Shown piece after piece: positions 1 to 44,532 of a DNA stretch of 44,532 nt; the stretch's first letter is position 1, and each line of letters begins with the position of its first letter. The stretch spans positions 1-44,532 of the forward strand of contig JAESPR010000064.1 of assembly GCA_016765685.1 (NCBI GenBank), in the 5' to 3' direction. The position numbers and the translations under genes are program-made. The notes below the pieces were generated by a model, which was not told where the DNA came from, made no database searches, and saw only the letters and a program-made list of their open reading frames with translations. The stretch is from Colwellia sp. (GTDB lineage Bacteria > Pseudomonadota > Gammaproteobacteria > Enterobacterales > Alteromonadaceae).

Positions 1-539
1 CAGCAAGGGCACATGTATTGACGACGAATATGGTTCAATACCGTGATTTTTGCTGGAATGTAGTCCAGTTGTTTATGACATTCATCACCAAAATGCCTTA
101 ACGCTTGCTTGTCATGTGGGCAAAACTTTTCATCTTCCGGTAAATCATGAATGATATCGGTTACCGGTAGATTGTCAGGAATTGACGGACGTTTCTTTTT
201 ACGTTGATGAGCAGGGACTTGTGTATGGGTTTCTTCTATCTCATCGTCACCACTCAGTAACTCGGCTTCATCGAACAGCCCTAATTGATTGGGTGACCAC
301 TTTTCACTCGATGCGCCAAAGCGTTGCTGTGTCATATAGCGAATGTATTCTTCTAACGTGGTAATTTTATCTGATTTTTTATCAAGCAACGCGTCTTTTT
401 TAAGGAGTGACTTATCTTTATTCACCAGTAATTTTTCTTTATCATCAAGCACAATTTTTTGCTCAGACAACTGAGTTTCAAGTGCTAAAACACGCTGTGT
501 TAACTGCTTGTTTTGATAAGTAAGTGGATGATTTTTCAT
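1..539 (-). CDS. tnpC: IS66-family transposase TnpC, N-terminal part (cut by window edge)
   Basis: This is the catalytic transposase of an IS66-type insertion sequence. About 179 codons are readable from the ATG at 539 to the left edge, and no stop occurs in the window. The N-terminus (MKNHPLTYQNKQLTQRV) is a leucine-rich coiled coil typical of IS66 transposases. It is followed by the family hallmark RFGASSEK, then an acidic stretch, and near the edge the start of the zinc-finger region (KFCPHDK, then MCPC). The DDE catalytic domain lies outside the window. It sits 23 bp downstream of tnpB in the usual tnpA-tnpB-tnpC order. I cannot tell whether the full gene is intact. Confidence 0.9.
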   Translation of the reverse strand, partial: MKNHPLTYQNKQLTQRVLALETQLSEQKIVLDDKEKLLVNKDKSLLKKDALLDKKSDKITTLEEYIRYMTQQRFGASSEKWSPNQLGLFDEAELLSGDDEIEETHTQVPAHQRKKKRPSIPDNLPVTDIIHDLPEDEKFCPHDKQALRHFGDECHKQLDYIPAKITVLNHIRRQYMCPC

Positions 540-562
540 GGCAATATTATAACAAAAAAACG

Positions 563-919
563 TTAGAAAGCCGAGTCAAACGGGATGTTTTTATGAGGTT
601 TTATCGCACTGATATCAACACCACGAAGCAACCAATGTAATTGCTCTTCATCGATTTTTATACAGGTGTGTTCATGCTTTTTAGGCCAGTTGAATTTATC
701 TTTTTCAAGACGTTTATACCATAAACAAAAACCGGTGTTATCCCAATAAAGCAGTTTCAACTTGCTGCGCTGTTTAGAGCAAAAAACAAATAAAGCACCC
801 GAGCTTAATGATTGCTTCATGGTTAATTCTACAATCGCAGCTAAACCATCTATTTGTTTTCTAAAATCAACCGGCTCTCGGTGTAAGTAAACGGCCTGTG
901 GGTTAATAAACATTTTCAT
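563..919 (-). CDS. tnpB: IS66-family accessory protein TnpB (IS66 Orf2)
   Basis: The 118-residue product is the IS66 Orf2-type accessory protein needed for transposition. The opening (INPQAVYLHREPVDFRKQID) and the central SSGALFVFCSKQRSKLKLLYWD segment, split here by the family's usual FVF and LLYWD blocks, are characteristic. The length matches the usual 110-120 residues. Its ATG overlaps the TGA of tnpA (ATGA at 919-916), which indicates translational coupling. No frame damage is seen. Confidence 0.93.
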   Translation of the reverse strand: MKMFINPQAVYLHREPVDFRKQIDGLAAIVELTMKQSLSSGALFVFCSKQRSKLKLLYWDNTGFCLWYKRLEKDKFNWPKKHEHTCIKIDEEQLHWLLRGVDISAIKPHKNIPFDSAF

Positions 920-1221
920 GCTAATTGCTCCACTAAGTTAGCTAGCCAGTGCGATGAAGTTTGACCATCTAGTGTCATATTTACTTTACCGACCTTTAGG
1001 ACAATGACATGAGGTGCGGTCTCAATCGTATCTGGCTCCATGAGCTGAACTTGTGAAAAGGGCGATGGCTCAAGCGCCACAGAGCTATTGTTTAATATCG
1101 CCTTGTGTTTATAGAAAGAGGAAGTTGATATACGTTGTTCAAGACAAAAGTCTTTAATTGATAAGCCACTGTTGTTTTGAGTTTGAAACAGGGTTAGCCA
1201 TTGTTGTTGGGTTCGTCGCAT
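916..1221 (-). CDS. tnpA: IS66-family accessory protein TnpA
   Basis: This 101-residue protein is the first gene of the IS66 element. It is a small helix-turn-helix protein of the TnpA type: the N-terminus RRTQQQWLTLFQTQNNSGLS, followed by IKDFCLEQRISTSSFYKHK, is the DNA-binding part found in this family. A GGAGAT ribosome-binding site (plus-strand atctcc) lies just upstream of the ATG at 1221. It overlaps tnpB by 4 bp. It looks intact. Confidence 0.88.
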   Translation of the reverse strand: MRRTQQQWLTLFQTQNNSGLSIKDFCLEQRISTSSFYKHKAILNNSSVALEPSPFSQVQLMEPDTIETAPHVIVLKVGKVNMTLDGQTSSHWLANLVEQLA

Positions 1222-1280
1222 GGTGATCTCCTTAAAAAGTTAAAGTGATCATACGCAAATGTTGTTTATGAAGGAATTAG

Positions 1281-1300
1281 GGGGTTGGTTAGGAGCTTAC
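1281..1300. repeat. Right terminal inverted repeat of the IS66 element
   Basis: Read on the minus strand, the sequence outside tnpA begins GTAAGCTCCTAACCAACCCC. IS66-family elements typically begin with GTAAG, so I place the element boundary at 1300. The adjacent TTAAGGAA (1301-1308) would be the expected 8-bp target duplication. The partner end is outside the window, so neither the repeat nor the duplication can be confirmed here. Confidence 0.6.
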
Positions 1301-1382
1301 TTAAGGAACACCATAAATATGAGTAAGTTCATTAATAAAAATGTAATAAATATTATTTTTATTGCATTTTTTTATTCAGCAA

Positions 1383-1491
1383 TTTTGGCACCTACATCTG
1401 CCAGAAGCAGAAGCTTATTTTGAAAAACGGCAACGTTGGATAAAACGACGGAAGCATTTGGCTTTGATTGAGAAGTCCTTTATGAAAATAT
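1383..1491 (+). pseudogene. Short coding remnant upstream of intron domain V, possibly the tail of a group II intron protein
   Basis: An open stretch encodes FWHLHLPEAEAYFEKRQRW followed by IKRRKHLALIEKSFMKI and a stop. A YFEKR-type sequence with basic residues, ending some 40 bp before domain V, is what one expects of the C-terminus of an intron-encoded reverse transcriptase. The fragment is far too short to carry the RT domain and has no convincing start. The assignment rests mainly on position and is tentative. Confidence 0.3.
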
Positions 1492-1528
1492 AAATCGTGT
1501 TTCTGGGTATATAGCCTTGAGAAAGCTT

Positions 1529-1603
1529 GAGCCGTATGCGGGGAAACTCGCACGTACGGTTCTTAGGAGGGCGATGGCTGCTAACAGTCATCGCCTATCC
1601 GAC
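1529..1603 (+). ncRNA. Group II intron 3' end (domains V and VI), remnant
   Basis: Positions 1529-1562 form a 34-nt domain V. It starts GAGCCGTATGCGG, has a GAAA-type tip and closes with CGCACGTACGGTTC, which is the near-invariant bacterial group II domain V. It is followed by a domain VI hairpin (GGCGATGGCTG, CTAACAG, TCATCGCC, about 1569-1594) and a 3' terminus CTATCCGAC ending at 1603, consistent with the usual 3' AY. No domains I-III or reverse transcriptase are found upstream; IS66 sequence begins only about 230 bp away. This is therefore a truncated copy that should not splice on its own. Confidence 0.85.
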
Positions 1604-1663
1604 CGTCTATAGCATCAAGCTGCTGATTGAAGTGTCAGCTTATTTAGACAGGATTTTTCAGTT

Positions 1664-2005
1664 TTATAATTTGTATTTTTCTACTAGCTTGCTCAGAACG
1701 TTAGCCGATATATCCGCTTGATCGATTTTGCTATAAATAGTAAGTAAAACGGTACTACCTTCATGTTTTACATACTAAACCACACGGTAGCCACCTCGTT
1801 TACCTTTGTTGCTATCGCTATTTTTTACTCTTACTTTATAAAGGGTTGCGCCTGTTCCTGTGATCTGAACGCCCAGTGTCTCACCCTTAGCGAGACCCGC
1901 TAACAAATTAGAGAGGTCGCCTTTGATCCGACGATATTTTTTTCTTAATATCCGTATGTTGCGCTTAAATTCTGTCGCATACTCAAGTTTGATATTAGTC
2001 GGCAT
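1664..2005 (-). pseudogene. RelE/ParE-like toxin interrupted by an amber stop
   Basis: The toxin of a type II toxin-antitoxin pair. The readable protein starts MPTNIKLEYATEFKRNIRIL at 2005 and contains the family segment VRVKNSDSNKGKRGGYRVV. A TAG at 1777-1775 (codon 77) then stops it. Reading through the TAG, the same frame continues YVKHEGSTVLLTIYSKIDQA and on to KLVEKYKL, with a TAA at 1666-1664. That gives the roughly 112-residue length usual for this family. GGYRV is normally followed by aromatic residues, so a Tyr codon (TAC or TAT) probably mutated to TAG. I chose the 2005 start over the upstream ATG at 2044 because it fits the family N-terminus and overlaps the antitoxin stop by 11 bp. 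Without suppression the product is 76 residues and likely inactive. Confidence 0.75.
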
Positions 2006-2207
2006 CAATACCGCCCCACAAGGTACTAATCTCGTGTGTTTCACCTGACAGTGTTTCTTTTAACGCTTGCTCTACGCTATCAGATGGTGATGGTAAGCTG
2101 ACACTTTCACGGAAGGTGTGAACTATGTTTAATAATGCCCCTAAATATTCTTTGGGGGTTTGATCTGTTTCTTGATGCAATGCTTGTGTATAATCAGTTG
2201 TGGGCAT
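1995..2207 (-). CDS. Antitoxin partner of the RelE-like toxin
   Basis: A 70-residue protein (MPTTDYTQALHQETDQTPKE to TLWGGIDAD) directly upstream of, and overlapping, the toxin. The start at 2207 is preceded by a clear AAGGAG 8 bp upstream. An in-frame ATG at 2255 exists but has no such site. I see no confident DNA-binding motif; the call as antitoxin comes from its size, acidic C-terminus, gene order and coupling to the toxin. It appears intact although the toxin is broken, a common decay state because an antitoxin alone is harmless. Confidence 0.65.
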   Translation of the reverse strand: MPTTDYTQALHQETDQTPKEYLGALLNIVHTFRESVSLPSPSDSVEQALKETLSGETHEISTLWGGIDAD

Positions 2208-2377
2208 AAGGAATCTCCTTTTATTTGTCGTTAATGTTTTACTAAGTATACGCATTTTATCCTTTTTCTCACTAACGCCTAATGACTATTTGTTACTTTG
2301 ATCTCATCCATATATTCATCCTTGATCAAAACAACATAAGCTTGCTATTGCTCACCTAAACGCTACCAAGCGTAAAT

Positions 2378-2407
2378 GAGCATGATGTTTTTAAAGGCAT
2401 CATGCTC
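2378..2407. terminator. Perfect 10-bp hairpin downstream of deoD
   Basis: GAGCATGATG (2378-2387) and CATCATGCTC (2398-2407) are exact inverted repeats around a 10-nt loop, about 30 bp past the deoD stop. No clear T-tract follows on the minus strand, so it may be an mRNA 3'-end stabiliser rather than a classic intrinsic terminator. Confidence 0.5.
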
Positions 2408-2438
2408 ACGAATAAAACAATAAAGATTACATTGATGC

Positions 2439-3143
2439 TTACAAAATACTTTCTAGGGTCAATTCCATCATATCTTTGAAAGTATTTTCACGTTCATCGG
2501 CCGTGGTTTGCTCGCCAGTTTTAATGTGATCGGACACCGTTAATACCGTTAAGGCTTTTTTTCCGTATTCTGCAGCAACCCCGTATAAACCAGCGGCTTC
2601 CATTTCAACGGCTAAAATACCGTATTTTTCCATTTGAGCAAACATTTCTGGTTGCGGAGTATAGAATAAATCGGCGGTAAAAATGTTACCAACGTGTACC
2701 TTTTTATTAAGACGTTCAGCTGTTTTTACTACACTATAGAGCAACGAGAAATCGGCAGTTGCAGCAAAATCACACTGATTTAAACGCATTCGATTAACGT
2801 TAGAGTCAGTGCTAGCGGCCATGCCAATAATGATGTCGCGAATTTTAATATCGTCACGTACCGCGCCACACGAACCTATGCGGATAATATTTTCCACGCC
2901 AAAATCTTTGTATAACTCGGTTGCATAAATTGAAATTGAGGGTACGCCCATACCTGAGCCCATAACAGAGATTTTTTTGCCTTTATAAGTGCCCGTATAA
3001 CCAAGCATGTTACGAACTTTGGTGATGCATTTCGCATCATCTAAAAAATTATCAGCGATAAATTTAGCTCTTAACGGATCGCCAGGCATTAATACGGTTT
3101 CGGCGAAATCGCCTAGGTTTGCAGAAATATGAGGTGTGCTCAT
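2439..3143 (-). CDS. deoD: Purine nucleoside phosphorylase, DeoD type
   Basis: Catalyses phosphorolysis of purine (deoxy)nucleosides to the free base and (deoxy)ribose-1-phosphate in the cytosol (nucleoside salvage). The 234 residues fit the bacterial hexameric PNP family (about 235-240). Visible family features are MSTPHISAN at the start, the phosphate-binding [10 protein letters not shown] (about 21-30), the [12 protein letters not shown] block, IRIGSCGAV, the substrate-binding [10 protein letters not shown], and TVSDHI containing the catalytic Asp. The next gene upstream in the same orientation is adenosine deaminase, another purine salvage enzyme, but a 196-bp gap with two palindromes separates them, so separate promoters are likely. 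Confidence 0.97.
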
Positions 3144-3274
3144 GAAATGTCCCTTGTTTAACTATTTAATAAAATAAGTAAATAAATGTACCAGCAAGTT
3201 TTTAGCCTGAAATCTTATCGACGCTTTGTCGTAGATCAAGAACAGCTATCAAGGGTGTTTTACTGCCTAAATTC

Positions 3275-3312
3275 GGATAATAAGTGCAATTATCCAGTTG
3301 ATAATATCAACT
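3275..3312. promoter_or_regulatory. Two adjacent palindromes between add and deoD
   Basis: GGATAAT-AAGTGCA-ATTATCC (3275-3295) is directly followed by AGTTGATA-A-TATCAACT (3296-3312). Both have perfect arms (7 and 8 bp) and they abut without a gap. They lie about 150 bp upstream of deoD and just downstream of the add stop (3340). They could be an operator pair for deoD or RNA 3'-end structure for add. No T-tract follows on the minus strand. The function is inferred only. Confidence 0.45.
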
Positions 3313-3339
3313 AGATCATAAAAATTAAACTCTTTTGTA

Positions 3340-4335
3340 TCAAATAGCGTTTTCTAGCAGTGCCTTTTTATCACTGTTCGATAAAAAACAAACATCAAGC
3401 GCATTTTTCTGCAGTTGTTTAATGTCGTTATCGCTAAGTTTTAATACTTGTTGTGCTACCTCGTATTCATTTTTTATTTCGATACCTTGCACAGCCGGAT
3501 CGTCGGTATTCAAACAAGCTTTAATACCCCACTCAAGAAAAACCTTTAGTGGATGTTGACTTAAATCGGTGACGGTTCCGGTTTGAAAGTTTGAGGTAAG
3601 GCACGATTCAATGGCGATATTATTATTAACCATATAATCCATTAACTTTTCATCTTCACACGTTGCTACACCATGGCCAATACGCGTTGCGCCTAATTCA
3701 TTAATCGCTTGCCAAACGCTTTTTGCGCCACCAGCTTCTCCGGCATGCACGGTTATTTGCAAACCAGCATTACGTGCTTGTTTGAAATGTTCGACAAATA
3801 GTTCACCGGGAAAATTGTATTCATCACCCGCTAAATCAATAGCAATTAAATGCGCTTTATGAGTAAGTAGGGCATCTAATTCAAATTGACACTGTTCAAC
3901 GCCAAAAGTGCGACTTAAAATGCCAATAAGACCAATTTTTATATCAAAGGTTTTAATGCCACTATTAACCCCATCTATTACCGCAGCAACCACATCCGCA
4001 ATAGGCAAGTTATGATTCATTGACATGTAATAAGGAGAAAAACGCAATTCGGCATAGTGTAAGCCCGCATTAAATGCATCTTCAACATTTTCAAAAGCAA
4101 TACGTTTTACATCATCAAGCGATTTCAAAACAGCAACGCCCCAATCTAATTTTTTTAAGAACGCCAGTAAATCACTCTCACTATGCTGTATTTGCACATA
4201 AGGTATAAAATCATCAAACGTTGCTGTTGGTAGGGCAATACTATTTTTTTCTGCTAGTTGCCATATGGTTGCAGGGCGGATGTTACCGTCTAAATGTCGA
4301 TGTAGATCAATTAGCGGTAAAGCGCTATATGTCAT
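3340..4335 (-). CDS. add: Adenosine deaminase
   Basis: Hydrolyses adenosine/deoxyadenosine to inosine/deoxyinosine plus ammonia in the cytosol. The 331 residues match bacterial Add. Zinc and catalytic motifs are visible: HRHLDGN near residues 12-18, TVHAGEAGG (metal His and catalytic Glu region), RIGHGV, and LNTDDPAVQG near the C-terminus supplying the Asp ligands. It is upstream of deoD on the same strand, so its product inosine could be used by the DeoD phosphorylase. The start at 4335 fits the family N-terminus (LIDLHRHLDG preceded by about 10 residues). No damage is seen. A close relative, adenine deaminase, is less likely given the overall bacterial Add-like pattern, but is not excluded. 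Confidence 0.93.
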   Translation of the reverse strand: MTYSALPLIDLHRHLDGNIRPATIWQLAEKNSIALPTATFDDFIPYVQIQHSESDLLAFLKKLDWGVAVLKSLDDVKRIAFENVEDAFNAGLHYAELRFSPYYMSMNHNLPIADVVAAVIDGVNSGIKTFDIKIGLIGILSRTFGVEQCQFELDALLTHKAHLIAIDLAGDEYNFPGELFVEHFKQARNAGLQITVHAGEAGGAKSVWQAINELGATRIGHGVATCEDEKLMDYMVNNNIAIESCLTSNFQTGTVTDLSQHPLKVFLEWGIKACLNTDDPAVQGIEIKNEYEVAQQVLKLSDNDIKQLQKNALDVCFLSNSDKKALLENAI

Positions 4336-4533
4336 ATTCCTAAGTCCTTAAGGTAATTTTAGTTGTTGGTAATTATATAACCAATATCAGTTATCTTCAT
4401 AGAAATATACTAGCATTAGCCCCTTAACACTGTTAAGTTGGCTTCGGGATTATTCATTTAGGCGTCTAGACGTATTAAATTTGTAAAGTTATAGCAAAAA
4501 ACTCATCTTGAGAAATTGAATAGAGAAAAAAAC

Positions 4534-5586
4534 ATGTATCAAACTGACGATGTACGCATCAATAAAATCAAAGACCTATTACCTCCTATCGCCTTACTGG
4601 AAAGATTTCCAGCGTCAGAGCAAGCTACAAAGTCGGTCGTTTCTGGCCGTGTTGCCATTCACAATATATTTAATAATAAAGATGACCGCTTATTGGTGGT
4701 TATTGGTCCTTGCTCTATTCATGACCCAAAAGCTGCCCTTGAATATGCTCAGCGTTTGGTAGCATTGCGTACAAAATATAAAAACAGTTTAGAAATTGTG
4801 ATGCGAGTTTATTTTGAAAAACCACGCACCACGGTAGGCTGGAAAGGTTTGATCAACGATCCCTTTATGGATAATAGTTTCAAACTTAATGATGGTTTAC
4901 GTATTGGCAGAAAATTATTACTCGACATTAACGAGTTAGGACTGCCTACGGCCGGTGAATTTTTAGATATGATCACCCCGCAATATATGGCTGACTTTAT
5001 GTGCTGGGGCGCCATTGGCGCACGTACTACTGAATCACAAGTACATCGCGAATTAGCTTCAGGGCTTTCTTGTCCGGTTGGTTTTAAAAACGGCACAGAT
5101 GGTACTATTAAAATTGCTATTGATGCTATTGGCTCTGCCGCAGCTTCACATCACTTTTTATCAGTTACCAAGTTTGGTCATGCCGCCATTGTAGAAACAA
5201 CCGGTAATAGTGACTGCCATATTATTTTACGTGGTGGTAAAACCACTAATTTTGATGCGATAAGTGTTCAAGAAGTCACTGCACAGCTTGATGTTAGTGG
5301 TTTAAACACTAAAATAATGATTGATTTTAGCCATGCTAATTCAAGTAAAAAATTTGAAAACCAACTAGTCGTTTCAACCGATGTTAGCGGACAAATTAGC
5401 CAAGGCAATAATAATATTTTTGGTGTGATGGTGGAAAGTCATTTAGTTGAAGGTAATCAAAAGCTTATTAATGGTAAAGCAGCGGTTTATGGTCAAAGTG
5501 TTACCGATGCTTGCATTGGTTGGAATGATACAGAAACCTTATTAGCACAGCTAAGTGATGCGGTGTTAAGCAGAAGAAGTTTGTAG
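4534..5586 (+). CDS. aroG: 3-deoxy-7-phosphoheptulonate (DAHP) synthase, AroG type
   Basis: Condenses phosphoenolpyruvate and erythrose-4-phosphate, the first step of the shikimate pathway. The 350 residues from the ATG at 4534 align by eye almost end to end with E. coli AroG: DDVRINKIKDLLPPIALLE, the VIGPCSIHDP block, RVYFEKPRTTVGWKGLINDP, GARTTESQVHRELASGLSCP, and IDFSHANSSK. A TTG at 4516 would add six residues, but MYQTDDVRI fits the family N-terminus. The gene is single, with no other aromatic genes nearby. It is followed by a strong terminator at 5652-5690. Which amino acid feedback-inhibits it cannot be decided with certainty; similarity is greatest to the Phe-sensitive type. Confidence 0.95.
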   Translation: MYQTDDVRINKIKDLLPPIALLERFPASEQATKSVVSGRVAIHNIFNNKDDRLLVVIGPCSIHDPKAALEYAQRLVALRTKYKNSLEIVMRVYFEKPRTTVGWKGLINDPFMDNSFKLNDGLRIGRKLLLDINELGLPTAGEFLDMITPQYMADFMCWGAIGARTTESQVHRELASGLSCPVGFKNGTDGTIKIAIDAIGSAAASHHFLSVTKFGHAAIVETTGNSDCHIILRGGKTTNFDAISVQEVTAQLDVSGLNTKIMIDFSHANSSKKFENQLVVSTDVSGQISQGNNNIFGVMVESHLVEGNQKLINGKAAVYGQSVTDACIGWNDTETLLAQLSDAVLSRRSL

Positions 5587-5651
5587 CCGCTGTGCCGCTT
5601 ACGTTGTGCGATTAAAGTACTTTACTACTAATAACGTGTAAAGCATGTTAC

Positions 5652-5691
5652 AACGTCTACTTGGAATGAATAATTTAAGTAGACGTTTTTT
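5652..5691 (+). terminator. Intrinsic terminator after aroG, ending at the moxR start
   Basis: Arms AACGTCTACTT (5652-5662) and AAGTAGACGTT (5677-5687) pair perfectly over 11 bp around a 14-nt loop and run into a T-tract (5686-5690). The ATG of the next gene is at 5692, immediately after the T-tract. Confidence 0.85.
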
Positions 5692-6657
5692 ATGCAAGAA
5701 ACCATTGATGCCATTTTACAGCAAATAGAATCTGTGGTGTTAGGCAAACCACACGAGTGTCGTTTAGCCCTTGCTTGTATACTCGCCCAAGGGCATTTGT
5801 TAATTGAAGACTTGCCCGGCATGGGCAAAACCACCTTAGCGCATACATTAGCTGAAACCTTAAACTTAAGTTATCAACGTACGCAATTTACCAGTGATTT
5901 ACTGCCCGCTGATGTTGTTGGTATTTCTATCTTCAACACCAACAACCAAACATTTGAACTGCATAAAGGGCCTATTTTTAACCAGGTGGTCTTAGCCGAT
6001 GAAATTAATCGTGCTAGTCCTAAAACACAAAGTGCATTGCTTGAAGCGATGGAAGAAAAACAAGTCAGTATAGATGGCACTACTCACCCATTACCTAAAC
6101 CATTTTTTGTCATCGCTACGCAAAATCCCTTATTTCATGCGGGCACTTACCCGTTACCCGAATCTCAGCTTGATCGTTTTATGATGCGTATTTCCTTAGG
6201 TTTTCCCGATGTTGAAGCAGAAAAACAAATCTTATTATCGCCAATACAACAAAGCAGGAATGGTGGTGGAGCAGCAAAAAAAAATCGCACTGAAAGTTTA
6301 ATTGCTATGCAAAATGCAATTGAGCAAGTTCATGTTTCTGAAACTATAATTGAATACATTATTGCACTTTGTCATGTCAGTCGAGGGCAAAATAATACCG
6401 CTAAGATGAACGAAACGGAAAACAGCCTAAGCTGTAAACCTCTATCACCTCGTGCTGGCAAGTCACTGCTTGGGGCGGCTAAAGCTTGGGCATTTATTGA
6501 TAACCGAGACTATTTATTGCCCGATGATGTCAAAGCGGTATTTCATGCGGTATGCGAGCATAGGTTAGAGTTAACGATGCAAGAACAACACACAACCATC
6601 ACAATTAGCGAGCAAATATTGCGTGTTGTTGATGTTTTGAACCCTTTAAACCGTTAA
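5692..6657 (+). CDS. MoxR-family AAA+ ATPase
   Basis: A 321-residue AAA+ ATPase of the MoxR group, usually acting as a chaperone for a VWA/DUF58 partner. Walker A is LPGMGKTT (about 41-48), Walker B is VVLADE (about 99-104) followed by INRASPKTQSALLEAMEE, and sensor-1 lies in FFVIATQNP. The C-terminal lid contains SPRAGKSLLGAAKAWAF. It starts an operon with the DUF58 protein and the TgpA-like protein (gaps of 18 and 3 bp), a conserved trio in gammaproteobacteria. No Shine-Dalgarno is visible: the ATG directly follows the T-tract of the aroG terminator, so the mRNA may be leaderless or start very close to the ATG. Confidence 0.93.
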   Translation: MQETIDAILQQIESVVLGKPHECRLALACILAQGHLLIEDLPGMGKTTLAHTLAETLNLSYQRTQFTSDLLPADVVGISIFNTNNQTFELHKGPIFNQVVLADEINRASPKTQSALLEAMEEKQVSIDGTTHPLPKPFFVIATQNPLFHAGTYPLPESQLDRFMMRISLGFPDVEAEKQILLSPIQQSRNGGGAAKKNRTESLIAMQNAIEQVHVSETIIEYIIALCHVSRGQNNTAKMNETENSLSCKPLSPRAGKSLLGAAKAWAFIDNRDYLLPDDVKAVFHAVCEHRLELTMQEQHTTITISEQILRVVDVLNPLNR

Positions 6658-6675
6658 TTTTAATCGCTTTTACCA

Positions 6676-7716
6676 ATGAACTTGTTTAGCTCAATACTTA
6701 GTAAAAAAACACAAACAACCAAAACATTGTTAAAGAAGCATGTCAATCGTTGGCTTAGCAGGCGAGTACCGAGTAATTTTCGACATAAATTATCAAACCG
6801 AAATATTTTTATTATGCCAACTCGGTTTGGTTTTGCGTATTTGTTATTCGATATTTTATTGTTTTTGCTCGGTACAAATTATCAAAATAACATCATTTTA
6901 TTACTAAGCTATTTATTAGCGAGTTTGTTCATCACGGTGATGATGCATAGTTTTTATAATTTTTCGCAACTCATTTTTTCATCCTCAGCAAAACAATTTA
7001 CTTTTGCAAAACAACTTGCTTATTTCCCTATTAACATTCACGTAGATAAAGCTCGTTTTGATCTTAATTTTCATTTTGTTGAGCAAGGGTCTTTATTACA
7101 CACTATTACCTTAGAACGGTGTGGCTCGGGTGAAAGCAAAGTATTGTTACCTTTTCTGGCTAACCATCGTGGCGTTTTCAATGTAGGTAGAGTTAAAGTG
7201 TTTAGTGAATATTCGCTCGGGCTTTTCATTACTTGGACGATGTTAGACTTCTCTCATCAGTTGGTGGTTTTTCCACAGCAGAAAAAATTTAACAGCAATC
7301 ATCATTATTTAACCGGGCTGGATGAGCAAGGAACCAATATATCTCAGCAAACTTCTCTGGGTGTTGATGACTTTGACGAATTAAAAAATTATGTTGCTGG
7401 CGAGTCTCCGGCCAGAATTGCATGGAAGCAACTAGCGCGTGGTCAAGGAAAATTGAGTAAACATTATCAAAATCAGCAGGGTAGTTTACTGTGGTTAAAG
7501 TTAACTGATATGCCAAGTAGTGATATAGAAACGAAATTGAGTTTTTTATGTTTTTTAATCTTGGAATATAGTAGCCGTGAGCTCGAATTTGGTTTGTTGC
7601 TAGACTTAGCTAGTCATAACTTACAAACCGTGAAGATAATGCCAAATTGCGGTTATCAACATCAACAAAATTGCTTAATTACGTTAGCTGAGCTCAAATT
7701 TAACGTGGTTGGATAA
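6676..7716 (+). CDS. DUF58 domain membrane protein
   Basis: A 346-residue protein of the DUF58 family, partner of MoxR. Two adjacent hydrophobic segments lie around residues 50-95 (FAYLLFDILLFLLG and IILLLSYLLASLFITVMM). The DUF58 signature is near residues 232-262: DDFDELKNYVAGESPARIAW followed by KQLARGQGKLSKHY. The N-terminal ~45 residues are basic. It is placed between moxR and the transglutaminase gene, 3 bp from the latter. The exact role is unknown; homologues are assumed to work in the envelope with the TgpA-like partner. Confidence 0.9.
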   Translation: MNLFSSILSKKTQTTKTLLKKHVNRWLSRRVPSNFRHKLSNRNIFIMPTRFGFAYLLFDILLFLLGTNYQNNIILLLSYLLASLFITVMMHSFYNFSQLIFSSSAKQFTFAKQLAYFPINIHVDKARFDLNFHFVEQGSLLHTITLERCGSGESKVLLPFLANHRGVFNVGRVKVFSEYSLGLFITWTMLDFSHQLVVFPQQKKFNSNHHYLTGLDEQGTNISQQTSLGVDDFDELKNYVAGESPARIAWKQLARGQGKLSKHYQNQQGSLLWLKLTDMPSSDIETKLSFLCFLILEYSSRELEFGLLLDLASHNLQTVKIMPNCGYQHQQNCLITLAELKFNVVG

Positions 7717-7719
7717 TTT

Positions 7720-9804
7720 ATGATCTCAAAAACAAGGATAAATCATCATAAAAAATCAGGGAAGTTTAACTTAACATATAGAAATACGTGGTTGTTATGG
7801 TGTTGTCAAATAATCAACATTGCCAGTTTATCGTTAGCTATTAGCTCGTGGATGTTAGCTATCTTAGCGCTGTGTTTATGTTGGCAAGCTTTGCTTATTA
7901 ACGTTAAATTTAATAACAAAGAAAAAACGCTGTTCTCACCTATTTTGTTGACTACTTTTGCCCTGAGTGGCTGTGTTGCTATTGCTATAACGGCAAGCAG
8001 CCTTGGCGTACTATTAAGTATGGTGCATTTACTTGCATTTGCCTATTCGCTAAAAGCTTTTGAAATTAAACAACGAAAAGACTTCTATCAACTTATATTA
8101 CTTGGTTTGTTTTTGTTAGCATCGTCCTTAATTTTCAAACAAAGCCTAGTTTTTTCAATTTTTATTATCTTAGCCCTCATACTCAACTTAGTGTCTTTAC
8201 AGCAAGTTTTCTCGCCCAACAAATCATTATGGGCATCGACTAAAACAGTCACACTGTTGTTATTGCAGAGTTCGTTACTTGCCATTGTTTTGTTTGTTAT
8301 TTTTCCGCGCTTATCACCCTTTTGGCAAGTACCTAACGCAAAGTCAGCACAAACAGGGCTCAGTGATGAAGTAAGTCCGGGAGATATTGCTAACTTAGCG
8401 TTATCAAGTGATTTAGCTTTTAGAGTTGACTTTAAAGGCAGTAAAATACCCCGTTATTCTCAGTTGTATTGGCGAGCAATGACGTTAGAACAATATGATG
8501 GTCGGAAATGGTTTCGTACAAAAACAAATAAAAAAAACAATCTATCAAAACAACCATTTAAACCACTAATAACGGGTGAAAGCATTGATTACGATGTTAT
8601 TGTTGAGCCAAATTATCAATTTTGGTTATTTGGGCTAACTGTTGCAACCACCACTGATCCCAGTTTGGTGTTAAAGCAAGACTACACTATTCAAAGTCGT
8701 AATGTGTTAAGTCAAATAAGTCATTATAAATTAAAAAGCTATTTACAAGCCCCATTAGAACCAATCATTAGTGATGAAAGTAAACAACGCAATTTGACCA
8801 TTAACCTAGGCAGTAATCCGAGATTAGAAAAACTAGCGTTAACGTTAAAACAAAAATTTCCTAACCCAGTTGACAGATCGAAAGCGGTATTAACATTTTT
8901 TAGAGAGGAACAATATTTTTATACCCTAAAACCACCGCTATTGATCAATAATAGTTTAGATCAATTCTTCTTTGATACCAAAGCCGGTTTTTGTGTTCAT
9001 TATGCTAGCACATATGCTTATTTAATGCGGGCAGCCGGTATTCCAGCTCGGGTTGTTACCGGTTACTTAGGTGGTGAATATAATGCTAGCTCGGTACCAA
9101 ACTCAAGCCAATTAACACCGCAGGGCGGACACTTAAGCGTTTATCAGTATGATGCTCACGCATGGGCTGAAATTTGGTTAGCAGGTATTGGCTGGCAAAG
9201 AGTTGATCCAACCGCAGCCGTTGACCCTCAACGAGTAGAAAGTGGCTGGTCAAATGCATTATTAGCCCAACAGTCGTTGCTTAATAATGATTTTGTTGGT
9301 TTATATCAACTTAAAAATATTGCTTGGTTAAATGCGTTAAGACTGCAATTAGATGCCCTTGATTACCAATGGACACGTTGGGTGTTGGGGTATTCAAATC
9401 AGCAACAATACGATTTGTTAACACGGTGGTTTGGTAACAACATGCCATGGAAAACTGGAGCGATTGTTTTATTGTCACTTATCATCATGATGATTTTGAT
9501 AACGTTAATTTACCGTATTAATTTTAAGAAGTTAAGACGTAAAAAAGTTAGCCCTTGGTTACAGTATTATCAACAAACATTAGAGAAGTTGACTAAAAAA
9601 GGACTGATCAAACCTATGAATATGACACCGTCATGTTTTGCTCAACAAGTAGCGCTGAAATTTCCTAAATTATCAAAGGATTTTTTTGAGTTAACAAAGA
9701 ATTTTGAATGTTTGTCGTATCAAAATCTAAGTATATCCGAACAGGAAATTTTGCTAGTACGCTTACACAATAATTACCTAAAGATAAAATCTAATCTTGA
9801 CTAA
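7720..9804 (+). CDS. TgpA-like transglutaminase-domain membrane protein (DUF3488)
   Basis: A 694-residue integral membrane protein. About six N-terminal membrane segments (roughly residues 25-200, DUF3488/TgpA_N) are followed by a periplasmic region holding a transglutaminase-like domain, one more membrane segment (about 583-605, TGAIVLLSLIIMMILITLIY) and a cytoplasmic C-terminal DUF4129-like tail. The Cys-His-Asp triad is visible: C425 in KAGFCVHYAS, H480 in DAHAWAE, and D496 in RVDPTAAV. The family is named after Pseudomonas aeruginosa TgpA, which is essential there; the substrate is not known to me. It is the last gene of the moxR-DUF58-tgpA operon. Confidence 0.92.
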   Translation: MISKTRINHHKKSGKFNLTYRNTWLLWCCQIINIASLSLAISSWMLAILALCLCWQALLINVKFNNKEKTLFSPILLTTFALSGCVAIAITASSLGVLLSMVHLLAFAYSLKAFEIKQRKDFYQLILLGLFLLASSLIFKQSLVFSIFIILALILNLVSLQQVFSPNKSLWASTKTVTLLLLQSSLLAIVLFVIFPRLSPFWQVPNAKSAQTGLSDEVSPGDIANLALSSDLAFRVDFKGSKIPRYSQLYWRAMTLEQYDGRKWFRTKTNKKNNLSKQPFKPLITGESIDYDVIVEPNYQFWLFGLTVATTTDPSLVLKQDYTIQSRNVLSQISHYKLKSYLQAPLEPIISDESKQRNLTINLGSNPRLEKLALTLKQKFPNPVDRSKAVLTFFREEQYFYTLKPPLLINNSLDQFFFDTKAGFCVHYASTYAYLMRAAGIPARVVTGYLGGEYNASSVPNSSQLTPQGGHLSVYQYDAHAWAEIWLAGIGWQRVDPTAAVDPQRVESGWSNALLAQQSLLNNDFVGLYQLKNIAWLNALRLQLDALDYQWTRWVLGYSNQQQYDLLTRWFGNNMPWKTGAIVLLSLIIMMILITLIYRINFKKLRRKKVSPWLQYYQQTLEKLTKKGLIKPMNMTPSCFAQQVALKFPKLSKDFFELTKNFECLSYQNLSISEQEILLVRLHNNYLKIKSNLD

Positions 9805-10013
9805 GTGAAACGCTTTTCTATTAATTAATTCTTTACAAATAACCCACAAATATTTAATATTCGCCCGTCTTTATAGTCAGTGTTTTTTAGTCTACAGATT
9901 GGAAGCAAATTGAACAAAAAATATACGCTTACTCAGTCTTTTAGAGTGAAATCACTGCTTCATTTTAAAAAAATTATAGTTTTGTTACTTTTACACTTGT
10001 GGAATATAGTTTG

Positions 10014-11417
10014 ATGCCAAGGAAGCCATATTTTAATACTTTGCACAAACAAATGCTGTTATGTGCACTTCTTTGCACATCTTCTAGCTTGATAGCACAA
10101 GAAAACATTCTGAACATTAGTAATAACGTACTGTTTGAACCCGCGATAACCGAAGCGGATATTGCTAGTTATTACCCCGAAAAATACCCTGTCACTCGCT
10201 GGGAAAACCTGTCACCTAAAGCAGACTTTTATCAATCTCCTTACCAAATTTCACTTTTTTCAGATAAAAATGGTGAAGACAGCGCGCGTTTATGGTCGCA
10301 AACCAAATCTATATTTGTCTACGGTTTTGGCGTTATTGGTGTAATAGCATTATTGCCAGCCGATATTTCTAAATGGGATAAAGAAGAAGGTATTTTTAAT
10401 AAATGGACTGATAATGTGAGGATAGGGCCTGTATGGGATCGTGATAACTGGCCTTTAAACTATATTGGACATCCTTATTTTGGCGGTTTGTATTATCAAG
10501 TTGCTCGTAAATCTGGTTATCGTCAGTGGGATGCTTTTATTTATTCAGCTTTAATGTCTTCTTTTTATTGGGAGTATGGTATAGAGGCTTTTGCTGAAGT
10601 GCCCTCTATTCAAGACTTAATTGTTACGCCCGTACTTGGTTGGGCTTTTGGTGAGTGGGCATTTAACACCGAAATGGATATTCGAGCCGATAATGATACT
10701 ATTTGGGGATCGTCTATTTTAGGAACTACCGCATTGGTATTTCTTGATCCTGTTGATAGTTTGAATGTCGGTATTAATACTTTGTTTGGTAAAGAAATAA
10801 TTAAAGCTGGTACCGGTTATATCAGCGTTAAAGATATACCTACTGGGCCAAATGGCGAAACAGAAAACCAAATACAGCTCAATATATCATTACAGCTAGG
10901 TGATGGCGGTTATTATAATTCAAACAAACATAAGAGAAAAAAAGCAAAATCTGACCCAGTCGACACCGGCATTATCGGGCTTTCTTATGGGGTAGGGCAA
11001 GTGTATCTTGATAACAACTGGCAAGTTAATGATGATGTTGTGGTTGAGTATTCATTAGGTTTATATTTTTCTAAAACATTTTCTGGACGTGTTTCTTACT
11101 CAAAAAGTGAGTTGAATAGTGTCTTCTCGGCCAATAAAGTTAATTATGAAAACTATAGTTTAGATGGCCAATATTATTTTAATACGCAAAATAAGTTGCG
11201 ACCTTATATCACTGCAGGTTTTGGTGAAATTATGTGGCAAAAAGATTATGACCAACAAACATTTCAAGTGAATGCCGGTACTGGTTTACATTACAAACTC
11301 ACTAACAATTTTGCTATACAGCTTGATTGGCGCCATTATTACAGTCCAACAAAAAACACTGCTGAAGATAACATCGCAGCTCGTTTCATCTATTTACTTG
11401 GTGATGGTGAACGTTAA
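10014..11417 (+). CDS. DUF3943-like outer-membrane protein
   Basis: A 467-residue exported protein from the ATG at 10014. The signal peptide is about residues 1-27 (MLLCALLCTSSSLIAQ). The central part has the aromatic Trp/Tyr/Gly-rich block (WPLNYIGHPYFGGLYYQVAR) that I associate with DUF3943. The C-terminal ~130 residues alternate polar and hydrophobic positions, as in an outer-membrane beta barrel, ending RFIYLLGDGER. A GTG at 9999 would add five residues but is less likely. The function is unknown. It has its own upstream region (9805-10013), where I see no clear operator. Confidence 0.75.
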   Translation: MPRKPYFNTLHKQMLLCALLCTSSSLIAQENILNISNNVLFEPAITEADIASYYPEKYPVTRWENLSPKADFYQSPYQISLFSDKNGEDSARLWSQTKSIFVYGFGVIGVIALLPADISKWDKEEGIFNKWTDNVRIGPVWDRDNWPLNYIGHPYFGGLYYQVARKSGYRQWDAFIYSALMSSFYWEYGIEAFAEVPSIQDLIVTPVLGWAFGEWAFNTEMDIRADNDTIWGSSILGTTALVFLDPVDSLNVGINTLFGKEIIKAGTGYISVKDIPTGPNGETENQIQLNISLQLGDGGYYNSNKHKRKKAKSDPVDTGIIGLSYGVGQVYLDNNWQVNDDVVVEYSLGLYFSKTFSGRVSYSKSELNSVFSANKVNYENYSLDGQYYFNTQNKLRPYITAGFGEIMWQKDYDQQTFQVNAGTGLHYKLTNNFAIQLDWRHYYSPTKNTAEDNIAARFIYLLGDGER

Positions 11418-11531
11418 TATTATTGATTACTTTGTAAACAAATATTAATAATGCTGAACGTTAATCGCAATTTTTCATAACTTGAGTTACGCTTAAATCA
11501 TCCCTTTTTTACAAGTATCTTGGGAGAAGTC

Positions 11532-12710
11532 ATGAAGTGTTTAGTTATTATTATTTTACTTTCTTTACCATTATTACTCTCATGTCAGAGCAATAATAGC
11601 TATAGCGTCACATCTAATACCTCAGTTAGCTCACTTTTTTTAAGTCAACATTTTCCTAAACCCACAACATTTGAAATAGAGTCAGAGCAAGAAATTTTTA
11701 TGCTTGATGATGAAATGTTGGAGATGGTTGAAAAAAACTTAAAAAGTAATCTAAATATTAGAGAAAAATCTTTAAAATTGTTAAGGCAGATTTTTTCCGA
11801 TGAAAAAAATTCTTTAAATTATTCAACTCATGCAAATCTTACTGCTCGGCAAACATATCATAGCCATAAAGCTAACTGCATGTCACTAACCATAATGGCC
11901 TATGCATTGGCAAAAGCTGCAAACTTAAATGTTGAATTTCAACAAATAGATGTTCCTGAATACTGGGTAAGAAATGGACAATACAACTTACTTACCGGCC
12001 ATGTAAACCTATTGATTAAACCTGATGTTTACCATGATAGAAAGATCTTCTTTGGCAATGATAATGTTGAAATAGATTTTGACCCCTATGTTGTTAAACA
12101 AACTTTTCCTAAAAGAGTGATCGCGAAAAACACCGTTCTAGCTATGTTTTATAATAATAAAGGCGGGCAAGCTCTAGTTGATGAAACCTATAATATTGCT
12201 TATCAATATTTTAAAGCCGCGTTAATGTCTGATAAAAATTTCAGCCCAGCTTGGGGCAATTTAGCCATTCTCTATCGGTTAACTAATCATATTGACATTG
12301 CAGAGAAAACTTATCGGTATGCAATTCAAATTAATCCTAATAACTTAACTGCGCTAACAAATTTAGCAATTTTATTACGTAGTCAAAAAAACGATTTAGA
12401 GGCTGAAAAAATAGAAAGTAGGTTATTACTCAAAAGAAAAACCAACCCCTATTATTATGCGGTGTTAGCGGATGAGGCTTATTATAAATATGATTATTTA
12501 CAAGCATTAAAATATTATAAAAAAGCGATTAAATTAAATAAAAAGATACATGAGCTGTATTTTGGCATGGCGAAAGTTTACTATCAAATGAATCGATTGC
12601 CTGAAGCAAAAAGAGCAATAAAAAGAGCATTAATACTAAATAAAACAAAATCTACTGAGTATCAATATATTGCGAAGTTGAATTTTTTAAAGGCAGAAAC
12701 TACCAATTAA
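11532..12710 (+). CDS. TPR lipoprotein with a transglutaminase-like Cys-His-Asp set
   Basis: A 392-residue predicted lipoprotein from the ATG at 11532, preceded by GGGAGAAG as ribosome-binding site. The signal peptide ends in the lipobox LLSC (C18). Residues ~100-190 contain ANCMSLTIMAYALA (C116), LTGHVNLL (H157) and EIDFDPY (D182/D184). This Cys-His-Asp order and spacing resemble a transglutaminase-like fold. From about residue 215 there are roughly four tetratricopeptide repeats (YQYFKAALMSDKNFSPAWGN, TYRYAIQINPNNLTALTNLA, ALKYYKKAIKLNKKIHELYF, AKRAIKRALILN). It overlaps the next gene (M28 peptidase) by the sequence ATTAA. The function is not known; it probably acts in the periplasm. Confidence 0.8.
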   Translation: MKCLVIIILLSLPLLLSCQSNNSYSVTSNTSVSSLFLSQHFPKPTTFEIESEQEIFMLDDEMLEMVEKNLKSNLNIREKSLKLLRQIFSDEKNSLNYSTHANLTARQTYHSHKANCMSLTIMAYALAKAANLNVEFQQIDVPEYWVRNGQYNLLTGHVNLLIKPDVYHDRKIFFGNDNVEIDFDPYVVKQTFPKRVIAKNTVLAMFYNNKGGQALVDETYNIAYQYFKAALMSDKNFSPAWGNLAILYRLTNHIDIAEKTYRYAIQINPNNLTALTNLAILLRSQKNDLEAEKIESRLLLKRKTNPYYYAVLADEAYYKYDYLQALKYYKKAIKLNKKIHELYFGMAKVYYQMNRLPEAKRAIKRALILNKTKSTEYQYIAKLNFLKAETTN

Positions 12711-13689
12711 ACATACCTTAGTTCTTATATTAATACTTTTACAAGGATGCTCATCGTTTGTCACGTCACCAACAAAAAAAGCTTTAGTAATAGCCCCTTT
12801 AGACTCGTTGCCAATAAAGAAGCTAAATATTCACTTGAAAATGTTAGCTTCAGACAATATGGCAGGTAGAAAGTTTGCTACGGCACAAAGTATCACCGCA
12901 CAAAACTATATAATTTCATCATTACTTAAGAGTAATGTTCAGCCATTTCAAAACAAGTTTCACCATAGGTTTAAACACAAATCTTTATTTTCCACCAAGG
13001 AAGGTAGCAACATTATTGGTTATGTGAAAGGAGTAAGCGTTCCTAATCAATTTATTGTACTTAGTGCCCATTACGATCATTTAGGTAAAAAAGGTGCTCA
13101 TATTTATAATGGTGCGGATGATAATGCTTCAGGCGTTGCCGCATTGCTTGTTTTTGGTGAAGTTATTGCCAAAAATCCTTTAAGACATAGCGTGATTTTT
13201 TTATTCACTGACGCAGAAGAAGTGAATTTACTTGGAGCGAAAGCCTTTATTCATCAACAAAAATTAATGTTAGCGCAGATTAGACTTAATATAAACATTG
13301 ATATGATCGCGGGTAGTAAAAACACTTCGACATTACATTTTATTGAAAATAGACTTGAAAAAATACTACCAAAAAATAAAATTAACCCCTTAACCGTATT
13401 AGCTAGCAATTCAACCATTAAAATAAAACGTGACTTTAAAAGAAAAAACTATAAAAGTTTGAACCGAGTTAATTGGACAAATGCTAGTGATCATGGGCCT
13501 TTTAATCGCAACAAAATACCTTTTATTTATTTTGGTGTTGGCGAACATAAAAACTACCATACTCCTCGTGATGATTTTGAACATGTAAATCTTGAATTTT
13601 ACCAGCAAGCATGCCATTTGATTTTTCAGTATTTGAATTTTTTTGATGAAAACATCATCGTTTTAGAAAATAATAACCTGACTAATTAG
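12706..13689 (+). CDS. M28-family zinc peptidase, probable lipoprotein (ATT start)
   Basis: A secreted metallo-aminopeptidase-like protein of 327 residues. Zinc/catalytic motifs: AHYDHLG, NGADDNASGVAALL, TDAEEVNLLGAKAF, NIDMIAG, and a late HTPRDD; this is the M28 ligand order. No ATG, GTG or TTG precedes residue 35, where a TTG at 12808 would give a protein lacking an export signal. In the same frame, upstream DNA encodes (I)KHTLVLILILLQGCSS, a textbook lipoprotein signal with lipobox LQGC. The frame is closed by a TAA at 12688-12690. The only start that gives this signal is ATT at 12706, which overlaps the TAA of the TPR lipoprotein gene (ATTAA). An AAAGG lies about 12 bp before. Either ATT is used through coupling, or an ATG has mutated here. 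Confidence 0.8.
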   Translation: MKHTLVLILILLQGCSSFVTSPTKKALVIAPLDSLPIKKLNIHLKMLASDNMAGRKFATAQSITAQNYIISSLLKSNVQPFQNKFHHRFKHKSLFSTKEGSNIIGYVKGVSVPNQFIVLSAHYDHLGKKGAHIYNGADDNASGVAALLVFGEVIAKNPLRHSVIFLFTDAEEVNLLGAKAFIHQQKLMLAQIRLNINIDMIAGSKNTSTLHFIENRLEKILPKNKINPLTVLASNSTIKIKRDFKRKNYKSLNRVNWTNASDHGPFNRNKIPFIYFGVGEHKNYHTPRDDFEHVNLEFYQQACHLIFQYLNFFDENIIVLENNNLTN

Positions 13690-13770
13690 ACAAATAATTT
13701 TAAAACTAAAAAAATCGCGTTATAATGCTTAGATCAAGAAATAAAAAGTTAAACACTAAGGTTATTGTTC

Positions 13771-14328
13771 ATGAGTAAAGTATATATTACTGCACAAGAG
13801 TTACTTGAAGATTCATTTAGATTAGCGTCTAAGGTATTCCAAGACGGATTCAGACCGCAATTTATCGTTGGTATTTGGCGTGGTGGTGCACCTATTGGTA
13901 TCGCTGTTCAAGAGTACTTTGACTATAAAGAAATTGAAACCGACCATATTGCTGTGCGTACTTCTTCGTATTACGGCATTAACCAACAAAGTAAAGAAAT
14001 AAAAGTTCACGGTTTGCATTATATTATTGAGAATGCTAATGCAGATGACGGTTTACTCATTGTTGATGATGTTTTTGATTCAGGGAGAAGTATTAAAGCA
14101 CTTATTTCTCAACTAGAATTAGCGATGAGAAATAACATGCCAAAAGATGTTCGTATTGCTTGTCCTTGGTATAAACCAACAAATAAACAAGTAGACATTA
14201 CACCAGACTACTATGTACATGAATCAGAAGAGTGGTTAGTGTTTCCGCATGAGCTATCAGGTTTAACTCCGGATGAAATTATTTCAAATAAATTAGATTT
14301 GGCTAATGTTAAAGATTTATTTCAATAG
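13771..14328 (+). CDS. Phosphoribosyltransferase family protein (hypoxanthine/xanthine-type)
   Basis: A 185-residue cytosolic type I phosphoribosyltransferase. The PRPP-binding loop is LLIVDDVFDSGRS at about residues 88-100. N-terminal IVGIWRGGAPIGIAVQEYF is the pyrophosphate-loop region. The size and the C-terminal EEWLVFPHEL resemble the COG2236 Hpt-like group, usually annotated as hypoxanthine or xanthine-guanine phosphoribosyltransferase. The ATG at 13771 has an AAGG 9-12 bp upstream; a TTG at 13765 would add two residues. The next gene begins 33 bp downstream. The exact base specificity cannot be read from the sequence. Confidence 0.85.
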   Translation: MSKVYITAQELLEDSFRLASKVFQDGFRPQFIVGIWRGGAPIGIAVQEYFDYKEIETDHIAVRTSSYYGINQQSKEIKVHGLHYIIENANADDGLLIVDDVFDSGRSIKALISQLELAMRNNMPKDVRIACPWYKPTNKQVDITPDYYVHESEEWLVFPHELSGLTPDEIISNKLDLANVKDLFQ

Positions 14329-14361
14329 TATGGTGCTAATTCAAATGGCAGATGTAGCGAA

Positions 14362-15615
14362 TTGATATCACATGTTTTGGTTGGTTTTTTCGCTATGCTT
14401 GTATGCTGTTCAGCCTACAGCAAAACAGCAGAGTCGACCGTGGTTTTGCTGTCTATTGATGGTTTTTCTTATGATTATTTAGCGACTTATCAACCAAAAA
14501 ACATGCTTGCTTTTGCTAAAACGGGCACCAGTGCAAAACTTTTGCCTGTTTATCCTAGCAAAACCTTCCCTAATCATTTGTCTATAATTACCGGTGTTTA
14601 TCCAAAGAATCACGGCATCATTCATAATAAATTTTATCATCCCCAATTAGATAAAAAATACTACCTAGGCGCAGGTAAGCATAATAGTGCTTGGTTAACC
14701 GCAAAACCTTTCTGGTCTGTCGTACAAGAGCATAATATCAGTTCTGCAGTTTATTTTTGGCCCGAATCTGAAGCGATAGGACAGGGTAGTGAAGCCACTT
14801 ATCATATCCCTTATAAGAAAACAGACACAGAACAAACTCATTTTGATCAAATAATTAACTGGCTAAAACTTCCACCAACACAAGCTCCTCAGTTTATTGT
14901 GAGTTATTTCTCAAGTGTTGATAATGCAGGGCATAATTTTGGCTTAGGCTCACCTGAATTATCACAAGCCATCACTGACATTGATAATTTGTTTGGCCAT
15001 TTTATGGCGCGATTAAAAAAAGAAATCCCCCAAGATGTTAATGTGATTTTGTTATCAGACCACGGTATGGTGCAAATTAATAAAAATAAAAACATTGATT
15101 TAACGATGGTGTTTAACAAAAATCAGCTTAAATTAATTGATGAAAAAACAATAGTCATCGCGAAAAGCAGTACTCAATTATTTGGCTATTTTGATCAAGA
15201 CAAATTTAATGTACATCAACAAAAAATCATCTTGCAAGAACTAAAGGCTAGGCAAAAATTGCACCCTAAGTTATACCGAGTTTTTGATAAAAATAATTAC
15301 CCAAAACACTGGCGACTTAATAATAACTTAGCCATAACACCAAGTTTTGTCGTAGAAGCGGCCCCAAGTGCTAGCTTTGTTAATGAAAAATATGCCTATC
15401 AAAATATTGCCACGCACGGTTATGACGCATTTAATCAAAGTGAGTTAACGGCAATTTTCTTAGCTGCAGGACCTGATATTATTCAAGGAAGGGCAGTTAA
15501 CTCTTTTGAAAATATACATATAGTACCGTTAATGAGCCAGCTACTTGGTATAAAACAGCCGGATAATATTGATGGTGAAAATGCAGTATTAGCAGTTATT
15601 GTAAAATCCAATTAA
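14362..15615 (+). CDS. Ectonucleotide pyrophosphatase/phosphodiesterase-like protein
   Basis: A 417-residue exported enzyme of the alkaline phosphatase superfamily (NPP type), likely hydrolysing nucleotide phosphodiester or pyrophosphate bonds in the periplasm. The two-zinc site is visible: LLSIDGFSYDYL (metal Asp), YPSKTFPNHLSIITG (Thr nucleophile), SSVDNAGHNFG, LLSDHGM and ATHGYD. The N-terminus ISHVLVGFFAMLVCCSAYSK is a signal peptide. The start is the TTG at 14362; no in-frame ATG occurs between the preceding stop and the signal peptide core, and no strong ribosome-binding site is seen. It follows the phosphoribosyltransferase closely, so the two may be cotranscribed. Confidence 0.87.
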   Translation: MISHVLVGFFAMLVCCSAYSKTAESTVVLLSIDGFSYDYLATYQPKNMLAFAKTGTSAKLLPVYPSKTFPNHLSIITGVYPKNHGIIHNKFYHPQLDKKYYLGAGKHNSAWLTAKPFWSVVQEHNISSAVYFWPESEAIGQGSEATYHIPYKKTDTEQTHFDQIINWLKLPPTQAPQFIVSYFSSVDNAGHNFGLGSPELSQAITDIDNLFGHFMARLKKEIPQDVNVILLSDHGMVQINKNKNIDLTMVFNKNQLKLIDEKTIVIAKSSTQLFGYFDQDKFNVHQQKIILQELKARQKLHPKLYRVFDKNNYPKHWRLNNNLAITPSFVVEAAPSASFVNEKYAYQNIATHGYDAFNQSELTAIFLAAGPDIIQGRAVNSFENIHIVPLMSQLLGIKQPDNIDGENAVLAVIVKSN

Positions 15616-15728
15616 CAAGCCTTAGTATTTAAACGCTTAAACTCAATTTAGGCTAGCAATTTCAACCAATAATAGTGTAATCTTGGTAACCACGTTATTA
15701 TTAACAACGACCTAAAATACCAAGTTAA

Positions 15729-16964
15729 ATGAAAAATACTTATATCGCTAGACAAGCTATCCTTAATGAACAATCAGAAACCATTGGTTATGAATTATTG
15801 TTTAGGGATAGTCCTGATAATAAATTTCCTGAAATAGAACATGATATAGCCAGTTCAAAACTTATTATTCAAAACCATATTCATGGTGATATTAAAACCA
15901 TTAGTATGGGCAAGTTGTCATTTATCAACTTTACCGAAAATTGTTTAATCCATAAATTTCCCTTAATGTTTGACAAAGACGCTATTGTTATAGAATTAGT
16001 AGGGCAAGAGAAACCTACTAAAAAGCTTTTGAAAATAATCAAGTTTTATCATGAAAAAGGCTATAAAGTTGCGTTAACCGAATACGATTTAGCACCACAT
16101 TGGGATGTGCTTTTTCCTTATATTGATATTGTTAAAATAAATATTGAAAAAATCAATACTAAGCGTATATTGCCGGCATTGAATAGGATGAGACCTTTTA
16201 ATGTAGCAATCGCTGCTGAAAGAGTAGAAACAAGAAATCAACAACAAACCTTAGCAGAGGTTGGTTTTGATTATTTTCAAGGGTACTTTTATCATGAGCC
16301 TGAAATTATCAAAGGCCAAGCACTTGCCCCGATAAAAACTCAAATGCTTAACTTGTTAAGTGAAACCTTTAATTACCCTTTAAATTACGAAACAGTCGCT
16401 GAAATAATTAGTCATGACGTCAACCTAACGATTGGTTTATTAAAAATGGTTAATAACGTTGCTACGGGCGCTAGAGTAGAAATAACCTCATTAAAACAAG
16501 CTGCAGCCTACTTAGGGGAAGATAAATTAAGACAATTCGTTTCCATCTTAGCGTTATCAAACTTAACTTCTGAAACAACCGATGAAGTATGTAAACAAGC
16601 ATTAATTACCGGTAAAATGATGTTAGCGTTAAGTGATGAAGATGCATTCAAATCAGTTAATGATTTTGCCTTTATCACCGGTTTACTGAGTGCGATTGAA
16701 GTCATGTTATCGATGCCAATGGCAGAAATAGTTAAAACAATGCCCTTAGCCAAACCGATAGAAACCGCTTTAGTAAAACACGATGGTTTGTTAGGTCAAT
16801 TGCTTGATTTAACTACTAGTTTTATTTTAGGTCGTGAACAGTTAAAAACAGATGAAAATTTATCCATTAGTTTGGGGCAATATTCATTAGATAAAAAGCT
16901 TGTGCAAGCAGAGTTTCTAAAAGCAAGCCAATGGTGTAAAGCGCTTAACATAGTTCCTTCATAA
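15729..16964 (+). CDS. EAL-HDOD signalling protein with degenerate EAL domain
   Basis: A 411-residue cytosolic protein of the YuxH type: an EAL-like domain (about 1-200) followed by an HDOD domain (about 205-400). EAL-family landmarks are altered: ELL replaces EAL in GYELLFR, and the metal-binding DDFGTG-type loop reads LTEYDLAP. Glu in VIELVGQ, Lys in DIVKINIEK and Glu in AERVET are kept. Loss of the central Asp pair argues against c-di-GMP hydrolysis, so it may act by binding ligand or protein. The HDOD part shows LKMVNNVATGARVEITSLKQ and AAYLGEDKLRQF. It is monocistronic, with no neighbouring chemotaxis or c-di-GMP gene. Confidence 0.85.
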   Translation: MKNTYIARQAILNEQSETIGYELLFRDSPDNKFPEIEHDIASSKLIIQNHIHGDIKTISMGKLSFINFTENCLIHKFPLMFDKDAIVIELVGQEKPTKKLLKIIKFYHEKGYKVALTEYDLAPHWDVLFPYIDIVKINIEKINTKRILPALNRMRPFNVAIAAERVETRNQQQTLAEVGFDYFQGYFYHEPEIIKGQALAPIKTQMLNLLSETFNYPLNYETVAEIISHDVNLTIGLLKMVNNVATGARVEITSLKQAAAYLGEDKLRQFVSILALSNLTSETTDEVCKQALITGKMMLALSDEDAFKSVNDFAFITGLLSAIEVMLSMPMAEIVKTMPLAKPIETALVKHDGLLGQLLDLTTSFILGREQLKTDENLSISLGQYSLDKKLVQAEFLKASQWCKALNIVPS

Positions 16965-17087
16965 CCTACTTAATATTTCACTGTTCAAGGGGGTTTCGAG
17001 GTATTCTAAAATACTCTTTAAAGTCTTTTGCACGGCTAAGACTAGATCTTCATTAGCACGTGTAAGTGGAGATAGTAAAAACAGCAA

Positions 17088-17123
17088 CCTTATGTCCGAT
17101 ACACTTTAGTATTGGACTTAAGG
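17088..17123. other. 14-8-14 bp inverted-repeat site before the tyrosine recombinase
   Basis: Left arm CCTTATGTCCGATA (17088-17101), 8-nt centre CACTTTAG, right arm TATTGGACTTAAGG (17110-17123). The arms match at 12 of 14 positions. It lies 50 bp upstream of a tyrosine recombinase start codon. Two 13-14 bp inverted arms around an 8-bp spacer is the geometry of recombinase core sites such as loxP. There is no T-tract, so a terminator is unlikely. That it is a recombination or autoregulatory site is inferred. Confidence 0.5.
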
Positions 17124-17173
17124 TATGAGGTAAATTAGAATAGCTTAAATAGTAATTGTAACCATTTTTATCT

Positions 17174-18412
17174 ATGTCTAAAACAACTCCAGTACCTTTG
17201 TATCCAACATCGGTAGAACTATCTGACTTAGTACTTAGTGACTATCCTAAACTCAATGAATTTATCACCATGAGTTCTCCATGGCATTTAGTTCAGTGGC
17301 AATGGGGTAAATCCTTTCTTGAATATACCGGCAGAAATAAATCTATTCATACCTATGATCGATTCAGAAATGAAATTGAAAAATTTTTATTGTGGTCATT
17401 TTTAGAAAAAAAAACTCCCATTGATGAATTACGTAAAATGGATATTTTGGAATATGCAGACTTTTGTTGGAAACCACCCGTAAGCTGGATTGGTACAAGT
17501 AATCAGGAGCGTTTTAAACTCAAACATAGTTATTTTAATATAAATGAATTATGGCGACCGTTTAAAATTCAAGCCGCGAAGAGTCAGTTATCTAAAGAAA
17601 TGGATAAAAAAAAATATCGCCCCTCACAACAAACATTAACCTCGACATTTACCGCGATAATAGTTTTTTATAACTATTTAATGGGTGAAGAACATTGTTA
17701 TGGAAACCCTGCACAAATAGCTAAAAAAGATTGCAAACACTTTATTAGTGATACTCAAGTGAAAGAAATCAAAAGACTGTCAACCTCGCAATGGCAATAT
17801 CTTATCGATACTGCCGTATACATGGCTAATGAAGATCCTCTATATGAAAGAAATTTATTTGTTATTGCTTCACTTAAAACTTTATTTTTAAGAATTTCAG
17901 AGCTATCGGAACGCGATAATTGGTCGCCAATTATGGGACATTTTTGGCAAGATGAAGATGAAAACTGGTGGCTGAAAATATTTGGTAAAGGCCGGAAGCT
18001 TCGAGACACAACAGTACCAACTGATTTTATACCATTTTTAAAGCGTTATCGTTTATCTCGTGGACTATCGGGCCTACCTACTAGTGGCGAAAATAACGTG
18101 CTTGTTGAAAAAATACGTGGTCAAGGTGGTATGACATCAAGACACTTAAGGCGTTTAGTACAAGACATATTTGATCATGCTTTTACTCGTATGAGGAAGC
18201 TTGAAGGAGAAAATAAATCGATAAAACTTAAAGAAGCAACAACACATTGGCTCCGTCATACGGGTGCAAGTATGGAAATAGAACGTGGTCGCTCGTTAAA
18301 AGACCTTTCTGAGGATTTAGGCCATGCTAGCATGGCAACAACAGACACTGTTTATGTGCAGTCTGAGAATAAAATGAGAGCTGAAAGTGGTAAAAAAAGA
18401 AAAGTGGACTAA
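17174..18412 (+). CDS. Tyrosine recombinase / site-specific integrase
   Basis: A 412-residue DNA strand-exchange enzyme of the phage-integrase family. Catalytic residues are complete: R240 in FLRISELSE, K272 in FGKGRKLRDTT, H358-x-x-R361 in HWLRHTG, H384 in DLGHASM and the nucleophile Y394 in TDTVYVQ. The N-terminal ~190 residues contain a SAM-like core-binding region (QTLTSTFTAIIVFYNYLMGE). No tRNA, excisionase, phage or integron gene adjoins it. It begins a plus-strand run of transport-related genes. An ordinary lone chromosomal recombinase is the default reading; the 14-8-14 site upstream is its possible target. Confidence 0.93.
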   Translation: MSKTTPVPLYPTSVELSDLVLSDYPKLNEFITMSSPWHLVQWQWGKSFLEYTGRNKSIHTYDRFRNEIEKFLLWSFLEKKTPIDELRKMDILEYADFCWKPPVSWIGTSNQERFKLKHSYFNINELWRPFKIQAAKSQLSKEMDKKKYRPSQQTLTSTFTAIIVFYNYLMGEEHCYGNPAQIAKKDCKHFISDTQVKEIKRLSTSQWQYLIDTAVYMANEDPLYERNLFVIASLKTLFLRISELSERDNWSPIMGHFWQDEDENWWLKIFGKGRKLRDTTVPTDFIPFLKRYRLSRGLSGLPTSGENNVLVEKIRGQGGMTSRHLRRLVQDIFDHAFTRMRKLEGENKSIKLKEATTHWLRHTGASMEIERGRSLKDLSEDLGHASMATTDTVYVQSENKMRAESGKKRKVD

Positions 18413-18800
18413 ATTCAGACTCACCAAATTAATTTATATTATTAAATGTAGCCCACAAAACTTTGGTTCCGTAATAATAAGCCATTTTCAGTTTACCATT
18501 CTGTTTAACCTTATTCGTGCTTCAAGCCAGTTTTCAAAAGATTAAAAAAGTTGTTGTCACTGACCTAGAAAATAATTCCCAAAAGTAATAACAAGTGACG
18601 CAATTACTCAAGGTCGCTTGGGCATAAAATGATTGTCTATATCCCCCAATGTTACTCCTTTGTTTTAATACCTCTGCTAAACTCATAATAGTTTATTTGA
18701 AATTAAGCATATTTTCATGTTTTGGACATTTTGCATTGAGCATGATCTTATCGTAGTGCATGTGGGGCAAACCAAAAATAATGATCATTAGGAATGAGGT
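18413..18800. other. Intergenic region between recombinase and binding-protein gene
   Basis: 388 bp without a convincing gene on either strand. An imperfect inverted repeat (GTTGTTGTCACT near 18552 against AACAAGTGACGCAA near 18590) lies in the middle. A perfect 12-bp palindrome TAATGATCATTA (18779-18790) sits 10 bp before the next start codon, next to the ribosome-binding site AGGAATGAGG. It could be an operator for the downstream genes, but at this length and AT content it may also be chance. Confidence 0.35.
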
Positions 18801-20540
18801 ATGAACTACCAAGCAAAAAAAAAATGGTTAAGTAGTAAACACCGTGACTTGTCAAAGCTGATGGTTTTTCTATGTGCCTGTACATTGAGCGTATCTTGTA
18901 TGGCTGACATGCTAGCTGCAGAAAAGTGGGTTAGTAATGAATTTAAGGAGAGTACCTTAACTAAAGAACAACAAATGAAAGAAATGCAATGGTTTGTCAA
19001 TGCAGCTAAACCCTTCAAAGGTATGACAATTCGAGTTGTGTCTGAACGTATTGATACTCATGTATATGAAGCAAAAGTGTTAGCAAAAGCTTTTCAGGAA
19101 ATAACGGGGATAAAACTGGTTCATGAGATCACAGGAGAAGATGATGTGGTCAAAAAAATTGCTACTCAAAGCGAATTGAATTACAGCATTTATGATGCTT
19201 ACATCAGTGATAGTGACTTGATAGGAACGCATTATCGATCGGGTAAAGTGGTTGCCTTGACCGACTTTATGGCGGGCGAAGGCAAGGATGTAACGCTCCC
19301 AAGTTTGGATCTTGACGATTTTATCGGCCTTAGTTTCACCACTGGCCCCGATGGTAAGCTTTATCAATTACCTGACCAACAATTTGCTAATCTCTATTGG
19401 TATCGTGCCGATTGGTTTGATCGTGCTGACTTTAAAGCACACTTTAAAAAACTTTATGGTTATAAATTAGGTGTCCCACAAAACTGGAGTGCCTATGAAG
19501 ATATAGCAGAATTTTTTACGGTTCATGTTAAAACCATTGATGGTAAAAAAGTCTATGGGCATATGGATTATGGTAAAAATGATCCCTCTTTAGGTTGGCG
19601 ATTTTCTGATGCGTGGTTATCAATGGCGGGCGCAGGCGACAAGGGGATCCCTAATGGTATTCCCGTAGATGAATGGGGTATTCGAGTTGAAGGTTGCCAC
19701 CCTGTAGGTGCCAGTGTGAGTAGAGGCGGAGCATTAAATGGTCCAGCTGCTGTATATGCCATCACCAAATTTACCCAATGGTTGAATAAATTTGCGCCGC
19801 CAGAAGCTAAGGGCATGAATTTTAGTCAGGCAGGAGCATTACCTGGCCAGGGAAGTATTGCTCAGCAAATATTTTGGTATACCGCATTTACTGCTGCTTT
19901 AACAAATCCCAAACTTCCAGTCACGAATAAAGATGGATCACCAAAATGGCGCATGGCGCCTTCTCCAAAAGGACCTTATTGGGAAAAAGGGATGAAGTTA
20001 GGGTATCAGGACGCAGGCTCTTGGACCTTCATGACGTCAACACCGCTCAAAAATAGAAAAGCAGCATGGTTGTATGCGCAATTTGTGACGTCTAAAACGG
20101 TTTCACTTCAAAAAACCTTAGTAGGCCTTACACCTATTAGAAATTCAGATCTTATGTCCGATAAAATGACTGAAATGGCCAAAAAATATGGTGGTTTAAT
20201 AGAATTCTACCGCAGTAAAGCCAGAGTCGCTTGGACTCCTACTGGCACCAATGTGCCTGACTACCCTGGGTTATCCGATTTGTGGTGGAAGAATATAGCA
20301 CTTGCCACAAATGACCAACTGAGCCCTCAAGAAGCAATGAATAAAATGGCTTTTGAAATGGATGACCGTTTAATGAAACTTGAACAAAAAGGCCAAGAGC
20401 GCTGTGCTCCTAAGATGAACCCCCAACGTGATGAATCTTATTGGTTAAATCGCCCCGGTGCGCCAAAACCGAAACTGGCAAATGAAAAACCACAAGGGGT
20501 AACTCTTCCATACGCAGCATCACTCGAAGCTTGGGATTAG
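18801..20540 (+). CDS. Extracellular solute-binding protein, glycerol ABC transporter (GlpV) type
   Basis: A 579-residue exported binding protein. From memory it resembles the large substrate-binding proteins of GlpSTPQUV-type glycerol ABC transporters: AAEKWVSNEFKESTLTKEQQ, SDLIGTHYRSGK, LPDQQFANLYWYRADWF, GHMDYGKNDPSLGWRFSDAW, MAPSPKGPYWEKGMKLGYQD and FVTSKTVSLQKTLVGLTPIR. The N-terminus is basic, then hydrophobic (LMVFLCACTLSVSCMA), an ordinary or weak lipoprotein signal. Complete systems have two permeases and two ATPases beside it; none is present here. The next gene begins 11 bp downstream (TTG at 20552). The substrate (glycerol or another polyol) is inferred from family resemblance only. 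Confidence 0.75.
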   Translation: MNYQAKKKWLSSKHRDLSKLMVFLCACTLSVSCMADMLAAEKWVSNEFKESTLTKEQQMKEMQWFVNAAKPFKGMTIRVVSERIDTHVYEAKVLAKAFQEITGIKLVHEITGEDDVVKKIATQSELNYSIYDAYISDSDLIGTHYRSGKVVALTDFMAGEGKDVTLPSLDLDDFIGLSFTTGPDGKLYQLPDQQFANLYWYRADWFDRADFKAHFKKLYGYKLGVPQNWSAYEDIAEFFTVHVKTIDGKKVYGHMDYGKNDPSLGWRFSDAWLSMAGAGDKGIPNGIPVDEWGIRVEGCHPVGASVSRGGALNGPAAVYAITKFTQWLNKFAPPEAKGMNFSQAGALPGQGSIAQQIFWYTAFTAALTNPKLPVTNKDGSPKWRMAPSPKGPYWEKGMKLGYQDAGSWTFMTSTPLKNRKAAWLYAQFVTSKTVSLQKTLVGLTPIRNSDLMSDKMTEMAKKYGGLIEFYRSKARVAWTPTGTNVPDYPGLSDLWWKNIALATNDQLSPQEAMNKMAFEMDDRLMKLEQKGQERCAPKMNPQRDESYWLNRPGAPKPKLANEKPQGVTLPYAASLEAWD

Positions 20541-20551
20541 AGAGGGTTCTT

Positions 20552-21268
20552 TTGAAAAATCGTTTTATATCTTTAGCTGTCTTTATTTTAAGTACCTTTG
20601 CGTCCTCCGCCTGTGGAACATCGTTTACCTTATTAACAGAGGAATTACCGCCTTTTAGTATTAATAATGGCGGTAGTGGAGCCGGTGTAAGTATTGATAT
20701 TGTATCTCAACTTTTTACGCGCGCTGGTTTTGATTACCATATAAAAATTGTGCCATGGAAACGTGCTGTAGTCACATCCTTAAATGATGAAAATACGTGT
20801 GTATTCTCTATGCCACGGAATCAAGAAAGAGAGGCGTCCTATCACTGGATAAGTCCTATTATTATTACCCAAACAGGTTTTTATACACGGGATGATTCTC
20901 CTCATAAACTGGTAACAATTGATGATGCCAAAGGACTAAAAATCGGTACTTATAATGGCAGTGCGGTGGCAGAATATTTAACTAGCTGGGGTTATGAGGT
21001 AAAACTGACGACTAAAGATGCGCAAAATATTTATAAACTTTATAACAAAAGAATCGATGTATGGGCAGCCGATACGTTATCTGCAAAGTATTTAGCAAAT
21101 GAGCATAAAATAACTAACCTGAAAGAACAATTAGTTTACTTTTCAACCTTGCGTGCGCTTGCCTGTAATATCAAGGTATCTGAAATCAAAGTGAATAAGT
21201 TAAGGCAAGAGTTGAAACTCATGTATATCGACGGAACAATAGAGAAAATCATTTCAAAATATAAATAG
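20552..21268 (+). CDS. Family-3 periplasmic substrate-binding protein
   Basis: A 238-residue exported protein of the SBP_bac_3/PBPb fold. After a signal peptide (RFISLAVFILSTFASSA) it reads FTLLTEELPPFSINNGG, then GAGVSIDIVSQLFTRAGFDY and KIVPWKRAV, the usual first lobe, and later GLKIGTYNGSAVAEYL and KRIDVWAADTLSAKYL, the hinge and second lobe. I chose the TTG at 20552, preceded by GAGAGGG; an in-frame TTG at 20531 would overlap the previous gene. It belongs with the upstream GlpV-like gene and the downstream porin. The ligand is unknown; proteins of this fold without a permease sometimes act as sensors. Confidence 0.8.
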   Translation: MKNRFISLAVFILSTFASSACGTSFTLLTEELPPFSINNGGSGAGVSIDIVSQLFTRAGFDYHIKIVPWKRAVVTSLNDENTCVFSMPRNQEREASYHWISPIIITQTGFYTRDDSPHKLVTIDDAKGLKIGTYNGSAVAEYLTSWGYEVKLTTKDAQNIYKLYNKRIDVWAADTLSAKYLANEHKITNLKEQLVYFSTLRALACNIKVSEIKVNKLRQELKLMYIDGTIEKIISKYK

Positions 21269-21300
21269 TGATTCTATTCCACTGGAAGTGAGTATAAAAA

Positions 21301-22476
21301 ATGAAAAATTTAGTTAAAAATTCAAATTCAAATTCAAAAACAAAAGCGTTGTTTTGGGCCAAGAAAGCTGCATTGTCTTTAAGTACAGTGTTAGTAATGC
21401 TAGCAACAGGCAACCAAGCAATCGCAAATATTGGGTTGAAAACTGATAGTGGCTGGGAAACAACTATCAGTGGATCTATTCCAGTATTTGTCGTCAGTTC
21501 AGTTCATGATAAAGACGAAACTGCATTTCGTATTCAATCTGGTTTTAATCCGGCTAATCTTAATTTTTACGTTAACGCCCCCAAAATGGAAAACGGTTTA
21601 ACTGTATCGGGGCATTTCCAAATAAACACTCATCTAAATGCACCAAAAGGCGTACAAAATGGTGGGTTGTTTGAAAGTCGAATTGCGAACATTCAACTTT
21701 CTGGTCATTGGGGTACATTTACCTTAGGTAAAGATTTTGGTGTGTTTAACAGCAACGCAATAGGTGATATCGCAAGTCAAGGTGGTGTAGGTTGGTTAGG
21801 CGGAGGTGCTGATACCGGAAATGCTACGGGAGGTCGTATTGGTACAGGTTATGTTTACGCTAACTTTAATCCGCAAGTTAAATTTACCTCAAAAAATATT
21901 GGTGGCTTGGTAATCAAGTTAGCGTTGATTAACCCTGAAGAGCCTAATGATGAGGATATTGAAACAGACTCTCCTAGAATTGAAGGACAAATAACTTACC
22001 ACACTGATGGGCTAAAACTATGGGTTGGTGTATTACAACAAAATGTAACCGTTTTGGGAATCAATGCATTTAATTACGATATGCAAGGTTTTGATGTTGG
22101 TACACATCTTGATTTGGGTAGCTTTGGTTTAACGCTAGCATATACCGATACCACAGGAATTGGAGCTGATGGGTTATATGGTGGCACTATCAATGATGCC
22201 GATGTTGACGCTACACAATGGTACATTGAAGTTGACTACAAAATAGATAAAACTCGTATTGGCATAAGTTATGGTGAAGGCCACCAAGATAACCGGAAAA
22301 ATGACAGTTTAAAAGGACTAACAACGGTAACAGAAATTACCAACGAACTGTCCATGTTGTTTGTTCATTATCAAATGAGCCCAGCATTTCGGTTAATAGG
22401 TGAAGTTCAAAACTACCAGTCTGATGTGCAAAATAACTACCAAGCGCTCGTGCTTGGGTTTCAATATGATTTTTAG
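21301..22476 (+). CDS. Gram-negative porin-like outer-membrane protein
   Basis: A 391-residue beta-barrel protein. A long basic N-terminus with a Ser-Asn repeat precedes a signal peptide (AALSLSTVLVMLATGNQAIA). The mature part alternates in strand-like segments: SGHFQINTHLNA, ESRIANIQLSGHWGTFTLGK, YVYANFNPQVKFTSK, and ends in ALVLGFQYDF with the terminal Phe typical of outer-membrane barrels. It resembles porins that show GTFTLGKDFGVF-type strand and loop motifs. It is 32 bp downstream of the family-3 binding protein, so a shared transcript carrying an outer-membrane channel and two periplasmic binding proteins is likely. Confidence 0.82.
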   Translation: MKNLVKNSNSNSKTKALFWAKKAALSLSTVLVMLATGNQAIANIGLKTDSGWETTISGSIPVFVVSSVHDKDETAFRIQSGFNPANLNFYVNAPKMENGLTVSGHFQINTHLNAPKGVQNGGLFESRIANIQLSGHWGTFTLGKDFGVFNSNAIGDIASQGGVGWLGGGADTGNATGGRIGTGYVYANFNPQVKFTSKNIGGLVIKLALINPEEPNDEDIETDSPRIEGQITYHTDGLKLWVGVLQQNVTVLGINAFNYDMQGFDVGTHLDLGSFGLTLAYTDTTGIGADGLYGGTINDADVDATQWYIEVDYKIDKTRIGISYGEGHQDNRKNDSLKGLTTVTEITNELSMLFVHYQMSPAFRLIGEVQNYQSDVQNNYQALVLGFQYDF

Positions 22477-22503
22477 TGATGAAGATAGTAAAGCTTTACC
22501 ACG

Positions 22504-23274
22504 TTAAAACGCCAAGCGTTGTTTAATTATCTCCGCTAACTTTCCTGCTTGTTGTAAAGAAATTATCGCTTTATTAACCTTAGCTAAATCGCTTTCATTA
22601 CAGGATTTTTTGCTAAGCATGATAAAAATATCGCTTTGATATATTGGCAAAGAGTGTTGTTCAAACTCCCCTTGTAGTTTATATTTTTCAATAAAAAAAT
22701 GCATGGTTATCGGATCAGCTAAAAAGCCATCAATGTGCCCTTTCAATAACATTTTTGCGTTTTGCTCAAGATCAACCACACTATTTATACGGGATCTAAA
22801 TTCAGGAACATCTAATAATTTTTGGTACTCTTTACCGTAATAATAACCATTTTCAACACCAATAATATATTTACTATTGATAAGTTCTGCTAAATTATTT
22901 AATTTAATTGAGTGTGCCATGCCTTTTCTAACAAAAAAACTAACCGACTCTTTACGGTATGGAACTGAAAAGTAAGCAGTTTCTGCTCGTTCTTTAGTAT
23001 GAGATGCGCCAAAAGCAATATCTATCATGCCCGTTTTAATATACATTAAATGCCGCGGCCAAGGTAACTCTACGTAAGAAGTAGCCATGCCTGCTTTGTT
23101 AGCAATTAAGTTAAAAATTTCAATATCAACACCCGTTAACTTTTTTTCTTTGTTATGAAACTGATAAGGGTACCAAAGTTCCCAACCAATAGAGTACTCT
23201 TGGCTTTGTACTGGTAACAGTAAGCTCAAGCTAAGAATTATAACTAGTGTTTTAACGGGCTTTAAATACATCAA
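22504..23274 (-). CDS. Family-3 substrate-binding protein (amino-acid type)
   Basis: A 256-residue exported binding protein (SBP_bac_3). The signal peptide is MMYLKPVKTLVIILSLSLLL followed by PVQSQ. The mature start YSIGWELWYPYQFHNKEKKL, LTGVDIEIFNLIANKAGM and YVELPWPRHLMYIKTGMIDI show the two-lobe PBP fold; the second lobe has IIGVENGYYYGKEY and GHIDGFLADPITMHFFIEKY. It converges on the porin gene (27 bp between stops). It is unrelated in transcription to the locus on the other strand but is the third binding protein within 5 kb. No permease is present. The M23 peptidase gene is 21 bp upstream on the same strand. Confidence 0.85.
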   Translation of the reverse strand: MMYLKPVKTLVIILSLSLLLPVQSQEYSIGWELWYPYQFHNKEKKLTGVDIEIFNLIANKAGMATSYVELPWPRHLMYIKTGMIDIAFGASHTKERAETAYFSVPYRKESVSFFVRKGMAHSIKLNNLAELINSKYIIGVENGYYYGKEYQKLLDVPEFRSRINSVVDLEQNAKMLLKGHIDGFLADPITMHFFIEKYKLQGEFEQHSLPIYQSDIFIMLSKKSCNESDLAKVNKAIISLQQAGKLAEIIKQRLAF

Positions 23275-23295
23275 TAGTCACTTTAATCATAGGCA

Positions 23296-24141
23296 TTAAT
23301 TTAATGCTTTGGTTAGCGGTTTTATTTTCATTGCTAATTGCGGATCAAACCTAACCTGATGCCAGTTCATCCGCCAGTCTAAATGTGGCCCGGTAACGCG
23401 GCCTGAGTTGCCCACTTTAGCAATAACTTGTCCTTGTTTAACCGTGTCACCAACTTTTACTAACGAAGCACTTAAATGTAAAAAGTTTGAAGTAATGCCA
23501 TGGCCATGATCTATTACTAAAGTGCCACCAGAATAGAACATATCGGGTACCCAAAGTAATATTTTACCTGATGCAGGGGCTTTTACGGGCGTTCCTATAG
23601 CCCCCGCGTAATCAACACCATAATGAGGGTTTTTAGGTTCTCCATTATAAAAACGTTGGCTGCCATAAACACCGGTAATTCTAGCTTTTCGTGGTGCAAT
23701 GAAACCTTGGCTAAAATCGGTTAAATTACTTGAAATCTTTCTTACCTCAACCATCATTTTACTATCTTGTTTTGCGCGCATTTTAGCTTTTTTATTGGGG
23801 CTCATAATGCTTTTTTTAATACCTTCAACCCGAGATATTTTATAGTCGCGTTTAGTGGGTGTTAAGGTTTTTTGCGCTATTTTTCCCTCAGGAGAGATGA
23901 TTTTTAATTGATATTGTTTGTCATCATTTCGTGAAAAAGCAAAAACATAATCGCCATTAGCAGAAACCGGTAAAACTCGTTCATTTAACGTAACGGTATT
24001 ATGAGGTTGAGTTTTCCCTACCACTAAACCGCCCTGCTTTATTTCACCGGTTAATTGAATTTCAGCCTGCACGGTAAAAGTAAAAGTGATAATAATACAC
24101 AGATAGGAGAATTTTGTACCTTTAAATATTGACAATAGCAC
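23296..24141 (-). CDS. M23-family metallopeptidase (LytM-type), exported
   Basis: A peptidoglycan endopeptidase-like protein of about 281 residues. A signal peptide (FSYLCIIITFTFTVQA) is followed by an Ig-like N-terminal part and a C-terminal LytM domain. Zinc-site residues appear in HYGVDYAG (H-x-x-x-D) and GPHLDWRMNW. The second motif reads H-L-D instead of the usual H-x-H, so an Asp takes the place of the second His. The start is ambiguous: an ATG at 24159 has no Shine-Dalgarno, while the GTG at 24141 has AAGGAG 9 bp upstream, so I chose the GTG. Either way the 5' end overlaps the pterin-synthase-like gene, implying coupled translation. Confidence 0.83.
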   Translation of the reverse strand: MLLSIFKGTKFSYLCIIITFTFTVQAEIQLTGEIKQGGLVVGKTQPHNTVTLNERVLPVSANGDYVFAFSRNDDKQYQLKIISPEGKIAQKTLTPTKRDYKISRVEGIKKSIMSPNKKAKMRAKQDSKMMVEVRKISSNLTDFSQGFIAPRKARITGVYGSQRFYNGEPKNPHYGVDYAGAIGTPVKAPASGKILLWVPDMFYSGGTLVIDHGHGITSNFLHLSASLVKVGDTVKQGQVIAKVGNSGRVTGPHLDWRMNWHQVRFDPQLAMKIKPLTKALN

Positions 24142-25003
24142 CTTTAGCAACTCCTTCATAAGCGATGACTTTTACTGTTGATTTAGAGAAATCTTTTTTA
24201 AGTTGCCGAGCAATAAAATCGGCTAGTAATTCCACGGTAGAATCACAATCAACCACATCCAACACTTTATTTTCTACTGCGATATCGAATCGTCCTTGCG
24301 GTGCAGTATAACTAAAGTATTGATGATCGGGTGTTAAATTTAACATAGCTTGCGCTGACAACTCAATTTCAGCTTGAGATATCCTATCATTTTCGCTGGC
24401 AATATAAATATCTTGCCAACGTCGACACCATTTGTGCTCTAATTCAGTAGTTTTTATATCATCGACAAAAATTTGTATTTTAGAACGGTGACCATGGGCA
24501 ATGCGTTGGCAATTACCATCGTGTAGTTTTAAACCATGGGTATAATGATAATAATCACCCGTTATATTTTCAGGGCGTAGCGTTAATGTTAAACCCTGCA
24601 CATTCTTTGGCAATTCAGCCATAATGATTTCAGTTAAATAGGTTGTAACCGACGTTATGGTAACTTTCAAACAATCAATTAAGGCAAAAGCACATTGGGG
24701 TGATTGTAAATAATAACTTGCCCTATCACTTGAAAAATCAAGGGTTTGATGGTTTTCATGATAACTTGATTTTTTTAATGTTAATGCTGATTCTTGCATT
24801 GGTAACAATAATTTATGATCAACCGCCTCGTCAATGATGGCTTTAATTTGTTTTTTAACAATAGCAAAATCCAGCACCATAGATTGTTCGTTAAGCGAGC
24901 CATCAAGTAGCACATCTACAATCCAACTCTCACCCACAATGCCGCGTTCTTTACATAGGTAAGAAAAATCAATAACGGTAAGATCGTCTACAAATAATTG
25001 CAT
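24122..25003 (-). CDS. Double-domain 6-pyruvoyl-tetrahydropterin synthase-like protein
   Basis: A 293-residue cytosolic protein of the PTPS/QueD (6-carboxytetrahydropterin synthase) superfamily, about twice the usual 120-140 residues. The first half has SWIVDVLLDG and MVLDFAIVKKQIKAIIDEAV DHKLLLP (the DF...DH pattern). The second half has THGLKLHDGNCQRIAHGHRS (zinc His residues) and VVDCDSTVELLADFIARQL. It may act in queuosine or pterin synthesis, but the two-domain form is less well understood and no queuosine gene adjoins it. It overlaps the M23 gene and lies 20 bp downstream of pyrC on the same strand. Confidence 0.82.
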   Translation of the reverse strand: MQLFVDDLTVIDFSYLCKERGIVGESWIVDVLLDGSLNEQSMVLDFAIVKKQIKAIIDEAVDHKLLLPMQESALTLKKSSYHENHQTLDFSSDRASYYLQSPQCAFALIDCLKVTITSVTTYLTEIIMAELPKNVQGLTLTLRPENITGDYYHYTHGLKLHDGNCQRIAHGHRSKIQIFVDDIKTTELEHKWCRRWQDIYIASENDRISQAEIELSAQAMLNLTPDHQYFSYTAPQGRFDIAVENKVLDVVDCDSTVELLADFIARQLKKDFSKSTVKVIAYEGVAKGAIVNI

Positions 25004-25023
25004 GTTTTTATATTCCTAGAACG

Positions 25024-26067
25024 TTAGTCTTCCACTTGCCATGCAATGCTTTCATCACTACGAATAGGCACAACAACATCATTACCAAAAGTTAACGTTG
25101 CGGGTACTTGCCACGACTTTTTAATTAAGGTTATTTTATCTGTATTAATGGGCAATTGATAAAATGTTGGGCCGTTAATGCTTGCAAAGGCTTCTAATTT
25201 ATCTAGTGCACTTTCTTGTTCGAACACTTCCGCATATAACTCTATTGCGGCATGAGCGGTGTATGAGCCCGCACAACCACAAGCGGATTCTTTAGCGTGT
25301 TGTGCATGAGGGGCAGAATCTGTTCCTAAGAAAAATTTAGTACTGCCACTAGTCGCGGCTTCAATAAGCGCTTGTTGGTGAATATTGCGCTTTAAAATAG
25401 GTAAACAGTAAAAATGGGGACGAATACCACCAACCAACATATGGTTACGATTATACAGTAAGTGATGCACGGTAATTGTGGCAGCAACGTTATCACCGGC
25501 ACTGTTAACAAAATCGACGGCATTTTTGGTGGTGATATGTTCGAGCACAATACTTAAATCAGGATAGTTCGCCACTAAAGGAACTAAAATAGTGTCGATA
25601 AATACTTGTTCACGATCAAAAATGTCAATGTCGTCTGTGGTGACTTCACCATGAATTAATAACGGCATGCCAACATCTTGCATAGCAGCGAAAACATCGT
25701 TCATCTTGCTTATATCTGTTACTCCTGAAGACGAGTTTGTTGTCGCACCCGCTGGATAAAGTTTAGCGGCAAAAACAAGCCCAGACTCTTTCGCCTCAAC
25801 AATATCTTGTGCGCTGGTGGTGTCGGTTAAATAAAGCACCATTAACGGTTTAAAATGTGCGCTAGGCTCAGTCGCCATAATGCGTTGATAATAACTTTTT
25901 GCGAGTTTTGCATTAGTAACAGGCGGAACTAAATTTGGCATAACAATAGCGCGACCAAAATAACGGCTAATATCTTTAACCGTGTTTTTTAATGTATCAC
26001 CATCACGTAAATGTACATGCCAATCATCAGGGCGAGTAATTGTTAGGGTATTAATTTCATTTTTCAT
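25024..26067 (-). CDS. pyrC: Dihydroorotase (PyrC, homodimeric class)
   Basis: Interconverts carbamoyl-aspartate and dihydroorotate, step three of pyrimidine synthesis. The 347 residues match E. coli-type PyrC. Zinc ligands and markers are visible: HVHLRDGD (about 17-24), [20 protein letters not shown] containing the carboxylated Lys, [33 protein letters not shown] and LGTDSAPH. The start at 26067 fits the family ([17 protein letters not shown]). It is followed closely by the pterin-synthase-like and M23 genes, so they may share a transcript; yejK is 116 bp upstream. Confidence 0.96.
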
Positions 26068-26183
26068 CGTAATGTATTCAACCTATGTGCAATTTCAACG
26101 AGCTTAACAACTCAAATCTAAACTGTTGATTAAAATGGTTTTATTTTAAATAAAAGATAACGCGTAACTATTTGATGTAGCTA

Positions 26184-27305
26184 TTATCCTGCTGTTTCTG
26201 ACTTTTGATTCGCATCAGCGCTAAGTAACGCGACTAGTTGTTCTTTTAAATTGGGCGGTACTTTAAAAATAGTAATGGAATCATTATGAGGGTTATAAAC
26301 AACATCTTGACCAAAATGACTGCGCTCAAAACTTAAACTTATGCCACTACCATAACCCGAATATTTGGTTATTTTATTAACCACGGTTTGGTCATGAGGA
26401 AAAGACTCTTCTATTGGATAAGATTGCTGCTGACAAAATTGATAAAAATCTTGGCTCTCACCGCTAGCGTCGGTGGTAGTATGGCCAATGACCTTGCCAA
26501 CCTCTTGTATAGAAACGTCTTGAGAGCTCGCTTTTTGCTCTTTACAATAACTTAATAACTCTTTTCTGGTTTGCTGTTTTTCAGTCGCATCCAATTGATT
26601 TACGGAAACAAAGTCTTCTACCGCCTGCACTAAGGTTTGTGTTTGCTCTTTAGAGTTTAGCCCTTCTTCACAGCCGAGAAAATCTAAGAAAAAGTCTGAA
26701 ACTTTACGCCCCGCACGACCTTTAATAAAGGAAATATAACGATTGCCGCTAGCATTTTGTTGATAATCAAATAAATCGATACGCGCTGCTAGTTGTAGTT
26801 TGTTGGTATCAAGGTGTTTATCTGCTGAAATGTTTAACTCGCCATCGACACTGTAATGTTCAGAAACAGGGATCACGGCAATTAAAAGATAACGTCCACC
26901 CATATATTCATAGTGACAGACCACTAAATAACCATTTTCGTCAAGATCATATTTCTCAATTTCATTTTTTAAGGTATTAGCCGCTTGTGTGCTAAACGGG
27001 TAAAAACCTTGACGTTCACTTAAATAGCTTTCCATTAAATCAACAAAACGTGCGGTAGTTACCTCGCCACTTTCATCATTACTTTTATTAGTACTTTCAC
27101 TGCTACTACCCGGTGCGGGCATCGCTGAAAAACTACCGTAAGCCTTACTGCTTTTGCCATTGTATATAGAATGTAAACTGTCAACGAAAGCGGTGATTTT
27201 AGCACTAAGATCAATGTTTTCTGGGCCTAAGCGTAATAAAACTTCCCCAGTACCTTCTTTTTTAGAAATGAAATGTAGTGCGATATTTGAAATGATTAAA
27301 CTCAT
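26184..27305 (-). CDS. yejK: Nucleoid-associated protein YejK (NdpA)
   Basis: A 373-residue nucleoid-associated protein; E. coli YejK is about 335 residues. Family markers: SLIISNIALHFISKKEGTGE at the start, GRYLLIAVIPVSEHYS, YISFIKGRAGRKVSDFFLDF, LGCEEGLNSKEQTQTLVQAV and a C-terminal FKVPPNLKEQL. The extra length comes mainly from a Ser/Gly/Asn-rich insert around residues 60-82 (PGSSSESTNKSNDESGE). It is divergent from yejL and yejM, as in other gammaproteobacteria. A perfect inverted repeat lies between the two start codons. Confidence 0.95.
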   Translation of the reverse strand: MSLIISNIALHFISKKEGTGEVLLRLGPENIDLSAKITAFVDSLHSIYNGKSSKAYGSFSAMPAPGSSSESTNKSNDESGEVTTARFVDLMESYLSERQGFYPFSTQAANTLKNEIEKYDLDENGYLVVCHYEYMGGRYLLIAVIPVSEHYSVDGELNISADKHLDTNKLQLAARIDLFDYQQNASGNRYISFIKGRAGRKVSDFFLDFLGCEEGLNSKEQTQTLVQAVEDFVSVNQLDATEKQQTRKELLSYCKEQKASSQDVSIQEVGKVIGHTTTDASGESQDFYQFCQQQSYPIEESFPHDQTVVNKITKYSGYGSGISLSFERSHFGQDVVYNPHNDSITIFKVPPNLKEQLVALLSADANQKSETAG

Positions 27306-27340
27306 AGTTATAAGGGTCTATATATTAGTATATTGTTCAG

Positions 27341-27378
27341 GCTTTTGATAAACTAGCGAAATACTATTTATCAAAAGC
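27341..27378. promoter_or_regulatory. Perfect 12-bp inverted repeat in the yejK-yejL divergent promoter
   Basis: GCTTTTGATAAA (27341-27352) and TTTATCAAAAGC (27367-27378) are exact inverted repeats separated by 14 nt. The site is 14 bp before the yejL ATG and 35 bp before the yejK start. No T-tract follows, and the location between divergent genes suggests an operator or a double-sided regulatory site. Confidence 0.55.
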
Positions 27379-27392
27379 AATTAATTGTCATT

Positions 27393-27611
27393 ATGCCTAT
27401 TGTATCGAAATACTCCAATGAACGTGTAGAAAAAATTATCCAAGAATTAATGGATGTACTTGTTAGCGAATCAGCAACCACTGATTTAGCGCTAATGTGC
27501 TTAGGAAATACGGTAACTAACGTTATTAGCAAAGTTCCTGCAAGCAAGCAAAGTGCTATTGTAGACAATTTTACCCGTGCATTAAATCAATCTATTCAAA
27601 AAACACACTAG
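27393..27611 (+). CDS. yejL: YejL (DUF1414) family protein
   Basis: A 72-residue cytosolic protein matching the DUF1414/YejL family in length and sequence: [20 protein letters not shown] and [20 protein letters not shown] are family landmarks. The biochemical role is unknown. It precedes the yejM-like gene by 33 bp in the standard yejK<->yejL-yejM layout. Confidence 0.95.
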
Positions 27612-27644
27612 TTTATTAACTCATCATAATAAGAATAACTATCA

Positions 27645-29396
27645 ATGGTCTCGTTTGATACAAAAAGTTATAGTAAAAAACTATTACATTTAATTAGTTG
27701 GAGCCATTGGTTCACTTTTTTTAATATTATAGCGGCGATCGCCCTATCCTCTTATTACCTTTTTAGTGAAACCGCGCCAGACACCTTATTAGGGCAAGTC
27801 TACCTTATTACCACCTGGGTTAGCCATATCGCCTTTCTCACCTTTATCAGTTTTGTGTTAATTCTTTTTCCATTAACTATTATTTGGCCAAATACTAAAG
27901 TTATTCGCACTAGTGCTTCAATAATTTTTACTTTTGGCTTGTTACTCTTATTACTTGACGGTTTTATTTATAGTCGTTTGGGTTATCACTTAAATGCTTC
28001 ATCAAGCTCACAAATTATCGGTTTGATAAAAGAAATAGCGCAACAAAATGCACTTTTTTATACGGTTAGTGCCATGTTAGCTATTGGCATTCTCGCGTTT
28101 GAATTCACCATTAGTAATTATGCGTGGAAGCATTTAAAGCAATTACAAAAAACAATTTTTGCGCGTTTTGTTATTTTTATTTTAGTGTTAGCTTTCTTTT
28201 TTAGCCATTTAACCCATATTTGGGCGGATGCTAATTTAGATTACGATGTTTTACGTCAAGACACAGTATTGCCATTATCTTATCCTGCTACCGCCAAAAC
28301 ATTACTAACTAAGTATGGATTGTTTGATGTTGACGATTATATCGAACGTAAAACCAGTCCATTGTCTTTTAGTACCGCTATTCCACAATATCCGCAATTA
28401 CTAAACGAACAATGCTCGATAACAGATATATCACAATCAGTATTTTTAGTGCTTACTGATGAACAACTAAACCAGCAACAAGTACAATACTTTAGTCGTC
28501 GAATAAATAGCACTAGCTACCAACTTAATAACCATGTAGACAGCGCACTACTTGATGATGCCTGGTTTAACTTATTTTACTCTCTCCCTAGTATTTATCA
28601 GCAAGATATTTTAGCTCAACAAACATCGCCGTTATTGTTTCAAGCCCTAAAACATCAAAGTTTAGTGAGTTCTTATACCGTAATAGGTCAAAATAAAATC
28701 GGCGAAGTAGACAATACTGAATTACTGCCTGAGTTATCACCTGAACTATGGTTTGAAGCTTTATTTGATGAAAAAATTCAACTTAACGATATTTCTAGTC
28801 TTGTTTTTGCCGATAAACTCAATAATAAAAAACCGGGGCTGCATTTAATTTATTTTAAAAGCGCATCACTCGAAAAAGGCAAAACTAATCGTAATCAGTA
28901 CCAGTTCCAACTATTTATTGATGCTTTGTTATTAGCTCAGCAACAAAAAACACAAAAAGATATCATTTGGATAAGTTCAATAGGCAATCAAACAAAAGAT
29001 ACTCGATTAACAACCAAACCCGTTTTGTTGATTACCCCTATCAACTTACAAGCAAGTCAAACAACTCCCCCCTTGAACAAGCTAACCAGCCATATGGATT
29101 TTCAACCAACCTTAATGGCAAACTGGCTTGGTTGTGCAGTTAACGATGAAAGTTATGCTAATGGCGAAGATTTACTCACCTTAACTAAAGATCGCATTAT
29201 CGCTAATACCGCGGGTGAAGGTTTGATCGTATTTAATAAAGATAAATCAGTGCTTATTGATCAAAACGGCAACTTTCAAAGTTATTCAAGTCAATTAGAT
29301 GCCCCGATCACCGTAAATAAAGATTTTCCTTTAATGATTGATGGGGTGAATTTTATTAAGCGTTTTAGTTTGCAAACCGAGCAGACAAGCCAATAA
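27645..29396 (+). CDS. yejM: YejM/PbgA-like inner-membrane protein (DUF3413, sulfatase-fold remnant)
   Basis: A 583-residue inner-membrane protein; E. coli YejM (PbgA/LapC) is 586 residues and senses periplasmic lipid A to control LpxC turnover through LapB. The N-terminal ~190 residues hold five hydrophobic segments (FFNIIAAIALSSYYLF, ISFVLILFPLTIIW, IIFTFGLLLLLLDGFIY and two more). The periplasmic part keeps only a weak sulfatase-like outline: where relatives have a DGLR-type metal motif it reads VFLVLTDEQLN, and no metal-binding Asp/His cluster is obvious. That suits a non-catalytic receptor. The symbol is assigned on gene order plus the N-terminal domain; the C-terminal domain is clearly diverged. 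Confidence 0.82.
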   Translation: MVSFDTKSYSKKLLHLISWSHWFTFFNIIAAIALSSYYLFSETAPDTLLGQVYLITTWVSHIAFLTFISFVLILFPLTIIWPNTKVIRTSASIIFTFGLLLLLLDGFIYSRLGYHLNASSSSQIIGLIKEIAQQNALFYTVSAMLAIGILAFEFTISNYAWKHLKQLQKTIFARFVIFILVLAFFFSHLTHIWADANLDYDVLRQDTVLPLSYPATAKTLLTKYGLFDVDDYIERKTSPLSFSTAIPQYPQLLNEQCSITDISQSVFLVLTDEQLNQQQVQYFSRRINSTSYQLNNHVDSALLDDAWFNLFYSLPSIYQQDILAQQTSPLLFQALKHQSLVSSYTVIGQNKIGEVDNTELLPELSPELWFEALFDEKIQLNDISSLVFADKLNNKKPGLHLIYFKSASLEKGKTNRNQYQFQLFIDALLLAQQQKTQKDIIWISSIGNQTKDTRLTTKPVLLITPINLQASQTTPPLNKLTSHMDFQPTLMANWLGCAVNDESYANGEDLLTLTKDRIIANTAGEGLIVFNKDKSVLIDQNGNFQSYSSQLDAPITVNKDFPLMIDGVNFIKRFSLQTEQTSQ

Positions 29397-29561
29397 CTGT
29401 GCATAAGTTAACCGGTTGATGATAATTGGCTAGCGGTTTTCACAATTGTCGTTGCATTCGTTAAATAAATCATTATTATAGGCAACGCAAATCAGCAGTG
29501 TTAGCCGTAACCCTCCCTAGGTTATTTATTTTAAGCATAATCTGTGACTTGTTTTGCAATT

Positions 29562-29638
29562 CGGGGTATAGCGCAGCTTGGTAGCGCGTGCGTCTGGGGG
29601 ACGTGAGGTCGCAAGTTCGAATCTTGCTACTCCGACCA
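29562..29638 (+). tRNA. tRNA-Pro (anticodon GGG)
   Basis: A 77-nt cloverleaf can be folded by hand. The acceptor arms CGGGGTA and TACTCCG pair with one G-U; the D arm is GCGC-AGCTTGGTA-GCGC; the anticodon arm is TGCGT-CTGGGGG-ACGTG with GGG at positions 34-36; the T arm is GCAAG-TTCGAAT-CTTGC; CCA is encoded at 29636-29638. It decodes CCC/CCU. It stands alone, with no integrase nearby. Confidence 0.96.
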
Positions 29639-29656
29639 AATTAAGTACAATAAATA

Positions 29657-29695
29657 AGCCACTGATAGAGTTAATTTTCTCAAGTGGTTTTTTTA
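29657..29695 (+). terminator. Intrinsic terminator after tRNA-Pro
   Basis: GCCACT (from 29658) pairs with AGTGG (29683-29687), with an inner GAG/CTC pair, and is followed by a run of T residues (29688-29694). It is about 20 bp past the tRNA and just before the convergent peroxiredoxin gene. Confidence 0.7.
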
Positions 29696-29715
29696 TGCCC
29701 TTAAGAGACTCAACT

Positions 29716-30264
29716 TTATTTTTTTCTAACTTTTTTAATAGCTAATATTTCTAGTTGCTTGGCTATATCTTCAGCCGCTGTTTTCGGGGTCACCTCTTCA
29801 TCAATATTTAATATTTTACCTTCTTTTGAAATATAAAAAGTGACTCGGCTAGCAACACGAAAAAGGTTCAATACGTCATAAGCTTTGGCTGTAGCTTTAC
29901 TGGGATCACTTAACATAGGAAAGTCAGCCCCGGTTTTTTTTGCAAAATCACGATTATCATCGAGGGAATCCACACTGATCATAAAATAACTAACATCGAA
30001 CGCTCTAATCAAGTGTCTTTGCTCAGTTAACGACTTGCACTCAATAGTACAACCTCGGGTATTGGCCATCGGATACCACGCTATAACCACTGCTTGTTTA
30101 CCCTGATAATCACTTAATTGATAATAATCCCCTGTTGTTGCTTGTAACTTAAAATTAGGAGCTTGCATGCCAACTTTTAAGGTGGTCGCAAAAAGCGTTG
30201 AACTTGTTAGTACAATAGTTATAGCAAAAAAGTTGATAGCGATGTTTTTAAAAAAATATTTCAT
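29716..30264 (-). CDS. Exported peroxiredoxin (AhpC/TSA, Bcp-like)
   Basis: A thiol peroxidase of 182 residues from the ATG at 30264, which has GGAG just upstream; the longer in-frame start at 30315 lacks a site and would bury the signal peptide. The signal peptide is MKYFFKNIAINFFAITIVL followed by TSSTLFA. The thioredoxin-fold core has LKVGMQAPNFKLQATTGDYY and the peroxidatic motif P-x-x-x-T-x-x-C (PMANTRGCTIEC), with a second Cys four residues later. It probably reduces peroxides in the periplasm. It is monocistronic and convergent with the tRNA gene. Confidence 0.88.
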   Translation of the reverse strand: MKYFFKNIAINFFAITIVLTSSTLFATTLKVGMQAPNFKLQATTGDYYQLSDYQGKQAVVIAWYPMANTRGCTIECKSLTEQRHLIRAFDVSYFMISVDSLDDNRDFAKKTGADFPMLSDPSKATAKAYDVLNLFRVASRVTFYISKEGKILNIDEEVTPKTAAEDIAKQLEILAIKKVRKK

Positions 30265-30344
30265 GTTAGCTCCATAAAAAGTAAAATATAATTGAAATTC
30301 ATTGATTATTGCCACCCAAATTTATTTTGTTTTGGTACCTTGTA

Positions 30345-31373
30345 TTAACGATATGCTTTTGGTGTTTTTCCTGTCCAGCGTTTAAAAGCATGAATAAAGC
30401 TTGCCGACTCACTGTAACCTAAACGCAGTGATATTTGCTCAATACTTAACTGGGTTGTAGACAAAAGGTTAAGTGCCTTTTTACTCAACTCTTCATTAAC
30501 TATTTGCTGAAAAGTAACGCCCTGCTCTTTTAATTTACGACGCAGAGTGCGTGCTGTTACAAAATGCATTTGAGCGATATTTTCTAAACTGGGTATTTTA
30601 TCTTCCATGGTTTGAATTATTTGTCTTATTTTATCAACAAAATTTTGGTGACCAAACAAAGCTATCTCTTGTGATTTGCATTGTTCTTCTAATAATTCAC
30701 GAGTGAGTGTATTTGCCAATGGCAGCGGTAAATCAAGATATCTTTCGTCAAACAATATTTCATTGTGCGGCATAGAAAAGTGCACAGGACACTCGTAAAG
30801 CGCTTGATATTGTTCAACGCTACTTGGGCAGGGAAAATCAAAATGTATAGTTTTAGGTTTTTGACCCACAATAGAACGGGGAAACATATCTCGAGTTGAT
30901 AGAAAAGCAAAGGAGAAGTCTCTTTCTAAATAAAATCGTCTTAAATCACCTAAATCATATTGGTCGCTAAACCTTAATACCGCGTTGCCCTCTTTTTTAA
31001 AAAAATTAATATCAAAGTGAGTGTAAGCGAGGCGAATATATTTAAGAAAAAACTCAATGGCATCACTCACCGTATCGCTAGAGCCTGCAGCTAAACCGAT
31101 ATGACCAAAAGCATTCAGTCGATAACATTGCCCAGCCTTAAAACCCAAATCATCATCATTTAAGGTATTGATCAGTTCGTGGGTAAAGGCTATTTCTTGT
31201 TGAAAAGATATCGTTGCTTTAGCATCGTTAAGTAACGACGCTGAAATACCCGCTTGCTCAAGCATCACTTTAGCGTTATAACCTTTGCTTTCAACTAATT
31301 TTACTAGTAATGAAATACCTATGATAGATTGGCAAGAATTAACATCACTGATAGCAATCAACGTATTACTCAT
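30345..31373 (-). CDS. AraC-family transcriptional regulator (OruR-like)
   Basis: A 342-residue DNA-binding regulator. The N-terminal ~220 residues match the arabinose-binding-like (OruR/ArgR type) sensor domain: GISLLVKLVESKGYNAKVML and LGFKAGQCYRLNAFGHIGLA. The C-terminal ~95 residues hold the two helix-turn-helix units: ENIAQMHFVTARTLRRKLKE and ISLRLGYSESASFIHAFKRW, ending TGKTPKAYR. It is divergent from the AGPS-like flavoprotein gene (109 bp between starts), so it most likely controls that operon. The inducer is unknown. Confidence 0.92.
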   Translation of the reverse strand: MSNTLIAISDVNSCQSIIGISLLVKLVESKGYNAKVMLEQAGISASLLNDAKATISFQQEIAFTHELINTLNDDDLGFKAGQCYRLNAFGHIGLAAGSSDTVSDAIEFFLKYIRLAYTHFDINFFKKEGNAVLRFSDQYDLGDLRRFYLERDFSFAFLSTRDMFPRSIVGQKPKTIHFDFPCPSSVEQYQALYECPVHFSMPHNEILFDERYLDLPLPLANTLTRELLEEQCKSQEIALFGHQNFVDKIRQIIQTMEDKIPSLENIAQMHFVTARTLRRKLKEQGVTFQQIVNEELSKKALNLLSTTQLSIEQISLRLGYSESASFIHAFKRWTGKTPKAYR

Positions 31374-31432
31374 TTGCTACTATGTCCTAAATTATCAATT
31401 ATTAAACCTATTAAAACATAAAACCAAGATAA

Positions 31433-31460
31433 AATTTAGCTTATTATTTAACACTAAATT
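31433..31460. promoter_or_regulatory. Inverted repeat between the AraC regulator and the AGPS-like operon
   Basis: AATTTAG (31433-31439) and CTAAATT (31454-31460) are exact inverted repeats around 14 nt, 22 bp before the ATG of the flavoprotein gene. In such AT-rich DNA a 7-bp repeat is weak evidence. AraC proteins more often bind direct repeats. Confidence 0.3.
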
Positions 31461-31482
31461 ATAAATGAAAAAGTGAGACTTT

Positions 31483-33123
31483 ATGAAGCGTTGGAATGGC
31501 TGGGGTGATGAAAAAAACAATTTTGGTTTTGAGCTAACTAAAACATCTCAAGATTATATCGAAAACATCTTAGGTAAAAGCTCACCATTGCCTGAAATAA
31601 CGCTCGATGAAGCCATTGCTAAAGTGCCAGAGTCTAGAGCACCTCACCATAAATTAATCAATACTGATGCCGAAGTTCGTTTACGTCACTGTCGTGGTCA
31701 AAGTGTTCCTGATTGGTTAGCCACTCATAGCGGTGATTTTGGTACATTCCCTGATGGTGTCGCCTTTCCAGAAACAACTATTGATGTACAAGAGTTGTTG
31801 CAGTTTGCCAAACAAAAAAACTTGGTTATTATTCCCTATGGTGGCGGAACGTCTGTATGTGGTCACATTAATCCAGATGAAGACGAGCGCCCTATTATTA
31901 CAGTCGCGTTAAGCAAAATGAATACGCTTATCCATTTTGATAAAGAAAGTCAGATAGCAACTTTTGGCGCGGGCACATTAGGCCCCGATGTAGAAAAGCA
32001 ATTGGCACAGCATGGTTATACCTTAGGACATTTTCCACAATCGTGGGAATTGTCAACCGTTGGCGGCTGGGTCGCTAGTCGCTCTAGTGGTCAACAATCA
32101 TTGCGTTATGGGCGAATTGAGAAAATGTTTGCCGGTGGCACTATTGAAACGTTGCAAAACACACTGGAAATCCCTACTTTTCCAGCCTCATCGGCAGGGC
32201 CAGATATTCGTGAAATGATCTTAGGCAGCGAAGGCCGCATGGGCATTATTACTGAAGTAAAACTGCGGGTAACGAAAATAGCCGAGCAAGAAGATTTTTA
32301 CGTCGCTTTTTTCCCTAATTGGCAAGTTGGATTGCATGCCACGCGTGAAATTGTTCAAAGTGGTGTGCAACTTTCTATGATGCGCTTAAGTAATGAAGTA
32401 GAAACCGCTTCGCACTTAAAACTTGCTGGCCATGATACAGCGGTTAAGTATCTTGAAAAGTATCTTAAACTCCGTGGCATTGCTAAAAATGTAGCTAGTA
32501 GCAACGGTAATGGTAAAACTATGTTTACCTTTGGTATTACCGGTAGTAAAGCGCAATGTAAGTCAGCGCTGAAAATTACCAAGCAGTTTATTCGTCAACA
32601 TAAAGGTGTCTATATAGGCACGGCTTTAGGCAAACACTGGCAACATAGTCGTTTTCGTAGTCCCTACTTAAGGCAAGGTTTTTGGGATACCGGTATTGTT
32701 GTTGATACCATGGAAACCTGTCTTGACTGGTCAGCGGTGCCTAATGCGGTAAAGGGGATGGAGTCTGACATTGCTAATGCGTTAACAACCACGCCAACGC
32801 TTGATAATGCAGTGGCTGAAAAAATTCATGTTTTCACTCATTTATCACACTTTTATGGGCAAGGCTGCAGTGTATATACCACCTATCTTTTCCGCATGGA
32901 TAAAGACTATGATAAAACCATGGCGCGTTGGTTAAAACTAAAATCAGCAGGGGCCGAAGCCATCGTAAAACATGGCGGCACCATCAGCCACCAACATGGT
33001 GTAGGTAAAGATCATGCCCCTTATTTAGCCGCAGAAAAAGGTGAGTTAGGCATTAAAGCTATTACCGAGTTGTGTCAATTATTTGATCCCGAGCAGCAAA
33101 TGAATCCCGGTAAGTTAGTGTAA
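31483..33123 (+). CDS. FAD-binding oxidase resembling alkyl-dihydroxyacetonephosphate synthase
   Basis: A 546-residue flavoprotein of the FAD_binding_4 (VAO/PCMH) family. The N-terminus KRWNGWGDEKNNFGF, the FAD-binding IIPYGGGTSVCGHI, WVASRSSGQQSLRYG, GSEGRMGIITEVKLRV and the C-terminal GGTISHQHGVGKDH, then FDPEQQMNPGKLV, resemble alkylglycerone-phosphate synthase (AGPS) more than lactate or glycolate oxidases. AGPS swaps the acyl chain of acyl-DHAP for a fatty alcohol to make ether lipids; whether this bacterial protein does so is not established. It precedes glpD-like and FGGY kinase genes (13 bp to the next ATG) and is divergent from an AraC regulator. Confidence 0.8.
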   Translation: MKRWNGWGDEKNNFGFELTKTSQDYIENILGKSSPLPEITLDEAIAKVPESRAPHHKLINTDAEVRLRHCRGQSVPDWLATHSGDFGTFPDGVAFPETTIDVQELLQFAKQKNLVIIPYGGGTSVCGHINPDEDERPIITVALSKMNTLIHFDKESQIATFGAGTLGPDVEKQLAQHGYTLGHFPQSWELSTVGGWVASRSSGQQSLRYGRIEKMFAGGTIETLQNTLEIPTFPASSAGPDIREMILGSEGRMGIITEVKLRVTKIAEQEDFYVAFFPNWQVGLHATREIVQSGVQLSMMRLSNEVETASHLKLAGHDTAVKYLEKYLKLRGIAKNVASSNGNGKTMFTFGITGSKAQCKSALKITKQFIRQHKGVYIGTALGKHWQHSRFRSPYLRQGFWDTGIVVDTMETCLDWSAVPNAVKGMESDIANALTTTPTLDNAVAEKIHVFTHLSHFYGQGCSVYTTYLFRMDKDYDKTMARWLKLKSAGAEAIVKHGGTISHQHGVGKDHAPYLAAEKGELGIKAITELCQLFDPEQQMNPGKLV

Positions 33124-33136
33124 CAAGGTGACAGGT

Positions 33137-34855
33137 ATGGATAAAACGGCACTTTCTTTTACTGACCGCAGTGCTTTGTTAACAGAATTTAAGCTAACTC
33201 AATTAGATAAAAACGCTGCTGACAATAAACAGCAACAATGGGATGTTATTGTCGTTGGCGGCGGTATTGTTGGTGCCGGCATTTTACAAGAAGCAACTCG
33301 TCGAGGCTTGAAAACACTGTTAATTGAGCAAAAAGATTTTGCTTGGGGCACCTCAAGCCGTTCATCAAAAATGGTGCATGGTGGCCTTAGATATGTTGCT
33401 CAAGGTGATTTGAAATTAACTAAACACTCTTTAGCAGAGCGTGAACGTTTATTAAAAGAAGCACCGGGGCTTATTAACCGTATGGGTTATTATTTTGTTA
33501 TTCGACAATGGCAATTTCCCGGCCGTTTTATTATGAGCACGTTACTTCGTTTGTATGATTACTTGGCTGGCATTAAAGATCATCAATTTTTTGATCATAA
33601 AAAACTACTTGACAAGTTTCCCACCTTAGCACCCGAAAGACTAAAAGGAGCGTGTTATTACACTGATTCAGTGGTTGATGATGCCCGTTTAGTGATGCGT
33701 GTATTGCAAGAGTCGGTTCAATCGGGTGCACAAGTACTCAATTATGTTAAAGCAAAAGCACTGATAAAAGACCCAAAAACCAAACAAATTATCGGCGTAA
33801 TAATACAAGACAATTCTAGTAAGACCAATAACTCAACCGCAAGTGAGTTAATCACTTTAACGTCATCGGTTGTTATCAATGCTACTGGAGCATGGGCAGA
33901 TAAACTGCGTAGTGAAGTGATTAACCAACCCAGAATTCGCCCCTTGCGTGGCAGCCATTTAATTGTCGCTCAAACTAGGCTAGCCGTTGCGGGCGCTTTA
34001 ACGATATTGCACCCAACAGATAAACGTCCAGTTTTCATTTTTCCTTGGGAAGGCGTTACCGTTATTGGCACCACTGATTTAGATCATCATGAAAATTTAG
34101 ATCATGAAGCAAAAATCAGCCAAACAGAAGTTGATTATTTACTGCAAGCCATAACACAAAGTTTTCCTAAAAATAACATTACCTTACAAGATGTTATTTC
34201 GACCTTTTCAGGCGTTAGGCCAGTGATCAGCTCAGATCGAAATTTTTCGACGCAAACAACTAACACAACTAAAGCGCCATCAAAAGAACGTCGTGATCAT
34301 GCCATTTGGGCTGAAAATGCTTTAATTACTGCAAGTGGTGGCAAGCTAACTACTTTTCGTTTAACGGCGATTGAAGCGCTCAATGCCGCAATGCCGTGGC
34401 TTAAATCTAACCACAATGACAAAAAACAAACAACAAAGGGTGATCATGTCTTTACACATTACTCACTTGCACAACTTTTTAAAAACAGTAAACATGAAAA
34501 AGTTTGGTTACAACGTCTTGTCGGCAGATACGGCAATAAGGCACCAATACTACTTGGACAAGCAAAAAAAGAAGAACATTTATTAATAAAATATACTCAG
34601 TTTTGTTTAGCCGAATGTCGTTGGGCTATTAAAAATGAAGCCGTAGTTCACCTTGATGATCTGTTGTTAAGGCGAACCCGCTTAGGGCTGCTATTAAAAA
34701 ACGGCGCACAAGAATTGTTTGCACAATTAGCCGACATTTTTCAACAAGAGCTTGGCTGGAATAAAACAAAATGGCAAGATGAAGTGACGCGTTACCGTTT
34801 AATTTGGCAACAATCTTATTACTTACCTATGCCCGCTAAACATACGCCAGATTAA
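33137..34855 (+). CDS. glpD: Glycerol-3-phosphate dehydrogenase/oxidase, GlpD type
   Basis: A 572-residue FAD enzyme that oxidises sn-glycerol-3-phosphate to dihydroxyacetone phosphate and passes electrons to the quinone pool at the inner membrane. The dinucleotide-binding fold is VIVVGGGIVGAGILQEATRR near residues 34-53, then LLIEQKDFAWGTSSRSSKMV and HGGLRYV, all family hallmarks; later FIFPWEGVTVIGTTDLDH and TASGGKLTTFR. The ATG at 33137 has AAGG 8 bp upstream; a GTG at 33128 would add three residues. It lies in the middle of an operon between the AGPS-like oxidase and the FGGY kinase. Confidence 0.88.
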   Translation: MDKTALSFTDRSALLTEFKLTQLDKNAADNKQQQWDVIVVGGGIVGAGILQEATRRGLKTLLIEQKDFAWGTSSRSSKMVHGGLRYVAQGDLKLTKHSLAERERLLKEAPGLINRMGYYFVIRQWQFPGRFIMSTLLRLYDYLAGIKDHQFFDHKKLLDKFPTLAPERLKGACYYTDSVVDDARLVMRVLQESVQSGAQVLNYVKAKALIKDPKTKQIIGVIIQDNSSKTNNSTASELITLTSSVVINATGAWADKLRSEVINQPRIRPLRGSHLIVAQTRLAVAGALTILHPTDKRPVFIFPWEGVTVIGTTDLDHHENLDHEAKISQTEVDYLLQAITQSFPKNNITLQDVISTFSGVRPVISSDRNFSTQTTNTTKAPSKERRDHAIWAENALITASGGKLTTFRLTAIEALNAAMPWLKSNHNDKKQTTKGDHVFTHYSLAQLFKNSKHEKVWLQRLVGRYGNKAPILLGQAKKEEHLLIKYTQFCLAECRWAIKNEAVVHLDDLLLRRTRLGLLLKNGAQELFAQLADIFQQELGWNKTKWQDEVTRYRLIWQQSYYLPMPAKHTPD

Positions 34856-34892
34856 AAAGTCAGCCCATTAAAAATAAGTTATCCAATTAATT

Positions 34893-36473
34893 ATGAGTAA
34901 AATAAACAGTGAACAAAATTATGTCTTAGCGATTGATAATGGCACCCAAAGTATTCGTGCCTTATTATTTGATCTTAAAGGCCAGCTTGTTGCTAAAAGT
35001 AAAATTGATATTGAAGCTTATTTTTCAAAGCAACCCGGTTGGGCTGAACAAGAGCCAGACTATTATTGGCAAAAATTAGGGCAAGCTTGCCAAGCACTGT
35101 GGCCTGAGCTTGAATCATTAAAAATAAAAAAAACGCAAATAAAAGCCGTAGCACTCACTTGTCAGCGTGCAACTATGGTTAATTTGGATAATAAAGGTAA
35201 TGCACTTAGACCTGCTATCGTGTGGTTAGATCAACGTAGACAAGAAAAACTAGACAAAATGAGTTGGTATTGGCGCGCACTTTTTATGCTTGCCGGTGAA
35301 AAACAAACAATAGAGTATTTTAGAAGCCAAGCCGAAGCTAACTGGATTAAACATCAACAACCTGAACTTTGGCAAAAAACCCATAAATTTATGTTACTTT
35401 CAGGGTTTCATTGTTTTAAATTAACCGGTAATTATGTTGACTCAGTCTCTAGCCAAGTAGGTTACCTGCCCTTTGATTTTAAAAAACATACTTGGTCGAA
35501 ACCTTTTGATTGGCGCTGGCAAGCATTGCCTATTACAAAAGAAATGTTGCCCGAGCTTATTCCTTGTGGTCAAACGTTAGGAAAAATATCTGAGCAAGCA
35601 GCTAATGACACTGGCATACCAATGGGACTACCATTGATATCTGCGGGCTCAGACAAAGCCTGTGAAGTGCTTGGCTCTGGCTGTTTAACACCAAACGTTG
35701 GCAGTTTAAGTTATGGCACCACCGCCACGTATAACACCACGAACACTAAATATGTGGAAGCAATAAAACGGTTGCCGGCTTATCCTGCCGCTATGCCAAA
35801 CGCTTACAACACTGAGCTTATCGTGCAACGTGGCTATTGGATGGTTAGTTGGTTCAAACGCGAGTTTGGCTTAAAAGAGCAGCAAATTGCCGCTCAAAAA
35901 GGCATAGTAACCGAAGTGTTATTTGACGATTTATTAAAGCAAGTACCCGCCGGTTCTATGGGGTTAGTTTTACAACCTTATTGGAATCCGGGTATTAGAA
36001 CACCTGGACCAGAGGCAAAAGGTGCTTTGATAGGTTTTGGTGATGTGCATACCCGCGCCCATATTTACCGCGCTATCATTGAAGGCATTGGTTATGCCTT
36101 ACGTGAAGGTAAAGAGTTATCAGAAAGAAAGTCAGGGGTGAAAATTACCAAACTGATGGTTTCTGGTGGTGGCTCGCAAAGCTCACAAGCAATGCAAATA
36201 ACTGCGGATATTTTTGGTATGCCCGTACAAAGACCACATACCTTTGAAACGTCAGGTTTAGGCGCGGCCATTAATGCTGCTGTTGGGGTTGGTCTTTTTG
36301 ATAATTATGAAAGTGCGGTTGCTCACATGACTCATAGTGGTGATATATTTACGCCAATTACCGCAAATAAAAAGATATACGACGAGCTTTATCATGAGGT
36401 ATATCAGCAAATGTATAATAAACTTAGCCCCTTATATAAAGCCATTCGTAAAATAACTGGTTATCCAAAGTAA
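34893..36473 (+). CDS. FGGY-family carbohydrate/polyol kinase
   Basis: A 526-residue ATP-dependent sugar or polyol kinase. The N-terminal FGGY domain begins LAIDNGTQSIRALLFDLKGQ, with PGWAEQEPDYYWQ following. The C-terminal domain contains YRAIIEGIGYALREGKELSE, LMVSGGGSQSSQAMQITADI and TSGLGAAINAAVG. It differs from canonical GlpK (GTTSSRA-type start), so the substrate need not be glycerol. Next to a GlpD-type dehydrogenase, a kinase making glycerol-3-phosphate or a similar polyol phosphate is a sensible inference. It is the last gene of the operon, 37 bp after glpD, and converges on a zinc-ribbon gene. Confidence 0.88.
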   Translation: MSKINSEQNYVLAIDNGTQSIRALLFDLKGQLVAKSKIDIEAYFSKQPGWAEQEPDYYWQKLGQACQALWPELESLKIKKTQIKAVALTCQRATMVNLDNKGNALRPAIVWLDQRRQEKLDKMSWYWRALFMLAGEKQTIEYFRSQAEANWIKHQQPELWQKTHKFMLLSGFHCFKLTGNYVDSVSSQVGYLPFDFKKHTWSKPFDWRWQALPITKEMLPELIPCGQTLGKISEQAANDTGIPMGLPLISAGSDKACEVLGSGCLTPNVGSLSYGTTATYNTTNTKYVEAIKRLPAYPAAMPNAYNTELIVQRGYWMVSWFKREFGLKEQQIAAQKGIVTEVLFDDLLKQVPAGSMGLVLQPYWNPGIRTPGPEAKGALIGFGDVHTRAHIYRAIIEGIGYALREGKELSERKSGVKITKLMVSGGGSQSSQAMQITADIFGMPVQRPHTFETSGLGAAINAAVGVGLFDNYESAVAHMTHSGDIFTPITANKKIYDELYHEVYQQMYNKLSPLYKAIRKITGYPK

Positions 36474-36503
36474 TGGACTTTGGCAAAGTTATTTTAACCA
36501 ACC

Positions 36504-36755
36504 TTATTTAAACCAAACTTTACCACCTATTATTTTATAAGCCGGTATGCCCTTAATTAGCGTTTCACGGGCAAATATTTTTTCACATTTTGGGCAGGCA
36601 CAAGCGACGTTGGTATAGTCTTGGCTAATACGCTCTTTAAAACATTTCACTAAAGCCCCTTTACCACCTTTACGATACTTAAATAGCGGCGCATTGCAAG
36701 TTTTGCAATAAATATCAACGGTTTTAATTGGGCCTTTTTTGTTAGGCTTTGCCAT
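36504..36755 (-). CDS. Small zinc-ribbon protein
   Basis: An 83-residue basic protein with two Cys pairs, CKTC (about 17-20) and CPKC (about 55-58, preceded by another Cys), forming a likely zinc ribbon. Proteins of this kind in marine gammaproteobacteria are usually annotated only as Zn-ribbon or possibly nucleic-acid binding; I do not recognise a function. The ATG at 36755 fits the basic N-terminus MAKPNKKGPIK. It lies 24 bp after the DUF924 gene on the same strand and may belong to the ftsZ-paralogue transcript. Confidence 0.75.
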   Translation of the reverse strand: MAKPNKKGPIKTVDIYCKTCNAPLFKYRKGGKGALVKCFKERISQDYTNVACACPKCEKIFARETLIKGIPAYKIIGGKVWFK

Positions 36756-36779
36756 AAATGTTTATCTAAATAACTCAGT

Positions 36780-37316
36780 TTAAAATGATGAATTAGGTTG
36801 CTTTAAAAACTCAATTTCTTCGGCAGTAGACGCTCGATTCAAAATGATATTTCGATGTGGGTAACGACCGAATTGTTTAATAATATCATAATGCTTTAAT
36901 TCAAACTGGTAACTACTGTCGACACCATTAGCTTTATACAACGGACAAGCTTGTTGATGGATTATCAACGATTCACTGTGCATAAAGGGCATATATAAAA
37001 AATTTCGTTCTATGGCATTAAGCTCTTTATCAACACCTACCGCAATAGCTTGCTGAGCTAAAACTAACGCCAATGAATCTTGCGCAAACGATTTAGCAGT
37101 GTTGCGAAAAATATTTCTAGAAAATTGATCCAAAATAATAATTTCGGCTAAACATCCCTTGGCACTATCGCGCCATGGGTATAATTCTGCTTGACTAGCT
37201 TGTTGATGAAGATCACCAAATTTTTGCTGTATGTCATTATCTAAATCATCACTTTTTTGCCACCACTGTTGGGGCGTTAATTGTTCAAACCAAAATTTTA
37301 AAATATTATTATGCAT
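36780..37316 (-). CDS. DUF924 family protein
   Basis: A 178-residue soluble helical protein of the DUF924 family (usual length 180-200). Markers: LKFWFEQLTPQQWWQKSDDL, AKGCLAEIIILDQFSRNIFR, NFLYMPFMHSES and FGRYPHRNIILNRAS. The predicted fold is TPR-like; the function is unknown. Its start overlaps the 3' end of the FtsZ-paralogue gene by 8 bp, which suggests translational coupling. Confidence 0.9.
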   Translation of the reverse strand: MHNNILKFWFEQLTPQQWWQKSDDLDNDIQQKFGDLHQQASQAELYPWRDSAKGCLAEIIILDQFSRNIFRNTAKSFAQDSLALVLAQQAIAVGVDKELNAIERNFLYMPFMHSESLIIHQQACPLYKANGVDSSYQFELKHYDIIKQFGRYPHRNIILNRASTAEEIEFLKQPNSSF

Positions 37317-38430
37317 TACTAAAGCCTAACGATTTATTTTCCCTTAACTTACGGGTAATTGCGGGAATATCCGTGTAATTTATTTCTTTATTTTCAACAA
37401 AAGCTAAACCCTCATCTAGGTAATCACCTTCTTTACGGCTCGAAACATCAATCTGATTTTGCTCAGCTAAAGCGGAGTCTATTCCCGAAGCCACAATCAA
37501 AATTTCAATTTCTGATGACAAATTAGGATCTAAAGTTACACCAGGCACGATAAGAACCGATTTGTTGGAAATTTTCTCTCTAATATGGTCGATTAGACCA
37601 TTATAAGTTGATAACTTAGGCTCCGCTTTACAAAACAATTGAAAGATAATCCCCTTAGCCGTATCAATTTTTGCGATGGAAACAAGTGGGTTATTTAGTG
37701 CTTGATTTAATGCCTCAAAGGCAAGCTCCTCGGTGTCAGCTTTACCGACACCTAAAATAGATTCTCCTTCATAAGATAAAATGCTAGAAAAGTCGTTTTT
37801 ATCAACATTAACATAACCCGTTTCTGTCAACATTTGTACTAAGGATTTAAGTAAGTTTTTCAATACTTCATTGCTTTGATTAAAAGCGGAAAACAAACCG
37901 ACACTTTCACCTAAGCCTTTTAGTAACAAATCATTAGATAAAGTAATATAAGCATGAATGGGCTCTTTAATATCAATTATCCCTTGCAGGGCAAAGTCCA
38001 TTCGTAATTTTCCTTCTGATTCAAAAGGCAAAGTGACAATAGCGATACAGTTAATATTTAGCTCTCGCGCTATTCTAGCAACCAGTGGACTTGCTCCGGT
38101 GCCGGTACCGCCGCCAAAACCGGCAGTAATGATAACTATATCACTGCCTTTTATCGCATTAGTTAATAATTCTTCACTTTCTATTGCCGCTTTTAAGCCA
38201 ACTTCTGGGTTCGATCCGGCACCATAACCTTGAGTGAGCGCTTCGCCAATTAATATTTTATTTTCAACTTGCAGTGAATTCAACGCGGCAAGATCGGTAT
38301 TAATTGCAATTAAGTTGACACTATTTGCTAAATCATTTTCATATAACATGTTAATGGTATTACAACCACAGCCACCAATACCGACCACCGTGATCAGTAA
38401 GTCTGGAGTGGCATGAATAAGTTCTTTCAT
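37309..38430 (-). CDS. Divergent FtsZ paralogue
   Basis: A 373-residue tubulin/FtsZ GTPase. The N-terminal nucleotide site reads VVGIGGCGCNTIN, then the T4 loop GFGGGTGTGASP (residues 104-115). The T7 catalytic pattern N-x-D-x-x-D is kept (N208, D210, D213 in YVNVDKNDF). Near the C-terminus NYTDIPAITRKL (351-362) matches the FtsZ C-terminal peptide (DIPAFLRK type) that binds FtsA and ZipA. The linker between the core and that peptide is short (about 35 residues) and an extra ~11 residues follow. The gene is away from any division cluster and is coupled to a DUF924 gene. The housekeeping ftsZ would be elsewhere, in the dcw cluster, so this is probably a second copy; I cannot verify that from one window. 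Confidence 0.85.
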   Translation of the reverse strand: MKELIHATPDLLITVVGIGGCGCNTINMLYENDLANSVNLIAINTDLAALNSLQVENKILIGEALTQGYGAGSNPEVGLKAAIESEELLTNAIKGSDIVIITAGFGGGTGTGASPLVARIARELNINCIAIVTLPFESEGKLRMDFALQGIIDIKEPIHAYITLSNDLLLKGLGESVGLFSAFNQSNEVLKNLLKSLVQMLTETGYVNVDKNDFSSILSYEGESILGVGKADTEELAFEALNQALNNPLVSIAKIDTAKGIIFQLFCKAEPKLSTYNGLIDHIREKISNKSVLIVPGVTLDPNLSSEIEILIVASGIDSALAEQNQIDVSSRKEGDYLDEGLAFVENKEINYTDIPAITRKLRENKSLGFSNA

Positions 38431-38886
38431 AAATATTCCTAATCGGTCATTGGATATAATTCGAATTCAAGGCGTTAAAGTACTAATACATTTCGATTTT
38501 ACTAAGAGGTTATTATAGTGTTTTTGTTATTAAACCCCATTGATCATACTTTATTATAATGATCAATTTTTTAATCTGCCACCTTAATTCAATAACTCTA
38601 GCGTTATAAATAAAACTTATTAAATATTAATTTTATTTATATCAGTTAAAACGTAGTCCCAGTGTCATTAATTTTTATTATACCAGTACATAAAGCTATA
38701 AACAGATAGTAAATAATCACTTTAATTTAAAAAGAGTTATCAGGGTTGTTGTTGCTCTTTTAGTTCAGGGTTGTTAGGGTTGTAGATATTCAACTAGAGG
38801 GTATCTTGGGGTTATTATACTGTTGACTTTTAGGGTTGCTAGGGTTATTGTTGGTTGATTGGTTTTATAAGTTACAAGGGTTAAAT
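38431..38886. other. Long AT-rich intergenic region with G-run repeats before the HicB-like gene
   Basis: 456 bp between divergent genes, with no credible coding frame. From 38743 to 38880 the plus strand carries eight runs of three or four G in otherwise AT-rich DNA. A 15-bp unit AGGGTTGTTAGGGTT (38767-38781) recurs as AGGGTTGCTAGGGTT (38832-38846). Further upstream lies a hairpin with a T-tract (38539-38572). No HicA-type toxin is found here. Confidence 0.6.
38539..38572 (+). terminator. Terminator-like hairpin without an upstream plus-strand gene
   Basis: ATTGATCAT (38539-38547) and ATGATCAAT (38559-38567) are exact inverted repeats followed by six T residues (38567-38572), a plus-strand intrinsic terminator shape, though AT-rich. 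The only gene upstream, the ftsZ paralogue, runs the other way. Confidence 0.4.
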
Positions 38887-39309
38887 ATGAACTATGCAAT
38901 TGTCTTTTCTAAGCAACAAAATTTAGCGGGTTATCAGGTGATAGTTCCTGACCTACCCGGTTGTAGTGTAAGTGTTGCAACGATAGATTTAGGATTAGAA
39001 AAAATAAGTCAAAACATCAAATCACATTTATCAATTTTGGCTGAATATGGAGAGCAGATCCCTTCGGCATTAAGTATAGATAAACATCGACAACAGTTTG
39101 CGATTGAAAACCCACACACGCATGCGCAAGCTTTTTGGGCCATTGTTGATATTAATATCACGGCGTACTTAGGTAAGAGTCACAAAATTAATGTCACTTT
39201 ACCTGAGTTATTGATCAAACAAATAGATGAGCGGGTAAGTAAAAGTTCGGCTTATAAAACCCGTTCAGGTTTTATCGCCAGTGCTTGTTTAGTAGAGTTG
39301 GGAAAGTAA
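38887..39309 (+). CDS. HicB-like antitoxin-family protein, no toxin partner visible
   Basis: A 140-residue protein with a HicB-type N-terminal domain (YQVIVPDLPGCSVSVATIDL then GLEKISQNIKSHLSILAEYG) and a C-terminal ribbon-helix-helix-like segment (KINVTLPELLIKQIDERV then AYKTRSGFIASACL). The ATG at 38887 has AAGGG upstream; a longer in-frame reading starts at 38836 but begins inside the G-run repeats. HicB normally pairs with a ~60-residue HicA mRNA interferase; none is encoded in the 450 bp upstream or the 70 bp downstream. It may be a solitary regulator. Confidence 0.8.
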   Translation: MNYAIVFSKQQNLAGYQVIVPDLPGCSVSVATIDLGLEKISQNIKSHLSILAEYGEQIPSALSIDKHRQQFAIENPHTHAQAFWAIVDINITAYLGKSHKINVTLPELLIKQIDERVSKSSAYKTRSGFIASACLVELGK

Positions 39310-39370
39310 CGTAGGTGAGTTTTTAAATTTATATTCCTTGTGAAAATAAATTCTATCCTACAAATATGGC

Positions 39371-39396
39371 AACACCATTAGATACCTAATGGTGTT
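39371..39396. terminator. Perfect 11-bp hairpin at the bioD stop
   Basis: AACACCATTAG (39371-39381) and CTAATGGTGTT (39386-39396) are exact inverted repeats with a 4-nt loop, overlapping the last codons of bioD. There is no T-tract on either strand, so it may act as a 3'-end stabiliser or a weak bidirectional terminator between bioD and the hicB-like gene. Confidence 0.5.
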
Positions 39397-40091
39397 AAGT
39401 CAATTTCATTAGCCGCAGCACAAATTTTATCATGCAAACTTATTGCTGGATCATGATAATAGCTTAGCTGAGCTATTTTAGGCATAGGTAGTAGCTGTTC
39501 TAAACTAGCGATATTCTCCGCTAAGTTAGCCATTGTTTCATCGGTGGCACTGTTAGCAACCCAAGCAACGCACTGTAAACCATCAGCAATAATTGCTTGA
39601 TAAGTAAGTAAAGCATGATTTAAGCAACCTAATTTCATATTAACCACTAAAATAACATCTTGTTGGCTTTGAATAGCAAAGTCAGATAAAAAGGTGGTTT
39701 TGTCTGCGTTTACGTTTAAAGGTAATCGCCAGCCGCCTGCCCCTTCGGTGATATTAATATCTGCACTAATAGATAAAACGTGCTCGAAACCTAGCATTAT
39801 TTCTTCAAGAGATAGTTCACGATTAATGTTAGCTGCAGCAATATGTGGCGCAATGGCGTCAATGAGTGCAATGGGGTTTACTTCACTAATAGTCTGATTA
39901 CAGTTAGCAAACTGGCTTAACAGTTGTGCATCTTCGTTAATCAACAACTCTCCAACTTGCTGACAACCAGCGGCAATAGGTTTATAAGCGGCAACGCTTT
40001 TACTTTGCTGAGCTAAAGCTTGTATTAATGCACAGGCAACAAAAGTTTTTCCGGCATCGGTATCGGTCGCAGTAATAAAATAATTTTTCAT
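39378..40091 (-). CDS. bioD: Dethiobiotin synthetase
   Basis: ATP-dependent carboxylation and ring closure of 7,8-diaminopelargonate to dethiobiotin. 237 residues, usual length. The P-loop is TATDTDAGKTFVACAL near residues 7-22; EGAGGWRLPLN (about 120-130) and a KPIAAGC segment are family motifs. It is the last gene of bioB-bioF-bioC-bioD, 26 bp after bioC. Confidence 0.95.
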   Translation of the reverse strand: MKNYFITATDTDAGKTFVACALIQALAQQSKSVAAYKPIAAGCQQVGELLINEDAQLLSQFANCNQTISEVNPIALIDAIAPHIAAANINRELSLEEIMLGFEHVLSISADINITEGAGGWRLPLNVNADKTTFLSDFAIQSQQDVILVVNMKLGCLNHALLTYQAIIADGLQCVAWVANSATDETMANLAENIASLEQLLPMPKIAQLSYYHDPAISLHDKICAAANEIDLTPLGI

Positions 40092-40117
40092 TTTAGCTGT
40101 TTAAGTCACTTTTCATA

Positions 40118-40915
40118 TTAATTATTTAACTTAACAACAAGGCCTGAATACAAACGATAGGTTGCAGGATAAATACCACTGGGCTCTAGAAAGTCTTGAT
40201 AATGCTCGGTCATGGCAAACCATTTATCTTTACCTGACAAGCCACGATTCTTTTTCTTCGGTAAGTGATTAGCTCCTAAACCTTTTAGCTCTCTAGCTAG
40301 GTGGATAACATTTTGATATTCAAGGATAATGTTTTGGCATTTGTGCTCTAATATACTCGAAGCATCCGTATTAAAATATTCGTCCAACTGCTCTTCTGTT
40401 TTAAAGTCTATCACATGCTGATCATCGTCAACTTGTCGCCATGATGATTTTAGCTCATGCAAAGTTCCTTCGACTAAGGTGGTAAAAATAATCAAACCTC
40501 CGGGTTTTAAAACTCGTAACATTTCTTTGATAGCTTCATCAAGGGGCTCGCACCATTGAATAACAAGGTTTGAATAAATAAAATCAATACTCTCATCTTG
40601 CAACGGAATTTGATGCGCATCAGCTTCAAGCCAAGCAATATCCTTACTTCTGCTTTGCTGTGCAAACTGAAGCATATTTTTAGAAAAATCTAAACCAATG
40701 ACTTGATTATATGAGCCCGCTAATAAGTCGGTAAAAAAACCCGTACCGGATCCTAAATCAAGTACACGAAGATCGTTTCGATTAGGCAGCCAAGGCATTA
40801 AATGTTTACCTGAAAAACGTTGTAATCTAGCCGAAACATCATAAGATTGACTAGCCGAGCCAAAGCTTGTCGCTATTTTACTCTGATTTTTCTGATGGGT
40901 TGTCGGTGTGTTCAT
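40118..40915 (-). CDS. bioC: Malonyl-ACP O-methyltransferase
   Basis: SAM-dependent methyltransferase that methylates malonyl-ACP to enter pimeloyl synthesis. 265 residues. The SAM-binding glycine motif is LRVLDLGSGTGFFTDLLAG (about 48-66); IDFIYSNLVIQWC and EMLRVLKPGGLIIFTTL are typical BioC blocks. The N-terminal KIATSFGSASQSYD also fits. The start codon adjoins the stop of bioF with no gap. BioH or an equivalent esterase is not in the window and must lie elsewhere. Confidence 0.94.
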   Translation of the reverse strand: MNTPTTHQKNQSKIATSFGSASQSYDVSARLQRFSGKHLMPWLPNRNDLRVLDLGSGTGFFTDLLAGSYNQVIGLDFSKNMLQFAQQSRSKDIAWLEADAHQIPLQDESIDFIYSNLVIQWCEPLDEAIKEMLRVLKPGGLIIFTTLVEGTLHELKSSWRQVDDDQHVIDFKTEEQLDEYFNTDASSILEHKCQNIILEYQNVIHLARELKGLGANHLPKKKNRGLSGKDKWFAMTEHYQDFLEPSGIYPATYRLYSGLVVKLNN

Positions 40916-42130
40916 CTATATGAGAGCCTCGTTTAGTGATCTGGCTAGATGTTTGATATCATTAGTATTATGGCTTGTACATAGGGTTACGCGTAACCTA
41001 GAACTACCGATTTTAACCGTCGGTGGCCGTATAGCGGTTAACCAAATCCCTTGTTTTCTTAATTGCTTACTCACTGCTAATGCTTTTTGTTCATCACCAA
41101 TTATGATTGCATGAATTGATGATGCCGATGAAATTATATTAATACTATTGTCGAGTAGTTGCCTTAGCAGCATACTCAACTCGGTAATTTTATCACGGCG
41201 CCATTGCTCTTGCTGAATAAGCTCAATACTTTTTATGGTTGCCCAAGCAAGCGCTGGAGAAATAGCGGTTGAATAAATATAATGGCGAGCAAAGTTGATT
41301 AAATAGTCATGTAAATTTTCATCACAGGCTAGAAAAGCACCACTGGTAGCTATTGCTTTGCCAAACGTAGCCATAATTATGTTGGTGTCACTGCTTTTTG
41401 TATCATTTAATAAGCTAACACTGCCCTGACCTTCTTTACCAATAACTCCTATGCTATGAGCATCATCTAAATATAACCAAGCATTATGAGTTTTTGCAGT
41501 ATCGGTAAGACCTTTTAAGTGAGCTTGGTCGCCATCCATACTGAATATTCCTTCAGAGGCTATTAATTTGTTTTTAGAGTCACTCTGAGATAATAACTGA
41601 GACAATTGCGTAGTATTATTATGAGCAAAGCGTTTGACTTTGGCATTACTTGAATAGGCACCATCAAGCATAGAAGCATGGGAGAGTTTATCGAGAAAAA
41701 AGTGACAACTTTTATGTTTACTTTCCTTACCCGTACTTTGCCCAAGTGTTTGAAAAAAAGCGACGTTGGCAGCAAAACCGCTAGAAAACAATAAGCATTT
41801 AGGTTTGTTCAACCATTGACAAATTTTTTCTTCTAACGCTTGGTGAGCATAGTGATAGCCGGTAACTAAACTTGATGAACTAGAACATAAACCAAATTTA
41901 TCAATGCCCTCTTGCATCGCTTTATTTATTTGTGGGTGGTTATTTAATCCTAAATAGTCATTAGATGAAAAGTTAATATATTCTTTGCCAGCAACAATTA
42001 TTTTAGTGTCATGCATTGCAAAATGCTGACTAGCATTGTCTTTTACTGTTGGTTGCAGGCATACGCGCTGCCGGTAACGAGACAGCGATTTTCTGGCGCT
42101 TAATTGTTCAACAATATAATCAAATGCCAT
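40916..42130 (-). CDS. bioF: 8-amino-7-oxononanoate synthase
   Basis: PLP enzyme condensing pimeloyl-ACP and L-alanine. 404 residues, slightly longer than E. coli BioF (384). Landmarks: INFSSNDYLGLNNHPQINKA, GLCSSSSSLVTGYHYAHQAL, LYLDDAHSIGVIGKEGQGS and the PLP lysine in ATFGKAIATSGAF. The extra residues are mostly in a loop around 120-140 (QSTGKESKHKSCH). It lies 43 bp downstream of bioB and abuts bioC. Confidence 0.94.
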   Translation of the reverse strand: MAFDYIVEQLSARKSLSRYRQRVCLQPTVKDNASQHFAMHDTKIIVAGKEYINFSSNDYLGLNNHPQINKAMQEGIDKFGLCSSSSSLVTGYHYAHQALEEKICQWLNKPKCLLFSSGFAANVAFFQTLGQSTGKESKHKSCHFFLDKLSHASMLDGAYSSNAKVKRFAHNNTTQLSQLLSQSDSKNKLIASEGIFSMDGDQAHLKGLTDTAKTHNAWLYLDDAHSIGVIGKEGQGSVSLLNDTKSSDTNIIMATFGKAIATSGAFLACDENLHDYLINFARHYIYSTAISPALAWATIKSIELIQQEQWRRDKITELSMLLRQLLDNSINIISSASSIHAIIIGDEQKALAVSKQLRKQGIWLTAIRPPTVKIGSSRLRVTLCTSHNTNDIKHLARSLNEALI

Positions 42131-42173
42131 TGACTATATTGCTTTTACTGTCGCACTAAAGTACGACCTACAT

Positions 42174-43250
42174 TTAATGAGCAGCATCGTAAAACAACTC
42201 TTTATGTTGTTCATTGACTAAAGAAGTTTTCAGGTCTTTATCTTGCTCTGTACTGTCATCAATTATAGTTTCAGTATTAATACCTAACTTCTTAAAAAGC
42301 TGAGTATCTTTATCGGTTTCAGGATTTTCGGCGGTCAGTAACTTACAACCGTAAAATATTGAATTAGCTCCGGCTAGAAAACATAACGCCTGCATTTGCT
42401 CATTCATAGCAGAGCGACCTGCAGATAAACGCACATGAGATTCTGGCATCATAATACGCGCTACGGCAATACAACGAATAAAGTCAAAGCTTTCTAAGTC
42501 ATCAACATCAGCTAAAGGCGTACCTTCAACTTTTACCAACATATTAATAGGCACACTTTCCGGTTGTTTGGGCAAATTAGCTAATTGCACCAATAACGAG
42601 GCTCTATCAACCGCGCTTTCACCTAAACCAACAATACCACCGCTACATACTTTCATACCAGCAGTGCGAACATGATCTAAGGTATCTAAGCGGTCTTGAT
42701 AAGTACGGGTGGTGATAATCTGATTGTAATGCTCTGGTGAAGTATCAAGATTATGATTGTAATAATCTAAGCCGGCATCTTGTAGCTGCTGCGCTTGGTC
42801 TTCATCTAACATACCTAAGGTCATACATGACTCCAGACCTAACGCTTTCACGCCTTTGATCATATCAAGTACCACGGGCATATCACGCGCTTTAGGATTA
42901 CGCCAAGCAGCGCCCATACAAAAACGTGTTGAGCCCATCGCTTTAGCTTTTTGTGCAGCTTCCAGTACTTTTTCAACTTCTAACAAACGCTCTTTTTCAA
43001 GATTTGTTTTATTACGCGCGCTTTGCGAGCAATATTTACAGTCTTCAGGACAAGCACCGGTTTTAATTGATAACAAGGTACTCACTTGTACTTCATTAGC
43101 ATTAAAATGTTGACGGTGTATTGTTTGTGCTTGAAACATTAAATCGTTAAAAGGTAAAGCAAATAATGTCTCTACTTCGGCTAGCGTCCAATTATTACGT
43201 ACACTCGTGTTTAGTGAATCTAGAGTAGAAGAAAGTACAGTTTGCATCAT
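42174..43250 (-). CDS. bioB: Biotin synthase
   Basis: Radical SAM enzyme inserting sulfur into dethiobiotin. 358 residues from the ATG pair at 43250/43247, preceded by GAGCTC; longer in-frame starts up to 43325 would overlap the bioA control region. The [4Fe-4S] motif C-x3-C-x2-C is [11 protein letters not shown] (C67, C71, C74). Further family blocks: [70 protein letters not shown] and the second-cluster region [12 protein letters not shown]. First gene of bioBFCD, divergent from bioA. Confidence 0.96.
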
Positions 43251-43306
43251 AAGAGCTCGTTTGCATCTATTTAAGTTAACGGGTAGTCTAGCGTTCACTA
43301 CCTTGA

Positions 43307-43337
43307 TGTCAACCATGAAAAACATTTTTAGTTAACA
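43307..43337. promoter_or_regulatory. BirA-like biotin operator between bioB and bioA
   Basis: TGTCAACC (43307-43314) and AGTTAACA (43330-43337) are inverted half sites separated by 15 nt. They resemble the gammaproteobacterial BirA operator (TGTAAACC, about 15 nt, GGTTTACA), with two changed bases per pair of arms. The site ends 1 bp before the bioA ATG and 57 bp upstream of the bioB start, where it could repress both directions when biotinoyl-AMP is high. Assigned from consensus memory. Confidence 0.6.
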
Positions 43338-43338
43338 T

Positions 43339-44532
43339 ATGAATAAAAAACAACCAAGTGAAGCACAGTTAAAATTACTCGCCTACGACAAAGAACATGT
43401 TTGGCACCCTTACACATCGATGTCATCACCTTTACCTTCTTATTTAGTTGACAGTGCCGATGGTGTGTACATTAACCTTGCCAGTGGTGAGTCGCTGGTT
43501 GATGGCATGTCGTCTTGGTGGTCAGTATTGCACGGTTATAATCATCCAAAATTAAATGCGGCACTCATTAAGCAATCAACTAAAATGTCCCATGTGATGT
43601 TTGGCGGTTTAACCCATCAAAGTGCTATAGAGTTATGTGAAAAACTGGTTAAATTAACGCCAAACGGTCTTGATAAAGTATTTCTTAGTGATTCAGGCTC
43701 AGTTGCCGTTGAGGTTGCCATGAAAATGGCATTGCAGTATTTTCAAAGTAAAGGGATTCAAAGTAAAGACGGGCAAAATGAAAAGGAACAGAACAAAAAC
43801 TATAACTTAAAAACTAAGCTGCTTACTGTTCGCAATGGCTACCATGGTGATACCTTTGCCGCTATGTCCGTGTGCGACCCTGTTACGGGCATGCATCAAA
43901 TTTTCGATAAAGTCTTAATGAAAAGCATTTTTGCCCCTGCCCCCAACTGTAAATTCGGTGAGCTATGGCAAGTAGATGATATTAAAGAGCTTACCGAATT
44001 ATTTGAGCAACATCACCATGAACTTGCCGCGTTCATCATCGAGCCGATAGTACAAGGCACGGGCGGCATGCGTTTTTATCACCCTGAATATTTAAAAGCT
44101 TGTCGACAGCTATGCGATCAATATGAGGTTTTATTGATAGTTGATGAAATAGCCACCGGCTTTGGTCGCACAGGTAAACTTTTTGCTTGCGAGTGGGCAG
44201 ATATTAGCCCTGATATCATCTGTTTAGGCAAAACCCTTACTGGCGGTTACATTACCTTAGCGGCAACGCTTTGCACTAATGACATTGCTCAAACTATTAG
44301 CAACGGTGAAGCAGGATGCTTTATGCATGGGCCAACTTTTATGGGTAATGCTTTAGCTTGCGCAGTAGCTAACGCAAGCATTAATTTATTATTTGAAAAT
44401 AATTGGCAGCAACAAGTTAAGTTTATTGAACAAGAGCTACAAACATCATTATTGCCACTTAAAAACCATCATCGCGTAAAAGATACCCGTGTGCTTGGCT
44501 CTATTGGTGCAGTTGAGTGTTTACAAGCGGTT
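43339..44532 (+). CDS. bioA: Adenosylmethionine-8-amino-7-oxononanoate aminotransferase, 5' part (cut by window edge)
   Basis: PLP aminotransferase making 7,8-diaminopelargonate with SAM as amino donor. 398 codons are present and the gene continues past the right edge. Family blocks: [93 protein letters not shown], the PLP Lys in CLGKTLTGG, and [14 protein letters not shown]. An insert of about 16 residues rich in Lys/Gln/Asn ([17 protein letters not shown]) lies after ALQYFQSKG, where E. coli BioA is shorter. No Shine-Dalgarno is visible because the operator reaches the ATG. Confidence 0.95.

Follow-up and report, generated by a model that had tools for sequence, protein, structure and literature searches.

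A second, conserved FtsZ in Colwellia and its relatives that in several lineages adjoins a WYL-type regulator and a common palindromic site

Introduction

Bacterial FtsZ is usually viewed as the product of one essential gene, the regulation of which is post-translational. Archaea and chloroplasts reportedly possess two FtsZ paralogues with divided labour, named FtsZ1 and FtsZ2 in both cases. To our knowledge, no WYL regulator is known for either of these pairs. The two-paralogue state is common to them and to the gene described here (FtsZ2 below), but the lineages are separate.

Several described systems resemble parts of the locus. FtsZ-superfamily paralogues distinct from the division FtsZ were described as FtsZl1 and FtsZl2 (Makarova and Koonin 2010, PMC2875224). 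A long coiled coil or a mixed structure of about 300 aa replaces the recognisable C-terminal part of FtsZ in these proteins. FtsZ2, in contrast, is compact (373 aa) and has an FtsZ_C domain, and it lies outside the FtsZl families as that paper delimits them (PMC2875224). Among WYL regulators, the activator DriD responds to single-stranded DNA and governs the division regulator DidA via a 20-bp pseudo-palindrome (PMC12340889). The Caulobacter DriD-DidA pair shares with the FtsZ2 module a WYL regulator, a cell-division protein as target, presumed in our case, and a pseudo-palindromic site. The presumed target in the FtsZ2 module is an FtsZ paralogue, whereas DidA is described as an FtsN-binding division regulator (PMC4211646). 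The WYL regulator BrxR binds, ahead of its own gene, 11-bp inverted repeats separated by a 5-bp spacer, and it is often found in defence islands (PMC9122601). Inverted repeats with a 5-bp spacer also precede the WYL gene studied here in several lineages; the BrxR repeats, however, are 11 bp long and the protein regulates BREX, whereas the recurrent partner in the FtsZ2 module is an FtsZ (PMC9122601).

The FtsZ family is known already, and so are paralogues of FtsZ and WYL regulators as such. No description of a conserved FtsZ paralogue together with a WYL regulator and a common site was found in the open-licence papers searched. The DNA analysed here (the window) is a stretch of 44,532 nucleotides from a Colwellia metagenome-assembled genome, which is 77% complete and consists of 128 contigs. 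An earlier note made from the letters of the window had singled out a second, FtsZ-like gene. Like the FtsZ of the dcw cluster, FtsZ2 has the GTPase and C-terminal domains, the GTP loop, the NxDxxD motif and, in several lineages, an FtsZ-type C-terminal peptide. Unlike it, FtsZ2 has a cysteine in the first loop, a shorter linker, a location outside the dcw cluster and a tree group of its own, scores below the TIGR00065 cut-off and often adjoins a WYL regulator with a common site. In this study, we computed the paralogy of FtsZ2, its separate clade, its pairing with the WYL gene, the site common to both, the joint absence of regulator and site in Colwellia, and the selection acting on the gene.

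Results

FtsZ2 of the window

The ftsZ2 gene lies on the minus strand at positions 37309-38430, starts with ATG and encodes 373 aa. The GTPase domain is followed by the FtsZ C-terminal domain, a short linker and the C-terminal peptide TDIPAITRK with a 12-residue tail. The reading of the gene as an FtsZ-like GTPase was borne out by Pfam, with 141 bits for Tubulin and 51.5 bits for FtsZ_C, both in excess of the curated cut-offs. The motifs that had been named (GGGTGTG, GGCGCN, N208/D210/D213 and TDIPAITRK) are all present. Because the NCBIfam TIGR00065 (ftsZ) score is 283.1 bits, lower than the equivalog cut-off of 295.2 bits, we class the protein as an FtsZ paralogue and not as the division FtsZ itself.

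Among the positions of E. coli FtsZ that were compared, the GTP-loop residues, the T7 catalytic residues and most first-domain residues are kept. These comprise G20, G22, N24, N43, D45, G106, G107, T108, G109, T132, P134, E138, R142, F182, N186, N207, D209, D212, E238 and D299. The changed positions are G21>C, G23>C, D158>H, L205>Y, M206>V, R271>K and E276>N. In an alignment of 20 members of the FtsZ2 clade, the first-loop cysteine is invariant, as are G106, G107, G108, T109, G110, G112, N208, D210 and D213. In the C-terminal peptide, the P and R are invariant in the same 20 members, some of which have DIPAF/Y-I/L-R. The suggestion that the window protein keeps an FtsZ C-terminal peptide is correct in part: D, I, P and R of DIPAITR are kept in the Colwellia protein, but the two hydrophobic positions differ from E. 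coli (F377>I and L378>T). Docking of Colwellia FtsZ2 to FtsA or ZipA is doubtful because of these two differences. FtsZ2 has the elements for GTP binding and hydrolysis and, by homology, would be expected to polymerise; several lineages keep the FtsZ-type peptide. A structure predicted from 17 close FtsZ2 sequences was poor (mean pLDDT 54.3).

Paralogy, distribution and selection

A second FtsZ is encoded on contig C111 of the window's own assembly. It is of dcw type, 34% identical to FtsZ2, and the genes around it stand in the same order as those around the ordinary FtsZ in two further genomes (loci L103 and L104). The window gene is therefore a second FtsZ outside the division cluster, as the earlier note had supposed. 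Ordinary FtsZ is present in 39/39 Colwellia genomes, at 33-35% identity to the window FtsZ2. FtsZ2 itself is present in 26 of the 39, the window's own genome included, and the other copies are 69-88% identical to that of the window; it was not found in the remaining 13 at the cut-offs used. The carriers include C. psychrerythraea ND2E and GAB14E, C. piezophila, C. demingiae, C. echini and C. maritima, and one genome (G022) has FtsZ2 twice.

Of the 55 rows in a maximum-likelihood tree, 32 are paralogues and 23 are of housekeeping type; the latter make up a single group (100/99), separate from the paralogues. This answers the question whether FtsZ2 has a clade of its own. The branching order of the deepest paralogues is unsure because of long branches. 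One candidate member, L099, was ruled out by its score and its place in the tree, which are those of a housekeeping-type FtsZ. A profile built from 17 FtsZ2 sequences gives 494-593 bits for the paralogues of the first set and at most 327 bits for housekeeping FtsZ; more distant members, found later, score 345-434 bits.

Outside Colwellia, a sample of 196 genomes of the family contains FtsZ2 members of 42-70% identity, sporadic in other genera. The strict cut-off was passed by 16/394 genomes in the sample of the order. In two samples of the class, strict cut-offs that weaker relatives would escape recovered FtsZ2 from the window's own genome only (1/369 and 1/229). We conclude that FtsZ2 is an old family of FtsZ paralogues, belonging to one gammaproteobacterial order as sampled at strict cut-offs. 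Its frequency varies between genera. It occurs in 23/23 genomes of genus g76, taken as a member of the Aeromonadaceae since it belongs to the same family (f25) as g85; the latter is taken as Aeromonas on the ground that its WYL protein is 94.5% identical to that of A. caviae. In genus g19, it occurs in 18/108 genomes and was not found in 90/108 at the cut-offs used. We take g19 as Pseudoalteromonas because its G1014 match shares coordinates with the NZ_CP077771.1 match. Pseudoalteromonas FtsZ2 records carry the labels 'cell division protein FtsZ' or 'cell division FtsZ family protein'. Among further genomes that were checked, 23/23 have at least two tubulin-family genes.

The median dN/dS of Colwellia ftsZ2 is 0.062 (range 0.046-0.087), calculated from the 22 pairs with dS <1.5 among the 210 pairs of 21 genes; the 188 pairs with dS >=1.5 were excluded, as were three of the 24 Colwellia loci with unusual ends or starts (L062, L077 and L080). 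This value points to purifying selection, and Colwellia ftsZ2 is accordingly maintained and not decaying. It might be argued that FtsZ2 is a recent or decaying duplicate without function, given that two copies (L085 and L098) are interrupted by a stop. The dN/dS of about 0.06, the separate deep group and the conserved block upstream of the gene argue against this, and we consider it extremely improbable. The expectation of a conserved paralogue is thus upheld by the 26/39 Colwellia genomes and by this dN/dS; the gene is neither the only ftsZ of its genome nor a recent degenerate copy.

A WYL-type regulator adjoins FtsZ2

Beyond the Colwellia locus, a WYL-type regulator with a length of about 320-341 aa recurs as the neighbour of FtsZ2. 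It matches the PADLOC WYL model with 53 bits in L089 and 36 bits in L105, and Pfam WCX with 33.6 bits in L089 (above the cut-off) and with 23.5 bits in L093 and 21.4 bits in L105 (slightly below). The WYL profile of the module matches WYL chains in PDB, and both the WYL and WCX regions are present. At the N-terminus, Pfam gave no HTH at 0.01, and a conserved QRDL-type region looks HTH-like by eye. The profile also matches DriD chains (7tzv and others) at E 1.9e-7, in the WCX part only; a single WYL sequence used as the PDB query gave nothing significant, so this likeness comes from the profile. No BrxR-labelled chain was among the 16 listed PDB matches of the profile.

The arrangement of the two genes varies. 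The WYL gene is convergent and downstream of FtsZ2 in eight loci (L085, L087, L088, L089, L090, L095, L096 and L097). In L093, L094, the five named Pseudoalteromonas loci and the loci of g57 and g76, it lies upstream and points in the same direction as FtsZ2. It is present at 17 of the 18 g19 FtsZ2 loci, the exception being L266; the g19 and named Pseudoalteromonas sets overlap, since G1014 of g19 has the coordinates of the L105 record. No WYL neighbour was found at the FtsZ2 loci L091, L092 and L127-L129. In one further genome (G202), found later, a strong WYL gene (469 bits) lies about 14 kb from FtsZ2 and not adjacent to it.

The converse search, with WYL as the query, gave 23 strong matches of at least 386 bits in the order and genus searches, 22 at >=387 bits in the order and one in the Colwellia genome G022. 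All 23 adjoin FtsZ2 (1.5-kb flank). The order search found a match in 53/394 genomes, namely the 22 strong ones, 21 Aeromonas and 10 others; these 10 score 140-189 bits, and their neighbourhoods are outside the pairing count. The Aeromonas matches (353-361 bits) have no adjacent FtsZ2 in 8/8 loci examined. At three weak WYL matches in Colwellia (L138-L140), the 1.5-kb flanks contain no FtsZ.

A palindromic site common to the two genes

A 19-bp palindrome, TGCGACA-N5-TGTCGCA, precedes the WYL gene, the FtsZ2 gene or both. It was first seen by aligning the DNA upstream of WYL in g76 and Aeromonas, and again in g57. A pattern scan of all loci found it upstream of WYL in every locus of g76 (12/12), Aeromonas (8/8) and g57 (7/7); 6/7 g57 loci also have it in the gap between WYL and FtsZ2. 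Since the pattern was derived from these three groups, the counts from convergent loci, g19 and whole genomes are the independent ones. In g19, a TGCGTCA-N5-TGACGCA-type form lies in the gap in 17/17 loci with WYL and is lacking in the one without. The palindrome precedes FtsZ2 only, and not WYL, in the five named Pseudoalteromonas loci. At all eight convergent pairs, it precedes each of the two genes at a distance of 35-52 bp to the start and with 0-3 mismatches; the weakest one precedes the interrupted FtsZ2 of L085. As a control, matches with at most three mismatches were found in 0.5% and with at most two in 0.27% of 17,675 random 150-bp segments drawn from these convergent loci. In G202, the palindrome is kept before both genes (one mismatch, 45 bp) despite their separation by about 14 kb. 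At FtsZ2 loci without WYL (the window, 23 Colwellia loci, L091, L092, L127-L129 and L297), nothing under four mismatches was found in the 300 bp upstream.

In 23 whole genomes there are 11 perfect palindromes, six at the pair, three at orphan Aeromonas WYL genes and two elsewhere. With one mismatch allowed, 50 palindromes were found, and a control scan with the reversed pattern gave nine. The pair or an orphan WYL gene accounts for 20 of the 50 palindromes. The remaining 30 lie elsewhere, and the palindrome is therefore not exclusive to the WYL-FtsZ2 module. Among eight such sites that were inspected, four are within unrelated genes, L289 and L290 are not clearly upstream of any gene, L291 lies before a more distant WYL gene and L292 lies 46 bp before an unrelated 165-aa gene. 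Taken from its position before both genes, the palindrome is a candidate binding site of the WYL protein.

The Colwellia locus

We compared 24 Colwellia loci, the window and L059-L081. The DUF924 gene of the window (36780-37316, minus strand) overlaps the stop of ftsZ2 (37309-38430) by 8 bp, exactly as had been noticed, and its product scores 216 bits with Pfam DUF924, a test made on the window copy only. The proposed coupling of the two genes did not hold up. DUF924 is immediately downstream of ftsZ2 in only 3/24 loci (the window, L063 and L066); hence it is a local and not a conserved neighbour, and we reject it as a functional partner of FtsZ2. A gene of the HicB-like antitoxin family (38890-39309, plus strand; Pfam HicB_lk_antitox, 95.7 bits; BLAST cluster c1) is divergent from ftsZ2 and upstream of it in 24/24 loci, and this constancy is perhaps plain synteny. 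Downstream, an 83-aa CxxC-containing protein (36504-36755, minus strand; cluster c7) is encoded in 18/24 loci; a Pfam search with the window copy gave nothing above the cut-off. An EAL-domain gene lies directly 3' of ftsZ2 in 11/24 loci, and L080 has a remnant.

Upstream of ftsZ2, a promoter-like block, AGAGTTA...TATAAT, occupies 38553-38599 on the minus strand, with the -10-type hexamer at 38553-38558. TATAAT[AG]A is present in 24/24 loci, and AGAGTTA at near-fixed spacing in 23/24. A LexA-type box (CTG-N10-CAG) was found in 0/24 loci in the 320 bp upstream of ftsZ2, and the best match to the WYL-type palindrome in the 300 bp upstream of the window gene has seven mismatches. A close WYL gene is present in 1/39 Colwellia genomes, at the second FtsZ2 locus of G022. 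In the tree, FtsZ2 of the Colwellia locus nests within paralogues that have WYL and the site, with L097, L086/L087, L088 and L089 branching off earlier. The nested position and the single WYL gene among 39 genomes make a loss of WYL on the Colwellia line the simplest reading.

The Colwellia locus bears on the possibility that FtsZ2 is a second division FtsZ, one that co-polymerises with FtsZ and tunes the dynamics of the normal ring in the manner of the chloroplast and archaeal pairs, with WYL setting the dose only. A copy without a WYL neighbour, with a consensus -10 hexamer and under purifying selection would fit this, as do the catalytic residues that are kept. On the other side, FtsZ2 was not found in 13/39 Colwellia and 90/108 g19 genomes at the cut-offs used, its copies in L085 and L098 are interrupted, and the regulator with its common site argues for conditional use. 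We therefore regard this explanation as rather unlikely.

Surroundings of the WYL-FtsZ pair

FtsZ2 is located on second replicons of Pseudoalteromonas. In 5/5 annotated replicons, defence-type or toxin-antitoxin genes (viperin, reverse transcriptase, McrBC, DUF262, restriction subunit, ring nuclease and HipA) occur no more than 10 kb from the pair, and an integrase is close to it in 3/5. Such a setting recalls TubZ-like partition proteins of chromids or mobile islands. The sequence, however, is that of an FtsZ with an FtsZ_C domain and an FtsZ-type peptide, FtsZ2 is also found on multi-megabase contigs (e.g. G183, G425 and G534), and its recurrent partner is a WYL protein. A role in replicon partition is accordingly very improbable.

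The same surroundings raise the question of an antiphage function, in which FtsZ2, turned on by a defence-type WYL regulator, would counter FtsZ-poisoning phage proteins as a decoy or as a resistant substitute for FtsZ. Phages are said to encode FtsZ inhibitors, and FtsZ together with a phage protein can reportedly trigger immunity. A type I restriction methylase is also found in the vicinity of the pair in L089. On the other hand, control stretches of the five Pseudoalteromonas replicons contain such genes in 2/5 (HipA in L298; Dpt/Dnd in L302), so that the excess near the pair (5/5) is modest. PADLOC gave no match for the two FtsZ2 proteins tested. Since FtsZ2 is in every g76 genome searched (23/23), among ordinary genes in the few loci inspected, we do not class it as a defence system. 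Neither the 24 phage records with a match, none of which reached 60% identity, nor the 75 loci of a viral-contig scan, at 37% or less save two short pieces at 53-57%, included a member of the FtsZ2 clade. A phage or viral origin of FtsZ2 was rejected on these values. We consider an antiphage function unlikely on the whole.

Discussion

The reading that we favour, and hold to be fairly probable, is that FtsZ2 is an accessory FtsZ made conditionally under a WYL regulator and released from that regulator in Colwellia. The ancestral form was likely a two-gene module of a WYL transcription factor and FtsZ2. The WYL protein would bind the 19-bp palindrome, control its own gene and that of FtsZ2, and in this way set when FtsZ2 is made. 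Once made, FtsZ2 may supplement the ordinary Z-ring or compete with it, and division would be altered. If DriD and PafBC are taken as a guide, FtsZ2 is likely to be made in response to DNA damage, single-stranded DNA or phage attack. The Colwellia line would have lost both the regulator and the site, with a conserved sigma70-like promoter in their place. Since the regulator and site are absent and this promoter is present instead, Colwellia FtsZ2 is probably made without the switch.

Several observations do not fit a conditional, WYL-controlled FtsZ2 easily. FtsZ2 has neither a WYL neighbour nor the site in L091, L092, L127-L129 and L297; conversely, the Aeromonas WYL gene and its site stand without an adjacent FtsZ2 in the 8/8 loci examined, and three weaker Colwellia WYL matches have no FtsZ alongside. 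The site is not exclusive to the module, as 30/50 occurrences with at most one mismatch in the 23 genomes lie elsewhere. The likeness to DriD concerns the WCX part only, is profile-based and has an E value of about 2e-7.

It is also conceivable, although we are inclined to doubt it, that the module is a mobile and self-contained division switch. A ligand-sensing WYL protein would, on DNA damage or phage attack, induce an FtsZ2 that replaces or poisons the Z-ring. The purpose might be to hold division until repair, or to divide despite a phage- or SulA-type block of FtsZ. Colwellia would then have a domesticated constitutive effector and Aeromonas the sensor alone.

Many marine bacteria have a well-preserved second FtsZ, and in several lineages a putative switch protein and the matching DNA site accompany it. 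If the proposed regulation is true, free-living gammaproteobacteria would possess an alternative division polymer that a ligand-sensing transcription factor of its own turns on at the level of transcription. The lineages offer three natural experiments, with the switch present (Pseudoalteromonas, g57 and g76), absent (Colwellia) or alone (Aeromonas). The FtsZ2 module would thus be a system for asking how two FtsZ polymers share or compete within one cell.

In Colwellia, a gene of the HicB-like antitoxin family (38890-39309 in the window) stands divergent from ftsZ2 in all 24 loci (the window and L059-L081), and no HicA toxin was noticed next to it in these loci. Immediately after ftsZ2, 11 of the 24 loci (L068 and L071-L080) carry a gene for an EAL-domain protein of roughly 244-272 aa; the copy in L080, counted among the 11, is an 81-aa remnant.

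On the second replicons of five Pseudoalteromonas (L105-L109), the constant pair of WYL-type regulator and FtsZ2 adjoins a variable stretch whose defence-type genes differ from locus to locus (viperin, reverse transcriptase, McrBC, DUF262, ring nuclease and HipA). A YfhL-type ferredoxin gene borders this stretch in four of the five loci.

FtsZ2 is interrupted in two copies (L085:8315-9496 and L098:8598-9719). The genome with the latter, G022, also carries an intact FtsZ2 at another locus, L097, accompanied there by a WYL gene and sites of its own. The WYL gene at L090:10059-11087 was read in two parts, of 239 and 100 aa, yet sites persist before both it and FtsZ2. Another kind of second FtsZ (424 aa) was found in L099 (genome G080); its profile score is housekeeping-like, and it lies outside the FtsZ2 clade. 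It adjoins a 1390-aa protein that resembles, by eye, the hybrid sensor kinase adjoining the module in L085.

The pattern scan of 23 genomes gave the highest count in G141, with eight sites at ≤1 mismatch. This genome encodes a second, more distant WYL gene (L291:3782-4889; 103 bits), with a pair of flanking palindromes (1 and 2 mismatches), and a 165-aa gene with a palindrome 46 bp ahead (L292:3226-3291).

The FtsZ-associated WYL gene was matched in 21 Aeromonas genomes (g85). None of the eight loci whose neighbours were examined (L163-L170) has an adjoining FtsZ2, and the palindrome is retained there with 0-1 mismatch. In these eight loci, the Aeromonas WYL gene is an orphan regulator.
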